From Candidatus Sulfotelmatobacter kueseliae (GTDB lineage Bacteria > Acidobacteriota > Terriglobia > Terriglobales > Acidobacteriaceae): a stretch of 44,462 nt of DNA. How positions within the stretch are numbered: the first letter of the stretch is position 1; every line of letters begins with the position of its first letter. Both the position numbers and the translations under genes were made by a program. The DNA lies in NCBI GenBank assembly GCA_900290255.1, contig OMOD01000161.1, forward strand, positions 1 through 44,462. The letters run 5' to 3'. Shown here piece after piece: positions 1 to 44,462 of this stretch. The notes beneath the pieces were generated by a model. That model had not been told where the DNA came from and ran no database searches. It saw only the letters and a list, made by a program, of their open reading frames with translations.

Positions 1-5
1 TCTCG

Positions 6-31
6 CCCTCCGGTCGAGGGAGAACTTTTTT
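6..31 (+). terminator. possible intrinsic terminator of an upstream plus-strand gene
   Basis: A 5-bp stem (CCCTC at 6-10, GAGGG at 16-20) is followed after five bases by a run of six T. The stem is short and the gene it would serve lies outside the window, so this is only a candidate. The rest of 32-95 holds no gene that I can see. Confidence 0.3.
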
Positions 32-95
32 CTTGACATCCCTTCTTATAGAACTCATTGACCCCATGACGGGGGTTTTGAGTACGCAACTGCCC

Positions 96-584
96 TCACA
101 ACTCGGTGCGACCGCGCACGTCCGGCTGCATACCCAGGTCCATGAAGACCAGATCCCGCGCCTCGTCCCGCACCGAACTCAGCGCAACCATGACTTCGCG
201 GATGTAATACAGAGCCCCCACCAGCAGGACCAGCATGGAGGTCACAAAGACAATCACCGCCGCAACTGCTGCCGCCTCCCAGTAAAGGCCCAGGCCGAGA
301 AGCAGGCATGCAATCACAGTGCCCGCCAGCGACAGCAGGGAAAACAGGAAGGCGCGGCGAATCATCTCGGCGCGTTGTTCAATGGACTGAATCTGCGAGG
401 TATAGGCCTCGGCTTCCTGCAGCCGTCCGCTCTTGGCTGCGTCGTGCTTGGCGTGCACGAACTGGCGCAGCCGGCTGACGATACCCATCAGGCGGACGTT
501 GATGGAGAGAATCAACAGCGCCGTGGCGGAAAAGAAGATGGCGGGAGCCACGAAAGCCTGAAACAGCCGCCCGATGTTACCCAT
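96..584 (-). CDS. DUF2721 family membrane protein
   Basis: A 162-residue protein that resembles the DUF2721 family, small bacterial inner-membrane proteins of unknown function. A hydrophobic segment lies near the N-terminus (about residues 9-30, after MGNIGRLFQAFVAPAIFF). Next comes a charged stretch rich in Arg, Gln and Glu that could form a coiled coil (about 35-80). Two further hydrophobic segments follow (about 83-105 and 108-130), and the C-terminal tail is charged. I chose the ATG at 584 because the longer reading frame back to 716 runs through a repeat element and looks non-coding. It is the last gene after the thrC-like and MoaD-like genes, separated from them by that repeat, so co-transcription is possible but not shown. 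Confidence 0.75.
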   Translation of the reverse strand: MGNIGRLFQAFVAPAIFFSATALLILSINVRLMGIVSRLRQFVHAKHDAAKSGRLQEAEAYTSQIQSIEQRAEMIRRAFLFSLLSLAGTVIACLLLGLGLYWEAAAVAAVIVFVTSMLVLLVGALYYIREVMVALSSVRDEARDLVFMDLGMQPDVRGRTEL

Positions 585-649
585 GAGACCGCTCCGGTGG
601 GGATCACAGGCAATTCTAACAGCGCCCGGCGGTCGGAGCGTCGAACACA

Positions 650-738
650 AATTGTTGATGGTTGATTTCTCGATTGTTGAATGAAAACCCTGCCGGACAG
701 GCTCTTCAATCAACAATCAAAAATCATCAATCGACAAT
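650..738. repeat. family B heptamer inverted repeat (TTGATTG type), copy 1
   Basis: The left arm consists of degenerate TTGATTG-like units and ends in the family core GATTGTTGAATGAAAA. The right arm holds the complementary CAATCAA-type units, and the unique centre is about 20 bp (CCTGCCGGACAGG, itself a small hairpin). It fills the gap between the MoaD-like gene and the DUF2721 gene and begins within 10 nt of the MoaD stop codon. Other copies lie at 21361, 32096, 33636, 34931, 36577 (right arm only) and 37758. Confidence 0.85.
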
Positions 739-745
739 GCTCGCT

Positions 746-1021
746 CTATCCGCCGGCGATCGAGGGAACGAGCAGCACTTCGTCGCCTTCCTGAAATGCG
801 TACTCCGGCCCGCCCAGGAAGCGGATGTCCTCTTCGTTCACGTAAATGTTGAGGAAGCGGCGAACCTGCCCTTTGTCGTCGCGCAGGTGCGGCTTCAGGT
901 CGGGAAACTTCTCGTCGAGAACCGAGAACAGCTGTTCCAGGTTCGACGCCGTGCAGGTGAGCGAACTCGCGCCGGCAGTAAGCCGCCGCAGCGCGCTCGG
1001 AATTTGTACTTTGATCGCCAT
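746..1021 (-). CDS. MoaD/ThiS-family sulfur carrier protein
   Basis: A 91-residue ubiquitin-like small protein ending in Gly-Gly, which is the defining feature of MoaD/ThiS/CysO sulfur carriers. In this family the C-terminal glycine is adenylated by an E1-like enzyme and converted to a thiocarboxylate that donates sulfur. The central part (VNEEDIRFLGG, about residues 57-67) and the final GDEVLLVPSIAGG fit the family. The ATG at 1021 follows the stop of the thrC-like gene by 2 nt, so the two are almost certainly one transcript and translationally linked. No moaE, thiG, thiF or other molybdopterin or thiamin gene is nearby. I infer that the protein serves the neighbouring PLP enzyme, possibly as sulfide donor for homocysteine, analogous in logic to the CysO-CysM pair. 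The activating E1 and any hydrolase are outside the window. Confidence 0.9.
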   Translation of the reverse strand: MAIKVQIPSALRRLTAGASSLTCTASNLEQLFSVLDEKFPDLKPHLRDDKGQVRRFLNIYVNEEDIRFLGGPEYAFQEGDEVLLVPSIAGG

Positions 1022-1023
1022 GT

Positions 1024-2349
1024 CTACGCTCCTACGCTCGCGGCTTCTTCTCGTGCGGCAATCACGCCGGGAACTTCCGCCACGTCCAGAGTCCGCCGCA
1101 GGTAGTTCTCGAACTCCACCAGCTTGGGCGCGATCGGCTGCTCGGTTCGGTAAACGCCCGCCAGCGCGTCGGTCGTCTTCAGCCCATTGCCGGTGACGCA
1201 CAGCACGGTCGTCTCCTCCGGCAGAATGCGGTCCTGCCGGTACAGCTTCGCCGCCGTGCCCACCGTCACCCCGCCGGCGGTCTCGGTGAAAATGCCTTCG
1301 GTCTCGGCCAGCAGGCGAATCGAGTCAATCACTTCCGGATCGCTCACGTCTTCGCTCCATCCGCCGCTCGACTTGATGGTCTTGATCGCGTAATGCCCGT
1401 CCGCCGGATTGCCGATCGCCAGCGAGCGCGCAATCGTCGCCGGCTTCTGTGGCTCGATCTCGGCGCTGCCCGTCTTGATCGCGGTGGAAATGGGCGAGCA
1501 TCCCGTGGCCTGCGCCCCGAAGAACTTCACTTCTTTCGCTTCGACCAGCCCCAGCTTGACCAACTCATCAAACGCCTTTTTGATCTTCGTGATCAGCGAC
1601 CCGCCGGCCATCGGACAGACAAGGTTGTCGGGCAGCCGCCAGCCCAGTTGCTCGGCGATCTCGAAGCCCACAGTCTTCGATCCCTCGGCGTAATACGGCC
1701 GCAGGTTTACGTTGACGAAGCCCCAGCGATGCTCGTCGGCAATCTGCGAGCAGAGCCGGTTGACCTGATCGTAGTTGCCGGCAATACGGACGACCTTCGC
1801 GCCGTACACATTCGTGCCCAGAATCTTTGCCGGCTCCAGGTCAGCAGGAATGAAGATCCACGCCTTCAGCCCTTCACGGGCGGCATGCGCGGCGACGGCG
1901 TTGGCCAGGTTGCCGGTCGATGAGCACGAGACGGTGTCGAATCCAAACGCGCGCGCCTGCGCCAGCGCCACCGCGACCACGCGGTCTTTGAAGCTCAGCG
2001 TGGGCAGGCAGACCGCATCATTCTTGATGTAGAGATTCCGCGCCTGCGCGCCCAGCCGCTCGGCCAGATGCGGAGCCTGCAACAGCGGCGTGAATCCAAC
2101 CGGCAGCCGCGGTTCAAAGCCCTGGGGGAGGGGTAGAAGTTCGGAGTAGCGCCACATGTTCGGCGGCCGCTGGGAAATCGCCTCGCGACTGAAAGCGCCA
2201 TGTCCATTCGACCCGCGCAAAAGTGCCGCGCGGAGCGCATCGTAGTCGTAAGTCACTTCCAGAGGAGAGAAACAGTCGTCGCAGATGGAGCGAGGCTGGT
2301 TGCCCCAGGTCCGTCCGCATTCCCGGCACCGCAGTTCGTAGTGAGCCAT
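1024..2349 (-). CDS. thrC: threonine synthase-like PLP enzyme under SAM riboswitch control
   Basis: A 441-residue fold-type II PLP enzyme of the threonine synthase family, which converts O-phosphohomoserine to threonine. A zinc-ribbon-like N-terminus (Cys8, Cys11, Cys23, Cys26) precedes the catalytic domain. The PLP lysine is Lys121 in LSFKDR, and the phosphate-binding loop is SSTGNLANAVAAHA (about residues 143-156). A late CVTGNGLKTTDAL motif is also typical. The upstream region carries a SAM-I riboswitch and terminator, and the next gene is a Gly-Gly sulfur carrier. High SAM shutting off true threonine synthesis would make little metabolic sense. I therefore infer that this paralogue may make homocysteine (or another sulfur amino acid) from a phosphohomoserine-type substrate and carrier-bound sulfur. 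The family assignment is secure; the altered substrate is a hypothesis. A genuine thrC could exist elsewhere in the genome. Confidence 0.9.
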   Translation of the reverse strand: MAHYELRCRECGRTWGNQPRSICDDCFSPLEVTYDYDALRAALLRGSNGHGAFSREAISQRPPNMWRYSELLPLPQGFEPRLPVGFTPLLQAPHLAERLGAQARNLYIKNDAVCLPTLSFKDRVVAVALAQARAFGFDTVSCSSTGNLANAVAAHAAREGLKAWIFIPADLEPAKILGTNVYGAKVVRIAGNYDQVNRLCSQIADEHRWGFVNVNLRPYYAEGSKTVGFEIAEQLGWRLPDNLVCPMAGGSLITKIKKAFDELVKLGLVEAKEVKFFGAQATGCSPISTAIKTGSAEIEPQKPATIARSLAIGNPADGHYAIKTIKSSGGWSEDVSDPEVIDSIRLLAETEGIFTETAGGVTVGTAAKLYRQDRILPEETTVLCVTGNGLKTTDALAGVYRTEQPIAPKLVEFENYLRRTLDVAEVPGVIAAREEAASVGA

Positions 2350-2366
2350 AGCGCTACTCGCTTTCT

Positions 2367-2467
2367 CAAAGTCTCAAAGCTTCAAAGCTTTGAAGGTTTC
2401 AAAGTTTCAAGGTTGGTCGTGCACTGTAGCCACCTTGAAACCCTGAAACTTTGCCACTTTGAAACCT
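2367..2467. repeat. family A octamer inverted repeat (GTTTCAAR type), copy 1
   Basis: Tandem degenerate 8-bp units of the GTTTCAAA/GTTTCAAG type form the left arm. Complementary CTTGAAAC units form the right arm, with about 25 unique bases between them. It lies in the leader of the thrC-like gene, between the riboswitch terminator and the start codon, so read-through transcripts would carry a large stem-loop just before translation starts. Copies 2 and 3 are at 24984 and 25413. Confidence 0.8.
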
Positions 2468-2511
2468 AGTTCTTCGCGAGTAGCTGAGGACGAGCCGGAA
2501 AAAGCGGCCTT

Positions 2512-2551
2512 AAAAACAAAGGCCTCTTTTTCCAGGAAGAGGAAAAAGAGG
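2512..2551 (-). terminator. intrinsic terminator of the SAM riboswitch
   Basis: On the minus strand an 11-bp perfect stem (CCTCTTTTTCC at 2551-2541, GGAAAAAGAGG at 2533-2523) with a 7-nt loop is followed by CC and then TTTGTTTTT (2520-2512). It lies about 30 nt downstream of the aptamer and about 160 nt upstream of the start codon, the arrangement of a transcription-terminating S-box switch. The 3' half of the stem can also pair with 2509-2497 (GGCCGCTTTTTCC). That alternative hairpin places the T-run in its loop. I could not identify a clear conventional antiterminator linking the aptamer P1 to this stem. Confidence 0.85.
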
Positions 2552-2580
2552 TCATCGGATGCAGATACAGCTCGCAGCCG

Positions 2581-2695
2581 AATCTCATGTTCCCTGTTTC
2601 CAGGAGAGAGTTGGCACCAGCATCAGGGATATATGATCCCGGGTCGGTTGCCGTGGCGTCTCAGGGCTCGTCCCTCAGCCACTCTGCATGAAATT
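2581..2695 (-). ncRNA. SAM-I (S-box) riboswitch aptamer
   Basis: Reading the minus strand, the S-box consensus blocks appear in order. They are CAGAGTGGCTGAGGGAC, GCCCTGAGACGCC, CGGCAACC, then GGTGCCAACTC, a CCTG-GAAA-CAGG hairpin (P4) and GAACATGAGATT. The closing helix P1 pairs AATTTCATG (2695-2687) with CATGAGATT (2589-2581), nine base pairs including one G-U. These are the conserved core, kink-turn and binding-pocket blocks of the SAM-I class, which in known cases represses methionine, SAM and sulfur assimilation genes when SAM is plentiful. A terminator follows directly and the first gene downstream is the thrC-like/MoaD pair. I identified it by eye from the consensus; a covariance-model search would be the formal test. 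Confidence 0.93.
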
Positions 2696-2729
2696 CAGGT
2701 CCGCCCCGAAAGGCAGACTTGTTCTGCGT

Positions 2730-2758
2730 ATACTACCGAAACTCGGTGCCCGCGTCAA
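2730..2758 (-). promoter_or_regulatory. sigma70-type promoter of the riboswitch operon
   Basis: On the minus strand TTGACG (2758-2753) and TAGTAT (2735-2730) are separated by exactly 17 bp. Transcription would start near 2723, about 28 nt before the aptamer P1. Position, spacing and hexamers all fit a housekeeping promoter driving riboswitch, thrC-like gene and MoaD-like gene. Confidence 0.75.
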
Positions 2759-2780
2759 GGAAAAGTCGAGGGCCGCAATA

Positions 2781-2915
2781 CCGTGGAAGAGCGGCCCTTC
2801 AGGGCCGCGCCTCCTTTCGCCGAAAGGGAAGGCCTTTAGGCCCTGGGGCCTACCGGGGCTGAAGCCCGGAATCTTGGGAGCTCTTACGCGGCGCTAAAGC
2901 GCCGCTCTTCCACGG
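2781..2915. mobile_element. MITE-like element with 15-bp terminal inverted repeats, copy 1
   Basis: The ends CCGTGGAAGAGCGGC (2781-2795) and GCCGCTCTTCCACGG (2901-2915) are perfect inverted repeats. Inside are several GC hairpins (GCGGCCCTTCAGGGCCGC, GGCCTTTAGGCC, CCGGGGCTGAAGCCCGG, GGCGCTAAAGCGCC). No protein is encoded. The same internal hairpin order appears, in reverse orientation, in the element at 27889-28024, so this is a dispersed family. It lies between the M28 peptidase stop codon and the riboswitch promoter. Confidence 0.75.
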
Positions 2916-2931
2916 CCGCTGAAGTATCTCC

Positions 2932-4470
2932 CTACCGCGGCAGCGGGTCTTTCATGCTGGCCAACGCGTATCCCATCACCGCCATCGCCGCCGCGTTCTC
3001 CCGCAGTTCGCTGGGCAGAACCTTGTCCAGCGTGTCGGCCGCGCTGTGGTGATAGTTGAAGTACAGGCGGCCATCCTGCAGGATGCCCAGCGCCGGCACG
3101 CCCGCTTCCGACATGGCCGTGATGTCCGCCCCCGGCGCGTAGCTGCTCGGCTGTAAAGCGGTCGCACCAATGCTGCCGAGAACCTCCGCCACCGGCCGCA
3201 ATAATTCGATTGCATGCGGACTGATCTTAACGTCAAACCCAACCGGGTGCGCCGCTCCCGTGTCGCATTCGATCGCGGCCACGTGCTGCACAAATTCTGA
3301 CGCATGATCCTTGGTATAAGTCTTGCTGCCGGAACCACCCGTCTCCTCGTCCATCCAGGCGACTACGCGCAGGGTACGCCGCGGGCGCAGATGCAACTTC
3401 TGCGCGATCTCCGCCGCTTCCATCGCCACCACCACCCCCGCGCCGTCATCAATCGCGCCGGTGCCCAGGTCCCACGAATCGAGATGCCCGGAGACGACAA
3501 TAATCTGCTCCGGATGTTCGCTGCCTTTCAGATCGGCGATTACGTTGTAGCTGGTCGCGTCCGCGAGCTTCTGCGGAGTGAGCGTCAGCCGCATGCGCAA
3601 TTTTCCCTGCGCCGCGAGATGCGCCATCAGGTCGGCATCTTCGGCCGTGACCGCGCCCGCCGGAATTCCCGCGGCTTGGCTCCAGCCCGTATGCGGCAGG
3701 CGGAAATCCGCGCTCGCGACTGACCGGATCAGCGCCGCAACCGCACCCAGGTCCGCCGCTGCTTTCGACCCGGCCCCACGATAGCGCACCGCCTCGCCGT
3801 ACGCCATGAACGACAGCCCGGCCGCGGCCTTCTGCTTGTCGAAGAGTTCATTGAACAGCACAATCTTGCCCGCTACCTTTTCACGGCCGAGTGCCTTGAG
3901 TTCGTCGAAATTGTTGACCACCACCACGTCCGCGACGATTCCCTCGGGTGCCGTCGAGGTGCTTCCGCCCAGCGCCGTCAGCACGACTTTCTGCGCCGTT
4001 CCCGGAACCTGCCCTGCGTACTCGACCAGCTCTGCCGTCTCCACGCCGCGCACCCAGTGCGGCACCTTCACTTCTTCGAGCTGCACCTCCAGCCCCAGCT
4101 TGCGCAGCTCTCCGGCAACATAATCCACCGCGGCGTTGGCCTGCGCCGATCCGCTGGGCCGCGGCCCGATGTTCTCGGTTAAATGCGCCAGTTGCTGGTA
4201 AGCGTAATCGTCGGCCAGGGCCGCCGTCTTGATCGCCTCCAGTTCGCCGCGCAGCTGCGGAGGAAAATTGTCCTGCTGCTCCTGGGACATTTGCGGCGCC
4301 GCGCCCCTGCTGTTCTGCGATGAAGTCTGGGCCGAACTCTGAGATGAGGGCTGCGCCGGCTTTGGCTGTTGTGGAGTCTGAGCCTGGGCAGTGATCAGGC
4401 AGGCGAGTGCGCACACGACGGCCAGCAAGATGCGGGAGCGGAAAGTTGTCGTAGTCATAGTCGTAGTCAT
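2932..4470 (-). CDS. secreted M28-family metallopeptidase (PA-domain type)
   Basis: A 512-residue exported peptidase. The N-terminus (MTTTMTTTTFRSRILLAVV..., cut after about AQA at 30) is a signal peptide, followed by a Pro/Gln/Ser-rich linker. A PA-like insert probably spans about 155-285. The catalytic M28 domain starts near SGHLDSWDLGTGAIDDGAG, which supplies the zinc His and the bridging Asp. MDEETGGSGS carries the general-base and zinc Glu, IECDTGA a zinc Asp, and YFNYHHSAADT the last zinc His. The arrangement resembles carboxypeptidase Q / aminopeptidase-like M28 enzymes, which release amino acids or dipeptides outside the cytoplasm. The gene stands alone between two repeat-rich regions. 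A second ATG at 4458 is a possible start. Confidence 0.88.
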   Translation of the reverse strand: MTTTMTTTTFRSRILLAVVCALACLITAQAQTPQQPKPAQPSSQSSAQTSSQNSRGAAPQMSQEQQDNFPPQLRGELEAIKTAALADDYAYQQLAHLTENIGPRPSGSAQANAAVDYVAGELRKLGLEVQLEEVKVPHWVRGVETAELVEYAGQVPGTAQKVVLTALGGSTSTAPEGIVADVVVVNNFDELKALGREKVAGKIVLFNELFDKQKAAAGLSFMAYGEAVRYRGAGSKAAADLGAVAALIRSVASADFRLPHTGWSQAAGIPAGAVTAEDADLMAHLAAQGKLRMRLTLTPQKLADATSYNVIADLKGSEHPEQIIVVSGHLDSWDLGTGAIDDGAGVVVAMEAAEIAQKLHLRPRRTLRVVAWMDEETGGSGSKTYTKDHASEFVQHVAAIECDTGAAHPVGFDVKISPHAIELLRPVAEVLGSIGATALQPSSYAPGADITAMSEAGVPALGILQDGRLYFNYHHSAADTLDKVLPSELRENAAAMAVMGYALASMKDPLPR

Positions 4471-4543
4471 CGGGGGGATGGTCAGTGTATCCGACGGCAG
4501 GCTGAGGAAGGAAGAACCCCAGCCTGTGGATTGGGAATAACGG

Positions 4544-4694
4544 TTCGTATCAGGGCATCGCTTGAGCGACGCCGCCCATGACGCGTTACGCGACGGTTAT
4601 TAGCTGCTGGCCTTGCCCGTGCGCCACCAGCGGCTGAAGCCGGACCTGTAGGTCGCGCGACTGCGGCATGCCTGAAGGCATGCCCTGATACGAA
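4544..4694. mobile_element. palindromic element with 15-bp terminal inverted repeats
   Basis: TTCGTATCAGGGCAT (4544-4558) and ATGCCCTGATACGAA (4680-4694) are a perfect 15-bp inverted repeat bounding 151 bp. Internal hairpins include CGGCTGAAGCCG and GGCATGCCTGAAGGCATGCC. No gene is inside. It looks like a non-autonomous REP- or MITE-type element; I see no second copy in this window. Confidence 0.6.
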
Positions 4695-5257
4695 TCTCTC
4701 AGACTGGGCCACCATCACAATGTGGGGACAGCCGCCCTCGGCTGTCCGGTCGAGCGAAGCTCGACAGCCCCGGCGCCGCGTAGACAATCGTTCAGAGACT
4801 ATGGGCTTTAGCCCTTGGGAAGGCGAACAAACTAAAAGTGGCCCCATTCCTGGGGCCACGCAAGAGGCTACGAATTGGTAGGTGATGTCAGGAAAGGCGA
4901 TGCAAGATGCCGTTCTGCCAGCCAGAACGGTTCGGGAAGTGACACGCGGAAGCGAAGTGAGTGAAGGTCATGTTGCTTGAGTGTGCGGCCTCTTTGTTGC
5001 AATCAGGAGATGCACTTGCCGCGCCAAAGGCCAGATCCGCCGTGATCTGGATCACGCCATTCCGCAAACAAATGGAAAAGAAGGAGTTATGGGGCTATCG
5101 AGCCGCCTCCCGGATCCTGCCTCGCTTCCCGTCCGGGGCCCCAAAGTGAAGAACACTGCACATTCGCTGCACGCGGCTACCCGCAGCACAAAACACCAAA
5201 CCCCTGGCGAGCTTTACTCCTCCAGAGGTCTGATCATAAAGCAAAATCTTCCGACGT
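4695..5257. other. gene-free stretch with scattered hairpins
   Basis: I find no convincing gene here. There are simple perfect hairpins: GGACAGCCG/CGGCTGTCC, GTCGAGCGAAGCTCGAC, TGGCCCC/GGGGCCA near 4839-4858, and CCGTTCTG/CAGAACGG at 4910-4930. Open frames that cross it (for example 4981-5496 on the plus strand) run straight through the palindromic element at 5258 and have no family resemblance. Confidence 0.5.
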
Positions 5258-5506
5258 CTAGCCCGGGATTATTCATGAGGATTGCTAAGGTTTTGAAAGG
5301 GCGCGGCTTCCAGCCGCGCCGACACGAGCAAAAATTAGGTCCGGCTTTAGCCGCTGGGGTGAGCCGTATGGAAGCGTCTGGTGGTGTTGGAAAGGAAGGT
5401 GGCAGCGCGTTTGTCCCAGGGGCTGAAGCCCCAATTCTCACGCGCCACGAGGGCGCGGCTGGAAGCCGCGCCCTTTCAAAGCAGCTTCATGAATAATGCA
5501 GGCTAG
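5258..5506. mobile_element. 249-bp element with nested inverted repeats
   Basis: The outer ends CTAGCC...ATTATTCATGA (5258-5278) and TCATGAATAAT...GGCTAG (5487-5506) are imperfect inverted repeats of about 20 bp. A second pair inside (5292-5320 and 5452-5480) is a perfect 29-bp inverted repeat, each half itself a hairpin built on GGCGCGGCT. No coding capacity is visible. The right end contains the stop codon of the gvpL/F gene (5503-5505), so the element abuts or inserted at the very end of that gene. Confidence 0.7.
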
Positions 5507-6249
5507 CTGTTTCCCGCCACCGTGCGCAGCTTGCCCGGCAGGAAGTGGTACGGCGGCCACGGTCCGCTGATGTTCACTTCGCAGTTCTTCAACTGCTTGG
5601 CCGCGGTCGAGTAACGGTTCTGATATTTCTCCACGCTCTTCGAGTCGATCAGGTGAGCGATGTCAATCAGCATTCCCTCGGGAGCGACTTTCTTGCAGCT
5701 CACTTCCTCTTCCAGCGGGTTGAAGAGCTTGTGCACCTGGACCGAAAGGGCCCGGGCCTTGGTCTGGCGCTCGCGCTCGCGCGACGCCTTCACCCGCAGC
5801 TTCGACAGGTAGTCGCCGCCCACGGTGTCAGGCAATTGGACGTCAATCATGGCCTCGCGCAGCGAGCCGTCCCGCACCACCAGCTTGATGTGCATTTCCG
5901 ACTTGCCCCGCAGCCTGGCCACACTCAGGCCGAAGGCGCGCCGGTTCACCCGCACTGCCTGGCGCAGTGCGTCGTCGCTTTCAAAAATTGTGCCGAATTT
6001 GAAGGGCAGCACGGTCGAACTGCGGAAGCAGGCGCTGACCACGCGGGCGTGATCAATGGCCGCTTTCTGATCCAGCCCGCCCAGGGCCGGGTCATATTCG
6101 CTCACGATGACTGCAAATTCGCCGCTGGGATAGCTCAGCACTGCGGCGCTATTTACCCCCTGCACGCCCTCTAACAGGAAGGGGCGCCGGGTGCGGGTTC
6201 CATTGGGTAGGGTTTGATGCTCGGTAAGACAGTACGCGTACCACGCCAT
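5503..6249 (-). CDS. GvpL/GvpF family gas vesicle-type protein (orphan)
   Basis: A 248-residue protein of the GvpL/GvpF family. Typical signs are the N-terminal MAWYAYCL, the middle VLPFKFGTIF (about residues 100-109) where the family has its conserved 'P..FGT.F' motif, and the near-C-terminal ISGPWPPYHF (about 226-235). In gas-vesicle formers these are accessory or minor shell proteins. No gvpA, gvpN or other vesicle gene is present here, so the function in this organism is unknown. A hairpin (GAGGCG...CGCCTC, about 6270-6291) lies just before the start. The stop codon lies inside a palindromic element. Confidence 0.88.
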   Translation of the reverse strand: MAWYAYCLTEHQTLPNGTRTRRPFLLEGVQGVNSAAVLSYPSGEFAVIVSEYDPALGGLDQKAAIDHARVVSACFRSSTVLPFKFGTIFESDDALRQAVRVNRRAFGLSVARLRGKSEMHIKLVVRDGSLREAMIDVQLPDTVGGDYLSKLRVKASRERERQTKARALSVQVHKLFNPLEEEVSCKKVAPEGMLIDIAHLIDSKSVEKYQNRYSTAAKQLKNCEVNISGPWPPYHFLPGKLRTVAGNS

Positions 6250-6463
6250 GTTGAACTCTCCGAACCGGGATAGAGGCGAACCGAAACGCCTCTTACGTCG
6301 AGTTTCTCGCCAAAGCTTATCGCTGCGATATTAGGAAGTTGGAACGGGCGGTACAGGGTCAAAACTTACCGGGGATGCTAACCATCTCCATCCCTTAACT
6401 GCATATTACTTTGGGCACCATGTAAAAAGCAACTTTTTCTTCGCGGAAAGCATCGGGAGGGCC

Positions 6464-8041
6464 TTACTTGGCGGATTTGGCACGGTTCGAACGCTCCTGC
6501 AGGGCCAGCAGAACGACCCGCAGCATCTCGTCCCAGGGCGCGGGCTTGCCGCTCCAGATTTCAAACTGCCGGGCGGCCTGGTGGACGAACATTTCGATTC
6601 CCGGGATGACCTGCGCGCCCCGTTCCTGGGCCAGTTTCATAAGCCGGGTTTCGGCCGGATCGTACACCATATCAAAGACATAGCGGGCATTGATCTCTTT
6701 TTCCTCGAGCGGCGACTCGCGGGTATTTCCCATGCCGACCGGGGTCGCGTTGACGATGACGTCGAAGGCCATTTTCTTGAGATCGGCCCGCTTCATGATG
6801 CGGGCCCGGGCGCGATGGGCCAGTTTCCTGGCCGGAGCGGCACTGCGGTTGAGAATGTAGACTTCCGCTCCCCGTTCCTTCAGCCCAAAAACCGCGGCAC
6901 GGGCTGCCCCCCCGGCTCCGAGGACCAGGATGCGTGCCCCTTCCAGCGTGGGCAGGCGGCGCTCGAGTGGCCGGACAACGCCGGCGGCATCCGTATTGAA
7001 TCCGTACAGCTTGCCGTCCTGCGCCCGCACCACGGTATTGCAGGCTCCGATTTTGGCGGTGTGCGAATCAGTATTGTCGAGGTGCGGCAGAATCGCTTCT
7101 TTGTACGGCATGGTGACGCTGATGCCGTAGATCGGAATCTCGCGCACGCAGGTCAGAAGATCTTTCAGCGTTTTGGCGTGCAGAGCGAGAAAAACCGCGT
7201 TGACATTCTCCCGCCGGAAAGCCGCATTCATGATGGCGGGCGAGAGCGAGTGCGCGATGGGATCGCCGACTACGCCGTACACCCGGGTAGCCGCGTCCAC
7301 TTGCTCGATGCGGTATACGCTGCGCAATTCCTGCGCTGTCACCTGGCCCGGAGCGGTGGCTTCGCTGGAACTGGCCGCAGCGAAGGTGAAGACGCTGCCC
7401 GCGCGCAGTCCCAGCACCCGGCTGATGATGCCTTGTTCGCCCATGCACATGCCGACCAGCGAATGCCGGTCGCCCTCCCGCCCCAGGAACTTGATCATGG
7501 TGACGTTGTCGGAGAGTGTGGTCGCCGTACTGACGATCTTGTAAAAGTCGGCGGGGCAGGCCAGCATTTTTCCCAGCGTTTCGTCCAGTTTCTTGGTGGC
7601 GCGAAAATCGTGGAACGAAAGAATCAAAGCCGCCCGGCTGCGCAATCGATCGAGTTGTGCCGGCTTGCATTTGCTGGCCGTTTGCAGTTCCACATCCACC
7701 AGCGGACAACCCGCCATCGCCGCCTTGCTGAGGACCTCCAGTTGCGCCGCGATCGAGCCACGGAACTTGCCGCCGCTGGCGGCGCGGCGGCAGGTCGCGA
7801 TCACCACCGTTGAAGGATGGGACTCGGTGAAACGCTTGATCCGAGCCATGGCCAGGCCGGGCTTGGAGAGATAGTCCAACCTGAACTCCAGGAAGGAATT
7901 ATCCCGGACCAGGGCCTCGGCCTTTTCGGCCATTTCGTTGGCCTCGGAACCGATCACTGCCACGCAAACCCGTGGCAAACGCAAGGGAAGCAGACGCGGC
8001 GCATACGCAGAAGAAGAGTCCATCGTTCTAGATTCGGACAC
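6464..8041 (-). CDS. aroDE: bifunctional 3-dehydroquinate dehydratase / shikimate dehydrogenase
   Basis: A 525-residue fusion catalysing two successive steps of the shikimate pathway. The N-terminal type I dehydroquinase has the EFRLDYL motif (about 52-58), catalytic His144 in LSFHDF and Schiff-base Lys168 in FYKIVSTA. The C-terminal shikimate dehydrogenase begins near YGVVGDPIAHSLSP (about 255), with VTMPYKEAILPHLD carrying the catalytic Lys, GACNTVV, and the NADP-binding LVLGAGGAARAA. The same fusion is known from plants and some bacteria. The frame opens with GTG at 8041; an in-frame ATG lies at 8023 (MDSSSAY). Neither has a clear ribosome-binding site. The promoter at 8071-8099 fits either. 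Confidence 0.92.
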   Translation of the reverse strand: MSESRTMDSSSAYAPRLLPLRLPRVCVAVIGSEANEMAEKAEALVRDNSFLEFRLDYLSKPGLAMARIKRFTESHPSTVVIATCRRAASGGKFRGSIAAQLEVLSKAAMAGCPLVDVELQTASKCKPAQLDRLRSRAALILSFHDFRATKKLDETLGKMLACPADFYKIVSTATTLSDNVTMIKFLGREGDRHSLVGMCMGEQGIISRVLGLRAGSVFTFAAASSSEATAPGQVTAQELRSVYRIEQVDAATRVYGVVGDPIAHSLSPAIMNAAFRRENVNAVFLALHAKTLKDLLTCVREIPIYGISVTMPYKEAILPHLDNTDSHTAKIGACNTVVRAQDGKLYGFNTDAAGVVRPLERRLPTLEGARILVLGAGGAARAAVFGLKERGAEVYILNRSAAPARKLAHRARARIMKRADLKKMAFDVIVNATPVGMGNTRESPLEEKEINARYVFDMVYDPAETRLMKLAQERGAQVIPGIEMFVHQAARQFEIWSGKPAPWDEMLRVVLLALQERSNRAKSAK

Positions 8042-8070
8042 TATCAGGGTTTACTAGGAGCGACGGCGAA

Positions 8071-8099
8071 TTATTACAGGGGCGTAACTCTATATGCAA
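8071..8099 (-). promoter_or_regulatory. promoter for aroDE
   Basis: On the minus strand TTGCAT (8099-8094), a 17-bp spacer and TAATAA (8076-8071) form a plausible sigma70 promoter. The predicted start near 8064 is about 23 nt upstream of the GTG and about 41 nt upstream of the ATG candidate. Confidence 0.5.
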
Positions 8100-8161
8100 C
8101 AACGGATTGATGGTTCGCGCGAAAAAAGCCTGGCTCCGAGGTGCCCAACACTGTCGTAACC

Positions 8162-8190
8162 TTGACCCACCCTTACCCCCTTGTTACCTT
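8162..8190 (+). promoter_or_regulatory. possible promoter for the secreted protein at 8274
   Basis: TTGACC (8162-8167), 17 bp, then TACCTT (8185-8190). The -35 is good and the -10 weak. It is divergent from the aroDE promoter and leaves a leader of about 75 nt. Confidence 0.35.
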
Positions 8191-8273
8191 CCGTTTGAAG
8201 CCTTGCCTTTTCTGGCATTTGGCGTCTTTCGACTTGGGGAGGGGGACACGCGGTGATCCTTTCCGGAGGTAAC

Positions 8274-9230
8274 ATGAAGAAAACAGGACTGTTCGTGTTG
8301 TTGTTAGCGACGGCGAGTTGGGCCCAATCCGGCGCCGATGCCAATTCCGCTGAGGCTCCGCAGGGAACATCCCCGAACTCAGCCAGCTTCCCTACCATGC
8401 GCGTGCAGACGCCCACTTATGCCGATGTGTACTGCGCTGGCTTCATCAACAAACAGACTTTGCCCGACGCCAATTTTGTCGCGGGCGGCTTGCAGACGCC
8501 CACCACCACCCACTTTACGCGTGGTGACGTGGTGTACCTGCGTGGAACCGGCTACAGCGCCGGAGCGGAATACGAGATTGTGCGTGCCCTGAAGGACGTC
8601 AACCAGTATGAGATGTATCCCGGGGAAAAGAAGCTGCTCAAGGAAACCGGCCAGCCCTACGAGGAAGTCGGCCGCATCAAGATCATTGATACCCGCAGCA
8701 AAAGCGCGATCGGCTACATCGAGTATGCGTGTGATGGCATCGCGCCGGGCGACGCAGCGATTCCCTTCGCGGAAAAACAGACGGTGGCGTTCCACGCGCC
8801 GATTCGTTTCGACCGTTTTCTCCCGGCCAGTGGCAAACTTACCGGCCGTATCGTGATGGGCAGAGACTTCGACTCGCAGCTGGGCACTGGACGTACGGTG
8901 TATATCAACGTCGGCGCAAACCAGGGCGTACATGTGGGCGACTTTTTCCGCGCCGTGCGCTCCTATGCAGCCGATCTCAACGACCCGGTGGACTCGCTTT
9001 CCTTCAAAGCCGCAATCGCGGAAGACACACAGGCGAAAACGCCATCGGTGGATCCCGCCATGTTCACCAAGGGAAATGGTCCGGTGATTCACGTGCGCGA
9101 TCTGCCGCGGCGAGCCGTGGCTGAGGTCGAGATTATCGGCGTGACCCCCACCACCGCAACGGGCATGATCGTTTTCGCTTTGGAAGACGTGCATGCGGGC
9201 GATAGCGTGGAACTGGATCAGCCCAATTAG
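8274..9230 (+). CDS. secreted protein of unknown function with FlgT-C-like repeats
   Basis: A 318-residue exported protein. The start at 8274 has a good ribosome-binding site (GGAGG, 5 nt spacing) and gives a clean signal peptide (MKKTGLFVLLLATASWA). I do not recognise a named family. Two stretches resemble the small beta-barrel seen in the C-terminal part of FlgT-like proteins. One is around TVYINVGANQGVHVGDFFRA (about residues 213-232). The other is AVAEVEIIGVTPTTATGMIV, followed by GDSVEL near the end. An earlier segment (FTRGDVVYLRG, about 83-93) has the same 'G..V.G' flavour. This suggests a periplasmic or surface adaptor. It is monocistronic, with its own strong terminator. Confidence 0.75.
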   Translation: MKKTGLFVLLLATASWAQSGADANSAEAPQGTSPNSASFPTMRVQTPTYADVYCAGFINKQTLPDANFVAGGLQTPTTTHFTRGDVVYLRGTGYSAGAEYEIVRALKDVNQYEMYPGEKKLLKETGQPYEEVGRIKIIDTRSKSAIGYIEYACDGIAPGDAAIPFAEKQTVAFHAPIRFDRFLPASGKLTGRIVMGRDFDSQLGTGRTVYINVGANQGVHVGDFFRAVRSYAADLNDPVDSLSFKAAIAEDTQAKTPSVDPAMFTKGNGPVIHVRDLPRRAVAEVEIIGVTPTTATGMIVFALEDVHAGDSVELDQPN

Positions 9231-9262
9231 TCCGAGTTAGCCGTACTAACGCAGGCACGAAG

Positions 9263-9296
9263 CCGGGGACGGGAAACCGTCCCCGGTTTTGTTTTT
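9263..9296 (+). terminator. intrinsic terminator
   Basis: A perfect 10-bp stem CCGGGGACGG/CCGTCCCCGG with a GAAA tetraloop is followed by TTTTGTTTTT. It ends the transcript of the secreted protein at 8274-9230. Confidence 0.93.
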
Positions 9297-9308
9297 GGCA
9301 AGGCGTGT

Positions 9309-9383
9309 ATTCACCACGGAGACACAGAGCCACGGAGAAACACAAAGAAGACGGTTCTCCCTGTCGTTGTGACTCCATGGTGA
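9309..9383. repeat. family J short tandem/inverted repeat (CACGGAG type)
   Basis: CACGGAGACACAGAGCCACGGAG-like units follow TTCACCACGGAG, and the complement CTCCATGGTGAA closes the element at the right end. It is a single copy in this window, in the same style as the CACGGAT family, sitting just beyond the stop codon of the AMMECR1 gene. Confidence 0.5.
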
Positions 9384-9391
9384 AGAAAGGC

Positions 9392-9979
9392 TTACTCCCG
9401 CGTCCGTTCCTCCCCGAACACTTCCGCCGTGAAGGCCTCAATCAGCGCGCCTTTCTTCCATGCATCCGACGGCAGTCCCGCTTTGTGGCAGGTCTGCTCG
9501 AGGAAGGTGGTGCGATCCCAATTGTGTTCCACCGGCACCTGCGGCAGGAGCAAGCCACGGCGTCCGCTCAGGCTGATCAGCAGGCCGTGGCGGCCGACCT
9601 CGACAGCTTCAGCCTGGATGGGTTGGGGAACCGACAGGATGCTGAGTTCGATCTGCAGATGCGGCGCCTCATCCTGGGTTACGGGATAGAAGCGGGTGTC
9701 GTCAAAAGCCGCGGCCTGAGCTGTCTCCGCCACGGCGCGATACAGCGAGCTTACGGGAAGAACGTAGCCGACGCACCCCCGCAACTCGCCTTCGAGGTGC
9801 AGCGACGTGAACACGCCGCGGGGTTGGGCCAGATGAGCGGTCGGGGGCTCGAGCGAAATCTCGCGCTGCTCCAGCACCGACAAAATGGAATCGTGCGCCA
9901 GCCGGAGCAGCCGACTTCGCTCCTCCTGCGAGAACTCACCAGACTGTACGGCAACCGGACTAGGTCGAGGCAGCGACAT
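9392..9979 (-). CDS. AMMECR1 domain protein
   Basis: A 195-residue AMMECR1-domain protein. The family motif LRGCVGY (about residues 66-72) and the C-terminal LLLPQVPVEHNWD (about 142-154) are present. The family is conserved across all domains of life and often sits beside a MEMO-like protein and a radical-SAM enzyme; neither is here. The biochemical role is not established. The start overlaps the end of pgsA by 20 nt, so the two are translationally coupled. Confidence 0.9.
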   Translation of the reverse strand: MSLPRPSPVAVQSGEFSQEERSRLLRLAHDSILSVLEQREISLEPPTAHLAQPRGVFTSLHLEGELRGCVGYVLPVSSLYRAVAETAQAAAFDDTRFYPVTQDEAPHLQIELSILSVPQPIQAEAVEVGRHGLLISLSGRRGLLLPQVPVEHNWDRTTFLEQTCHKAGLPSDAWKKGALIEAFTAEVFGEERTRE

Positions 9980-10643
9980 CGCGGTCCGCCTGCGGCGGCG
10001 GCGCCGGCAAGGGCTTCCTGCGCCGGCTCAGGATGAAGGCGCGGCGCTGGCGCTTCACCACGCGCCGGTCAATCTTCGACCAGAAGGCGACGAAATAATC
10101 AATGGCCGACACCAGCGAGACACCCACCATGAACCAGATCGAGAGATACGCGATCCAGTGGACGGGAAAGACGTAGTAGCCGTAAACCGGCCACACTTTC
10201 CAGCGATGGTCGAGGATTACCGCCACCACCGCCACGATCTGCACCACCATCTTGAGCTTGCCCAGTTCGCTGGCTTCGATGGTGAAGCCTTCGGAGGCGG
10301 CAATCGAGCGCAGACCGCTGACCAGGAACTCGCGCCCAATGACTACAATCGCGACCCACGCCGGCACCAGCGCCGGATTCAGTTGCACCAGCACGACGAA
10401 AGCAGCCGCGATCAGCAGCTTGTCGGCCAATGGGTCGAGCAGAATTCCCATGGTCGTGATCTGCCCCCGCCGGCGGGCGAGATAGCCGTCAATGCCATCG
10501 GTCATGGCCGCCGCAATGAACAACGCCGAGGCCAGCAATTCTTTTTCCCCATTGACGCTGCTGAAGCGGGGACTGGACAGAATCCAGATCAGCAGGGGAA
10601 TGCTGGCAATGCGGATCAGCGTGATGGAGTTGGGCAGATTCAC
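9960..10643 (-). CDS. pgsA: CDP-diacylglycerol-glycerol-3-phosphate 3-phosphatidyltransferase
   Basis: An integral membrane enzyme that makes phosphatidylglycerol phosphate, the first committed step to phosphatidylglycerol and cardiolipin. The CDP-alcohol phosphotransferase signature DGxxxAR-x8-GxxxDxxxD is complete (TDGIDGYLARRRG, then MGILLDPLADK). There are about five hydrophobic segments and a basic cytoplasmic tail that ends with Pro-rich residues. I chose the GTG at 10643 because it yields the family-typical N-terminus MNLPNSITLIRI. A longer frame begins with TTG at 10712, without a ribosome-binding site. It overlaps the AMMECR1 gene by 20 nt. Confidence 0.88.
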   Translation of the reverse strand: MNLPNSITLIRIASIPLLIWILSSPRFSSVNGEKELLASALFIAAAMTDGIDGYLARRRGQITTMGILLDPLADKLLIAAAFVVLVQLNPALVPAWVAIVVIGREFLVSGLRSIAASEGFTIEASELGKLKMVVQIVAVVAVILDHRWKVWPVYGYYVFPVHWIAYLSIWFMVGVSLVSAIDYFVAFWSKIDRRVVKRQRRAFILSRRRKPLPAPPPQADRDVAAST

Positions 10644-10737
10644 ACTCAGGGACGGCTCCGGGGGCCAGTCGGAAACCAGATTGATTATGCTCCACGGGAA
10701 GGGGGAACGCAATGCACGTTAGGACAGCGAACCGCCG

Positions 10738-10809
10738 TCAGACCTCAGACCTCAGACGTCAGGCGGAGTCTTCAGCTTGGTCCGAGGTCTGAGGTCCGAA
10801 GTCTGACGT
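10738..10809. repeat. family C heptamer inverted repeat (GGACCTC/AGACCTC type), copy 1
   Basis: The left arm is made of CAGACCT-type heptamers (10738-10763) and the right arm of GAGGTCT/GAGGTCC units (10782-10809), with an unrelated centre of about 18 bp. It sits between pgsA and the HHH gene and ends 8 nt from the HHH stop codon. Confidence 0.85.
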
Positions 10810-10817
10810 CGGTTTTG

Positions 10818-11168
10818 TTATTTCGCCGGCGCCTTCGGTTGCTTGGCGATGATCAGGTCCTTGACCTTGTCGTAAGTCGCCTGCGGAACGATCTTTTTCT
10901 GGACGAGTTGATTCTTGGCGCGGTAGGGACGGCCATCAATGATCTTCTGCGAATAGGCGTCGCCGATGCCGGGCAGGGCCTTCAGTTGATCCTTGGTCGC
11001 CGTGTTGATGTCCAGCTTCTCGGCCGGCGCCTTCGCGGCCTGTGCCGGAGCGGCATTCATCTCGGGGACGCTTCCCGGTTCTTTGGTCTGCGCAAGAGCG
11101 GACGTTCCCATCATTACGAGGCTGGCCGCAAACGCGGCTGACAGAACCAGTACCAATAGCTTCTTCAT
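10818..11168 (-). CDS. exported helix-hairpin-helix (ComEA-like) protein
   Basis: A 116-residue protein with a signal peptide ([20 protein letters not shown]..., cut near ALA) and an Ala/Pro-rich linker. One helix-hairpin-helix motif follows ([18 protein letters not shown], then [11 protein letters not shown]). This 'INTA...L..LPGIG...A..II..RPY' pattern is that of ComEA and related non-specific DNA-binding proteins, which act outside the cytoplasmic membrane in DNA uptake. Only the short domain is present and no com genes adjoin, so a competence role is a guess. The ATG at 11168 has a strong ribosome-binding site (GGAGG). Confidence 0.85.
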
Positions 11169-11242
11169 GATTTCCTCCATACATAACGGTGGGGCACCCA
11201 AGTCCTACTTTCTTCATCGAAACCGGTCCATTAGGCCAGTTC

Positions 11243-11284
11243 GCAACTCGCGACTCACAGCTCGGGACTCGGGACTCGCGACTT
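11243..11284. repeat. family H heptamer array (GGGACTC type)
   Basis: Six 7-bp units in perfect register: GCAACTC, GCGACTC, ACAGCTC, GGGACTC, GGGACTC, GCGACTT. There is no second, inverted arm. It ends one base from the gdhA stop codon. A partial GGTGGGGCACCC (about 11189-11200), the end sequence of family G, lies near the HHH gene start. Confidence 0.8.
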
Positions 11285-11285
11285 A

Positions 11286-12563
11286 CTACGCGTAAATTCC
11301 GCGCTGCCGGATGGTATAGGCCACGCGGTCAATGGCCAGCATATAGGCCGCGATGCGATTGTTGACCTTGTGGGTTTCGGCGTAGCGCACCACGTCTTCG
11401 AACGACGACTTCATGATCGCGTCCAGTTGCTCGTTGACCACCGATTCCTTCCAGAAATAGCCCTGGCGGTCCTGCACCCACTCGAAGTAGGAAGTGGTTA
11501 CGCCGCCGGCGTTGGCCAGAATGTCGGGAATCACGAACACTCCCTTTTCGCTGAGCACATCGTCGGCCGCGGAAGTCGTAGGCCCGTTCGCGCCCTCGGC
11601 CAGAATGCGGCACTTCACCCGGTCCACGTTGCGGCTGGTGATGACGTTCTCAGTCGCGGCTGGAATCAGGATTTCGCACTCGGCCGTCAGCAAATCACTG
11701 GCGTCGCAGCGCTCGGCGCCGGGGAAACCGTGCACCGTGCCGTTTTTCTGGCGGAAGTCCACCAGCGCCTTCAGGTCGATACCGTTCTTGTTGCAGAGCC
11801 CGCCGCCGACTTCCGCGATGCCGACGATCTTGTAGCCGACTTCGTGCATGAGCAGCGCGGCATTGGAGCCCACGTTGCCGAAGCCCTGCACGATGACGCG
11901 GGCGCGGGAGCGGTCAATGTTCAGTTTTCTGCAGGCCTCGTCGCAGACGATCATCACGCCGCGGCCGGTGGCCTCGCGGCGTCCGCGCGAGCCGCCGATG
12001 TTGATGGGCTTTCCGGTCACGCACGCGGTCACGGTTTGCCGCATATGCATGGAATACGTGTCCATCATCCAGGCCATGACTTGTTCGTTGGTGTTGACGT
12101 CGGGGGCGGGCACGTCTTTTTCCGGGCCGATGAATTCGATCAGCTCGGAGGTGTAGCGGCGGGTCATGCGCTCGACTTCGCCCATGGACATCTTGTGCGG
12201 ATCGCAGATCACGCCGCCCTTGGCACCGCCGAAAGGAATGTTGACCACGGCGCACTTCCAGGTCATCCAGCTGGCCAGCGCGCGCACTTCGTCGAGCGTG
12301 ACGTCGGGCGCGTAGCGGATGCCGCCCTTGGCCGGACCGCGGGCGATCGAGTGCTGCACCCGGAAGCCGGTGAAAACCTCGAGGTGGCCGTCATCCATCT
12401 GCACCGGAATATAGACCGTAACTTCGCGGTTGGGATAGCGCAGAACCCGCCACAGGCCTTCATCCAGATTGAGCTTTTGCGCGGCCAGGTCGAAGCGGGC
12501 GCGCTGCGATTCCCACGGGTTGGTCTCTTTGTCCACGTGTGGGGCGGTTGTCATCGTCGTCAT
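11286..12563 (-). CDS. gdhA: glutamate dehydrogenase
   Basis: A 425-residue Glu/Leu/Phe/Val dehydrogenase of the hexameric type, interconverting glutamate with 2-oxoglutarate and ammonia in the cytoplasm. Substrate-site motifs are GGIRYAPDV (about 80-88), [18 protein letters not shown] with catalytic lysines near 103 and 115, and [17 protein letters not shown]. The Rossmann fold starts at [16 protein letters not shown]. Its length is normal. The start at 12563 has GGGAG 10 nt upstream; a second ATG at 12554 is possible. Coenzyme choice cannot be read confidently from the sequence. Confidence 0.95.
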
Positions 12564-12658
12564 AAACGTATTCTCCCAGAATCAATGCAGGTCGGGAATG
12601 GCTGGACAATGCCGGCCGGCGCCGGGACGGTTCCCGGTCGGGGCGGGCAAACCTCCAG

Positions 12659-12688
12659 AGTATATGAGGGTGAATGGCAGGGAAGCAA
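12659..12688 (-). promoter_or_regulatory. promoter for gdhA
   Basis: On the minus strand TTGCTT (12688-12683), an 18-bp spacer and TATACT (12664-12659). This predicts a leader of about 90 nt before the gdhA ATG. The leader contains a GC-rich hairpin (GACCGGGAACCGTCCCGGCGCCGGCC region, about 12605-12640). Confidence 0.55.
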
Positions 12689-12690
12689 GC

Positions 12691-12743
12691 AGGGGGGCCA
12701 GGGGGCAGCAGTCGCGCTTTCTGGCCCCTGACCCCTGACCCTG
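12691..12743. repeat. family I heptamer inverted repeat (CCCCTGA type), copy 1
   Basis: The left arm is GGGGGGCCAGGGGGCAG; the right arm CTGGCCCCTGACCCCTGACCC contains two exact CCCCTGA heptamers. It ends a few bases from the stop codon of the secreted protein at 12749. A second, single-armed copy lies at 13531. Confidence 0.7.
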
Positions 12744-12748
12744 CCTTT

Positions 12749-13492
12749 CTACATCGGCGCTTCGATCTTGATCTCAATCCCGTACGTGCACTCGGTCATG
12801 GTGTGCCAGGAGGTTCCCATCTTCAGGTCGTAGGTCATCATTTCCGTTTTTCGCGGAAGCGCGTCGCCTGCCCCCACCCAGATGTCCACGGTGCGATCGA
12901 TGAAGCTGTCCCGAACCTTGAACTGGTAGTGGAACGTGGATACGCCCCTGATCACCTCAGGCCCCGTCAGTTTCAGATCGCCGGGCTTGTAACCGAACTT
13001 CAGCTCGTCGGGAAGCTTGAACGCGGCCGGGCTTGTCCAGGTTTGATACCACGCCATTTCCATCGGATCGACTTTCGTCCACGGTCCGCTTCCAATCTTC
13101 CGGTAGCCGTCTTTGCCGATGAAGATGGTCTCGACTGGCTGATGCTCCTGGGCACCGCTGATGCGTAGGCGGTCATTTCCGAACTCAGTCCACGTCTCTT
13201 GGGTCCAGCCCGGTCTCGGTCCGGAATTGCCGGACGCCATCTCATGGCAACGGTGCGAGTTGTCGCGCAGCATCGCGGTTGCAGCCTTGGTGATCACTTC
13301 GAGCGGATCATCGCTGGCCGTGACGGCTGTCTCCGGCCCGTCGCTGGCCAGTGTTTTGGCGGGTTTGGATTGCGCGGTTTGTGCGCGAGTCTCGCGCGCT
13401 ACGTCTCCGAGCGGACGGTCCTGGGCCGAGTTGACTTGAACCAGGCAGAAAGTGCCGAAAGCCAGCGTCGCCGCGATCGCCGTATTTCTCAC
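12749..13492 (-). CDS. secreted protein of unknown function
   Basis: A 247-residue exported protein that I do not recognise. Starting at the GTG at 13492 gives a good signal peptide (MRNTAIAATLAFGTFCLVQVNSA). A longer frame from TTG at 13519 would spoil it. After an Ala/Thr/Ser-rich linker, the body (about 70-247) looks like one beta-rich domain with patterns such as TIFIGKDGYRKIGSGPW and FHYQFKVRDSFIDRTVDIWV. These are reminiscent of the LolA/LppX-type half-barrels that bind hydrophobic molecules. That comparison is weak. It lies 54 nt after the MBL-fold gene on the same strand, probably in one transcript. Confidence 0.65.
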   Translation of the reverse strand: MRNTAIAATLAFGTFCLVQVNSAQDRPLGDVARETRAQTAQSKPAKTLASDGPETAVTASDDPLEVITKAATAMLRDNSHRCHEMASGNSGPRPGWTQETWTEFGNDRLRISGAQEHQPVETIFIGKDGYRKIGSGPWTKVDPMEMAWYQTWTSPAAFKLPDELKFGYKPGDLKLTGPEVIRGVSTFHYQFKVRDSFIDRTVDIWVGAGDALPRKTEMMTYDLKMGTSWHTMTECTYGIEIKIEAPM

Positions 13493-13530
13493 CCCAGCAC
13501 CCCACAAGCAGAAATCCAATCGCTGATGAT

Positions 13531-13571
13531 GCCTGACCCCTGACCTCTAGCCCCTGGCCCCCGACCCCTTG
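13531..13571. repeat. family I heptamer array, copy 2, overlapping a gene end
   Basis: Units CCCCTGA, CCTCTAG, CCCCTGG, CCCCCGA and CCCCTTG are in register at 13537-13571, preceded by a partial unit. On the minus strand this array encodes the last seven residues (KGSGARG) and the TAG stop of the MBL-fold hydrolase. Confidence 0.75.
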
Positions 13572-14407
13572 CTCTTGCCCTCAGCCCCGAGACGGATCTC
13601 CATGCCTTCGGCCGCGGCCCGCACTTCGGGATAGTAGTTGCGGGCGTTCTCAACCACGCGGTCGACGATCTCGTCGGTGTGGTCGGGATCGTGGTGGTAG
13701 AGGATCAGTTCTTTGGCGCCGCTTTCCATCACCACATTGACGGCTTCGCGCCAGTGGCTGTGTCCCCAGCCCCGGCGGCGCGCGGCGTACTCTTCGGGCA
13801 GATACTGCGCGTCATAGATGAGGAGGTCGGCGCCTTCGGCCAGCTTGCGCACAGCCTTGTCAAAGTTAACGTCGCCGGGTTCGTTGTCGGTGGCGTAGAC
13901 CAGCACTCCGTCCTTGGTTTCAAGACGAAATCCCAGGCAGCCCTGGGGATGGTTCAGCCAGGCGGTCTTGATGCGGATGCCGTCTTCCATGTCGAGGCAG
14001 CCGTTTTCGATGTCGTAGAAGTCGCGCTTGGCCTTCATCTCGTCGAGGTTGACGGGGAAGTAGGGCGAGGCCATCTGCTCGGCCATCACCTGCTCCAGGC
14101 TGCGGGTGCGGCTGGAAGAATGAAAGAAGAAGTGACTGTTGGGGCTGTCGTAGAGGGGACGGAAAAACGGCATGCCCTGGATGTGGTCCCAGTGAAAGTG
14201 AGAAACGAAGACGTGGGCGGCGAAGGGCCGGTCGCCGAACTCGCGCTCCAGATGATGTCCCAGCACGCGGAAGCCGGTGCCACAATCGAAGATGTAAATG
14301 CGATCCCCCAGGCGCACCTCGACGCACGAGGTATTTCCTCCGTAGCGCAGGTTCTCGGCCTGTGGCGTGGGCGTGGAGCCGCGCACGCCCCAAAACTTAA
14401 TCAGCAT
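13547..14407 (-). CDS. MBL-fold metallohydrolase
   Basis: A 286-residue metallo-beta-lactamase-fold hydrolase. The metal-binding HxHxDH motif is His70-Phe-His72-Trp-Asp74-His75. DCGTGFRVLG (about 41-50) precedes it. Further ligand candidates are NHPQGCLGF, YATDNEPGD and the late YHHDPDHTDE. The N-terminus MLIKFWGVRGSTPTP is typical of a subfamily often placed near cyclic-nucleotide phosphodiesterase-like or PhnP/RNase Z-like enzymes. The substrate cannot be told. The last residues and stop codon come from a heptamer repeat, so the original C-terminus may have been different. Confidence 0.85.
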   Translation of the reverse strand: MLIKFWGVRGSTPTPQAENLRYGGNTSCVEVRLGDRIYIFDCGTGFRVLGHHLEREFGDRPFAAHVFVSHFHWDHIQGMPFFRPLYDSPNSHFFFHSSSRTRSLEQVMAEQMASPYFPVNLDEMKAKRDFYDIENGCLDMEDGIRIKTAWLNHPQGCLGFRLETKDGVLVYATDNEPGDVNFDKAVRKLAEGADLLIYDAQYLPEEYAARRRGWGHSHWREAVNVVMESGAKELILYHHDPDHTDEIVDRVVENARNYYPEVRAAAEGMEIRLGAEGKSKGSGARG

Positions 14408-14764
14408 AAATTTCCGTGGCGCTTAATCCGTAATCTTCGGTTGCGGCGAATCATCCCTTCAATTTCGATCGCGATTCCGCTTCGACTGCCCGTTACCCTG
14501 CTGCTCAAGAAGACTCTGGGAGCAACCGCCGGCCGCGTAACTCGAATTTCGCGCGGCGCAAGATGCTCATAATACTTGAGATATCCTCGATTTTATCGTT
14601 TTGCCGGAAGCCAACAAGTGACGAAAGTTTTACCGCTGGTCCAAGGTCTCGCCGGGAGAAAGCCACATCCAGTCAATCCGCTGGACCTGGTTTGACTTCA
14701 TTTCTATCCCGCCTAACATGGCCGGACCCGAGGATTGGGGCAACTCCACGATCGGCCCAAGTGC

Positions 14765-17494
14765 ATGATTGGCCAGACGATTTCCCACTACCGGATCACC
14801 GAAAAGTTGGGCGGCGGGGGTATGGGCGTGGTTTACAAGGCTGAAGATACCCGCCTGCACCGCTTCGTGGCCCTGAAGTTCCTGCCCGATGAAGTGGCCC
14901 GCGACCCGCAGGCGCTGGCCCGTTTCCAGCGCGAAGCCCAGGCCGCTTCCGCCCTGAACCACCCCAACATCTGCACCATCCACGACATCGGCGAGCAGAA
15001 CGGCCAGGCGTTTATCGCCATGGAGTTTCTCGACGGCCTCACCTTGAAGCACCGCATTGGCGGTCAAGCGCTTGAGACTTCGGCGATTCTGTCGTTGGCC
15101 ATCGAAATCGCCGACGCTCTCGATGCCGCGCACGCCAAAGGCATCGTGCACCGCGACATCAAGCCGGCGAACCTTTTCATCACCGAGCGCGGGCACGCCA
15201 AGATCCTCGATTTCGGATTGGCCAAGATGTCGTTTCCGGGCATCTCTTCAAGCCAGATTGCGGCCGCGAACACGATCACTCATACGATGGACGACCCGCA
15301 CCTGACCAGCCCCGGCTCGACCATGGGCACCGTCGCCTACATGTCGCCGGAACAGGCCCGAGGCAAAGAACTGGACGGGCGCTCCGATCTTTTCTCCTTC
15401 GGCGCGGTGCTCTACGAAATGGCGACGGGGAAACTGCCCTTCCGCGGAGAAAGCACGGCCACGATCTTCGAAGCGATTCTCAACCGCGCTCCGGTTCCGG
15501 CGCTGCGGCTGAATCCTGATCTCCCGCCCAAGCTCGAAGACATCATCAACAAGGCTCTGGAAAAAGATCGTGACCTGCGCTACCAGCATGCCTCCGAGAT
15601 GCGCGCCGACCTGCAGCGGCTGAAGCGCGACACCGATTCCAGCCGTCAGGTCCCGGTGGCCGTGGCGGAACCGGCGGGCGCAGCTCCGTCCGCAGCCCAA
15701 CCGGCGCATGCCAGTGGCAGTTCCGCGGTGGTTGAGGTCGCCAGGCAACATAGACTCGGGCTCGGCATCGCCAGCGCGGTGGCGATTCTGCTGGTCGCGG
15801 CCGCCGCCTATGGAATCTACGCGCTCCTTTCCCGCGCACGGCCCGCTCCGTTTCAAAACTTTGCCGTCAGCAAAGTAACCGAGACCGGCAAAGCCACGCT
15901 GGTCGCCATCTCACCTGACGGCAAATACATCCTCAACGTGATGAATGACAATGGCCAGCAGAGCCTGTGGCTGCGCAACGTTCCCACCAACAGCAACACG
16001 CAGGTTGTCGCTCCCGCTGCGGTCAGTTATATCGGTCTGCGCTTTTCTCCGGACGGCGACTACTTGTATTTCGTTCGCTCAGAAATCGGCAGCCGCACAC
16101 TGCATTACCTATACCGCGCTCCGGTGCTGGGTGGAACTCCGGAGAAGCTGGTCACCGACATCGATTCCAACCTGAGCCTTTCACCGGATGGCAAGAAATT
16201 CGTCTACATGGTCGCCAACAATCCGAAAGTCGGCGAATCCCGTCTCGTCATCCGCTCGCTGGAGGGGGGCGAGGAAAAAACCCTGGCTACCGACCCCATC
16301 AACGAGCAACCGTTCGATCCCGTGTGGTCTCCGGACGGCAAAATCATCGTCTGCGCGATTTCTCAGCCAGGCGATAAGTTCTCTGGCCTGGTTGCGATCG
16401 ACATGGAGAGCGGCAAGCGGAACTTGTTCGTGACCACGAATAGCATGTTCTTCCAGAAGCCGGTCTGGCTGCCCGACGGCAGCGGGCTGCTGGTTTTGGG
16501 GGCAGGTCCATACTTCACGCAAACCCAGATCGTTTTCGTTTCGTTTCCGGGCGGCAAAATATCTGCCGTCACGCGCGATACCAACTCGTATCGGGACCTG
16601 AGCCTGTCGGCCGACGGCCACACTCTCGCTACCGTCCTGAGGCAGACGCAACTGAATGCCTACGTGATGCCCGCTGGCGCAAGCAGCACGCAAGCCCGGC
16701 AAGTCACGACCGGCTCACCGATCATCGGTGTTTCCTGGACCCGGGATGGCCAGCTCATTGCCTCCGCCGAGGCTTCTGGTCTGGCCCTGCTCAATCCTGA
16801 GTCTGGTTCCAAGGTTCCGATAGTCTCTCAACTCTCATACGCGAACTTTGCCCGTGCCTGTTCCGACGGACACTTCGTGTTCTCGGCTGCACCTGCGGGA
16901 AAAATACAAAACAACATCTGGCTGGCGGATGCTGACGGTGGGAACCCGAAGCAACTCACCCACGGGAAATTCGACTATCTTCCTGCCTGCTCGCCCGATG
17001 CCAAGACTGTGCTCTACACGGACGCGGACAACAAGCTGGAGAAAGTTGCGCTGGAGGGCGGGACTGCGCAACTCGCTGCCGAAATGTCAGTTTTCAGCCG
17101 CATCACATTCTCGCCGGATGGGAAGCTGGCGGCCTTTGTCACCTTTCGCCTCCATGATCCCAAGGAAAAGCTGGCGTTGGTTCCACTCGATTCCAGCCAA
17201 CCGCCCCGCTTTCTGGAATTCGAACGGCCCCGCTCCGAGTCCCTGCCCACGGGGTTCGGCGATGAGCCGGTCCGCTTCACTGGCGACGGCAAAGCCTTAA
17301 TGTACCTGGTGCGCAACGGCGATACCGACAATCTCTGGCTTCAGAACCTCGACGGCTCACCCGGAAAACAACTCACCGATTTCAAATCGGAGCTCACCAA
17401 AGACTTCGACTACTCCTTCGACGGTAAGCAGTTCGCCGTGATCCGCGGCCACCGCGAGTCCGACGTCGTCGTCATCCGCGACTCGGAGAAGTGA
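14765..17494 (+). CDS. transmembrane Ser/Thr protein kinase with PD40 beta-propeller sensor
   Basis: A 909-residue receptor-like kinase. The kinase domain (about 8-285) has the glycine loop [15 protein letters not shown]-binding Lys38, catalytic HRDIKPAN (Asp131) and DFG (149-151). It also has an activation-segment [14 protein letters not shown] Pro/Ala linker leads to one membrane segment (about 331-355). The outside part (about 365-909) contains repeated 'SPDGK' motifs of WD40-like PD40/TolB propellers (for example [41 protein letters not shown]). Such kinases are numerous in Acidobacteria and probably sense something in the periplasm. The ATG at 14765 ([11 protein letters not shown]) is the usual family start. 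Confidence 0.92.
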
Positions 17495-17625
17495 CGCCTG
17501 CAGTGCGGGCCCTGGGTGGACCGGGCGGTTACTTTGGATTGGCCGTAGCCGCGCGAGGCGCTTAGGCGCATGCAGTTAGGCTACATATACTGGTCGTGCC
17601 GGGTTAACCGTTTCTCGAGGCACTC

Positions 17626-18693
17626 ATGCAGATCTCAAAGGGCTGGCAGTGGGTTGTGCGTGCGGTTTTGCTGCTGCTGATCATCGCTTTGGGATCGCAC
17701 TATCTCATTCGACTTGCCCTCAACTCGCCGCCGAAGCCGCAAACGGCTTCAACCACTGAAAGCAAAGAGCCGCCCGCGAACGAAGCTGCGTTCCGGTCCG
17801 CTCTCGAGGCTGGCAATCAAGCTCTCCGCGACGGGCAGTACACCGACGCGCTGGACCGTTTCCTGGAGGCGGAGCAGTCTGGGGAGCGGTTGAGCGATGA
17901 GCAGTACGAGGCTCTCAAGAATTCCCGGTTGCAACTAGCAGGAATCTACGAAGCAGGCGGAGACGACTCCGCAGCGCAGCGTGTTTACCACGTCCTAACC
18001 GAATGCGCCTTGCAGCAGGGGTATGCGCAGTCTCGGGCCAAGCAATGGGAACGGGCTCTGGCGCGAGCCCAGGATTCCGAAGATCTTTCCGGGCATTTGA
18101 CCGAGGATAGGCGCGGTGCTCTTCAGCACGCCATCGGTTTAGCGGCAAGTTCGCTCGTCGAACTGCAACGCTACCCGGAGGCCGCGCAGGCCCAACAGCG
18201 CTTGATCGACTATCTCAAGTCGACGGTCGACGGCGATGACTGGGCCTTTCCCAGCAACTATGAGAGTCTGGCCGAGATCTACTCGAAGGCACAGGATTGG
18301 CCGGAGTTCGAACAGACGCTGCTGCTCGCCATTGCAGCGAGCGACCGGACCCTGGCGAATCTCCCGGCGGAAAACGGCCCGACGATTTCGGATGCGACGC
18401 GCCGTACTAAGAACGTGGCGCAATATAATCTGGTGATCGCCTACTACCGGGAAGGAAGTACCGAGACCGCTCTTTCCAAAGCCGACGATTTTTTTGCCGC
18501 CTACCCGGAAGGCCCGCAGGACCCGATGCATCCTATCACTGTACAGTTTCATTCCCGGGATTTTGCCTCTTTGGCCCTGACGATCGCGACCGAGGCCAAG
18601 CGGCCCCAGGACGTGGACTATTGGCGGCAAAAGGGCGGTGTAGTGCAGGGCGGCTTCTACGTCATCGCACTTCACCCCTACAAGCCCCAGTAA
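17626..18693 (+). CDS. membrane-anchored TPR-like protein of unknown function
   Basis: A 355-residue protein with one N-terminal membrane anchor (about residues 10-32, AVLLLLIIALGSHYLI). The rest is helical and Ala/Gln/Glu-rich and reads like tetratricopeptide repeats. Examples are AGNQALRDGQYTDALDRFLEA (with the TPR spacing of small and aromatic residues), SSLVELQRYPEAAQAQQRL and VIAYYREGSTETALSKADDF. TPRs usually mediate protein contacts. The start has GAGG 5 nt upstream. It follows the kinase by 131 nt on the same strand, so a functional link is possible but not demonstrated. Confidence 0.75.
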   Translation: MQISKGWQWVVRAVLLLLIIALGSHYLIRLALNSPPKPQTASTTESKEPPANEAAFRSALEAGNQALRDGQYTDALDRFLEAEQSGERLSDEQYEALKNSRLQLAGIYEAGGDDSAAQRVYHVLTECALQQGYAQSRAKQWERALARAQDSEDLSGHLTEDRRGALQHAIGLAASSLVELQRYPEAAQAQQRLIDYLKSTVDGDDWAFPSNYESLAEIYSKAQDWPEFEQTLLLAIAASDRTLANLPAENGPTISDATRRTKNVAQYNLVIAYYREGSTETALSKADDFFAAYPEGPQDPMHPITVQFHSRDFASLALTIATEAKRPQDVDYWRQKGGVVQGGFYVIALHPYKPQ

Positions 18694-18719
18694 GTGGCCT
18701 GCGTTTCAGCCTGGCAGCC

Positions 18720-18750
18720 TTGGGCGAAGAGGGGGATCAGTCTCTATAAT
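18720..18750 (+). promoter_or_regulatory. promoter for trpE
   Basis: A perfect -10 box TATAAT at 18745-18750 has a weak -35 candidate TTGGGC (18720-18725) with a long 19-bp spacer. The box overlaps a potential upstream start codon at 18749. If it is the promoter, translation must start later, at 18785. Confidence 0.45.
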
Positions 18751-18784
18751 GAAAAGCCCCGCCCTTGGCGCGGGATTCCGAACC

Positions 18785-20266
18785 ATGCTGCGGCCCGACT
18801 TCCACGAGTTCTCCCGTCTTGCCCGCAAAGCCACACTCGTGCCGGTGGTGAAGTCGGTCAGCGCCGACTTGCTGACGCCGGTGTCGGCCTTTCTCGCCAT
18901 CGCCGACAAAGAGCCGCACGCCTTTCTTCTGGAGTCGGTCGAGCGCGGCGAGCAGATCGGGCGCTACACGTTTCTCGGCGCTCGTCCTTACATGCGGCTG
19001 AAGGCGCACCAGGGGAAAGTTGAGATTGAGCGCGGACGCCGCCGGGAATCGTTGTGCGAGAACGTATTCCAGGCGGGGAAGCGCCTGCTGCGTGAGCACC
19101 GGCCGGCCACCGTGCCCGGATTGCCTCCGTTCACCGCGGGCGCAGTCGGATATTTCGCCTACGACGTGGTCCGCCAGCTGGAAAGAATCGGCGAACACGC
19201 CAAAGATGATCTCTCGCTGCCCGACGCCGAGCTGATGTTTTTCGATCGGCTGCTGGCCTTCGATCACCTGCGCCACCAGATCCACATCGTGGCAGCGGCC
19301 GATGTGACCCGCGAAACTCCGCGCCGCGCCTATGACCGCGCCCTGGGCGACATTGCCGTGCTGGAACGGAAACTGGCGCGAGGATTAAGCGCGAGCCTGT
19401 GGCGCAACTCCGCCAAGGCGAAAGCCGGCAAGCTGAAGGTTCACGCCCGCACCCGGCGCGAGGATTTTCTCGGCAGCGTGGCGCGTTCGAAGGAATACAT
19501 CGCCGCGGGCGACATTTTTCAAGTCGTGCTTTCGCAGCGGCTCGATTTCATCCCCGGCGTTGCGCCGTTCGACTTGTATCGCGCGCTGCGCCAGGTGAAT
19601 CCCTCGCCTTATCTCTATTTTCTGCGCCTGGGCGACACCCACATTCTCGGCTCTTCTCCCGAAATGCTGGTGCGGGTTACGGGACGCAAGCTGGAGTATC
19701 GGCCAATTGCAGGCACGCATCCGCGCGGGAAGGACGAGGCCGAAGACCTGCATCTCGAACAGCTCATGCGCAGCGACGAAAAGGAGCAGGCCGAGCACGT
19801 CATGCTGGTGGACCTCGGCCGCAACGATCTCGGCCGGGTCAGCGAATACGGCTCGGTCAAGGTGAAAGATCTGATGTACGTGGAGCGCTATTCGCACGTC
19901 ATGCACCTGGTCTCGGCGCTGGAAGGGACGCTGCGAAAGGATCTCGACGCGCTCGACGCTTTTGCCGCCTGCTTTCCCGCCGGAACCCTCAGCGGCGCGC
20001 CCAAAGTGCGCGCCATGCAGATCATCGAGGAACTTGAGCCCACGCGCCGCGGCGTCTATGGCGGATCGGTGCTCTACGCCGATTTCGCCGGCAATCTCGA
20101 TTCCTGCATCGGCATTCGCACGCTGCTGATGCAAGGCAAGCATGCATATCTGCAAGCGGGAGCGGGCATCGTGGCCGACTCCGATCCCGCGCGGGAGTTC
20201 GAAGAATCGATGAACAAGGCGCAGGCGCTGCTGCGGGCGGTGGAGATGGCAAGAGGCGCCAGGTAG
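18785..20266 (+). CDS. trpE: anthranilate synthase component I
   Basis: A 493-residue chorismate-using enzyme, the first step of tryptophan synthesis, working with the TrpG amidotransferase. The N-terminal regulatory motif LLESV...GRYTFLG (about residues 36-52) fits the Trp-feedback site. The catalytic half has PYLYFLRLGDTHILGSSPE, IAGTHPRG, HVMHLVS, PAGTLSGAPKVRAM and YADFAGNLDSCIGIRT. I prefer the ATG at 18785 because a perfect -10 box covers the earlier ATG at 18749. The partner trpG lies immediately downstream but on the opposite strand, facing this gene, so the pair cannot be one operon. Confidence 0.92.
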   Translation: MLRPDFHEFSRLARKATLVPVVKSVSADLLTPVSAFLAIADKEPHAFLLESVERGEQIGRYTFLGARPYMRLKAHQGKVEIERGRRRESLCENVFQAGKRLLREHRPATVPGLPPFTAGAVGYFAYDVVRQLERIGEHAKDDLSLPDAELMFFDRLLAFDHLRHQIHIVAAADVTRETPRRAYDRALGDIAVLERKLARGLSASLWRNSAKAKAGKLKVHARTRREDFLGSVARSKEYIAAGDIFQVVLSQRLDFIPGVAPFDLYRALRQVNPSPYLYFLRLGDTHILGSSPEMLVRVTGRKLEYRPIAGTHPRGKDEAEDLHLEQLMRSDEKEQAEHVMLVDLGRNDLGRVSEYGSVKVKDLMYVERYSHVMHLVSALEGTLRKDLDALDAFAACFPAGTLSGAPKVRAMQIIEELEPTRRGVYGGSVLYADFAGNLDSCIGIRTLLMQGKHAYLQAGAGIVADSDPAREFEESMNKAQALLRAVEMARGAR

Positions 20267-20291
20267 CTGCAGAACAGCCCACTCAGGATAT

Positions 20292-20381
20292 GGCCACGGA
20301 TTCCCACGGATCAGCACGGATAACCCAAAGAAATTGCTTAAGAATTATTCTGTGAAAATCCGTCGAGATCCGTGGCTAGGT
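20292..20381. repeat. family D 10-bp-unit inverted repeat (CACGGATNNN type), copy 1
   Basis: Left arm: CACGGATTCC, CACGGATCAG, CACGGATAAC units. The centre is AT-rich (about 30 bp). The right arm has complementary ATCCGT units ending in ATCCGTGGC. It fills the gap between convergent trpE and trpG. Other copies lie at 23531, 38978 and 41665. Confidence 0.85.
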
Positions 20382-20389
20382 TATCGCAG

Positions 20390-20965
<576 letters not shown>

Positions 20966-21005
20966 TCGCGTCGTGCTCCTCGAATCAGATTACACCAGGG
21001 GCTAG

Positions 21006-21104
21006 GCCTCGGACCGCAGACCTCAGACCTCGGACTTCAGGCCTGGGATGGCCGAGGGCCCTAGGTGTTAGGTCTGATGTCCGAGGTCCGACGTCTGAGG
21101 CCGG
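21006..21104. repeat. family C heptamer inverted repeat, copy 2
   Basis: The left arm has units such as CAGACCT and CGGACTT (21006-21040). The right arm has GGTCTGA, TGTCCGA, GGTCCGA and CGTCTGA-type units (about 21069-21104). The unique centre is palindromic (GGCCGAGGGCC). It lies between the trpG start and the small Cys-rich gene. Confidence 0.8.
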
Positions 21105-21159
21105 TTTTTCGTTACCATGGTCATTTCCCCCCGCCTCGCCCGCGCGCTACATTAGCCCC

Positions 21160-21342
21160 ATGGCTACCGGACCCGGACGTGCGAAATGCCGCTGCGCGCA
21201 GTGCGAGAAACCCGAAGACGCGTGCGAGTGCGAAAAGTTCTGCTGCCTCTGCCAGGGGGCGCTTGACGTCCGCATCTGCGCCGACGGCCTGATGTATTGC
21301 GAAGCCTGCCGCAACGCCTGCGACTACAAGACCTCAGATTAG
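21160..21342 (+). CDS. small cysteine-rich protein, probably metal-binding
   Basis: A 60-residue protein with 12 cysteines (residues 10, 12, 15, 22, 24, 28, 29, 31, 40, 47, 50, 54). The C-terminal half CLCQGAL...C...YCEAC looks like a treble-clef or double zinc-ribbon finger. The N-terminal CRCAQC...CEC is a second cluster. I do not recognise a named family; binding of zinc or an iron-sulfur cluster is likely. A TACATT -10-like box ends six bases before the ATG and no ribosome-binding site is present, so the mRNA may be leaderless. Confidence 0.65.
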   Translation: MATGPGRAKCRCAQCEKPEDACECEKFCCLCQGALDVRICADGLMYCEACRNACDYKTSD

Positions 21343-21360
21343 CCGCCGACCGCGGAAGTT

Positions 21361-21451
21361 CTATTGTTGATTTTTGATTCTTGATTGTTGAATGAAAATC
21401 CCACAGAGGCGACGGCCCTGGTTTTTCAATCAACAATCATCAATCAACGAT
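21361..21451. repeat. family B heptamer inverted repeat, copy 2
   Basis: The left arm (ATTGTTG, ATTTTTG, ATTCTTG, ATTGTTG units) ends in the core GATTGTTGAATGAAAA. The right arm is TTCAATCAACAATCATCAATC. The unique centre is about 25 bp. Confidence 0.85.
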
Positions 21452-21532
21452 TCCTGAGTTTATCCCACCCCTGATTTGGCATATGAGGAACTTTTGAGGC
21501 ACAATGAAATCAAGAGCACTCCTGGGGGGGGC

Positions 21533-21811
21533 ATGAAACGCCGAATCGCCATCTGGGCGAGCGTGGGCTTTCTGATTGCATGTTGCTGGGTGCTGTATAC
21601 CTTTGCAGTGCCCTTCGATTTCCTTGACAGGTCGTTGCGACAACCGGTGGTTCTGGCGGCTATCTATGCCACCTGTCCGATCTGCTACGCGGGGCGCTAT
21701 TTCCCGCTGCATTTCTGGTGGGTGCCTCCCATCAACGCGGCGACTTACGCGTTGCTGGGCCTGATCGCAGAGATGCTGCGCCGGAAAGCGCCTACCAGCC
21801 TGGCCTTTTAG
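21533..21811 (+). CDS. small membrane protein of unknown function
   Basis: A 92-residue protein with a basic start (MKRRIAIWAS) and two or three hydrophobic stretches (about 6-25, 38-50 and 62-80), probably a small inner-membrane protein. It carries the sequence ATCPICYAGRYFPLHFWWVPP in the middle (cysteines at 48 and 51). I do not recognise the family. The start at 21533 is preceded by a G-run that may act as a weak ribosome-binding site. Confidence 0.6.
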   Translation: MKRRIAIWASVGFLIACCWVLYTFAVPFDFLDRSLRQPVVLAAIYATCPICYAGRYFPLHFWWVPPINAATYALLGLIAEMLRRKAPTSLAF

Positions 21812-21928
21812 TTTTGCAGATAGCCCACGCCCCAGCAAGCCATCCCATTTGGCATGGCCCCGCCCTTTAAGGCAGAATAGGTCGGTTTGCGCCCGGCGCC
21901 CTTTTTACCTGTCTTCTGAGGAGATTTC

Positions 21929-23509
21929 ATGGCTACCACGATGCACGTCAGCGACGTAGCCGAGTTGCTGAGCGAAGGCCGAACGCACTTCAATCTCTCC
22001 CCGGCGGCGCTGGTCGAGCATTCGGTCCGTCGCCATGAAGCGATGCTGGCGGCCAACGGCGCGATCGTCGGTTACACCAATCGCACCGGACGTTCCCCGA
22101 AAGACAAGTTCATCGTGCGCGACGAAACGACCGAGCACACGGTGGCCTGGGGCGCGGTCAATACGCCCTTCGAGCCGGAAAGATTCGACGCGCTGTATGC
22201 CCGGGTGATGGACCACCTGCGCGGGCGCGAACTCTACGTGCAGGATCTGTTCTGCGGCGCCGATCCCCTGTATCGCCTGCCCGTGCGTACCGTCAATGAA
22301 TACGCCTGGCACAACCTGTTCGTGCGGCAACTGTTCCTGCGTCCCACGGCGGAGGAATTGAAAACCCACCGTCCCGAATTCACCGTCATTTCGGTGCCGG
22401 AGTTTAGAGCCGATCCCCGGCGGGACGGGGTGAATTCCGAAGTCTTCATCCTGCTGAATTTCACCCGCCGCACCGTGCTGATTGGCGGAACTTCTTACGC
22501 GGGCGAGATGAAGAAATCCATCTTCAGCGTCATGAACTTCATGCTGCCGCCGCGCAATGTGTTCCCCATGCACTGTTCGGCCAACGTGGGACGCGACGGC
22601 GCGAGCGCACTGTTCTTCGGGCTCTCCGGCACGGGCAAGACCACGCTCTCGGCCGACCCCTCGCGCGATCTGGTGGGCGACGACGAGCATGGCTGGAGCG
22701 CCGACGGTGTCTTCAATTTCGAGGGCGGATGCTACGCCAAGTGCATCAAGCTCTCACGCAAGAACGAACCGCAGATCTGGAACGCGTTGCGCTTTGGTTG
22801 CGTGCTCGAAAACGTGGCGCTCGACGCGGACTCGCGCGTTCCCGACTACAACGACGACAGCAAGACCGAGAACACTCGCGCTGCCTATCCGGTGGATTTC
22901 ATTGACCACGCTGTGATTCCGGGCGTGGCCGGGCATCCCAGGAACGTGGTGTTTCTCACCGCCGACGCTTTTGGCGTTCTGCCGCCCATCTCGCGCCTGA
23001 CGCCCGAGCAGGCCATGTACCACTTTCTGTCGGGCTACACGGCGAAAGTTGCGGGAACTGAAGCTGGCGTGCGGGAACCCTCGGCCACCTTCTCGACTTG
23101 CTTCGGATCGCCGTTTCTGCCGCTCGCTCCCAAGGTTTACGCCGAGATGCTGGGCCGCCGCCTGCGCGAGCACAACGCGCAATGCTGGCTGGTCAATACC
23201 GGTTGGCAGGGTGGACCCTACGGCGTAGGCAGGCGCATGGAGATTCCCTTCACGCGCGCCATGGTGGATGCGGCCGTCGAAAGCGAGCTGACCAAAGAGG
23301 AATTTGAGATTGAGCCTACGTTTGGATTCAGCATTCCGAATGCGTGCCACGGCGTGCCTCCGCAGATACTGAACCCGCGCAATGCCTGGCCCGATAAGGC
23401 GGCCTACGACAAGGCGGCCGAAGACCTGCGCAACCGCTTCGCCAGGAACTTCGAGCATTTCGATGCTCCGCCCGAGGTCAAGGCAGCGGGACCGAAGGCA
23501 CAGAAATAG
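21929..23509 (+). CDS. pckA: phosphoenolpyruvate carboxykinase (ATP)
   Basis: A 526-residue ATP-dependent PEP carboxykinase, converting oxaloacetate to PEP, the entry step of gluconeogenesis. The kinase-type P-loop is GLSGTGKTTLS (231-241), followed by the metal-binding DDEHGW. RTGRSPKDKF (about 52-61) binds oxaloacetate, and FILLNFTRRT and MHCSANVG complete the active site. Its length matches the ATP family and it lacks GTP-type motifs. The start has GAGGAG upstream. It is probably monocistronic. Confidence 0.96.
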   Translation: MATTMHVSDVAELLSEGRTHFNLSPAALVEHSVRRHEAMLAANGAIVGYTNRTGRSPKDKFIVRDETTEHTVAWGAVNTPFEPERFDALYARVMDHLRGRELYVQDLFCGADPLYRLPVRTVNEYAWHNLFVRQLFLRPTAEELKTHRPEFTVISVPEFRADPRRDGVNSEVFILLNFTRRTVLIGGTSYAGEMKKSIFSVMNFMLPPRNVFPMHCSANVGRDGASALFFGLSGTGKTTLSADPSRDLVGDDEHGWSADGVFNFEGGCYAKCIKLSRKNEPQIWNALRFGCVLENVALDADSRVPDYNDDSKTENTRAAYPVDFIDHAVIPGVAGHPRNVVFLTADAFGVLPPISRLTPEQAMYHFLSGYTAKVAGTEAGVREPSATFSTCFGSPFLPLAPKVYAEMLGRRLREHNAQCWLVNTGWQGGPYGVGRRMEIPFTRAMVDAAVESELTKEEFEIEPTFGFSIPNACHGVPPQILNPRNAWPDKAAYDKAAEDLRNRFARNFEHFDAPPEVKAAGPKAQK

Positions 23510-23530
23510 GCTCGGGGCCTAGGATCGCGC

Positions 23531-23620
23531 CACGGATTCGCACGGATCTCCACGGATAAGCCAAGAAGTAATAAAGAAATCCAAAGAAATATCCGTGATA
23601 ATCCGGGTGAATCCGTGGCC
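23531..23620. repeat. family D 10-bp-unit inverted repeat, copy 2
   Basis: CACGGATTCG, CACGGATCTC and CACGGATAAG units precede an A-rich centre. ATCCGTGATA, ATCCGGGTGA and ATCCGTGGCC close it. It sits about 20 nt after the pckA stop codon. Confidence 0.85.
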
Positions 23621-23665
23621 TGTTTTTCAGCTTCTTCCCCCGCTCCCTGTGGTTAAATCAAGACT

Positions 23666-23937
23666 ATGTTCGCCCGCAAGATTCGCGTGGAGTATGAAGA
23701 AGACGGGCGCCGCCGTCCCTGCCCGCTGAAGTGGCTCGACAGCTTCTCCATGCGCAACTTCACCAATGCCAGCATTTTTGACGACACACTGCCGACGACA
23801 CACTGCCGACGGCCGACGGCCGGATGGAAATCGGCTCCAGCGTTCCCCTCGAGCCACTCCGCGACGCGATGGAGGACTGGTTCCGGCGCAAGGGATATCT
23901 GCCCAAAGAGTCGAAATTGTCACTGGCGGAGAACTGA
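23666..23937 (+). pseudogene. small gene frameshifted by a 14-bp tandem duplication
   Basis: The frame from ATG 23666 reads MFARKIRVEYEEDGRRRPC... up to ...NASIFDDTLPT and then becomes nonsensical. The 14-mer GACGACACACTGCC is present twice in tandem (23780-23793 and 23794-23807). Removing one copy joins the frame exactly to ...ADGRMEIGSSVPLEPLRD, then AMEDWFRRKGYLPKESKL, ending SLAEN at the TGA 23935-23937. The repaired protein would be about 85 residues, charged, and of unknown function. This may be a recent mutation, a slippage-based switch, or a sequencing/assembly error. A TTAAAT box lies 7 nt before the ATG. Confidence 0.75.
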
Positions 23938-24104
23938 GGGTCGCCGCACACTGAAATGGGTGAAATCGAGCAGCGCCTGCCCATTTTCGCTAAATTGCGG
24001 CGGCTGGTGATCCGGATCACGGGAGGAGAACCTCAAGTTCTCATAGACTTACAACAACTCACGAATTGGCAAGCGAGTTGCTTGAACAAGATCGGAGGTG
24101 CTTT

Positions 24105-24374
24105 GTGAGCGACAAACTATCGCGATCCCCCCATGCAAGCACCCAAGGAGCCAGATTGCAGATTGTAGCCCGCGGCTCCAGGCGCAGTTCTTCAGATGCA
24201 TTTCTCCTGATTTTGCCTTCCTGGGGCACGGGTAGTTTTGCCGAGCCCGCATTCGAGAGTGGCGTTGAACCACCCAGCTTTCGAAACAAGCTGCTGGGAG
24301 TCGCAGTCGTCGTGGGAGTCAGCGGCGGCTTCTGGACCGGAGTTGGACTGCTCATCAACCACCTGATGAGATAG
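24105..24374 (+). CDS. small protein with C-terminal membrane segment, unknown
   Basis: An 89-residue reading frame starting with GTG at 24105, chosen because GGAGGTG lies about 5-11 nt upstream. The N-terminal two thirds are polar and unremarkable. The C-terminus (about residues 62-86, KLLGVAVVVGVSGGFWTGVGLLI) is a good membrane helix. I recognise no family. A frame on the other strand (24059-24403) is Pro/Ser/Thr-rich and less convincing. Confidence 0.5.
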   Translation: MSDKLSRSPHASTQGARLQIVARGSRRSSSDAFLLILPSWGTGSFAEPAFESGVEPPSFRNKLLGVAVVVGVSGGFWTGVGLLINHLMR

Positions 24375-24386
24375 TCGAGAAGCGAA

Positions 24387-24429
24387 ACGGGGCAGCTTGC
24401 CAACCAGCGTCTGCCCGTGTTCTTTTCTT
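24387..24429 (+). terminator. possible terminator between the small membrane gene and apt
   Basis: ACGGGGCAG (24387-24395) can pair with CTGCCCGT (24411-24418) with one bulge, followed by TTCTTTTCTT. The loop is 15 nt, so stability is moderate. Confidence 0.4.
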
Positions 24430-24974
24430 CACTTGTCGTAGCGCAGCAGCGACATCACGTCGTAATTCTTCAGCTTGTCCCGCCCCTTTAGAAATTCCAG
24501 CTCCACCACAAATCCCAGGCCTGCGATCCGGGCGCCGAGCGACTCGGCGAGCTTGGCGGTGGCTTCGGCGGTGCCGCCGGTGGCGAGCAGATCGTCCACG
24601 ATGAGCACGCGCTGGCCTTTTTCGATCGCGTCCTTGTGAATCTCGAGCGAGTTGGTGCCGTACTCGAGGGCGTAGTCATGCCTCACGGTTGCGGCGGGAA
24701 GCTTGCCCGGCTTGCGCACCGGAACGAATCCGGCGTTAAGGCGATAAGCCAGCGCGGGGGCGAAGATGAAGCCGCGCGCCTCCATGCCCAGCACCAGGTC
24801 CACGTCGCGCGCAATGTAGTACTCGGAGAGTCTATCAATGAGCGTGGCCAGGCCGACCTTGTCTTTCAGCAGGGTCGTGATGTCGTAGAAGAGAATTCCG
24901 GGCTTAGGAAAGTCGGGGATTTCGCGAATGAGTTTCTTCAGTTGGTCGGCGTTTAGCGACGTGGCGGGGGGCAT
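24429..24974 (-). CDS. apt: adenine phosphoribosyltransferase
   Basis: A 181-residue purine salvage enzyme that turns adenine and PRPP into AMP. The PRPP loop [16 protein letters not shown] (about 124-139) and the adenine-site region [18 protein letters not shown] are complete, as are [18 protein letters not shown] near the N-terminus and [12 protein letters not shown]. Normal length, ATG start. It is followed downstream (minus strand) by the possible terminator region at 24387. Confidence 0.96.
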
Positions 24975-24983
24975 CTAACATCC

Positions 24984-25106
24984 TCCGAGGTTTCAAAGTG
25001 TCAAGGTTTCAGAGTTTCAAGGTTTCAAAGTTTCAATGTCAAAGCCTGCTTCTTCCTCGCAACTTTGAAACTGTGAAACCTTGCAACCTTGCAACCTTGA
25101 AACTTT
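24984..25106. repeat. family A octamer inverted repeat, copy 2
   Basis: GTTTCAAA, GTGTCAAG, GTTTCAGA, GTTTCAAG, GTTTCAAA and GTTTCAAT units in register form the left arm. CTTTGAAACTGTGAAACC and ACCTTGCA-type units form the right arm. It fills the gap between apt and acyP and touches the acyP stop codon. Confidence 0.85.
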
Positions 25107-25406
25107 CTACCATGCTCCTTCAATGCGAAACGAACTGAGTCCGGCGACCGGCGCCGTGTCGGAGACTTCGACTGCATCCACGCGGGCGGCGCGCGGTCCC
25201 TCGCGCAGGCGCGAATGCAGGCCGAGCAGTTGGTCGCGCGTGCCCTGGGCCAGAACTTCCACGCTGCCGTCGTGATTGTTGCGTACCCATCCGGCGATGC
25301 CGAGAATGCTCGCCTCGCGCTCGACGAACCAGCGGAAGCCGACGCCCTGGACGCGCCCGCGGACCAGGAAGCGGCGGGCGAGGGTCGGTTTTTCTGCGGA
25401 AGCCAT
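25107..25406 (-). CDS. acyP: acylphosphatase
   Basis: A 99-residue enzyme hydrolysing acyl phosphates. The catalytic Arg25 lies in GRVQGVGFRWF and Asn43 in GWVRNNHDGSVEV, both in the usual spacing. The start at 25406 (MASAEKP) fits family length; a longer frame from 25421 adds five residues. The stop codon is directly followed by a family A repeat. Confidence 0.93.
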   Translation of the reverse strand: MASAEKPTLARRFLVRGRVQGVGFRWFVEREASILGIAGWVRNNHDGSVEVLAQGTRDQLLGLHSRLREGPRAARVDAVEVSDTAPVAGLSSFRIEGAW

Positions 25407-25412
25407 GTGGGA

Positions 25413-25543
25413 AAGTTTCAACGTTTCAAAGTTTCAGAGTTGCGGGTCAGTTTGACTTCCACCGGCTAACAAGCTGAGCTGGTCTGGCTATTTAGGATTA
25501 CGGGGCTGACTTTGAAACCTTGAAACTCTGAAACCTTGAAACC
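25413..25543. repeat. family A octamer inverted repeat, copy 3
   Basis: Left arm of GTTTCAAC/GTTTCAAA/GTTTCAGA units, about 70 bp of unrelated centre, and a right arm of CTTTGAAACCTTGAAACTCT-type units. The right arm ends exactly at the TAA stop codon of efp. Confidence 0.85.
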
Positions 25544-26104
25544 TTATGCTCGGGACAGGTACGCGCCTTCCGACGTGTCCACCTTGATCTTCTCGCCTTC
25601 ATTGATGAAGGGCGGCACCTGCACGACCAGCCCGGTCTCGGTCTTCGCGGCCTTGGTCACGCTGGAAGCGGTGGCGCTCTTCAGTCCGGGCTCAGTCTCA
25701 ATCACGGTCAGGATCACAGTCTGCGGCAGTTCGATGCCGACGGCCTTGCCGTCAAAAAACTCCACTTTGATTTCAAGGTTGGGAATCAGGTACTCGACCG
25801 CGTCGCCCAGAATTTCCTTGGTCAGGTGGGTCTGCTCGTAATTTGTAGTGTCCATGAAGTAGTAGCTGTCGCCGTCGGCATAGAGGAACTGCATTTCGAC
25901 CTCGTCGACGTTGATCTTCTCGATGGGGTCGGGCGAGCGGAAACGGTGCTCGAACATGGCGCCGGTGCGCAGGTTGCGCAGCTTGGCCTGGATGAAGGCG
26001 CGCAGGTTGCCGGGCGTGCGGTGCTCGACCGAGAAAACGGAATGCAGATCATTGTTGTGCTTGATGATCATGCCGGGGCGGAGTTGTGTGGCAGGGATCG
26101 ACAT
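25544..26104 (-). CDS. efp: translation elongation factor P with non-canonical tip loop
   Basis: A 186-residue EF-P that rescues ribosomes stalled at polyproline. The KOW-like N-terminal domain (1-65), the middle OB domain and the C-terminal OB domain (about 130-186, ending VDTSEGAYLSRA) are all present. The loop that reaches the peptidyl centre reads HRTPGNLRAF (residues 28-37). Canonical EF-Ps have a modified Lys or Arg two residues after Pro (PGKG or PGRG); here Asn33-Leu34 occupy that place and the nearest basic residue is Arg35. No EpmA, EarP or other modification gene is nearby. It may act unmodified or use Arg35. Confidence 0.94.
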   Translation of the reverse strand: MSIPATQLRPGMIIKHNNDLHSVFSVEHRTPGNLRAFIQAKLRNLRTGAMFEHRFRSPDPIEKINVDEVEMQFLYADGDSYYFMDTTNYEQTHLTKEILGDAVEYLIPNLEIKVEFFDGKAVGIELPQTVILTVIETEPGLKSATASSVTKAAKTETGLVVQVPPFINEGEKIKVDTSEGAYLSRA

Positions 26105-26158
26105 TGCTTGCGAGACTCTCCTCTACGATTGCGGATTGCGGAGCCGGCAGAAGAGCCT

Positions 26159-26199
26159 GTCCTGAGCAACCCCGAGGTATCGAGGGGGTGCCGAAGGAC
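26159..26199. repeat. REP-like hairpin
   Basis: GTCCTGAGCA and TGCCGAAGGAC ends surround CCCCGAGGTATCGAGGGG, forming a stem-loop of about 41 nt. It is a single copy here. The rest of 26105-26425, between efp and the YtxH gene, contains no gene that I can support. Confidence 0.5.
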
Positions 26200-26425
26200 G
26201 GGCAGGCCACAAGTTCCGCCGCTATGGTGGCGAAAACATTATTTTACACGCAGGCGCGGGGGAAGGGAAACCGCTGCAGGGGCCAGGAGTCAAGGGCCAG
26301 AATCCTCGGAGGTCGAGGGCGTGTCAGGTTGGGTTAGCCGCCATGGGTTTATGATGATCCCGACAGGCGGATTAGCCCGCGACGTGAGCGAGTTCTTTGG
26401 CGGGCGGAAAAAAGAGGTCTTCACC

Positions 26426-26776
26426 ATGCGCATCGGACGTTATGAATCTTCGGAAGGCAGCAGCGTAGGTACGGCCATTACCTTCCTGCTGATTGGGCTG
26501 GGAGCCGGGGCGCTGGTCGGGCTTCTGCTTGCGCCCAAGAGCGGACGGGAGTTGCGCCGCGATATCAAGCGCGGCTACGACGATACCAAGGATGCCGTCG
26601 GCGAGTGGGCCGACACAGCCGCTGAAACGGTCAAAGAAAAGGTGCGCGATGCGGGAGAGCGCGTGCGCGACGTGGCCAGCCGCGGCGTGGATGCCGCTTC
26701 GGATCTGGCTGAGGATCTGCGCGACACCGTGCGGGAAAAGGCGGAACCGATCCGCCGCGCGATTAATCGGAGCTGA
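26426..26776 (+). CDS. YtxH-domain protein
   Basis: A 116-residue protein with one N-terminal membrane helix (about 16-38, TAITFLLIGLGAGALVGLLLAP). The YtxH signature follows it: GLLLAPKSGRELRRDI. A long amphipathic Lys/Glu/Asp/Arg-rich helix (about 50-116) has an 11-residue-like periodicity reminiscent of LEA or apolipoprotein repeats. Family members are general-stress-associated membrane proteins of unclear function. The ATG at 26426 follows AGAGG; longer in-frame starts upstream lack a ribosome-binding site. Confidence 0.8.
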   Translation: MRIGRYESSEGSSVGTAITFLLIGLGAGALVGLLLAPKSGRELRRDIKRGYDDTKDAVGEWADTAAETVKEKVRDAGERVRDVASRGVDAASDLAEDLRDTVREKAEPIRRAINRS

Positions 26777-26782
26777 GAAGAA

Positions 26783-26893
26783 CGGACCTCAGACTTCGGA
26801 CCTCTGACCTCGGACCTCAGACCTCGGACCTCGGACCTTGGACCTCAGACCTAGGACGCCTGGGGTCTGACGTCTGAGGTCCGAGGTCTGATC
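26783..26893. repeat. family C heptamer inverted repeat, copy 3
   Basis: Left arm of GGACCTC, AGACTTC, GGACCTC, TGACCTC, GGACCTC and AGACCTC units. The right arm is short (TCTGACGTCTGAGGTCCGAGGTCTGA). It occupies the whole gap between the convergent YtxH and TonB genes, within 3-7 nt of each stop codon. Confidence 0.85.
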
Positions 26894-26896
26894 TTG

Positions 26897-27730
26897 CTAG
26901 TACAGGTGGAAATCGACTTCCACGGCAATTTGTGTCGCAACCGGCTGACCGTTAAGCGTAGCGGGCTTGAAGCGCCAGCGGCTGACGGCTTCGATCGCCT
27001 TCTCGTCCAGACCCATGCCCAGGCTTTGCCCAACGCGGATGTTGTAGGTGTGCCCATCCTTGCCTACGACCACCAGGAGCACCACGATGCCCTGCATCTT
27101 GGCCTTGCGAGCCTCGTCAGAAAAGCTGGGCTCGGAATTGTAGATCACCTGGGGCACCGTCACTCCCTGCTTGCCAGCGGGAAGAATTCCTGGCGGACCG
27201 GAACCGAAAAAAGGCCCGGATGACGGCCCCACGCCATCGCAACATCCCGGTCCGATTCCGCCCGGACCGCCGGGGCCGTTCGAGGGCGTCGAAAACCGCA
27301 ACAAGGGATCGCCGATCTGACCTCCCTGGGGCAGCTTGATGTCGGGCGCAACCATTATGGTTTCTTCTACGGGAAGCCTGGGCATTTCTTTGGGAACGAC
27401 CACGGTTGGAGGAACGATTTGGGGATCGAGCGAGGCGCGCGGAAGACTTCCATGCGAAGCCGGGAGCAGATCGAGGCCGCCACCGCCACCGCCATTGTTT
27501 CCGGAAAAAACCAGCGGGAGATCATCCAGCCGGGGGAATCGCAGGCGGACTCCGGGCGGACGATTCTCTATCACGCAACTCGTGAAATAGATGAGCAGTC
27601 CCACGATCAGGGCCTGCGCGGCCATTGAGAATGCAAAGGCCTCCGGCCGTGTTCGATAGGGCTCGTCGGCTTTGCCGGAAAACATCGAAAACAGATTCGA
27701 GCCGGAAGGCCCGGAAGTGGCTGCGGTCAT
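26897..27730 (-). CDS. TonB-family energy transducer
   Basis: A 277-residue protein with the TonB layout. A cytoplasmic start is followed by one membrane helix (about 32-52, FSMAAQALIVGLLIYFTSC) and a long Pro/Gly-rich periplasmic spacer with a poly-Gly patch. The C-terminal TonB domain (about 190-277) contains SFSDEARKAKMQGIVVLLVV and AVSRWRFKPATLNGQPV. TonB couples proton-motive force to outer-membrane transporters. No exbB or exbD is adjacent. Two consecutive cysteines in the spacer (GPGCCDG) are unusual. Confidence 0.88.
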   Translation of the reverse strand: MTAATSGPSGSNLFSMFSGKADEPYRTRPEAFAFSMAAQALIVGLLIYFTSCVIENRPPGVRLRFPRLDDLPLVFSGNNGGGGGGLDLLPASHGSLPRASLDPQIVPPTVVVPKEMPRLPVEETIMVAPDIKLPQGGQIGDPLLRFSTPSNGPGGPGGIGPGCCDGVGPSSGPFFGSGPPGILPAGKQGVTVPQVIYNSEPSFSDEARKAKMQGIVVLLVVVGKDGHTYNIRVGQSLGMGLDEKAIEAVSRWRFKPATLNGQPVATQIAVEVDFHLY

Positions 27731-27803
27731 GGCGCACCCCTGGTGGAGTCCTTACTCGCGATGAGACGCAGGAATCGGGGAAAAGGATTGCTTGGAACAG
27801 TAG

Positions 27804-27835
27804 CAAGTGGCTAGTGATCGGTGGTCAGTGATCGG
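27804..27835. repeat. family E heptamer repeat (TGATCAC/TGATCGG type), left arm
   Basis: GTGGCTAGTGATCGGTGGTC, then AGTGATCGG, are degenerate heptamers complementary to the array at 28093-28115. The two arms are about 260 bp apart because the MITE-like element at 27889-28024 lies between them, consistent with a nested insertion. Confidence 0.6.
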
Positions 27836-27888
27836 CCCCCGCAAGACAGGGCCGATCTGGCTCGCCTACATGTTCTGATACAGATCGA

Positions 27889-28024
27889 ACATGGAAGAGC
27901 GGCGCTTTAGCGCCGCGTTGGCATGATCCAGAGAACTTGGGCTTCAGCCCCGGTGAGCCCAGGGCCTAAAGGCCGTTCCTCGTAGCGAACCGGGACGCGG
28001 CCCTGAAGGGCCGCTCTTCCACGT
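27889..28024. mobile_element. MITE-like element with terminal inverted repeats, copy 2
   Basis: The ends ACATGGAAGAGCGGC and GCCGCTCTTCCACGT match as inverted repeats in 14 of 15 positions. Read on the minus strand, the internal order of hairpins (GCGGCCCTTCAGGGCCGC, GGCCTTTAGGCC, CCGGGGCTGAAGCCC, GCGGCGCTAAAGCGCCGC) equals that of the element at 2781-2915. It encodes no protein. It lies between the two arms of a family E repeat. Confidence 0.75.
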
Positions 28025-28092
28025 GGCTCCCACAAGATCGATGACAAACCAATCTTCTGGGAGGACGTCAAGAGAGCCTCATGCGTTCCATC

Positions 28093-28115
28093 GTTGACCA
28101 CTGATCACTGATCAC
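28093..28115. repeat. family E heptamer repeat, right arm
   Basis: TTGACCACTGATCACTGATC followed by ACTGG, made of exact TGATCAC heptamers. The TGA stop codon of the AMIN-domain gene (28112-28114 on the minus strand) lies inside the array. Confidence 0.7.
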
Positions 28116-29578
28116 TGGCTCTCGCCTTGCCGGAATATGCTGGCGAAGAATCCTCCGACGCGGCGCAGGAAGCTGCGGTGTTCGGTCTTGGACTGCGGTT
28201 CTTCTTGCTTTTCTTCTTTCTTCTCTTGGGGCGGGGACTGAATCACAGGATCGAGGTGCACTAGCCGGGCCGAGGAGTCGGCCAGAGGCAAATCTGTCGC
28301 CGCCGCGAGGGGCGGGAGCGGTGCGGCGGCGTGATCCTTGGCGCTGAAGACGAAAGGCGCATTTACCTCAACGTGCACGTCATTGGGGTGCGACGGGGGC
28401 AGGGGCGCGGTCTCAGGCCCATTCGACAAGGTCGTTCGCACCGTGCCTCCGAACACCGAACCGATTTCTCCGGAAGCACTCACCGACGGCGCAGAGGTCC
28501 CGCCGAGGCGAGTTTTCTCGGGCAATACCGAGTCCGACAGCGGCGGCGCGGCCGCGGCATTGGCCAGCAGTACCGGTGAGGGCGGAGGGCAACCGCATTC
28601 GAGGGGAATGTCAGTGTCCACGCGGTCGATCCGCCCGGAGCGAAACACGGCCTGCTCGGCTGGCCTCACCTGGTAAATGCGGTCGCCCATCAGTTCAGAA
28701 ACGATGGCCGAAGATGTGTTTCCTTTCAGCGCCCGCACACAGGTGTTGCCGTGGGAGTCGGCGCTGATGGCGAAATCGAAATGGCCGGGCCCGGCGAACA
28801 TGATGCGGAAGTCGGGAGTGAGTAGCGAATCGGCCGAGGCGGCCAGCGAGTAGTGCGACTCCAGGGCGCCCACGCTCAGCGCGAGCATGAGATCGCGCTG
28901 GTTGTGCGAGGGAGTGATCGAAACCGAGGTGCCCGGGCACACGAAGACTTCTCCGCCACGGGACAGGCGCAGGATCGCGGTTTCCGAGCCGGCGGTCAGC
29001 GACGAACCCGCGGCGAGACGGCTTCCCGCCAGCACCAATGCGCCTGAACCGCCGGTCAGGGGCAGGGCCGCGGGAGCAGTGTCCGGCGATGGGCCAGGCG
29101 GTAGGTTCGGTCCCGCTGGCGGCTGGCCGGATGTGGCGGTCTTCCCCCCGGTCACGTCTGCATTCCCACTTTCCGGCGGCTTGAGACGAATCAGCAGGCG
29201 TTTGCTCACGATCTCCCAGGTGTAGCCATAGGGCGCGAGCATGTCGACGATGATGCGCGTCACCGGAGGTTGCTTCTGGTACTGATAGGCGAGGATCGCC
29301 TCGACGTTCTGCTGGTCGATCGCGGTTCGCTTGGGTGGCGCTCCCAGCCGGGAATTGGGCAGGTCGATCAGCAGGCGGGGCGGCGAAGTCAGGGTCTGAA
29401 TTTCCGGGGTAATGCGGCCGCCCGTGGAGAGAATTTCGATGGCCGGAACGCCATGATCCTCGACGAGCTGAATGCTCTTCACCACCGGCGGCGGACCGGG
29501 AGTCTGGGCGACAGGGAACAGGGCAAGCAGGGGCACCACCAACGTCGCGCACAAGAACTTGAGCGCAGGTCGCGGCAA
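28112..29578 (-). CDS. exported AMIN-domain protein
   Basis: A 488-residue exported protein. A signal peptide ([21 protein letters not shown]) is followed by an AMIN domain (about 33-135; [13 protein letters not shown] and VTRIIVDM are typical), a domain that binds peptidoglycan or localises to secretin complexes. A second beta-rich region (about 180-320; [20 protein letters not shown]) resembles a FecR-like sheet. The Pro/Ser-rich C-terminus ends in a basic helix ([19 protein letters not shown]) that might contact membrane. The start codon is TTG at 29578 with GAGGG five bases upstream. The stop codon is supplied by a family E repeat. Confidence 0.82.
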
Positions 29579-29655
29579 TCAATCCCTCACTTGAGAGCTA
29601 GGGGAAACATAACACACGGGACTGGGGTCGGGGGCAGTGGGCAGGGCTGGGTGCG

Positions 29656-29697
29656 GAAGTCAGAAGGTAGAAGTCAGAGGTCAGAAGTCTGAGGTCA
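29656..29697. repeat. family C-like heptamer array, single arm
   Basis: Six units in register: GAAGTCA, GAAGGTA, GAAGTCA, GAGGTCA, GAAGTCT, GAGGTCA. It lies in the gene-free gap between the AMIN gene start and the PilZ stop codon, together with the next two elements. The rest of this gap shows nothing else. Confidence 0.75.
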
Positions 29698-29720
29698 GCG
29701 GGCAGAGGAACGTACCCGGC

Positions 29721-29755
29721 TGACCACTCGTCACTGATCACTCGTCACCGATCAC
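29721..29755. repeat. family E heptamer array, copy 2
   Basis: Five units in register: TGACCAC, TCGTCAC, TGATCAC, TCGTCAC, CGATCAC. It directly abuts the palindromic element starting at 29755. Confidence 0.8.
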
Positions 29756-29890
29756 TAGAGGCTATCTCATAATGAACCAAAGGGATAAACCGTCGGCTCC
29801 CTCAGGGTCTAAAGCCCGCGTCTTTGTTGGCTCTGGGCGGCACGGCTGAAGCCGTGCCCTTCCCAAAACCATTTATGAGATGGCCTCTAG
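29755..29890. mobile_element. palindromic element with 18-bp terminal inverted repeats
   Basis: CTAGAGGCTATCTCATAA (29755-29772) and TTATGAGATGGCCTCTAG (29873-29890) match as inverted repeats in 17 of 18 positions. An internal hairpin GGCACGGCTGAAGCCGTGCC is present. No protein is encoded. Similar in size and build to the other MITE-like elements but with different ends. Confidence 0.7.
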
Positions 29891-29905
29891 CCCATAACCA
29901 CTGTC

Positions 29906-30235
29906 TTACGCTTCGGGCAGGAACTCGTACTCCTCAATCACGGCGGCGACGGCGAGTTTCCCTTTTGTGCCGGGATCCTCAACCCGCACCACGTGGCCTT
30001 TGCAATGCACGCGGATGCTGTCAGTGAGCGTGATTTCGGGCGGGAGCGTCAGGGTGAATGCGATAGGCGAGCCTTGCGCCACTGCGGACTCGAGGTAGAG
30101 GCAGATGCCGCGCGCGCTTACGTCGCGAATCTGGCCAACCTCGCCCGGAGCAAGGTTGCCGTCGGGAGCAACGGTAACAGGAATGTGAAGCGCAAATCTC
30201 CGCGCAGCCCGCTTTTCGTTCTGGGGCTCAGACAT
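29906..30235 (-). CDS. PilZ-domain protein
   Basis: A 109-residue single PilZ domain, the family that binds cyclic di-GMP. The N-terminal arginine motif (KRAARRFALHIPV, about 8-20) and the second motif DVSARGICLYLE (about 38-49, matching D/NxSxxG) are both present, so ligand binding is likely. It probably acts as an adaptor, as it has no other domain. The ATG at 30235 has GGAGGAAAGG just upstream. Confidence 0.88.
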   Translation of the reverse strand: MSEPQNEKRAARRFALHIPVTVAPDGNLAPGEVGQIRDVSARGICLYLESAVAQGSPIAFTLTLPPEITLTDSIRVHCKGHVVRVEDPGTKGKLAVAAVIEEYEFLPEA

Positions 30236-30371
30236 GCCTTTCCTCCAAAGCGGCGTGCAGGGGCATGAAAGCTGGCACAACCTGAAATCAGGATGCCTCG
30301 CGCCGCTACTTCGGTCAATACCACCCTTGGGTCAGGGGATAGCACTTTTCAGGGAGCAGGGGCCGGGGATC

Positions 30372-30560
30372 GGACCTCGGACCTCAGACCACAGACCCCG
30401 GACCCCAGACCCCGGGCCCCGGGCCCCGGACCTCAGACCCCGGACCTCAGACTCCGGACCCCGGACCTCAGACCCCGGACCCCGGACCTCAGACCCCGGA
30501 CCTCAGACCCCGGGCCCCGGACCTCAGACCTCGGACCTCAGACCACAGACCTCTGACTTC
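30372..30560. repeat. 27-unit heptamer array (RGACCYC), family C
   Basis: From 30372 to 30560 the sequence divides exactly into 27 heptamers without a single frame slip. Most are GGACCTC, AGACCCC, GGACCCC or GGGCCCC. Purine/pyrimidine strand bias is extreme and no inverted arm follows. It ends 46 bp upstream of the murE ATG. It is by far the longest array in the window and should be prone to slippage. The gap 30236-30606 contains no gene. Confidence 0.93.
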
Positions 30561-30593
30561 CGCCCCTCCGACCCCCGATCTCCGGCCCTGCCC

Positions 30594-30599
30594 TATAAT
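30594..30599 (+). promoter_or_regulatory. -10 box for leaderless murE transcript
   Basis: A perfect TATAAT ends 7 nt before the murE ATG; no -35 of good quality is seen at 17 bp and no ribosome-binding site exists. Transcription would start at or within a base or two of the ATG. Confidence 0.55.
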
Positions 30600-30606
30600 C
30601 CGAACA

Positions 30607-32103
30607 ATGACCTTCGAACATCTGCTGGATGGCGCCCAGGTTCTTGCGCGCAGCGGGAACCCCAGCGTCAGCGGCGTGGAGTATGACTCGCGCCGGGTGA
30701 AGCCGGGGTGCGGGTTCGTGGCCATGCGCGGCGAAACTTCCGACGGCAACCGCTACATTGACCAGGCCATCCAGGCAGGCGCCGTCGCGGTCATCACGGA
30801 TTCCTCCAGCGAGAAGCCGCGCCAGGGCGTGGCCTGGGCCGTGGTGCCGCACGGGCGGCGGGCGCTGGCGCGGGTCAGCGCGAATTTCTACAAGCGCCCG
30901 GCGGAACGGATCGCCATCACGGGAATCACCGGAACCAACGGCAAGAGCACGACGGCGTTTCTGATGGAAGCGATCCTCACGGCCGCGGCGCGGAAGAGCG
31001 CGCTGATCGGGACGATTGAGTATCACGTCGCCGGACAGATTTATCCCGCGCCGCACACCACGCCCGAGGCGCTGGAACTGGCGCGCCTCTTGAACGAAGC
31101 GCTCGGGCAGGGCGCGACCGACGCCGTGATGGAAGTTTCCTCGCACGCCCTGGCGCAGCAGCGGGTGTTTGGCGTTCCGTTTGATGTCGCCGTCTTCACC
31201 AACCTGACGCGCGACCACCTCGATTATCACAAGACGATGGACGAGTACTTCGCGGCCAAGCGGGTACTGTTCGAAGGCTGCGGCACGGACGCGCCGCGGG
31301 TCGCGGTGACAAATCTCGATGACGATTATGGCGCGAAGCTAGTCGAGTTCAGCCGCAAGCGCAGTTCGATGGTGCTGACCTACGGATGGGAGCGCGGCGA
31401 CTTCCACGCCGAGAACGTGGACATCAGTCCGCGGGGCACGCGCTTCGACGTGGTCACTCCGCAGGAAAAGTTGGCCGTGTTTTCGCCGCTGATCGGGCGG
31501 GTGAATGTGTACAACATTCTGGCGGCTGCGGCCGCGGGTTACGCACGCAAATGCGACGCGCAGGCGATTGTGCGCGGGGTCGAGATGCTCACGCACGTGC
31601 CGGGAAGGTTTGAGCGCGTGGATTGCGGCCAGCCGTTCACCGTGGTCGTGGATTATGCGCACACCGACGACGCCCTGCGCAATCTCACGGCGCTGGCACG
31701 CGAGTTCGTCTCGCGCACAGGAGCGAAGGGCCGGGTGCTGACCGTATTCGGCTGCGGGGGCGACCGCGACCGGGCCAAGCGCCCGCTGATGGGCGAAGCG
31801 GCCGGGCGCGGCAGCGATTTTGTGGTGCTGACTTCCGATAATCCGCGCAGCGAAGACCCGGTGGCGATCATCAACGACGCACTGGTGGGGCTGCAGAAAA
31901 CGGGCGTGAAGTACACCGTGGAAGCGGACCGGCGAAAAGCGGTTGCTTTCGCGATCGGCGAAGCGCGACCGGGAGACATCGTGCTGCTGGCCGGAAAAGG
32001 GCACGAAAAGGTGCAGGTGACACGGGAAGGCGCGCGTCCGTTTGATGATGTCGAGGTGGCGCGCGAGGCGCTGCGCGCGGCGGGATTCGAAAAAAATTGT
32101 TGA
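30607..32103 (+). CDS. murE: UDP-MurNAc-L-Ala-D-Glu:meso-diaminopimelate ligase
   Basis: A 498-residue Mur ligase adding the third amino acid to the peptidoglycan precursor. The ATP loop is GTNGKST (109-115). The C-terminal DNPR motif (411-414) is the signature for meso-diaminopimelate rather than lysine. Other family motifs are MEVSSHAL, NLTRDHLDYH and VVDYAHTDDAL. It opens the cell-wall gene run; the more usual upstream ftsL/ftsI are missing and a minus-strand PilZ gene is found instead. The final codons and TGA stop come from a family B repeat (GFEKNC then stop). Translation may start on a leaderless mRNA. Confidence 0.96.
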   Translation: MTFEHLLDGAQVLARSGNPSVSGVEYDSRRVKPGCGFVAMRGETSDGNRYIDQAIQAGAVAVITDSSSEKPRQGVAWAVVPHGRRALARVSANFYKRPAERIAITGITGTNGKSTTAFLMEAILTAAARKSALIGTIEYHVAGQIYPAPHTTPEALELARLLNEALGQGATDAVMEVSSHALAQQRVFGVPFDVAVFTNLTRDHLDYHKTMDEYFAAKRVLFEGCGTDAPRVAVTNLDDDYGAKLVEFSRKRSSMVLTYGWERGDFHAENVDISPRGTRFDVVTPQEKLAVFSPLIGRVNVYNILAAAAAGYARKCDAQAIVRGVEMLTHVPGRFERVDCGQPFTVVVDYAHTDDALRNLTALAREFVSRTGAKGRVLTVFGCGGDRDRAKRPLMGEAAGRGSDFVVLTSDNPRSEDPVAIINDALVGLQKTGVKYTVEADRRKAVAFAIGEARPGDIVLLAGKGHEKVQVTREGARPFDDVEVAREALRAAGFEKNC

Positions 32104-32199
32104 TGGATGATTTTTGATTGTCGATTGAAACGCGGAAATGCGCGCCCGGGAAGATTTTATTCAACAATCAGCAGTCAACAATCAACAATCAACAATCGG
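32096..32199. repeat. family B heptamer inverted repeat, copy 3
   Basis: Left arm ATTGTTGATGGATGATTTTT and GATTGTCGATTGAAA; right arm of five or more CAATCAA/CAATCAG-type heptamers. It supplies the murE stop codon (32101-32103). A family G hairpin follows immediately. Confidence 0.85.
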
Positions 32200-32204
32200 A
32201 CATG

Positions 32205-32249
32205 CCCACCCTAACGTCGCAAAGTGCGCGACGTTAGGATGGGGCACCC
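32205..32249. repeat. family G hairpin (CCCACCCT...AGGNTGGGGCACCC), copy 1
   Basis: CCCACCCT, then AACGTCGC, a short loop, GCGACGTT and AGGATGGGGCACCC. The constant ends frame a variable stem. The same constant ends occur inside murC (39858-39904) with a different stem. It lies 21 nt before the murF start. Confidence 0.8.
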
Positions 32250-32270
32250 AGATTTCGTTATGGGCTCGAT

Positions 32271-33650
32271 ATGAAGCTGACGCTGGCGAAAATCGGTGAG
32301 TTTATTTCCGCCGCGGGAGATTATCCGCGCGAGGAAGTGGCCCAGGGTTACTCCATCGACTCGCGCACCATCGGGAAAGGGGAACTGTTCTTCGCGGTTA
32401 AGGGAGAGCGTTTCGATGGCCACGACTATGTCGCGGCGGCGCTGGACGGCGGTGCGACGGCGGCCGTCGTACGCACCGACCAATGGCACCGCTATTCCTG
32501 GACCAATCGGGTGCTGGTTGTCGACGACACGCTCGGTGCTCTGCAGACGCTGGCGACCGCGGTGCGCAAGCTTTGGGGCAAGCCGCTGGTGGGCGTGACC
32601 GGCTCGACCGGAAAGACCACCACCAAAGAGGCCATCGCTCATGTTCTCGGTGCCAGGCTCCGCGTGCTCAAGTCGGAAGGCAATTTCAACAATCACTTTG
32701 GCCTGCCGCTCATGCTGCTCAAACTGGAACCGGAGCACGATGTCGCCGTCATCGAGATGGGCATGTCGCATGCGGGCGAGATTCGCGCGCTGGCGGGGAT
32801 TGCGCAACCGGACATCGGCGTGGTCACGAACGTTGCGCCCGTGCACCTGGAGTTTTTCGATTCGATCGCCGGAATTGCCCGGGCGAAATACGAACTGGTC
32901 GAGTCGCTGCCCTCGAGCGGAACTGCCGTGCTGAACGCCGATGATGAATACGTGGCGCAGTTCGGACGCGACTTTAAGGGCAAGGTCGTAAGATACGGCC
33001 GGGCGGCGACGGCCGATGTGCGGGCGGAGAACGTCGAGTCGCACGGAGCGGGAGGTTCGACGTTTGACGTAGTCACTGCCGGCGGGCGACAGCCGGCGCG
33101 ATTGCCGCTGGTGGGAGAGCACAACATCGGGAATGCGCTGGCCGCGGTGGCTGTGGCACTGGCTCGCGGACTGACGCTGGCGGAATCCGTGGGCGCGCTG
33201 GCGACGCTCGCGCCGGCGGACAAGCGCGGGCAGGTTCTCAAACTCGGCAACATCACGGTGATCAACGATTGCTACAATTCGAATCCGAAGGCGCTGCATG
33301 CGATGATTGACGCCCTGGCTGCACTCGAGGCAGAGCGGCGCGTTGTGGTCGCGGGAGAGATGCTCGAGCTTGGACCGGCGGGAGAGGAAATGCATCGCGC
33401 CGCAGGCCGGTATGCAGCCGAAAAGAAGATGGACGTTTTGCTGGGCGTGCGGGGCCTGGCCCAGGCGATGGTGGAAAGCGCGGGGCAGGCGGGCATGCGC
33501 GCCGAGTTTGTGGCGACGCCCGAGGAAGCGGGCGAATGGCTGGCGCGCGAAACGCGCGAAGGCGACGTGGTGCTGCTCAAGGCCTCCCGCGGCGTAAAGC
33601 TGGAAAAGGCGCTGGAGACGTGGAAGGCAAAGGGAATTGTTGATTGTTGA
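32271..33650 (+). CDS. murF: UDP-MurNAc-tripeptide:D-alanyl-D-alanine ligase
   Basis: A 459-residue Mur ligase that completes the pentapeptide by adding D-Ala-D-Ala. The ATP loop is GSTGKTT (111-117); EMGMSHAGEI and NVAPVHLEFF follow, with the late INDCYNSNPKAL and VAGEMLELG of MurF. The length is normal. No good ribosome-binding site precedes the ATG. The last four residues (IVDC) and TGA stop are encoded by a family B repeat. Confidence 0.96.
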   Translation: MKLTLAKIGEFISAAGDYPREEVAQGYSIDSRTIGKGELFFAVKGERFDGHDYVAAALDGGATAAVVRTDQWHRYSWTNRVLVVDDTLGALQTLATAVRKLWGKPLVGVTGSTGKTTTKEAIAHVLGARLRVLKSEGNFNNHFGLPLMLLKLEPEHDVAVIEMGMSHAGEIRALAGIAQPDIGVVTNVAPVHLEFFDSIAGIARAKYELVESLPSSGTAVLNADDEYVAQFGRDFKGKVVRYGRAATADVRAENVESHGAGGSTFDVVTAGGRQPARLPLVGEHNIGNALAAVAVALARGLTLAESVGALATLAPADKRGQVLKLGNITVINDCYNSNPKALHAMIDALAALEAERRVVVAGEMLELGPAGEEMHRAAGRYAAEKKMDVLLGVRGLAQAMVESAGQAGMRAEFVATPEEAGEWLARETREGDVVLLKASRGVKLEKALETWKAKGIVDC

Positions 33651-33728
33651 ATTTTGATTGTTGAATGAAAACCAGTGGCTGGCCGAACGGGGTTTTCAAT
33701 CAACAATCAACAATCAAAATTCAACAAT
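33636..33728. repeat. family B heptamer inverted repeat, copy 4
   Basis: The left arm ATTGTTGATTGTTGAATTTT leads into GATTGTTGAATGAAAACC. The right arm is four CAATCAA-type units ending TTCAACAATG. It contains the murF stop codon (33648-33650). Confidence 0.88.
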
Positions 33729-33777
33729 GTTCATGTGTCCTAGTGGTGAGTTCTAGGTTCATCGGGACGGAGGGTCA

Positions 33778-34911
33778 TTGCTCTACTGGCTGTTGTTCCT
33801 GAAGCTGCAACGCTACGTGCCGCCGTTCCGCATTTTTCACTACGTAACGTTCCGCACCGCGTTCGCCAGCCTCACCGCTCTGTTCACCGCGCTCATCGTG
33901 GGGCCGCTGGTGATCGGGCGGTTGCGCGACTTCCAGATCGGGCAGTACATCCGCGAAGAAGGGCCGAAGGCGCATCAGAAAAAAGCGGGCACACCTACTA
34001 TGGGCGGGCTGCTGATCGTGATTGCCATCATCGTTCCTACGCTGCTGTGGGCGGATCTGAGCAACCGCTTCGTGTGGATCGCCGTATTCTCGACGTGCGC
34101 CTACGCGGCCATCGGGTTTACCGACGACTACACCAAGGTGGCGCATCGCCGCAACCTGGGGCTGACCGCGCGCGCCAAGCTCGGACTGCAAATCGCCACC
34201 GCCATCGTGGTGGCGTCGATGCTGATCGCCATGCAGGCCTATGGCATGTATTCCACCAAGCTGATCGTGCCTTTCTTCAAGCAGTTCCGGCCTGATCTGG
34301 TGATCGAGAAGCTGTTGCACAATCCGCACCTCTGGCCGCTGGCGTTCTTGCCCTTCGTGGTGTTCGTGGTTCTGGTGATCGTGGGCTCGAGCAATGCCGT
34401 GAATCTGACCGACGGGCTGGACGGGCTGGCAATCGGCTGCACCGTGATCGCGGCGGGCGCGCTGGCGGTGCTGACCTATGTGAGCGGACACGCGACCTTC
34501 GCGACCTATCTGGAATTGCAGCGCATGCCGCAGGTGGCGGAACTGACTATTTTTTGCGGAGCGATGGTCGGCGCCTCGATTGGTTTTTTGTGGTACAACG
34601 CGCACCCGGCGGAGGTTTTTATGGGCGACGTGGGGTCGCTCGCCCTGGGCGGAGCGATCGGCACCGTCGCCGTGATCATCAAGCAGGAACTGCTGCTGCC
34701 GTTTATCGGCGGCATTTTCGTGATCGAGGCGCTGTCGGTGATTCTGCAGGTCGGCTCCTACAAGCTGCGCAAGAAGCGCATTTTCAAGATGGCGCCGATC
34801 CATCATCATTTCGAGCTGGTGGGCTGGTCGGAGTCGAAGATTATCGTGCGCTTCTGGATTGCGTCGCTGGTATTCGCGCTGTTCGCGCTGACGACGCTGA
34901 AACTAAGATAG
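33778..34911 (+). CDS. mraY: phospho-MurNAc-pentapeptide translocase (lipid I synthase)
   Basis: A 377-residue polytopic membrane enzyme that joins the UDP-MurNAc-pentapeptide to undecaprenyl phosphate. About ten hydrophobic segments are seen. Active-site motifs are GFTDDYTKVAHRRN (Asp-Asp), NAVNLTDGLDGLAIG (metal-binding Asp) and FMGDVGSLALGG, plus the C-terminal HHHFEL. The start is TTG at 33778, supported by GGAGGG four bases upstream and by the conserved N-terminus MLYWLL. No ATG fits. Confidence 0.95.
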   Translation: MLYWLLFLKLQRYVPPFRIFHYVTFRTAFASLTALFTALIVGPLVIGRLRDFQIGQYIREEGPKAHQKKAGTPTMGGLLIVIAIIVPTLLWADLSNRFVWIAVFSTCAYAAIGFTDDYTKVAHRRNLGLTARAKLGLQIATAIVVASMLIAMQAYGMYSTKLIVPFFKQFRPDLVIEKLLHNPHLWPLAFLPFVVFVVLVIVGSSNAVNLTDGLDGLAIGCTVIAAGALAVLTYVSGHATFATYLELQRMPQVAELTIFCGAMVGASIGFLWYNAHPAEVFMGDVGSLALGGAIGTVAVIIKQELLLPFIGGIFVIEALSVILQVGSYKLRKKRIFKMAPIHHHFELVGWSESKIIVRFWIASLVFALFALTTLKLR

Positions 34912-34930
34912 CGCTGCGGCCGACGAGAGG

Positions 34931-35032
34931 ATTGTTGATTGTTGATTTTTGATTGTTGAATGAAAACCCTGGCTCCGGCACGCTGAGACTTACATTCAAC
35001 AATCAACAATCAACAATCAAAATTCAACAATT
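34931..35032. repeat. family B heptamer inverted repeat, copy 5
   Basis: The left arm ATTGTTGATTGTTGATTTTT leads into GATTGTTGAATGAAAACC. The centre is about 30 bp and the right arm consists of CAACAATCAACAATCAACAA followed by TCAAAATTCAACAATT. It fills the mraY-murD gap and ends 8 nt before the murD ATG. Confidence 0.88.
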
Positions 35033-35040
35033 GATTCAGT

Positions 35041-36435
35041 ATGGAACTCAAAGATAAACGCGTGCTGGTGGTGGGACTGGGCAAGTCGGGAGTGGCGTCG
35101 GCGCTGTTTTTGAAGAAGCTTGGGGCGCTGGTGACGGTCTCCGATACCAAGAGCGGCGACGAACTGCGCAACGAGATCCCCATGCTGCTCGATCATGGCA
35201 TTACGGTCGAGACCGGCGGGCACGGCGAGCGCACGTTCCGCGGCCAGGATTTGATTGTGGTCAGCCCCGGCGTGCCCGTGGACGCGCCACCGCTGGTTCA
35301 GGCGCGCTCGCTGGGCGGGAGCGTGATCGGCGAAATCGAACTGGCGGCGCAGTTTCTGCCCGGCCCGATCGTCGCCATTACCGGATCGAACGGCAAAACC
35401 ACGACCACTACACTGGCTGGGGAAGTCATGACCGCGGGCGGATTTCCCACGCTGGTCGGCGGCAACATCGGCACACCAGCCATTTCGCTGGCCGAGCGCG
35501 CCCAGCCGGAAACGGTGATCGTGCTCGAAGTGTCGAGCTTCCAGCTGGAGACGATTCAGAGCTTCCGTCCGAAAATTGCGGTGGTGCTGAATGTCACACC
35601 CGATCATCTCGACCGGCACCGGACCTTTGAGGTCTACGCGGACGCGAAGGCGCGCATCTTCGAAAACCAGCAGGGAAGCGACTTCGCGGTTTTGAATGCC
35701 GATGACCCGACTTGCTTAGCGATGGCCGCGCGGACGCGGGCGCAGGTTTTCTGGTTCGGCCGGCAGAAGGAAGTGCCGCAGGGCGCGTGGGTGCGCGAAG
35801 GCAACATTGTTTTCCGCGATGCGCGCAGTGAATCGAAAACGCCGCAGCGCGAGATCATGCAGGTTTCAGAGATTCCACTCAAGGGTGCGCACAATCTGGA
35901 GAACGTGCTGGCAGCGGTTTGCGTCGGCATGCTGATGGGCTGCCCGCCGGAGAAAATTCGCCAGGCCGTAAAGAATTTCAAGGCCGTCGAGCACCGGCTG
36001 GAGTTTGTGGCCACGATCGGAGGCGTGGATTATTACAACGACTCCAAGGCCACGAATGTGGATGCGACCATTAAGGCGCTGGAGTCGTTCCCGGCGAACA
36101 TTCACCTGATTCTCGGCGGCAAGGACAAGGGCAGCGATTACACCGTGCTCAACGACCTGCTGCGCCAGCGGGTGAAGCGCGTGTATACGATTGGCGCGGC
36201 GGCGGCGAAGATCGAGTCGCAAATTATCTCGGCGAAGGATGGTGGCCCGGAATTGGTGCACGCCGAGACGCTGGAGAACGCCATCCGCAAAGCACACGCC
36301 GCAGCGCAGCCGGGAGACATCGTGCTGCTGGCACCGGCCTGCGCCAGCTTCGATCAGTTCAAGAGCTACGAGCACCGGGGGAAGGTATTCAAGGAGATCG
36401 TGAGGGGACTGGTGGCCGACACTGCGAGGGCGTGA
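35041..36435 (+). CDS. murD: UDP-MurNAc-L-alanine:D-glutamate ligase
   Basis: A 464-residue Mur ligase adding D-Glu. The N-terminal Rossmann part has VVGLGKSGVASA (10-21), and the ATP loop is GSNGKTTTT (115-123). VLEVSSFQLE, NVTPDHLDRH, YNDSKATNVDAT and LAPACASFDQF complete the MurD pattern. No convincing ribosome-binding site is seen between the repeat and the ATG. Confidence 0.96.
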   Translation: MELKDKRVLVVGLGKSGVASALFLKKLGALVTVSDTKSGDELRNEIPMLLDHGITVETGGHGERTFRGQDLIVVSPGVPVDAPPLVQARSLGGSVIGEIELAAQFLPGPIVAITGSNGKTTTTTLAGEVMTAGGFPTLVGGNIGTPAISLAERAQPETVIVLEVSSFQLETIQSFRPKIAVVLNVTPDHLDRHRTFEVYADAKARIFENQQGSDFAVLNADDPTCLAMAARTRAQVFWFGRQKEVPQGAWVREGNIVFRDARSESKTPQREIMQVSEIPLKGAHNLENVLAAVCVGMLMGCPPEKIRQAVKNFKAVEHRLEFVATIGGVDYYNDSKATNVDATIKALESFPANIHLILGGKDKGSDYTVLNDLLRQRVKRVYTIGAAAAKIESQIISAKDGGPELVHAETLENAIRKAHAAAQPGDIVLLAPACASFDQFKSYEHRGKVFKEIVRGLVADTARA

Positions 36436-36483
36436 TCCCTTCTGGAGCGGAGCCCGGTGGCGTGGATCGCCGGTGGCATGGAG

Positions 36484-36554
36484 CCCCGGACGCCCTCGTC
36501 CGGGGGGGCGAACGCTTCAATTACGCTGGGGCGGACGAGGCGTCCGCCCCTCCC
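36484..36554. repeat. REP-like paired hairpins
   Basis: Two hairpins with shared arms: CGGACGCCCTCGTCCG and GGGGCGGACGAGGCGTCCGC followed by CCC. The two sequences are also inverted copies of each other. They lie in the murD-ftsW gap, followed by a half family B repeat. Confidence 0.65.
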
Positions 36555-36576
36555 TGACCTATACCCCGAACCAAAA

Positions 36577-36609
36577 CAATTAACAATCAGAAATCAACAA
36601 TCCACAATT
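36577..36609. repeat. family B, right arm only (copy 6)
   Basis: CAATTAACAATCAGAAATCA followed by ACAATCCACAATT. The left arm is absent, replaced by the GC-rich hairpins at 36484-36554. Confidence 0.65.
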
Positions 36610-36652
36610 CCTTCTGCCTGTCTCCCTCCCTGCATGATGAAATGAGAGTCCC

Positions 36653-37744
36653 ATGGCGAAGCGGGTGAGTGTCGATCGCTGGTTGTTCACCGTCACCATG
36701 CTGCTGGTGTTTCTGGGGCTGGTGATGGTGTTTTCGGCCTCGGCGGTGATGGCGCGGGAGCGCTTCGGCTCGCCTTATGCATTTCTGTCGAAGCAGTTGA
36801 TCTGGGCGGTAGCCGGGCTGGCGGCGATGGTTGTGACCATGCGCCTGGACTACCGCCGCTACCGGAATCCGGCGCTGGTGTTTTCCCTGATGGGCCTGAC
36901 CACCCTGCTGCTGATCTCGGTTTTCTTTCTCGACCGCTCGCACAACACGCATCGCTGGATTCATGCCGGCGGATTTTCTCTGCAGCCTTCGGAACTGGCG
37001 AAGCCGGTGCTGATTCTGTTTCTCGCCTACTTCCTGGAGAGCCGGGCGAAGTCCATGGACGACCTGCGCAACACGCTGGTGCCGGCGGCCGCGCCCGTCG
37101 TGGTGTTTCTGGGCCTGATTGTGCTGGAGCCGGACCTGGGCACGGCCATCGCCTGCGCCGGAATTGCGGCGTGCATTCTGTATGTGGCGGGCATGCGGCT
37201 GCGCTATTTCTTTTATTCCTTCGGGGCATCGCTGGTGCCGTTGTATCTGCTGATTTTTCACGTGGCCTGGCGGCGCGAGCGCATCCTGGCGTTTCTGAAT
37301 CCATACGCCGACCGGCAGAAGGCCGGGTTTCACATTGTTCAGTCGCTGATCGCGGTGGGCACGGGCGGCGTGACCGGCATGGGCCTGATGGAAGGCAAGC
37401 AGAAACTGTTTTATCTGCCCGAGCCGCACACCGACTTTATCTTCGCTAACATTGCCGAGGAACTCGGCCTGGTCGGCGCGACGTTCGTGGTGGCGCTGTT
37501 CGCGATTTTTCTGTGGCGCGGAATGCGGGCGGCGTGGCGCAGCGAAGATTTGTTCGGGCGCTACCTGGCCGTGGGCATCACCAGCATGGTCGGGCTGCAG
37601 GCGTTCATCAACATCAGCGTGGTGCTGGGCATGATGCCGACCAAGGGCATTCCGCTGCCGCTGGTGTCGTACGGCGGATCGTCGCTGTTCGTGACGCTGG
37701 CTTGCGTAGGCGTGCTGCTGAATATTACGAAACAGGCGGAATGA
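36653..37744 (+). CDS. ftsW: peptidoglycan glycosyltransferase FtsW
   Basis: A 363-residue SEDS-family membrane protein that polymerises septal glycan strands with a class B PBP. About ten membrane segments are visible. Signature stretches are HRWIHAGGFSLQPSELAKP (about 101-119), the GIGLMEG-like TGMGLMEGKQK, LPEPHTDFIFANIAEELG and KGIPLPLVSYGGSSL near the C-terminus. Its usual partner FtsI is not encoded in the window. A weak GAGAG precedes the ATG. Confidence 0.95.
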   Translation: MAKRVSVDRWLFTVTMLLVFLGLVMVFSASAVMARERFGSPYAFLSKQLIWAVAGLAAMVVTMRLDYRRYRNPALVFSLMGLTTLLLISVFFLDRSHNTHRWIHAGGFSLQPSELAKPVLILFLAYFLESRAKSMDDLRNTLVPAAAPVVVFLGLIVLEPDLGTAIACAGIAACILYVAGMRLRYFFYSFGASLVPLYLLIFHVAWRRERILAFLNPYADRQKAGFHIVQSLIAVGTGGVTGMGLMEGKQKLFYLPEPHTDFIFANIAEELGLVGATFVVALFAIFLWRGMRAAWRSEDLFGRYLAVGITSMVGLQAFINISVVLGMMPTKGIPLPLVSYGGSSLFVTLACVGVLLNITKQAE

Positions 37745-37757
37745 AGAAACTGCGAAT

Positions 37758-37863
37758 GTCGATTGTTGATTTTTGATTGTTGAATGAAAAGCCCCCGGCG
37801 TCAGCAGGCTGCCGGGAACTGCGGGCACTTCAATCAACAATCATCATTCAACAATCATCAATT
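37758..37863. repeat. family B heptamer inverted repeat, copy 7
   Basis: Left arm CGATTGTTGATTTTTGATTG leading to TTGAATGAAAAGCC. The centre is about 40 bp with a GCCCCCGGCG/CTGCCGGG hairpin, and the right arm is CAATCAACAATCATCATTCA plus ACAATCATCAATT. It lies between ftsW and murG, directly before the murG -10 box. Confidence 0.88.
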
Positions 37864-37867
37864 CCGT

Positions 37868-37873
37868 TATAGT
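37868..37873 (+). promoter_or_regulatory. -10-like box for leaderless murG transcript
   Basis: TATAGT ends six bases before the murG ATG and there is no ribosome-binding site in between, the same arrangement as at murE. No clear -35 is visible because the family B repeat lies there. Confidence 0.4.
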
Positions 37874-37879
37874 CACCTC

Positions 37880-38977
37880 ATGCGCGCAATCTTGGCGGGC
37901 GGCGGGACGGGCGGGCACGTGATCCCTGCGCTGGCCATCGCCAACGAACTCAAGAAAAGTTACGGCGCCGAGGTGCTGTTTATCGGGACGGCGCGCGGCA
38001 TCGAGAACCGGCTGGTGCCGGCGGCGGGATATCCTCTGCAATTGGTAAGGGTGGGCGCGCTGAAAAACGTAAGCCTGGTGACGCGCGCGAAGACGGCGTT
38101 CGACTTGCCGCGCGCGCTCTGGGATGCGGGGCGCATGCTGAATGAGTTCGCGCCCGACGTGGTCATCGGCGTGGGCGGATATGCCTCGGGTCCGGCGATG
38201 CTGGCGGCAGTGGTCAAGCACATTCCCACGCTGGCGCTAGAAGCCAACGTGGTGCCCGGGTTCGCCAATCGCGTGGTGGCACGCTTCGTTTCCGGTGCGG
38301 CGGTGCATTTTGAAGAGACGGCAAAATATTTTCGCCATGGCGAAGTGACGGGCGTACCGGTGCGGCAGGCGTTTTTTGAAATTCCTCCCAAGCGGGGCGG
38401 GACGCCGGCCCTGCTGGTGTTTGGCGGCAGCCAGGGCGCGCATGCGATCAACGAAGCGATGATTCGCTGCCTGCGCGTGCTGCAGCGGGAGGCGCCGGGG
38501 ATTCACATCCTCCATCAGACCGGCGAACGTGACTATAATGACGCGCTGGCGGCGTATCAGAGTTTGAAAGACGCGCCGGGCGAAGCGACGCCGCGGTTCA
38601 CGTTCGAAGTGTTTAAGTTCATCGAGGATATGCCGGCGGCGTTTGCCCGCGCCGACCTGCTGGTTTGCCGCTCGGGCGCAAGCACGGTCGCCGAAATCAC
38701 GGCCGCGGGGAAACCCGCCATTTTTGTGCCGTTTCCGCGGGCGGCGGACGATCATCAGCGCATCAATGCCGAGGCGCTGGCGAGCCACGGGGCGGCGGTG
38801 GTGGTGGAAGAGTCGAAGCTGGAGGGAGTCTGGCTGGCGGAGACGATTGCCGCGTTGCTCGGGGATTCGCCGCGTTTGCAGCGCATGAGCCGGGCGGCGC
38901 GGGAACTGGCGCATCCCAACGCGGCGCGGGATATTGCGGCGATGGCGGCGCGGCTGGCGGGAGTCGAAGAAGATTAG
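37880..38977 (+). CDS. murG: UDP-GlcNAc:lipid I N-acetylglucosaminyltransferase
   Basis: A 365-residue peripheral membrane GT-B enzyme producing lipid II. The N-terminal [15 protein letters not shown] (8-22) contacts lipid [15 protein letters not shown] and [20 protein letters not shown] bind UDP-GlcNAc. I chose the ATG at 37880, which gives the standard start [13 protein letters not shown] longer frame from 37784 runs through the repeat. The stop codon is immediately followed by a family D repeat. Confidence 0.96.
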
Positions 38978-39076
38978 CCGCGGATTTGCACGGATATTCA
39001 CGGATACCTCTTTTATTCTCTTGGTCTTTCCCAAGTTTTAGGGTTTATCCGTGAAGATCCGTGTTAATCCGTGGCC
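38978..39076. repeat. family D 10-bp-unit inverted repeat, copy 3
   Basis: CGCGGATTTG, CACGGATATT and CACGGATACC units; AT-rich centre; ATCCGTGAAG, ATCCGTGTTA and ATCCGTGGCC close the element. It begins directly after the murG stop codon. Confidence 0.88.
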
Positions 39077-39089
39077 AGGAAGTTGACTT

Positions 39090-40544
<1,455 letters not shown>

Positions 40545-40579
40545 GCGAGGGGATCAGAGTCGGTCAATGAGGATGGCGC

Positions 40580-40942
40580 TTATTCCATCTGGACGAGGAC
40601 AGCGACGTCGAGCTTTGAATAGTACTTCTTTACGTCGTTCGCTCCGTATTTGCTTCGAAATTTCTCGACCACGGACGACACCTGTTTGGCATCAGTGACC
40701 GAAACAGCCTTCAATTCGGCCTCTGCGCCCCGCGCATCGATCCGAATCGACGGGTTTTTGAGCACGTTCTTGTACCACTGTGTTTCCGAGCCCTGCACCG
40801 GCAGGAGGTAAAGCTTGTCACCATCCAATACAAACCAGATCGGGTTTGAAATGGTGTGACCCGATTTTCTGCCGATCACGCTGATCTTAATTTCGCGAGA
40901 TCGGGAAAGGCGATCCTTTAGAGTATCGTTTCGAACTGCCAT
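40580..40942 (-). CDS. DUF385/Ddn-like flavin or F420-binding split-barrel protein
   Basis: A 120-residue single split-barrel domain. The pattern ISVIGRKSGHTISNPIWFVLDGDKLY, then WYKNVLKNPSIRIDA, resembles the deazaflavin (F420)-dependent nitroreductase / DUF385 family and more loosely pyridoxamine-phosphate-oxidase-like proteins. Cofactor and substrate cannot be told. It sits on the opposite strand between murC and ftsQ. The next gene upstream on its own strand is a cupin, 20 nt away, so the two are one transcript. Confidence 0.75.
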   Translation of the reverse strand: MAVRNDTLKDRLSRSREIKISVIGRKSGHTISNPIWFVLDGDKLYLLPVQGSETQWYKNVLKNPSIRIDARGAEAELKAVSVTDAKQVSSVVEKFRSKYGANDVKKYYSKLDVAVLVQME

Positions 40943-40962
40943 GTTCCCTCCAGCGGCAACTC

Positions 40963-41367
40963 TTAGCCTGAAGACTTCTGATATTGTTCGTCGCTGACTT
41001 GTTCCATCCAGTCGACAACCTTGCCTTCCTTCTTCTCCTGGATGGCGATGTGCGTCATGGCCGTGGCCGGAGCAGCGCCGTGCCAGTGCTTCTCGCTGGG
41101 CGAAAACCAGACTACGTCACCGGGCCGGATCTCCTCGATCGGCCCGCCCCAGCGCTGTGCCCAGCCGCAGCCAGCCGTCACGATGAGAGTCTGACCGAGC
41201 GGATGCGTGTGCCATGCGGTGCGCGCGCCGGGCTCGAAGGTTACGCTGGCGCCGGACACTAGCGCCGGATCGGGCGCCTGAAAGAGTGGATCAATTCGTA
41301 CCGTGCCGGTGAACCAGTCTGCCGGTCCCTTTGCGGAAGGCTGCGTGCCGACTCTTCTGATTTCCAT
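40963..41367 (-). CDS. cupin-domain protein
   Basis: A 134-residue small cupin. Metal-binding motif 1 is [17 protein letters not shown] (His residues 57 and 59), and motif 2 is [16 protein letters not shown]. Proteins of this type often accompany aldo/keto reductases or carboxymuconolactone-decarboxylase-like proteins; a reductase remnant lies 19 nt upstream. The substrate is unknown. Confidence 0.85.
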
Positions 41368-41386
41368 TTGTTCAGCTCCTGCTTCT

Positions 41387-41545
41387 TCAGAGTCCGGTCA
41401 TTTTCTCCAGGCGTTCCGGATACCGATCGCCTTCCACCTTGATCTTGGAAGCGGCGTCGTCGATATCGCGGAGATCATTGGCCGTCAATTCGATTGCCAC
41501 CGCCCCGATGTTTTCTTCCAGGCGGTTCAGCTTCGTCGTGCCTAT
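41387..41545 (-). pseudogene. C-terminal remnant of an aldo/keto reductase
   Basis: On the minus strand, 52 codons plus TGA read IGTTKLNRLEENIGAVAIEL, then [32 protein letters not shown]. This is the typical end of an aldo/keto reductase (the family motif 'PIPGTTKL..LEENIGA', then 'LEKMTG'). Upstream of the Ile the similarity stops abruptly and no start codon or NADPH-binding part is present. The rest of the gene has therefore been deleted. It probably once headed an operon with the cupin and DUF385-like genes. Confidence 0.8.
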
Positions 41546-41664
41546 TGAGCATCTTATGCCGCTGGCAGCCCTCCGCGCACAACTCGGAGACTATGCTGGC
41601 TGGTGAAAGAACCGCGTTTACGCCGATTAACCCCTGCCGCTGGAACTTGCCGGCCCCCAGCTGC

Positions 41665-41754
41665 CACGGATTTACACGGATGCACACGGATAGACCAATG
41701 AAGAGAGAAGACGACAAGCGAATTATCCGTGAAGATCCGTGTGAATCCGTGGCG
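41665..41754. repeat. family D 10-bp-unit inverted repeat, copy 4
   Basis: CACGGATTTA, CACGGATGCA and CACGGATAGA; A/G-rich centre; ATCCGTGAAG, ATCCGTGTGA and ATCCGTGGC. It lies between the reductase remnant and ftsQ. The rest of 41546-41881 shows no gene, only a possible TATATT -10 box near 41832 for ftsQ. Confidence 0.88.
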
Positions 41755-41881
41755 AACCGCGTGGGTGCCCAAAGCGGTTCCCGCCGGTGCAAGAGAACCA
41801 ATTTTTGGTCTATCTCCGGCGCAAAAATGCGGCTATATTGATAAGGCTCAGCGATTCCCTGACGACAACTGACCTGAACTG

Positions 41882-43252
41882 ATGGCGCGGAAAGCGGAGC
41901 CCACAATCTTGCAGGAAGAATTGTACCCGGCGGCCCGCGCCGGGCTTTCGCGTGCAGAAGCTGCGCGCGAGGAGTTGGACGACGCCCGCCTGATCGATCT
42001 GGATGTCGACGAAGGATCTCCTTTCCTGCGCGGGCAAAAGCGCATCTCCGCCCGGCGCAGCGCGCTTCCCAGGAAGGCCACCCACGGTCTGCTGTGGGCC
42101 ATGAGCGTGGCTGCGATTCTGTGCCTGGCCGCGCTCGTCGCCGGCGGTCTTTACCAGTACGGCGAACACTCGTGGCGCTTCCGGGTGGAATCGAGCGACA
42201 ACCTGGCGATCATGGGCACGGAAAATGTGAGCAAGGCGCAGGTGATGGAAGTGATGGGCGGCGACATCGGGCGCAACATTTTCTTCATTCCGCTGGCCCA
42301 GCAGCAGGCTCAGCTGGAGCAGATTCCGTGGGTGGAATCGGCCAGCGTGATGCGCTTCGTGCCCAACCGGCTGCAGGTGGAGATTCAGGAGCGCACGCCG
42401 GTGGCGTTTGCGCGAGTGGGGTCGCGCATCGCGCTGATTGATGCGGGCGGCACGCTGATGGATTTGCCAAGAAACGACTTGACGCGCCGTCGCAAATATT
42501 CGTTTCCCGTCATCCTGGGAATGAATCCCGGCGAGCCGCTTTCCACGCGGGCCCCGCGCATGAAGGCGTATGCGGAGTTGATCCGCGACCTGGATTCCGG
42601 CGGGGCCCATTACTCCCAGGATTTGAGCGAGGTCGATCTTTCGGATCTCGACGACGTGAAGGTGCGGGTGAATGATGCGGCGGGCGACGTGCTGTTACAT
42701 CTGGGATCGTCGGATTATTTGAAGCGCTACAAGATTTATGTCAGCCATGCGCAGGAATGGCGGCAGCAGTTCCAGAAGCTGGAATCGGTGAACCTGCGCT
42801 ATGACAACCAGGTGATAGTGAATCCCGACATGCAGGGCACGCCGAAGCTGCCGGCGTTGACCGCGACCGCAGCCAAGGCGGCAGCGGCCGCGGGCGTGAA
42901 ACCGGCGGCGCTGGTATCGCGCGTGGGACGGAATGAACCCGGGATTCCCAAGCCGGTTTTCGAGTTGTCGCCGCAGAAGCTGGACCCCAAGGCCGCGGCG
43001 GCGAAGAAGCCGGCAGCGAAACCGAAGGCGAAGAAACCGGCAGCCAAACCGGGCAAGAACGCTGCCGTGAAAACGGCGCCGCCGAAGACCGTGGTTTCCG
43101 CGCCGAAGGCGGGCGCTGGGACAACACGGGCCCCCGCGCCGCAGCCGGAAGCGAAGAAGCTGGCGCAATCCGCGCCGGCGACAGGGAGTGCGGTCAGTCA
43201 GAAGCCGAGTCCGGCGATTGCGAAACCGCCGGCGAACGCAGCTCCCAACTGA
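41882..43252 (+). CDS. ftsQ: cell division protein FtsQ with long Ala/Lys/Pro-rich tail
   Basis: A 456-residue bitopic divisome protein. The cytoplasmic part (1-65) is acidic then basic. One membrane helix follows (about 72-92, LLWAMSVAAILCLAALVAGGL). The POTRA domain (about 98-172) contains VSKAQVMEVMGGDIGRNIF and IPWVESASVMRFVPNRLQVE, typical of FtsQ/DivIB. The FtsQ beta domain runs to about residue 310. The last 120-130 residues are low-complexity (AKKPAAKPKAKKPAAKP-like), which is unusual for FtsQ and could bind peptidoglycan or be disordered. murB and ddl, frequent neighbours, are absent before it. Confidence 0.92.
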   Translation: MARKAEPTILQEELYPAARAGLSRAEAAREELDDARLIDLDVDEGSPFLRGQKRISARRSALPRKATHGLLWAMSVAAILCLAALVAGGLYQYGEHSWRFRVESSDNLAIMGTENVSKAQVMEVMGGDIGRNIFFIPLAQQQAQLEQIPWVESASVMRFVPNRLQVEIQERTPVAFARVGSRIALIDAGGTLMDLPRNDLTRRRKYSFPVILGMNPGEPLSTRAPRMKAYAELIRDLDSGGAHYSQDLSEVDLSDLDDVKVRVNDAAGDVLLHLGSSDYLKRYKIYVSHAQEWRQQFQKLESVNLRYDNQVIVNPDMQGTPKLPALTATAAKAAAAAGVKPAALVSRVGRNEPGIPKPVFELSPQKLDPKAAAAKKPAAKPKAKKPAAKPGKNAAVKTAPPKTVVSAPKAGAGTTRAPAPQPEAKKLAQSAPATGSAVSQKPSPAIAKPPANAAPN

Positions 43253-43307
43253 GTTGAGGTCAACGAAACAGCAGGGCGGAATTTAGAAAGTGGATTTCAT
43301 TAAGACC

Positions 43308-44462
43308 ATGGGCAACCAGCAAGGCAACTTCTTGACGGCAATTGATGTAGGCAGCGCCCGGACGCGGGCGCTCGTGGCCGAGATCACGGACAACGGGCTG
43401 CGCTATCGCGGGCACGGCGTGGCCGATTCACGCGGCTCGCGCAAGGGCGTGATCGTCGAACTCGACAAGGCGGTAGCGGCGATCCAGAAGGCGGTCGAGG
43501 CCGCCGAAGACGCGGCGGGCGCGCCGGTCGAGCACGCCATTGTCGGCATGGGCGGAGCGCATGTGCGCGGCGTGAACAGCCAGGGCGGCATCAGCCTGGG
43601 CACGCGTCCGCGCGAGATCGGCCGCGACGAGATCAAGCAGGCAGTAGAAAAGGCCCGCGCCATTCCGCTGCCCGCCGACCGCGAGATTCTGCACCTGCTG
43701 CCGCAGGAATTCATTCTCGATGACCAGCCGGGCGTGCACGATCCGCTGGGCATGATGGCGGCGCGGCTGGAGGTGAAGGTTCATCTGGTGACCGCGGCGA
43801 CCAGCGCAACCCAGAATGTGATTACGGCCGTGAACAAGGCGGGAGTGCATGTGGACGACACGGTGTTCGAGCCGCTGGCCGCGGCGGACTCCGTGCTGCG
43901 CGCCGACGAGCGGGAACTGGGCGTGTGCCTGGCCGATATCGGCGCCGGTTCGACCGAACTGATCGTCTTTCAGCAGGGAGCAGTGGCTTACACCGGAGTG
44001 ATTCCGGTCGGCGGAGACCATTTCACCAGCGATTTGTCGGTAGGTCTGTGCACGGCGCTGGCCGAGGCCGAAACCATCAAGAAGACATACGGCAACGCCA
44101 TCGTCACGCTGATCCCTGAGGGAAATGAAGTGGAGGTTCCCTCGGTGGGCGACCGGCCATCGCGGCTGCTGCCGCAGCGGCTGGTGCGGCTGGTGGGAGA
44201 AATTCTCGAGCCGCGGGCGCGCGAGCTGTTTGAGATGATGCGCGAAAACCTGCGGCAAGGCGGCATGTACGAAGTCTGCCTGGCGGGCGTCGTGCTGACC
44301 GGAGGAGGGTCGCGGCTGCCGGGAATTTTCGATGTGGCCGAGTCGGTGTTGCGGCGGCCGGTGCGGCTCTCGTGGCCTGCGCCGCTGGCCAAAATGCCAG
44401 CGACGCTGTCCGAACCCGAGTTCGCCACCCTGCTGGGCATGGTGAATTACGGACAGCGGGCG
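43308..44462 (+). CDS. ftsA: cell division protein FtsA, truncated by the window end
   Basis: An actin-like ATPase that anchors the FtsZ ring to the membrane. Visible are the phosphate-1 motif AIDVGSARTRALVAE, the 1C (SHS2) subdomain region AIVGMGGAHVRGVNSQGG, phosphate-2 CLADIGAGSTELIVF and the adenosine motif VVLTGGGSRLPGI. 385 codons are present and the frame is open at 44462; the C-terminal amphipathic membrane helix is not reached. The ATG at 43308 fits the family start. An in-frame GTG at 43290 with GGCGG upstream is an alternative. It lies 55 nt after ftsQ; ftsZ would be expected next. Confidence 0.95.
   Translation, partial: MGNQQGNFLTAIDVGSARTRALVAEITDNGLRYRGHGVADSRGSRKGVIVELDKAVAAIQKAVEAAEDAAGAPVEHAIVGMGGAHVRGVNSQGGISLGTRPREIGRDEIKQAVEKARAIPLPADREILHLLPQEFILDDQPGVHDPLGMMAARLEVKVHLVTAATSATQNVITAVNKAGVHVDDTVFEPLAAADSVLRADERELGVCLADIGAGSTELIVFQQGAVAYTGVIPVGGDHFTSDLSVGLCTALAEAETIKKTYGNAIVTLIPEGNEVEVPSVGDRPSRLLPQRLVRLVGEILEPRARELFEMMRENLRQGGMYEVCLAGVVLTGGGSRLPGIFDVAESVLRRPVRLSWPAPLAKMPATLSEPEFATLLGMVNYGQRA

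Follow-up and report, generated by a model that had tools for sequence, protein, structure and literature searches.

Why should a gene with the features of a threonine synthase (ThrC) be preceded by a riboswitch for S-adenosylmethionine (SAM) and followed at once by a gene for a sulfur carrier protein? Such an arrangement occurs in the soil bacterium Candidatus Sulfotelmatobacter kueseliae (Acidobacteriota), on a contig (OMOD01000161.1) of which a stretch of 44,462 nucleotides, hereafter the window, was analysed. The original prediction held that the enzyme makes homocysteine from carrier-bound sulfide and O-phosphohomoserine under repression by SAM, and that no enzyme of the threonine synthase family had been described in this role. 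The first of these claims is probably right, as it matches what a 2025 paper (PMC12172450) relates of MetM/MetO in Streptomyces albulus; the second is wrong, for MetM was described in 2024 (Hasebe et al., AEM 90:e01247-24). The idea of a novel homocysteine route is accordingly rejected. Instead, the enzyme and the carrier encoded behind the riboswitch very probably make homocysteine, the precursor of methionine, by the Streptomyces route, and a methionine route known from one 2024 report would reach a major soil phylum.

All parts of the locus lie on the minus strand. A sigma-70-type promoter-like site, TTGACG-17-TAGTAT, is found at positions 2730 to 2758 (one site of this type between 600 and 2900, versus a mean of 0.4 in shuffled sequences), and is followed by a SAM-I (S-box) riboswitch aptamer at 2582 to 2694. 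The aptamer matches RF00162 over the full model (positions 1-108 of 108) with 69.3 bits (gathering score 44.4; E 2.9e-14), and is the sole Rfam match at gathering threshold across the window. The expression platform includes, at positions 2523 to 2551, a probable intrinsic terminator with an 11-pair stem and a T-rich tail. Terminator-like sites are by themselves not rare (four between 600 and 2900, versus a mean of 2.7 in shuffles), and the folding of the leader surpasses that of shuffled sequences (z -3.22; 1/200 shuffles equally good). SAM-dependent termination is predicted for this leader from the terminator-like stem. The metM-type gene, encoding a threonine-synthase-like PLP enzyme of 441 aa, extends from 1024 to 2349, and 2 nt separate its stop codon from the metO-type open reading frame (746 to 1021), which encodes a ThiS/MoaD-family sulfur carrier of 91 aa with the C-terminus PSIAGG (PF02597, 43.7 bits). 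Promoter, aptamer, terminator, enzyme and carrier were thus recovered as originally read. We consider it likely that the locus is an acidobacterial metM-metO operon and its MetM a probable O-phosphohomoserine-dependent homocysteine synthase, a chemistry assigned by homology to the known MetM/MetO.

The enzyme is recognised by TIGR00260 with 267 bits (cut-off 167) and by PF00291 with 219 bits, the latter being its only Pfam match at E 0.01; its PLP lysine, predicted as Lys121, is residue 121 in the motif SFKDR, and its sequence matches the solved threonine synthase 1uim (E 3e-47). A score above the cut-off for threonine synthase counts, in itself, against a metM assignment. Together with the 1uim match, this equivalog hit would suit an ordinary duplicate threonine synthase, controlled by a SAM switch, that has a MoaD-like gene as its neighbour by chance. 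Yet TIGR00260 cannot tell the window enzyme from the second thrC of the same genome, because both pass (267 and 274 bits), and the tree sets the two apart: the window enzyme shares a clade on a long stem with a Nonomuraea homologue (41 rows, support 100/100), and the genome's own thrC falls outside it. A chance duplicate is likewise at odds with the recurrence of the carrier (75/80 related loci) and of the SAM switch (25/27 scanned loci), with four relatives whose operon also holds an E1 and a cysteine-desulfurase-like gene, and with regulatory logic, as repression of threonine synthesis by SAM would hardly be sensible. We regard it as very improbable.

The Nonomuraea protein, which serves here instead of S. 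albulus MetM as the actinobacterial reference for identity and tree, is 52.2% identical to the window enzyme and has the same layout, with RF00162 upstream and a carrier ending in GG downstream. Other matches from the plasmid collection, many of them annotated thrC, reach at most 35% identity among the matches listed out of 134 records. Within the common clade, the window belongs to subgroup A (25 rows, support 96/90), which is distinguished by Thr357 (24/25 rows), Ser224 (25/25) and Lys255 (25/25), as opposed to Pro (19/19), Lys/Gln and Gly/Ala at the same sites in 19 ThrC-type rows. In addition, two conserved loops of ThrC are replaced in MetM-type rows by N(V/I)N(L/M)R-(Y/F)Y-EG(S/A)K and A(G/S)G(S/T/A). 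MetM and ThrC thus have in common the family, the PLP lysine motif SFKD and the probable substrate O-phosphohomoserine, and differ in these loops and, in subgroup A, in the conserved Pro357. The sister branch, subgroup B, is metM-like and sits mostly in hom or thrB operons with no carrier match nearby; these contexts without metO count against the metM-metO reading.

Thiocarboxylated carriers as sulfur donors are known from other pathways. In Wolinella succinogenes (HcyS/HcyD/HcyF/MetZ), the carrier thiocarboxylate gives the sulfur for homocysteine, as proposed for the window, and the carrier precursor has a residue after the GG; MetZ, however, is no relative of threonine synthase but a PLP enzyme of Cys/Met metabolism (PF01053, which the window enzyme does not match) acting on acylated homoserine. 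In the CysO/CysM/Mec+ system of Mycobacterium, a fold-type II PLP enzyme likewise uses a carrier thiocarboxylate, and its substrate is likewise a phosphorylated amino acid, but CysM belongs to the cysteine synthase family and makes cysteine from O-phosphoserine. The closest counterpart remains S. albulus, where, according to PMC12172450, MetM is a threonine-synthase-like homocysteine synthase acting on O-phosphohomoserine, metO is a carrier gene accompanying metM, and a SAM riboswitch lies upstream (Hasebe et al. 2024). The window has this same set, in another phylum. Among the papers listed on acidobacterial methionine synthesis with SAM switches, none except PMC12172450 dealt, by title or abstract opening, with the metM-metO pair, and literature on the threonine synthase active site contained nothing useful.

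The riboswitch, the metM-type gene and the carrier gene recur together as a conserved unit in Acidobacteriota, a co-occurrence that the original prediction had proposed to check. A carrier match is present at 75/80 related acidobacterial loci, and RF00162 lies upstream at 25/27 of these loci that were scanned with Rfam; the two exceptions are L098 and L095, whose upstream sequence amounts to just 191 nt. In a search with stricter filters, an upstream RF00162 match was absent in 31/72 metM-type genomes, which counts against the metM-metO reading. More generally, genes filed as threonine synthase may make homocysteine.

The proposed check for a further thrC was positive, as a second one exists elsewhere in the genome (G000), adjoining thrB on contig 139, which rules out the window enzyme as sole threonine synthase. 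At least one further thrC-like match is likewise present in each of 24 sampled family genomes with intact metM (G112, which has a metM fragment and two thrC-like matches, one of them not listed, stands outside the 24). These copies, together with the residues of subgroup A at sites 357, 224 and 255, argue against a bifunctional enzyme that would produce both homocysteine and threonine (or the deamination product of threonine), and whose methionine share would be adjusted through carrier and SAM switch. For such an enzyme speak the subgroup B relatives in hom or thrB operons, of which some genomes (G028, G293) show a single thrC-like match, and the ThrC of Microcystis (51.6% identity to MetM), which adjoins a metO-like gene and is reported to act both as a threonine synthase and as a deaminase (PMC12172450). 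On balance we judge bifunctionality unlikely, though it is the most probable of the rival explanations. The same paper also states that methionine did not rise where Microcystis ThrC was highly expressed; the Microcystis findings count against the metM-metO reading.

To our knowledge, Streptomyces with MetM/MetO have a genome without the canonical homoserine acyltransferase routes. For the window's genome, the original prediction had asked whether metX, metY and metB are missing and had named a complete metX/metY pathway among the findings that would speak against it; this objection applies in part: MetX gave no match at E 1e-3 in a search that was positive in 9/14 control genomes, but contig 45 carries adjacent genes for a homoserine acyltransferase (HTS) and a MetY-like enzyme, so that metM-metO need not be the only homocysteine route of this genome. 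The composition of contig 45 is odd (GC 0.567 versus 0.59-0.61, with deviating tetranucleotide use), which marks it as an island or else as contaminant sequence. Mere contamination is not established, since relatives of its HTS occur in 28/300 family genomes and in 6/21 genus members (its own included), and the HTS can be a real accessory gene. Clear MetX, i.e. 215 bits or more, is found in 1/25 family genomes with metM versus 5/6 without (Fisher p 2e-4), and in the phylum sample in 6/72 versus 67/225 (p 1.3e-4). With a looser count (E 1e-30 or better, including matches of ~111-149 bits), the figures become 7/25 versus 5/6 in the family (p 0.02) and 14/72 versus 90/225 in the phylum (p 0.0017). 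The distribution of metM and MetX in the family is thus largely near-complementary, in a threshold-dependent manner; because the contrast weakens at the looser threshold, support for the metM-metO reading is slightly reduced. MetM/MetO offers a reason why most sampled family genomes are without clear MetX.

Could the carrier serve another purpose, e.g. molybdopterin, tRNA thiolation or CysO-like cysteine synthesis, with a merely regulatory link to its PLP-enzyme neighbour? The window carrier is 41% identical to a CysO-like carrier on contig 57, and its NCBIfam matches are to the SAMP1 and MoaD families, both below cut-off. However, the contig 57 carrier has its own ThiF-rhodanese E1, and contig 174 encodes a MoaD-MoaE fusion (MoaE match below the curated cut-off) that fits a molybdopterin synthase and makes a molybdopterin carrier identity for MetO unlikely; moreover, SAM control would suit methionine better than any of these products. 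Such a role is therefore hardly credible.

In the metM-metO reading, low SAM would let the S-box leader permit transcription of metM-metO. A ThiF/MoeB-type E1 would adenylate the C-terminal glycine of MetO, and a cysteine desulfurase or rhodanese domain would give the sulfur to yield MetO-COSH. MetM would hold O-phosphohomoserine as PLP aldimine and eliminate phosphate as in threonine synthase; where the latter adds water at C-beta, MetM would add the carrier sulfur at C-gamma to form homocysteine, which would be methylated to methionine and converted to SAM, shutting the operon off. The sequence basis of the homocysteine assignment comprises the thrC-thrB pair, the MetX result and its complementarity with metM, and the linkage of E1 and desulfurase genes in relatives. 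In four relatives (the f18 loci read), a SAM switch is followed within one operon first by genes for an E1 and a cysteine-desulfurase-like protein and then by metM and metO, an extension relative to S. albulus that names likely sulfur suppliers of MetO. Two E1-type genes were found by sequence. That E1 and desulfurase serve MetO, and that a homocysteinyl intermediate is released, we infer.

The window carrier stops at AGG, but unlike it, and unlike the S. albulus system, residues extend beyond IAGG in the carrier at 69/75 acidobacterial loci, which suggests proteolytic maturation. It is conceivable, if rather tentative, that the window's family and its relatives usually make homocysteine through MetM/MetO and place the entire sulfur relay, from E1 and cysteine desulfurase to carrier and synthase, under SAM control, with MetO usually a pro-carrier whose tail needs cutting off before the diglycine is thiocarboxylated, i.e. 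a proteolytic control point. No description of such a control point for MetO was found in the literature searched, and a JAB query from L122 (JAMM protease) against 173 loci and ~0.78 Mb of stretches from G217, G000 and the window, thus partial genomes, matched its own locus only. The tails past Gly-Gly turn MetO maturation into a testable step. They are variable past the diglycine, and cysteine-rich and conserved in some Acidobacteriaceae. Along with these tails, a second SAM riboswitch, upstream of a probable cysteine desulfurase gene, is a new detail.

A full-length SAM-I riboswitch aptamer (RF00162, 69.3 bits, E 2.9e-14 in an Rfam search) is located on the minus strand of the window, with a promoter-like site and a terminator-like stem beside it. 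On the same strand lie metM, a 441-aa threonine-synthase-like ORF (2349-1024), and, 2 nt behind it, metO, a 91-aa ThiS-family carrier ending AGG (1021-746). All these elements, and Lys121 of the enzyme, had been described correctly in the original prediction. The window represents the entire contig 21 of G000, the draft assembly of Candidatus Sulfotelmatobacter kueseliae (5.39 Mb, 198 contigs, completeness 96.1%, contamination 8.46%). Two imperfect inverted repeats with 29-nt arms were also seen, one just upstream of metM (2386-2467, spacing 24 nt) and one upstream of the promoter-like site (2781-2915, spacing 77 nt).

Hasebe et al. in 2024 reportedly found that the sulfur of the homocysteine synthase MetM is supplied by thiocarboxylated MetO. 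In the sections available of a 2025 paper (PMC12172450), Streptomyces MetM is described as a homocysteine synthase that converts O-phosphohomoserine to homocysteine and prevents methionine auxotrophy, S. albulus metO is assigned to a sulfur carrier family, and a SAM riboswitch is placed upstream of metM; our literature search on this route turned up nothing beyond this paper. As actinobacterial stand-in for S. albulus MetM we used a locus of Nonomuraea gerenzanensis, on an 11.85-Mb replicon filed among plasmids. Like the window, it combines RF00162 (68.7 bits), a MetM-like enzyme and a 91-aa carrier ending AGG. The two enzymes share 52.2% identity, while all others among the listed matches (of 134 plasmid-collection records) reach at most 35% identity to the window enzyme, many of them being annotated as thrC. 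The window locus is well supported as an acidobacterial representative of the MetM/MetO kind, and from homology we infer that its gene pair would perform the same homocysteine chemistry.

In a tree of 60 rows, for which the tool flags long branches near the root, 41 metM-type rows form a single clade (support 100/100). Outside it fall the thrC of G000 itself, 14 further thrC-like rows, three rows annotated as ThrC and a haloarchaeal one without annotation. Subgroup A of the clade (25 rows, 96/90) includes the window, Nonomuraea and every carrier-linked row except one; subgroup B comprises 16 rows (100/98). For 13 rows of subgroup B a carrier match is absent within the stretch read, and in 12 of these (L120, L124-L133, L137) hom or thrB adjoins the MetM-like gene, which may serve either threonine or homocysteine synthesis. 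The thirteenth, L173, has a sulfite reductase gene instead, along with a SAM switch; the remaining rows are L121, with SAM switch and metO, and L169 and L172, with a SAM switch. Set against the 19 ThrC-type rows, metM-type rows are marked, in two conserved loops, by N(V/I)N(L/M)R-(Y/F)Y-EG(S/A)K and A(G/S)G(S/T/A). Thr357 occurs in 24 of 25 subgroup A rows, with Pro there in all subgroup B and ThrC-type rows; Ser224 is invariant in subgroup A (25/25) and replaced by Ala in subgroup B, and Lys255 occurs in 25/25 and 2/16 rows, respectively. In Thermus threonine synthase the aligned positions probably contact phosphate or PLP.

A single scan of named species genomes yielded 157 stretches encoding a relative, and among the best 80 a carrier match is present in 75, at L099 as far as 1.5 kb from the metM-type gene. 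Of the five loci left, L065 stops 20 nt past the gene, and L052, L059, L086 and L104 offer ~0.6 to 5 kb of room without a match. RF00162 precedes the metM-type gene in 25 of the 27 loci scanned with Rfam and was missed in L098 and L095, the latter offering 191 nt upstream. A crude S-box pattern matches 52 of the 80; five loci lack a pattern match and were outside the Rfam scan (L082, and L042, L070, L081 and L099, whose upstream sequence is at most 208 nt). L076 additionally contains an Acido-Lenti-1 RNA (RF01687, Rfam type sRNA gene, 43.8 bits) at 7878-7923 (minus strand).

The strongest comparative support for a putative sulfur relay into a MetM-type enzyme comes from gene order in the genome group f18. 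At four loci (L118, L119, L167, L168) an E1 (ThiF) gene, a cysteine-desulfurase-like gene, metM and metO follow each other in one apparent operon, with RF00162 before the first gene, ~2.3-2.4 kb ahead of metM. Domains were assigned by Pfam on the L119 copies; these four loci were read, and a fifth genome, G215, with only a metM fragment, was left out. In the genome G229, a SAM switch is followed by homoserine dehydrogenase and by a gene of subgroup B. The strand opposite a metM-metO locus in G291 (L122) bears a JAB protease, a gene that we read as cysK/M-like, a fusion of a CysO-like carrier with a MoeZ-like E1, and MetY-like and MetX-like genes.

The carrier ends at GG in the window (746-748), Nonomuraea and f18. 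IAGG occurs near the C-terminus in all 75 carriers of the related loci (a wider list of 97 rows includes duplicates and other carriers) and is terminal in only six. In the other 69 acidobacterial MetO homologues 1-29 residues follow: exactly two, of changing sequence, in 49, and 1, 3 or 9-29 in 20. Five Acidobacteriaceae-type loci (L092, L093, L094, L100, L109) have the cysteine-rich tail CCSYCGxE(E/D)C in common. Since tails after the diglycine are removed in HcyS and QbsE, a protease step is likely for MetO tails as well; a candidate tail-cutting protease was not found in the fetched loci and genome stretches searched.

Across a phylum sample of 297 genomes, 72 belong to the metM-type set (70 with a match of at least 412 bits, two more with fragments that are 61-65% identical). 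The score then drops to 239 bits, for a match with 37% identity; the other matches listed do not exceed 39%. Of the 72, 36 have RF00162 at most 600 nt upstream and five have it 1.3-2.4 kb upstream; it was not seen upstream in 31 by this search, which used stricter filters. MetX (at least 215 bits) is found in 6/72 genomes with metM against 67/225 without, and MetX or the homoserine acyltransferase HTS in 11/72 against 87/225 (p 1.7e-4); within the window's family the figures are 1/25 against 5/6 and 2/25 against 5/6. Counting all TIGR01392 matches at E 1e-30 or better weakens the contrast (phylum 14/72 against 90/225, p 0.0017; family 7/25 against 5/6, p 0.02), and these p-values overstate independence because the compared genomes are related. 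Clear MetX is also missing from most genomes without metM, so that other routes or gaps exist.

In G000 itself no MetX match was obtained at E 1e-3. The main result against exclusivity of metM-metO in this genome is the presence on contig 45 (37850-40237; L138 7851-10238) of a MetY-like gene (TIGR01326, 617 bits, cut-off 495) with an HTS homoserine acyltransferase gene behind it. This contig deviates in composition, and the pair is surrounded by genes that we read as glycosyltransferase-like and adenylation-domain-like; in a Pfam comparison of three proteins from the stretch, one was assigned to redox families and another to HTS, and the third had no match. A second thrC, 33% identical to the window enzyme and followed by thrB, is located on contig 139, and contig 57 probably encodes a homoserine dehydrogenase. 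G000 also encodes a MoaD-MoaE fusion and two ThiF-type E1 proteins, one of which is a rhodanese fusion adjoining a CysO-like carrier ending GGAA. Its second SAM-I riboswitch (RF00162, 66.7 bits) occupies contig 30:4835-4946 (L141 3836-3947), a contig whose composition resembles that of host contigs; ~120 nt downstream, beyond a weak terminator-like stem, lies a class-V aminotransferase-family gene, probably a cysteine desulfurase.
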